Origin: Nitrospinae bacterium RIFCSPLOWO2_12_FULL_45_22
Lineage (GTDB): Bacteria; 2-12-FULL-45-22
Reading direction: 5' to 3'
Assembly: GCA_001803565.1 (NCBI GenBank)
Contig: MHDQ01000196.1
Span: forward strand, 8,647-15,172
Length of the DNA: 6,526 nt
Part shown: positions 1 to 6,526 of the stretch, one piece after another
Layout of the letters: each line of letters begins with the position of its first letter
Numbering within the stretch: the stretch's first letter is position 1
The notes under the pieces: generated by a model
Databases searched by the model: none
Told to the model about the DNA's origin: nothing
Seen by the model: the letters and a program-made list of their open reading frames with translations, nothing else
Made by a program: the position numbers and the translations under genes

Positions 1-174
1 TTCGGTGTGTGATTAAGGATTGTTCTGAGACAAAAAATATGATATGCTAGCCCCATATTTTGATAGCAGAGGAATTTTCTTTTTGGACCCAGATGAACAC
101 AGATTATCTGGCTATTAACCAAGGTGAGTTGTGAGCAGTGAGGAGTAAGCAGTGACTGCTCACTAAAATAAAAA
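1..174. other. Non-coding left edge with small repeats
   Basis: No convincing gene is visible here on either strand. The stretch contains a short inverted repeat (CCAGAT at 89-94 and ATCTGG at 106-111), a heptanucleotide tandem repeat (124-158) and an A-rich run at 165-174 that borders the mobile-element-like repeat starting at 175. With that element it makes up the 380 bases upstream of the first acyl-CoA dehydrogenase gene. Confidence 0.6.
124..158. repeat. Heptanucleotide tandem repeat, five degenerate copies (GTGAGCA-like)
   Basis: Five consecutive 7-base units read GTGAGTT, GTGAGCA, GTGAGGA, GTAAGCA and GTGACTG. The tract runs into a palindrome, with AGCAGT at 148-153 and ACTGCT at 155-160 separated by one base. 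A longer pairing of GTGAGCAGT (131-139) with ACTGCTCAC (155-163) is also possible. It is intergenic and has no coding potential. Similar heptad repeats are known from cyanobacterial and other genomes, but their function is not established. Confidence 0.65.
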
Positions 175-204
175 GGGTGTGGCTATTCTTTGTCATAAAA
201 CCTA

Positions 205-315
205 GTAGTTACTCAATAAGTTGTGGAAAATGCCCTTGAACCAGACGCTGATTCTTCTCCGCGTCTCTGTGCCTCTGCGGTGATATTAACTCCCCACAAG
301 ATATTGAGCAATTAC
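205..315. repeat. Inner inverted repeat inside copy A enclosing a G+C-richer loop
   Basis: Bases 205-226 match the reverse complement of 294-315 at 18 of 22 positions, including CTCAATA and TTGTGG blocks. The loop holds a purine/pyrimidine-biased motif at 257-282 (CTCCGCGTCTCTG followed by TGCCTCTGCGGTG). From general knowledge, closely similar sequence is scattered through intergenic regions of several environmental bacterial phyla. Together with the outer ends this would fold into a long hairpin. The core has no counterpart in copy B. Confidence 0.6.
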
Positions 316-333
316 TTCCACTACCATTATTAA
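304..333 (+). promoter_or_regulatory. Possible sigma70-type promoter for the acyl-CoA dehydrogenase pair
   Basis: TTGAGC (304-309) and TATTAA (328-333) are separated by 18 bases and each match the consensus at 4 of 6 positions. A start site just downstream would give a leader of roughly 40 bases before the ATG at 381. The boxes lie inside MITE-like copy A, so if real this would be an element-borne promoter. The region is AT-rich, so a chance match is quite possible. Confidence 0.25.
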
Positions 334-380
334 TGGATTTCTGACAGAAAATAGCCCCCCCAAATAAAAGGGAGAGGGTT

Positions 381-1553
381 ATGGACTTCAGGTTTACTCA
401 GGAAGAGGAGAAGTTTCGACAGGAGATAAGGGAATTTCTCAAGCGAGAACTCCCTCCTGATTGGACAGGGTGGCCAGTTTTGGGAGAAGCGGATACTGAT
501 GAAGATTGGGCATTTTGCCGGCAGATGACCCGCAAGTTGGCCGAGAGGGGCTGGTTAGCTATTGGCTGGCCCAAAGAATATGGTGGCCAGGGGGCATCCT
601 ATATCATGCAGATCATCCTTAGTGAGGAAATTAATTATCATCAGTCACCCGGGATGGATTTTATGGGTATCGGGATGCTGGGGCCTGCTCTGATGGCCCA
701 TGGGGCTGAGGAACAGAAGAGGCGCTATCTCCCTGGTATTGCCCGGGCAGAGGTAGTCTGGTGCCAGGGTTTTAGCGAGCCTAATGCCGGTTGCGATTTG
801 GCATCGCTCCAGACCAGGGCGGTAGAAACTGACGACTGTTTTATTGCTAATGGCCAGAAACTCTGGACCAGTAATGCCCACCGGGCAGATTGGTGCTTTT
901 TTTTAGCCCGGACAGACCCAGAAGCCCCTAAACATAAAGGAATCAGCTTTTTATTGGTGGATCTCAAGACCCCGGGTATTACGATCCGTCCCCTCGTAAA
1001 TATAGCCAATGGCCGGTCTTTTAATGAGGTCTATTTTGATGAAGTGAGGGTCCCTAAAGAGAATTTGGTGGGGCAGAAGAACCGAGGATGGCAGGTAGCC
1101 CAGACTTTGCTGGGGCATGAGCGATCGGGGATACATAGAATTGCAAGCGCCAGACGTAACGCTGATCTTTTAATCGAGTATGCCCGCGAGACCGGCTTGG
1201 GCAAAGACCCCTTGATAAAGCAGAAGCTGGTCCAGCTAACCATTGAGGGAGATATAGCCAGACTCCTGGCTTATCGCGTGGGCTGGCTACAAACTACGGG
1301 ACAGGCTGTAGAATATGAAGCCTCTATGTCCCGGGTATATGGTGCAGAATACCAGCAACGGGTTGCCCGGGTAGGCATGCAAATCCTGGGCCTCTATGGT
1401 CAACTGGCGAAGGATTCTAAATGGACAAAACTGTATGGAAAAATAGAAGAAGATTATCTGTGCTCTATTGGTGCAACCTTAGCTGCCGGTACTTCTGAGA
1501 TACAGAGAAATATTATTGCCTTAAGGGGCTTGGATCTACCCCGGGGCAATTAA
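381..1553 (+). CDS. Acyl-CoA dehydrogenase family protein, putative catalytic subunit of a heteromer
   Basis: This 390-residue flavoprotein subunit has the usual acyl-CoA dehydrogenase length and layout: an N-terminal helical domain (about 1-125), a central beta domain with the signature GFSEPNAGCD (130-139) and KLWTSNA (160-166), and a C-terminal helical domain ending in GTSEIQRNIIA (370-380). The family removes two hydrogens at C2-C3 of an acyl-CoA, passing electrons to FAD and then to an electron-transfer flavoprotein. The medium-chain-type catalytic Glu (before GT) is Ala369 here. Instead E247, in LLGHER, sits where isovaleryl- and long-chain dehydrogenases carry their base. The FAD-clamp motif RxQFxxPI is replaced by a shortened stretch at 267-286, and the QxxGGxG motif is degraded to QILGLYG (334-340). 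The ATG is supported by AAGGGAG six bases upstream. It is probably paired with the next gene, 52 bases downstream, as in PimC/PimD or the mycobacterial steroid FadE heteromers. The substrate is unknown. Confidence 0.95.
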   Translation: MDFRFTQEEEKFRQEIREFLKRELPPDWTGWPVLGEADTDEDWAFCRQMTRKLAERGWLAIGWPKEYGGQGASYIMQIILSEEINYHQSPGMDFMGIGMLGPALMAHGAEEQKRRYLPGIARAEVVWCQGFSEPNAGCDLASLQTRAVETDDCFIANGQKLWTSNAHRADWCFFLARTDPEAPKHKGISFLLVDLKTPGITIRPLVNIANGRSFNEVYFDEVRVPKENLVGQKNRGWQVAQTLLGHERSGIHRIASARRNADLLIEYARETGLGKDPLIKQKLVQLTIEGDIARLLAYRVGWLQTTGQAVEYEASMSRVYGAEYQQRVARVGMQILGLYGQLAKDSKWTKLYGKIEEDYLCSIGATLAAGTSEIQRNIIALRGLDLPRGN

Positions 1554-1554
1554 T

Positions 1555-1589
1555 AACCAATAACTAATGACCAATGACCAATAACTAAA
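1555..1589. repeat. Heptanucleotide tandem repeat, five copies (RACYAAT)
   Basis: Five 7-base units follow the stop codon of the first dehydrogenase gene: AACCAAT, AACTAAT, GACCAAT, GACCAAT and AACTAAA. The tract fills almost all of the 52-base gap and stops one base before the strong Shine-Dalgarno sequence of the next gene. Its unit differs from the heptad tract at 124-158, though the period is the same. It is too AT-rich and unstructured to be a terminator, so the two genes can still be co-transcribed. Confidence 0.8.
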
Positions 1590-1605
1590 TGGGGAGGGAA
1601 AGATT

Positions 1606-2739
1606 ATGGATCTGGGGTGGAATGAAGAACAGGAGATGCTTAGAAAGACCGCACGGGATTTTTTGGCCAAAGAATGTCCTCCAACATTGATACGGGCTGT
1701 GGAAGAAGACGATAAGGGGTACTCTCCTGAGCTCTATAAGAAGATGGCTGAGCTAGGCTGGCTGGGATTGGTGTTTCCAGAGAAATATGGTGGCGGTGAT
1801 GGTGAGTTTCTGGATTTAGTAGCTTTACTAGAAGAGATGGGGCGTTACCTGGTACCAGATACTTTTGTCTCTACGGTAGTCCCTTGCGGCCTGCCTATCC
1901 TTTCTGCTGGCAGTGAGGAACAGAAGCAAAAGTTATTACCCCAGATAGCCGCTGGGAAGATAATCCTGGCCCTTGCCCTGACCGAGCCCAGCGCTACTTA
2001 TGACCCCAGTGGCATTACTGTGCGGGCTGTGGCAGGGAAGGATGATTATATTATCAATGGCACTAAGCTATTTGTCCCTAATGCCCATATAGCCGACTAT
2101 CTGCTCTGTGCTGCCCGTACTAAAGAAACGGCTAAGAAGGAAGATGGGATAACCCTATTTTTGGTAGAGAGTAAGAGCCCGGGGATATCTTGCGCCTTAC
2201 TAAAGACCATCGCCTCTGATCGGCAATGCGAGGTAAATTTTAAGGATGTAAGGGTGCCCAAAAAGAATATCGTAGGTGATCTGGATAAGGGTTGGGCAGT
2301 TCTGAGCAAGGCATTAGAACAAGCTGCTATTGCTGAATGTACCCTGATGCTGGGTGGTGCCCAGCAAGTCCTGGAAATGACAGTCAATTATGCCAAAGAG
2401 CGGATCCAGTTTGATCGCCCTATTGGCAGCTTCCAGGCCATCCAGCATAAATGCGCCAATATGCTTATTGATATTGATGGTGCCAAATATATCACTTACC
2501 AGGCCGCCTGGAAATGCAGCGAGGGCCTTGATTGTACCCGGGAGGTATCTATGGCTAAGGCATGGGTAAGCGAGGCTTATCAGCGGGTCTGCATAGAAGC
2601 CCATCAGATCCATGGCGGCATAGGCTTCACTAAGGAACATGACCTCCAGCTCTATTTCCGCCGGGCAAAGAAGTCAGAGCTGGCCTTTGGTGACGCCACC
2701 TTTCATCGGGAGCTAGTTGCCCAACACTTAGGGCTATAA
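1606..2739 (+). CDS. Acyl-CoA dehydrogenase family protein, putative FAD-binding non-catalytic partner
   Basis: This 377-residue protein has the full acyl-CoA dehydrogenase fold: an N-terminal helical domain with PEKYGG (58-63), a central domain with the degenerate signature LTEPSATYD (125-133), and a C-terminal domain. It keeps the FAD-clamp motif RIQFDRPIGSFQ (266-277) and QIHGGIG (334-340), both missing from the upstream protein. It lacks a catalytic Glu at both known positions: the medium-chain site reads FGDAT (361-365), and the residue aligned with E247 of the partner is Ala240. E238, two residues away, is the only nearby acid. The simplest reading is that it supplies cofactor binding and architecture to an alpha2beta2 enzyme whose base is on the partner. 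The start is firm, with GGGGAGG eight bases before the ATG. No intrinsic terminator is visible after the stop. Confidence 0.95.
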   Translation: MDLGWNEEQEMLRKTARDFLAKECPPTLIRAVEEDDKGYSPELYKKMAELGWLGLVFPEKYGGGDGEFLDLVALLEEMGRYLVPDTFVSTVVPCGLPILSAGSEEQKQKLLPQIAAGKIILALALTEPSATYDPSGITVRAVAGKDDYIINGTKLFVPNAHIADYLLCAARTKETAKKEDGITLFLVESKSPGISCALLKTIASDRQCEVNFKDVRVPKKNIVGDLDKGWAVLSKALEQAAIAECTLMLGGAQQVLEMTVNYAKERIQFDRPIGSFQAIQHKCANMLIDIDGAKYITYQAAWKCSEGLDCTREVSMAKAWVSEAYQRVCIEAHQIHGGIGFTKEHDLQLYFRRAKKSELAFGDATFHRELVAQHLGL

Positions 2740-3019
2740 ATATAAAAAAGGGTAAATCTAAAAACGGAAATTTAATAAATTTAAGTAGTGTCCCTTAATT
2801 TCATTCAAACTAATTTATTTATGGACCCAGGTAAAAATTCATTGATCTGAGTGAGATAAAGGCTTCTTAGTAGGAAGGGGGGGATTATGCTACCCTCCAA
2901 TAAATTTGTCCCATTAAGGGATAACAACAGGCTTTGCGGCGCTCTATTATTTTGGATTAATGGGTTGAGGTCGCTCCATGCCGCCCGCTTCATGGTACCG
3001 CCTGGCGTCTAGAGGTTGC
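2740..3019. other. Convergent intergenic gap without a gene
   Basis: This 280-base AT-rich gap separates the ends of the + strand dehydrogenase genes and the - strand dehydratase-family genes. A short - strand reading frame at 2805-2993 has no recognisable motif or good ribosome-binding site and is not called. No hairpin followed by a T-run is seen for either operon. The only structure noted is a 9-base inverted repeat about 131 bases across. Confidence 0.6.
2791..2921. repeat. Short inverted-repeat pair, possible degenerate mobile-element remnant
   Basis: TCCCTTAAT (2791-2799) is the exact reverse complement of ATTAAGGGA (2913-2921). Farther in, AATTTATT (2812-2819) is mirrored by AATAAATT (2900-2907), so the two ends match in two blocks with an unmatched spacer. 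The interior is non-coding, and no target duplication is apparent. It could be a decayed MITE or chance in AT-rich DNA. Confidence 0.3.
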
Positions 3020-4333
3020 TCAGGTTAGGGGTAAGGGGGTGAGGCCGAGGCTCTGGAGGAAAGATTCCAGGTGATCCAGTACCTGGATCTCTTGCAACTC
3101 CCGCGGATCAGCGCTGCTCCCTTCATAGACCATACTGGGGATACCTTCGTTTTGTAAACCCAGCCGCTGTTCTACATGGTGTGCGGCCCCGCCTTTACAG
3201 GAACGGTCCAGGATAAATATTACTCCATCAGCCTTCCAGCCCTGGGCTACTTTCACCTGCTCTTCCACCTTTAAGGAAAGAAGGAAAGAGCTTATCATGG
3301 GGGTATAGATTAAATATAGCTCTGCCAGGGCATTGAGGGCATCATCCCGGTTCTTTATCACTATACCCCGCTCAGTGGGAGTTTTAGCCACCTTCCAGGC
3401 GCCGTCCCCGGCCACTTCAAAGGCCCCATGAATAGCAAACATCATGCGGCCACCAATAAACGTTGCCCCGTATTTTTGAGGAAGCTTCATGATACTCTTG
3501 TTATACCAGGGGGGTAACCCTTCGTGCAGCAACCGGCACCGTTCCCAGGCAAAGGCAGCTATCTGGTTCTTTACCCGATCCTCTACTTCATCACATAGCA
3601 TCTGGAGCCAATCAGCGGTCCCTTTCTTATGTTTAGCCGATACCATCAAGGTAGTGAAGGAATTGAACATCTTTAGGTCCAATGGCGCCGGTATAGCCTT
3701 CTGGAAATCGCTGATCTTTGCCCAGCATACCTGACTACGCCACTCATTCTGTACCGCCTCCAGCAACAACTCATCATCATATTTCTTTTTGGTAACCTTT
3801 TCCATCCACTCAATCGCCTGGTGCATCTGGGAGATAAGATAATTTTTCCCAATCTCGATCCGTGACTCCGGGATGATCGGGATATCTACCGCGAAAAAAG
3901 GGATGCCATAGTGTTCGCTGAGCATGAGGGAGGTCTTGGCCTGGGCTTCACAGGCATGGGCATCAATGCAAAAATCCGGTACTACCATATCTCCCCAGGG
4001 GCTACGGTTATGAAAATCGAGCAGGGCAGACCCCAGGCTTACCCGCAGTGTAGCACAAGTATCTGCTGCCAGGCCCTTGACTTCGGCCGCCTCATGGCAT
4101 CTAATGGCCAGGTCGCGGTCACGCATTATCCGGGAAAAATAAGGCCCCACACCAAATATGCCACAATCACCCAGCCCCGCTGAGAGGGAAGATAGCATGG
4201 CATAACCCCCTAAGATTAAAGGCTCGCCACGCTCTTTGGCCTTCCACATGCTTAAAAAATAGTCCTTTCTTAACTCCTTCATCCTTTGCCAGCAATCCAA
4301 AGGTTTTGTCTCATATTTCTGTAAAGTGTTCAT
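3020..4333 (-). CDS. 2-hydroxyacyl-CoA dehydratase / benzoyl-CoA reductase family, large (HgdA/BcrB-like) subunit
   Basis: This 437-residue subunit belongs to the oxygen-sensitive Fe-S family that includes HgdA and BcrB. Such proteins bind a [4Fe-4S] cluster and act with a paralogous smaller subunit, using single electrons from an ATP-hydrolysing activator. Numbering from the ATG at 4333, candidate cluster cysteines are C93 (ADTC, followed by LRVSLG), C122 or C128 (PDFC and AHAC) and C379 (DRSC). These spacings resemble the family pattern. Other family-like segments are YGIPFFAVDIP (about 142-152), EGLPPW (271-276) and a C-terminal EGSSADPRE block. The N-terminal region is divergent. The ATG at 4333 is preferred because AAAGGA lies eight bases upstream; a TTG at 4354 would add seven residues but falls next to the inserted repeat. 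Family membership is clear, but the substrate (aromatic, 2-hydroxyacyl or other) is not. Confidence 0.88.
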   Translation of the reverse strand: MNTLQKYETKPLDCWQRMKELRKDYFLSMWKAKERGEPLILGGYAMLSSLSAGLGDCGIFGVGPYFSRIMRDRDLAIRCHEAAEVKGLAADTCATLRVSLGSALLDFHNRSPWGDMVVPDFCIDAHACEAQAKTSLMLSEHYGIPFFAVDIPIIPESRIEIGKNYLISQMHQAIEWMEKVTKKKYDDELLLEAVQNEWRSQVCWAKISDFQKAIPAPLDLKMFNSFTTLMVSAKHKKGTADWLQMLCDEVEDRVKNQIAAFAWERCRLLHEGLPPWYNKSIMKLPQKYGATFIGGRMMFAIHGAFEVAGDGAWKVAKTPTERGIVIKNRDDALNALAELYLIYTPMISSFLLSLKVEEQVKVAQGWKADGVIFILDRSCKGGAAHHVEQRLGLQNEGIPSMVYEGSSADPRELQEIQVLDHLESFLQSLGLTPLPLT

Positions 4334-4341
4334 CTCTCGCA

Positions 4342-4347
4342 TCCTTT
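4342..4347 (-). promoter_or_regulatory. Ribosome-binding site that sets the large-subunit start
   Basis: On the - strand AAAGGA is followed by eight bases and then the ATG at 4333. The two upstream in-frame alternatives are poorer: an ATG at 4342 overlaps the site itself, and the TTG at 4354 has no Shine-Dalgarno sequence. Confidence 0.65.
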
Positions 4348-4361
4348 CGCACAAATGATAT

Positions 4362-4504
4362 GGGTGTAACTAGTTTCTGTCAGAAATCCATTAACCCTGT
4401 AGTGGCAGAGCCGGGTACCCTTTGGGTGCTGCTAGGAATGTCGAGCAAGCTCGACCACTACAAATTATATTATATAGGCTTTATGACAAAGAATAGCCGC
4501 ACCC
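4362..4504 (-). mobile_element. MITE-like palindromic element, copy B, between the two dehydratase-family genes
   Basis: This 143-base non-coding element, read on the - strand, begins with the same 30 bases as copy A (4475-4504, 28/30 identical) and ends with the same 25-base block (4370-4394, 24/25). Both termini start GGGTG when read inwards and match each other at about 18 of 25 bases. Flanks are AAATGATAT (4353-4361) and AAATATATT (4505-4513), a poor but possible target duplication. Its right edge lies eight bases from the stop codon of the upstream gene, and its left edge is 28 bases from the start of the downstream gene. It therefore fills the gap between the two cistrons. The core differs completely from that of copy A. 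No transposase is encoded. Confidence 0.7.
4399..4462. repeat. REP-like palindromic core of copy B
   Basis: The core is bounded by TGTAGTGG (4399-4406) and its exact reverse complement CCACTACA (4455-4462). Inside are a near-perfect hairpin arm (GTCGAGC, AA, GCTCGAC at 4440-4455) and the palindrome GGGTACCC (4413-4420). A hairpin in the message between the two cistrons is likely. No T-run follows it on the - strand, so it is not an obvious intrinsic terminator. Confidence 0.65.
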
Positions 4505-4512
4505 AAATATAT

Positions 4513-5640
4513 TCACAGTATCTCTTGCCTGAGCACCTCGATAAATGCCTCTACGCGAGTACGGAACTGCCCTACCGGGATAGTAATATCGGTCTCTAGC
4601 TCCAGGGTAGGGATGTTATGGGACTTAAGCAATGACTTAATAACGGGTAAGTCGTAACCATGAGGGTCACAGAATTTTTGCTGAATGAGGATTGCCCCAT
4701 GGACCTTATAATCTTTAACCAACTGTAGTATATGGGGTAGGCGACGTCGTTCTACCAGGTCTTTTTGTGGGCACAAAGGCCGCTGTATATAACGCTGGGC
4801 AATAGCGGCCAGGCGATCCTCTTCGGGAATAATCTCATTCCAGAAATAGCGACTGCCGGTACAATGGTCATCAATTACCAGATTAGCTCCCAGGGATTCA
4901 GTCAGGTGTAAGAAGCCCAGGTCATCGCTCTCGCTACCGATAAGCATTAAGCGAACTCCTGGTTCAAGCCCATTTTTCTCTTGCTGCAACTCTTCTAGCA
5001 TAGACCTGAGCCAATAGTTATGCTCCTCTTTATCCATAAACATACTGGCTAGCACCATCTCCATAGACCCTGCGCCAGAGATCGGTGGCCGCTCCCGCTT
5101 CCTGAGCTCATAAATTTGCCTCATCAGGCGCCGGTTAGTGTTATATATTTCTATGCTATGGTCTAAAGCCTGCGTAGAGATAGTATTGCCGCTCCAATCT
5201 TCTAATGCCTGTTTAAGGGCCTGGAGTTCTTCTGTTAAACAGTCCCTGGCGGAAGGATTTACCAGATGGGCGGGCATATAAAGATAATAACTAAAAGTAA
5301 TAGGTATATGCCGTCGCCAACTGTCAAAGGTCTGGCGTATATGCATACACGAATGGGCAGTTATAATACCGTCCAAATAGCTATACTCTCCTTTCAGGCC
5401 CTGGGCCAGGCAGTCCCTGGAATGAGCACAGTACATACCATAGATATGCATCTCGCTTATATCCTGGGGCTCATGGCTACCCATGATCCGCACTGGCAGG
5501 ATACCAGCGGCATAGATGACTTCTTCAGGGACATAAGTACACAAATAGCCCATTACCTTCCCACCAGTACGGGCTTTCCATTCCTGGGCATATTGATGCC
5601 GCTCTGTAACTACTTGCTGAAATTTATCTAGTGCCTCCAC
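4513..5640 (-). CDS. 2-hydroxyacyl-CoA dehydratase / benzoyl-CoA reductase family, small (HgdB/BcrC-like) subunit
   Basis: This 375-residue protein has the classic HgdB/BcrC layout and length. The N-terminal block GYLCTYVPEEVIYAAGILPV (31-50) is diagnostic. Candidate [4Fe-4S] ligands are C71 or C77 (YCAHSRDC), C98 (AHSC) and C324 (KFCDP), with C34 and C260 (DDHCTGSRYFW, 257-267) also at conserved places. The C-terminal block LELETDITIPVGQFRTRVEAF (346-366) is typical of the family. It would pair with the downstream large subunit, and the order small-then-large matches bcrC-bcrB, bzdN-bzdO and badD-badE. No activator (HgdC or BcrA/BcrD type) is visible nearby. Translation starts at a GTG supported by AAAGG nine bases upstream; the next Met (residue 30) would remove the start of the conserved block. 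Reductive dearomatisation versus 2-hydroxyacyl dehydration cannot be decided from this protein alone. Confidence 0.92.
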   Translation of the reverse strand: MEALDKFQQVVTERHQYAQEWKARTGGKVMGYLCTYVPEEVIYAAGILPVRIMGSHEPQDISEMHIYGMYCAHSRDCLAQGLKGEYSYLDGIITAHSCMHIRQTFDSWRRHIPITFSYYLYMPAHLVNPSARDCLTEELQALKQALEDWSGNTISTQALDHSIEIYNTNRRLMRQIYELRKRERPPISGAGSMEMVLASMFMDKEEHNYWLRSMLEELQQEKNGLEPGVRLMLIGSESDDLGFLHLTESLGANLVIDDHCTGSRYFWNEIIPEEDRLAAIAQRYIQRPLCPQKDLVERRRLPHILQLVKDYKVHGAILIQQKFCDPHGYDLPVIKSLLKSHNIPTLELETDITIPVGQFRTRVEAFIEVLRQEIL

Positions 5641-5763
5641 CGTTAAGTACCTTTCCCTTTCATAAACGAACTAAGCTCAGATGCAGCTATGGAGCGTAGC
5701 AGAATAGCGGGCCGGTGCAGCGCCTTGCTAGGCCATTTTCCTTTAAATGCTCCTACAATGCTC
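5641..5763. other. Short gap between toxin gene and dehydratase-family genes
   Basis: These 123 bases separate the toxin stop from the GTG start of the small dehydratase-family subunit. Apart from that gene's ribosome-binding site (AAAGG, 5650-5654, - strand) and part of a tandem 11-mer, no terminator or convincing promoter is seen. It is therefore unresolved whether the dehydratase genes are read through from the toxin-antitoxin promoter. Confidence 0.5.
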
Positions 5764-5767
5764 CTAC
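5746..5767. repeat. Perfect tandem duplication of an 11-mer across the toxin stop codon
   Basis: AATGCTCCTAC occurs twice in immediate succession (5746-5756 and 5757-5767). The toxin stop codon (complement of 5764-5766) lies in the second copy. It looks like a slippage or end-duplication event. Confidence 0.85.
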
Positions 5768-6171
5768 GGTTTAAGTTCTTTACCTGTTTCCCAGTCAAGA
5801 TGCGTTTCCTTCTCTGCATGAAGATACCAGATAGAAATCCCATCATGGTGGGTGCGGATGGTTGTGCCCATTCTTTTGGCTTTTGTTTTGAAGTACACAT
5901 GACAGAGCAAGCGGCGAACAAAAACTGCAGCCTCGTATTGCCAGACATTCATGCAAGCCAGACAATAGCCTGCATGACACAAGTTGCGCCTGTAAAAACC
6001 CAAATCTAGGGTGAAGAAAGTTGGACGGCTGAGTGTGTGCAGGAAGGGAATAACCTCATCATCTTTCATCCCCTTCCGCCCCACCTCATAGCCGATTTGA
6101 CGAATCGGTATGCGCCAACCCCGGAGAAGCTGACGCTGACTTTCAGGAAAATTTTCATCCAAGACAATCAC
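5764..6171 (-). CDS. DUF5615 / VapC45-like PIN-related toxin
   Basis: This 135-residue protein resembles the DUF5615 (Mut7-C-like PIN) family, whose members are putative ribonuclease toxins. The N-terminus MIVLDENFP (1-9) gives the first acidic pair (D5, E6). GRKGMKDDEVI (31-41) carries D37/D38, and FFTLDLGFY (52-60) carries D56, matching the usual acidic pattern of the PIN-like active site. A C-terminal extension (about 75-135) includes H/R-rich segments and ends KELKP. A small cysteine cluster (C65, C70, C73) may be structural. Translation starts at a GTG that overlaps the antitoxin stop in a GTGA quartet, so the two are translationally coupled. Assignment rests on the motifs and on the DUF433 partner; RNase activity is inferred. 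Confidence 0.85.
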   Translation of the reverse strand: MIVLDENFPESQRQLLRGWRIPIRQIGYEVGRKGMKDDEVIPFLHTLSRPTFFTLDLGFYRRNLCHAGYCLACMNVWQYEAAVFVRRLLCHVYFKTKAKRMGTTIRTHHDGISIWYLHAEKETHLDWETGKELKP

Positions 6172-6422
6172 GTAGTGGTTAACTCTAGAGTATATTCATG
6201 AGCATGTTCAATGAATGCTTGACTTGCAAGACGGACAGCTTCGGCAATAGCTTCCTTTGTGATACTACCGCGCCATTCCTCGATAATCGCTTCCCATGAC
6301 ATTCCATTCGCAGCCTGTTCCAAAACCTGCCAAACCATAATGCGTGTACCGCGAAATGTTGGCTTACCATGGCAGATCTCTGGGTCAGTGACAATGTAGC
6401 GACCAATCATTTTACTTTTCAT
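6168..6422 (-). CDS. DUF433 / VapB45-like antitoxin
   Basis: This small protein (84 residues from the preferred start) matches the DUF433 family over nearly its whole length. The hallmark DPEICHGKPTFRGTRI is followed by VWQVLEQAANGMSWEAIIEEW and a helical tail. DUF433 proteins have a helix-turn-helix-like fold and are typically encoded just upstream of a DUF5615 toxin, as here, where the stop overlaps the toxin GTG by four bases. The start is ambiguous: GAGGGG (6431-6436) is only two bases from an ATG at 6428 but eight from the ATG at 6422, so the latter is preferred. It presumably neutralises the toxin and represses its own promoter, by analogy with type II antitoxins. Confidence 0.9.
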   Translation of the reverse strand: MKSKMIGRYIVTDPEICHGKPTFRGTRIMVWQVLEQAANGMSWEAIIEEWRGSITKEAIAEAVRLASQAFIEHAHEYTLELTTT

Positions 6423-6430
6423 TTCCATAT

Positions 6431-6436
6431 CCCCTC
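6431..6436 (-). promoter_or_regulatory. Ribosome-binding site of the antitoxin gene
   Basis: GAGGGG on the - strand precedes two in-frame ATGs at 2 and 8 bases. The spacing favours the second (6422), shortening the protein by two residues. Confidence 0.6.
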
Positions 6437-6457
6437 ATGCATCCCATGCTCGATTAA

Positions 6458-6486
6458 AGGATACATGCCGAACTACTTGAGGTCAA
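6458..6486 (-). promoter_or_regulatory. Putative sigma70-type promoter of the toxin-antitoxin operon
   Basis: On the - strand TTGACC (6481-6486, 5 of 6 to consensus) is followed by 17 bases and TATCCT (6458-6463, 4 of 6). The spacing is ideal, and the boxes sit about 36-65 bases before the antitoxin start, giving a short leader. This is the best promoter-like signal in the window. Confidence 0.5.
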
Positions 6487-6488
6487 GT
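6475..6488. promoter_or_regulatory. Candidate autoregulatory operator overlapping the -35 box
   Basis: ACTTGA and TCAAGT form a perfect 6+6 inverted repeat separated by two bases, and the right arm plus spacer contain the -35 hexamer. Binding here would block RNA polymerase, as expected for autorepression by an antitoxin or toxin-antitoxin complex. Its role is inferred from position and symmetry only. Confidence 0.35.
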
Positions 6489-6526
6489 GGCCTAACGAAT
6501 AATCATATGGTTTCTGTATAATATCA

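Follow-up and report, generated by a model that had tools for sequence, protein, structure and literature searches.

Two short repeats with common ends and unlike cores as probable ISKra4-family MITEs carrying captured REPINs

A REPIN is a pair of REPs in inverted order, both bearing a foot of the GTAG type (PMC3116915, PMC3733652). REP dimers inside long palindromes have been described for Anabaena variabilis (GTAG-15) and H. neapolitanus (CGTC-1), where they lie regularly within a longer inverted repeat, the outer palindrome being left unexplained (PMC3733652), while QMITE2 of Coxiella burnetii is, in the part of its description that we draw on, a MITE with direct repeats of 7-11 bp that contains a GTAG REP, has one core type and is assigned to no transposase family (PMC5896051). 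The occurrence of REPs inside MITEs or longer palindromes is already known from these organisms. Insertion sequences of the ISKra4 family (p-MULT 4, Mutator superfamily), for which a survey of the superfamily gives inverted repeats of 18-39 bp and target duplications of 8 or 9 bp (PMC3942029), form the other group of relatives considered here; an example is ISCasp3 of Calothrix sp. PCC 6303.

We analyzed a window, i.e., the whole stretch of 6,526 nucleotides at positions 8647-15172 of contig C196, in a 3.67-Mb assembly of 321 contigs that is 85% complete. Both short repeats found in it (copies 1 and 2) are, in our reading, ISKra4-family MITEs with captured REPIN cores, copy 1 additionally bearing a nested MITE and a deletion; we put the probability of this reading at about 0.87. 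The family, which the earlier note had not recognised, is identified as an ISKra4-type MITE with a REPIN core. In contrast to QMITE2, the present family has more than one core type, can be placed in an IS family and includes nested MITEs, and its outer palindrome, unlike those of GTAG-15 and CGTC-1, corresponds to IS-type ends with target duplications. What is new here is a shell of ISKra4 type with duplications, several cores per shell family, and nesting resolved within the window. REP pairs within longer palindromes would thereby receive an explanation, since an IS-derived MITE can form the enclosing palindrome and so provide REPINs with a second route of spread.

The outer family and its target duplications

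Genome-wide counts were obtained by pattern and BLAST searches; with copy 1 or copy 2 as the query, the 3.67-Mb genome gave 53 and 45 matches, respectively. The two copies (187 and 143 bp) contain no transposase gene and are arranged as follows (window positions).

166..174, no strand: putative 9-bp target duplication of copy 1, left half, AAATAAAAA (direct reading and duplication statistics of the family)
175..361, plus strand: copy 1, ISKra4-type MITE with the L end at 175 and the R end at 361 (terminal inverted repeats and family match)
175..204, plus strand: L terminal inverted repeat of copy 1 (arm pairing and end-pattern match)
330..361, minus strand: R terminal inverted repeat of copy 1 (arm pairing)
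362..370, no strand: putative 9-bp target duplication of copy 1, right half, AAATAAAAG, 8/9 identical to the left half in a manual register
4353..4361, no strand: flank of copy 2, a decayed putative target duplication, AAATGATAT, 5/9 identical to the other flank
4362..4504, minus strand (inverted): copy 2, ISKra4-type MITE with an intact REPIN core (terminal inverted repeats and family match)
4505..4513, no strand: other flank of copy 2, AAATATATT, which would fit AAATGATAT assuming a one-base loss

Both copies are intergenic: copy 1 immediately precedes the 5' end of an acyl-CoA dehydrogenase ORF, and copy 2 separates two benzoyl-CoA-reductase-like genes.

The correspondence of the end arms reported in the earlier note was recovered on recomputation: 175-204 and 4475-4504 are complementary at 28/30 positions, and 330-354 and 4370-4394 at 24/25. 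These matches are not due to chance, because the 3.67-Mb genome contains the end GGGTGTGGCTATTYTYTGTCA, with at most one mismatch, 41 times, whereas the reversed control pattern is found 0 times. Both ends are present in 19 copies, which were extracted and compared; they are 106-280 bp long, start with GGGTGTGGCTATT and finish with its inverted form, and have the properties of MITEs (short, multi-copy, with terminal inverted repeats and devoid of coding capacity). The genome search with the ends that the note had proposed, comparing cores, lengths and flanks, thus yielded 41 end matches, 19 paired copies and 9-bp duplications, and neither of the two outcomes that it had named as contradicting its view (absence of further copies, or ends stemming from unrelated repeats) was encountered. 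On sequence criteria, copies 1 and 2 are confirmed as two members of one MITE family.

Direct repeats flanking the paired copies are perfect (9/9) in 6 of the 19 and reach 8/9 in a further 5. At 9 bp, the flanks of all 19 copies are identical at 127 of 171 positions, compared with 83 +/- 6.4 when the right flanks were shuffled 20,000 times, and 0/20,000 shuffles reached 127; among the same copies no direct-repeat peak was found at lengths other than 9 bp. The target site is AT-rich, near AAATNAWTT, and the duplication (9 bp, at least 8/9 in 11 of the 19 copies) agrees with the 8-9 bp of the ISKra4 family. By automatic scoring the duplication falls below 8/9 in 8 of the 19 copies, those of the window included. 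The R end of copy 1, CCCCCCC, is one base short of the consensus end, so that its duplication was scored out of register as 5/9, while copy 2 shows no clear duplication as scored (5/9), although AAATGATAT agrees with AAATATAT if a one-base loss is assumed. The family probably has been mobile, and the modular non-autonomous element envisaged earlier can be described as a common carrier with terminal inverted repeats and 9-bp target duplications.

REPIN cores and RAYT genes

The core of copy 2 displays the REPIN layout, with the 5' foot GTAG on a hairpin and two REPs in inverted orientation.

4399..4461, minus strand: REPIN core of copy 2, GTAGTGG-TCGAGCTTGCTCGAC-linker-GCAGCACCCAAAGGGTACCCGGCTCTGC-CACTAC

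Sorting of the 19 paired copies by eye assigned GTAGTGG-hairpin-linker-hairpin-CCACTAC or a variant of it to 11, copy 2 included, GTAACTC...GAGTTAC to 4, GTAGGGG...CCCTAC to 1 and a weaker GTAGC...GCTAC to 1; the remaining cores are those of copy 1 and of an ambiguous copy on C279. The GTAGTGG-hairpin REP pattern GTAGTGGNNGAGCNNGCTCNNC has 78 matches genome-wide and 0 in the control.

The genome contains four genes for REP-associated tyrosine transposases (RAYTs), three of which score above the NCBIfam NF047646 cut-off (C282, C49, C141). The C141 gene has GTAGTG-type hairpin REPs (GTAGTG-CAGGTC) on both sides, and the fourth, on C37, is degenerate or interrupted and is bordered on both sides by REPs of the GTAACTC type, which is the core type of other MITE copies. 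REPs of the exact core type of copy 2 (GTAGTGG-TCGAGC/CAGAGC) were not found flanking any RAYT gene of the genome. The cores are akin to described REPIN/RAYT systems (PMC3116915, PMC3733652) in their GTAG or GTAA foot, hairpin, inverted pairing and stand-alone copies, and in the presence of RAYT genes in the same genome, two of them with flanking REPs; they differ in that many REPINs are enclosed by IS-derived terminal inverted repeats. We suppose that RAYTs moved these REPINs.

Alternatively, the REPIN-like cores could be parts of the MITE itself, and their stand-alone copies MITEs that have lost their ends, as proposed for QMITE2, whose short REP-like copies are described as truncated MITEs in the portion of that work used here (PMC5896051). 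Four single-ended copies that end at the REPIN foot (C121, C268, C275, C320:6093) show that decay to that point does occur. However, about 50 of the 78 REPs lie, judging from contig positions, outside every recognised MITE copy, and REPs occur tail-to-tail and within another inverted-repeat family (C151, C128), apart from those that flank the C37 RAYT gene. There are also REPIN blocks that lack MITE ends (among them C165, C129, C302, C251 and C300), and in these five pairs homology to the cores extends barely beyond GTAG on one side and CTAC on the other. We thus regard a MITE origin of the cores as improbable, and the earlier suggestion of REP-like units nested in a carrier was borne out, as both REP-like cores and MITEs are found outside it.

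Under the favored reading of captured REPINs, most MITE middles would be REPINs, i.e., inverted pairs of REP hairpins with GTAG tags, which form a repeat class of their own that RAYTs supposedly move, and REPINs would have entered the MITE at least twice. Copies of the GTAGTGG, GTAGGGG and GTAGC types have the same right junction (CTAC, 4 or 5 bases, TTAATGG), which suggests a single capture at a common site with hairpins subsequently changed in place; the junctions of the GTAACTC-type cores are at another place, suggesting a second capture at a separate site. This count of captures is derived from the junctions and is provisional. The composites would then have spread as units under ISKra4-type ends while their hairpins diversified. 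The breakpoints of the four single-ended copies are no more than one base away from the REPIN foot, which is compatible, in these four cases only, with cleavage there. Possibly the shell even serves as a standing cassette in which RAYTs exchange REPIN cores in place, so that DDE and tyrosine transposases jointly spread and diversify the composite; such exchange would leave conserved junctions with differing hairpins, as well as single-ended copies broken at the GTAG foot, but we consider this extension rather unlikely.

Nested second element and deletion in copy 1

The two window copies had been described as having unrelated interiors, the core of copy 1 being a CTCCGCG..TGCGGTG palindrome. 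The copies do differ in this way, and the palindrome is present; it forms, however, the inner portion of a longer inverted repeat at 205-315 that belongs to a separate family, and next to it copy 1 retains a REPIN-type remnant, TTCCACTACCATTATTAATGG.

205..315, plus strand: nested second MITE-like element of copy 1, GTARTTACTCAATA...TATTGAGCAATTAC, with an inner palindrome of the ACCGCAGAG/CTCTGCGGT type
316..336, plus strand: remnant of the REPIN right arm with inner MITE sequence, the above TTCCACTACCATTATTAATGG (comparison with the C104 copy)

The family of the nested element has the ends GTAATTACTCAATA and TATTGAGCAATTAC, and its stand-alone copies are flanked by exact 8-bp duplications at C222, C181, C132 and C130 and by one of 7/8 at C11. 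An 8-bp target duplication and ends starting with GTAA, both present in this family, are IS66 features; the designation IS66-type for the MITE nested in copy 1 is a lead only.

Positions 316-354 of copy 1 (TTCCACTACCATTATTAATGGATTTCTGACAGAAAATAG) are identical to the C104 copy at 39/39 positions, and in that copy TTCCACTA falls within the REPIN's right arm; this match, like the core types and the deletion model, is based on reading the sequences by eye. In copy 1 the nested element has no duplication of its own, and since its flanks, AAAACCTA and TTCCACTA, are unlike, a deletion must be assumed. The arrangement is consistent with a second MITE located inside a REPIN-bearing copy, from which the left part of the REPIN was deleted between CTA triplets. 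The probable order of events would be that the GTAATTAC-ended MITE, whose insertion generates duplications of 8 bp, landed in the right arm of the REPIN, leaving a second TTCCACTA on its own left side, whereupon the left part of the REPIN was lost, from CCTA to ACTA, via the common CTA. The cores of the window copies would look swapped because of this nested insertion and deletion. A parallel nesting is found on C40, where a GTAGTGG-type core contains 137 extra bases, including a TA duplication, the insert bearing a CGTCATTCC hairpin; C40 minus the insert and one TA equals the uninterrupted sequence present in copy 2. Layered insertions and a deletion can thus yield short repeats with the same ends and unrelated middles in one genome.

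A partner transposase and related insertion sequences

The earlier note had also looked toward an IS with the same termini. A full-length one was not found in the genome, and by-eye reading at C44, C76, C235 and C281 found no full-length ISKra4-like IS beside the MITE ends; an ISKra4 transposase fragment with that terminus is, however, present on C10. At C10:8846, a MITE end without mismatches to the pattern follows the stop codon of a transposase ORF almost without a gap. The fragment (247 residues) runs off the contig end and matches the last half of the NCBIfam model NF033572 (ISKra4 transposase) with an E-value of 8.8e-60 and 203 bits, slightly below the cut-off of 205 bits, as is to be expected for a protein cut by the contig end. 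A protein search found this partial gene as the single ISKra4 transposase of the genome, with one terminus visible.

Three plasmid-borne ISKra4 elements from annotated records provided an independent check. In two of them, from Calothrix and Nostoc, the ends GGGTGCGGCT, which read GGGTGCGGCTCTT, are near-identical to the MITE ends, and the elements are flanked by perfect AT-rich duplications of 9 bp (ATATGATTT and TTTTAATAT, respectively); the third gives TGGGTGCGACTCTT. The terminal GGGTGYGGCT is common to the MITE ends and the independent ISKra4 elements. ISKra4 insertion sequences such as ISCasp3 have the terminal GGGTGYGGCTMTT as in the MITEs and resemble them in their inverted repeats and 9-bp AT-rich target duplications, to which the family transposase fragment beside a MITE end is added here, whereas the inner sequence of the terminal inverted repeats in the cyanobacterial elements is not like that of the window copies. 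Given the C10 fragment, the Calothrix and Nostoc ends and the surveyed sizes of inverted repeats and duplications, we assign the window repeats to ISKra4-family MITEs. An ISKra4 (Mutator-superfamily, DDE) transposase would recognise the ends of about 28 bp, GGGTGTGGCTATTYTYTGTCAKAAA, in trans, and insertion of the MITE would duplicate 9 bp of the AT-rich target; the C10 enzyme, or its full-length relatives, probably mobilises the family. Knowledge of transposition chemistry is unchanged by these MITEs and REPINs.

The ends might instead be moved by another transposase family (e.g., ISL3 or IS256), a MITE end having inserted next to the C10 gene by chance, which a lone transposase copy cut by the contig end would allow. 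We find this very improbable, as the end abuts the stop codon and independent ISKra4 elements combine the same terminus with a 9-bp AT-rich duplication. A tyrosine recombinase partner was considered on account of an L end on C127 that borders an integrase-like reading, and was rejected; this element on C127 is truncated, and the integrase-like stretch was judged by eye. That the common ends represent a selected RNA or regulatory feature (a terminator or attenuator cassette) rather than a transposon, as the intergenic position of both copies and their folding better than shuffles (z -4.2 for copy 1, -2.6 for copy 2) might suggest, is hardly credible and was rejected, given the 9-bp target duplications, which point to a transposon, the match between these ends and ISKra4 termini, 0 Rfam matches and, within window positions 100-500, 0 promoters and a terminator match at chance level only.

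Both the end and the transposase are absent from the one other genome of the phylum that was compared, and IMG/VR contains 0 matches to the MITE end or the GTAGTGG REP and 0 relatives of the C10 transposase. One exact 19-mer match, in a member of the Cyclobacteriaceae, was obtained in a genome collection in which about 2 chance matches are expected.

Palindromes and inverted repeats associated with REP hairpins

In some REP hairpins (GTAG-tagged repeats) the tip holds an inserted palindrome of greater length, in the manner of nested dolls (C268:5053, C320:6093, C20:5964 and C138:3638; C numbers denote contigs of the same assembly), an example of such an insert being a CTTCGGCC...GGCCGAAG-like sequence within GTCGAGC..GCTCGAC. 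The REPs of the MITE cores, facing outward, also lie within another inverted-repeat family, AGTTSCCACTGAAAAAT...ATTTTTCAGTGGSAACT (locus L074 on C151 and locus L075 on C128), of which C257 apparently holds a single end.

A TA-duplicating element with TACAGAGCG ends and a hairpin core, CGTCATTCCGG, was found at two loci:
C40:2587-2723 (L041), splitting the core of a MITE copy
C211 (L066)

This element is probably a third MITE family with a CGTC-type REP aboard, and it may be IS630-like.

Other sequences at the MITE copies

Immediately before copy 1, window positions 130-165 hold a repeat resembling GTGAGCAGTGAGGAGTAAGCAGTGACTGCTCAC, and similar sequences occur on C143 and C76. At C127:16737 (L065), a lone L end of the MITE adjoins the apparent C-terminal part of a tyrosine recombinase.

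Genes of the window

The window holds two gene pairs, on opposite strands, and a DUF433 gene lies beyond them:
381-2739, two adjacent acyl-CoA dehydrogenase genes
3020-5640, two HgdB-type subunit genes
5764-6428, DUF433 gene and a small gene downstream

Both HgdB-type subunits resemble the benzoyl-CoA reductase subunits BzdN and BzdO, with scores below the model cut-offs. Together with the acyl-CoA dehydrogenase genes, they probably belong to an anaerobic pathway of aromatic or dicarboxylic acid metabolism. The family search returned no match for the small protein downstream of the DUF433 gene; these two neighbours possibly form a toxin-antitoxin-like pair.
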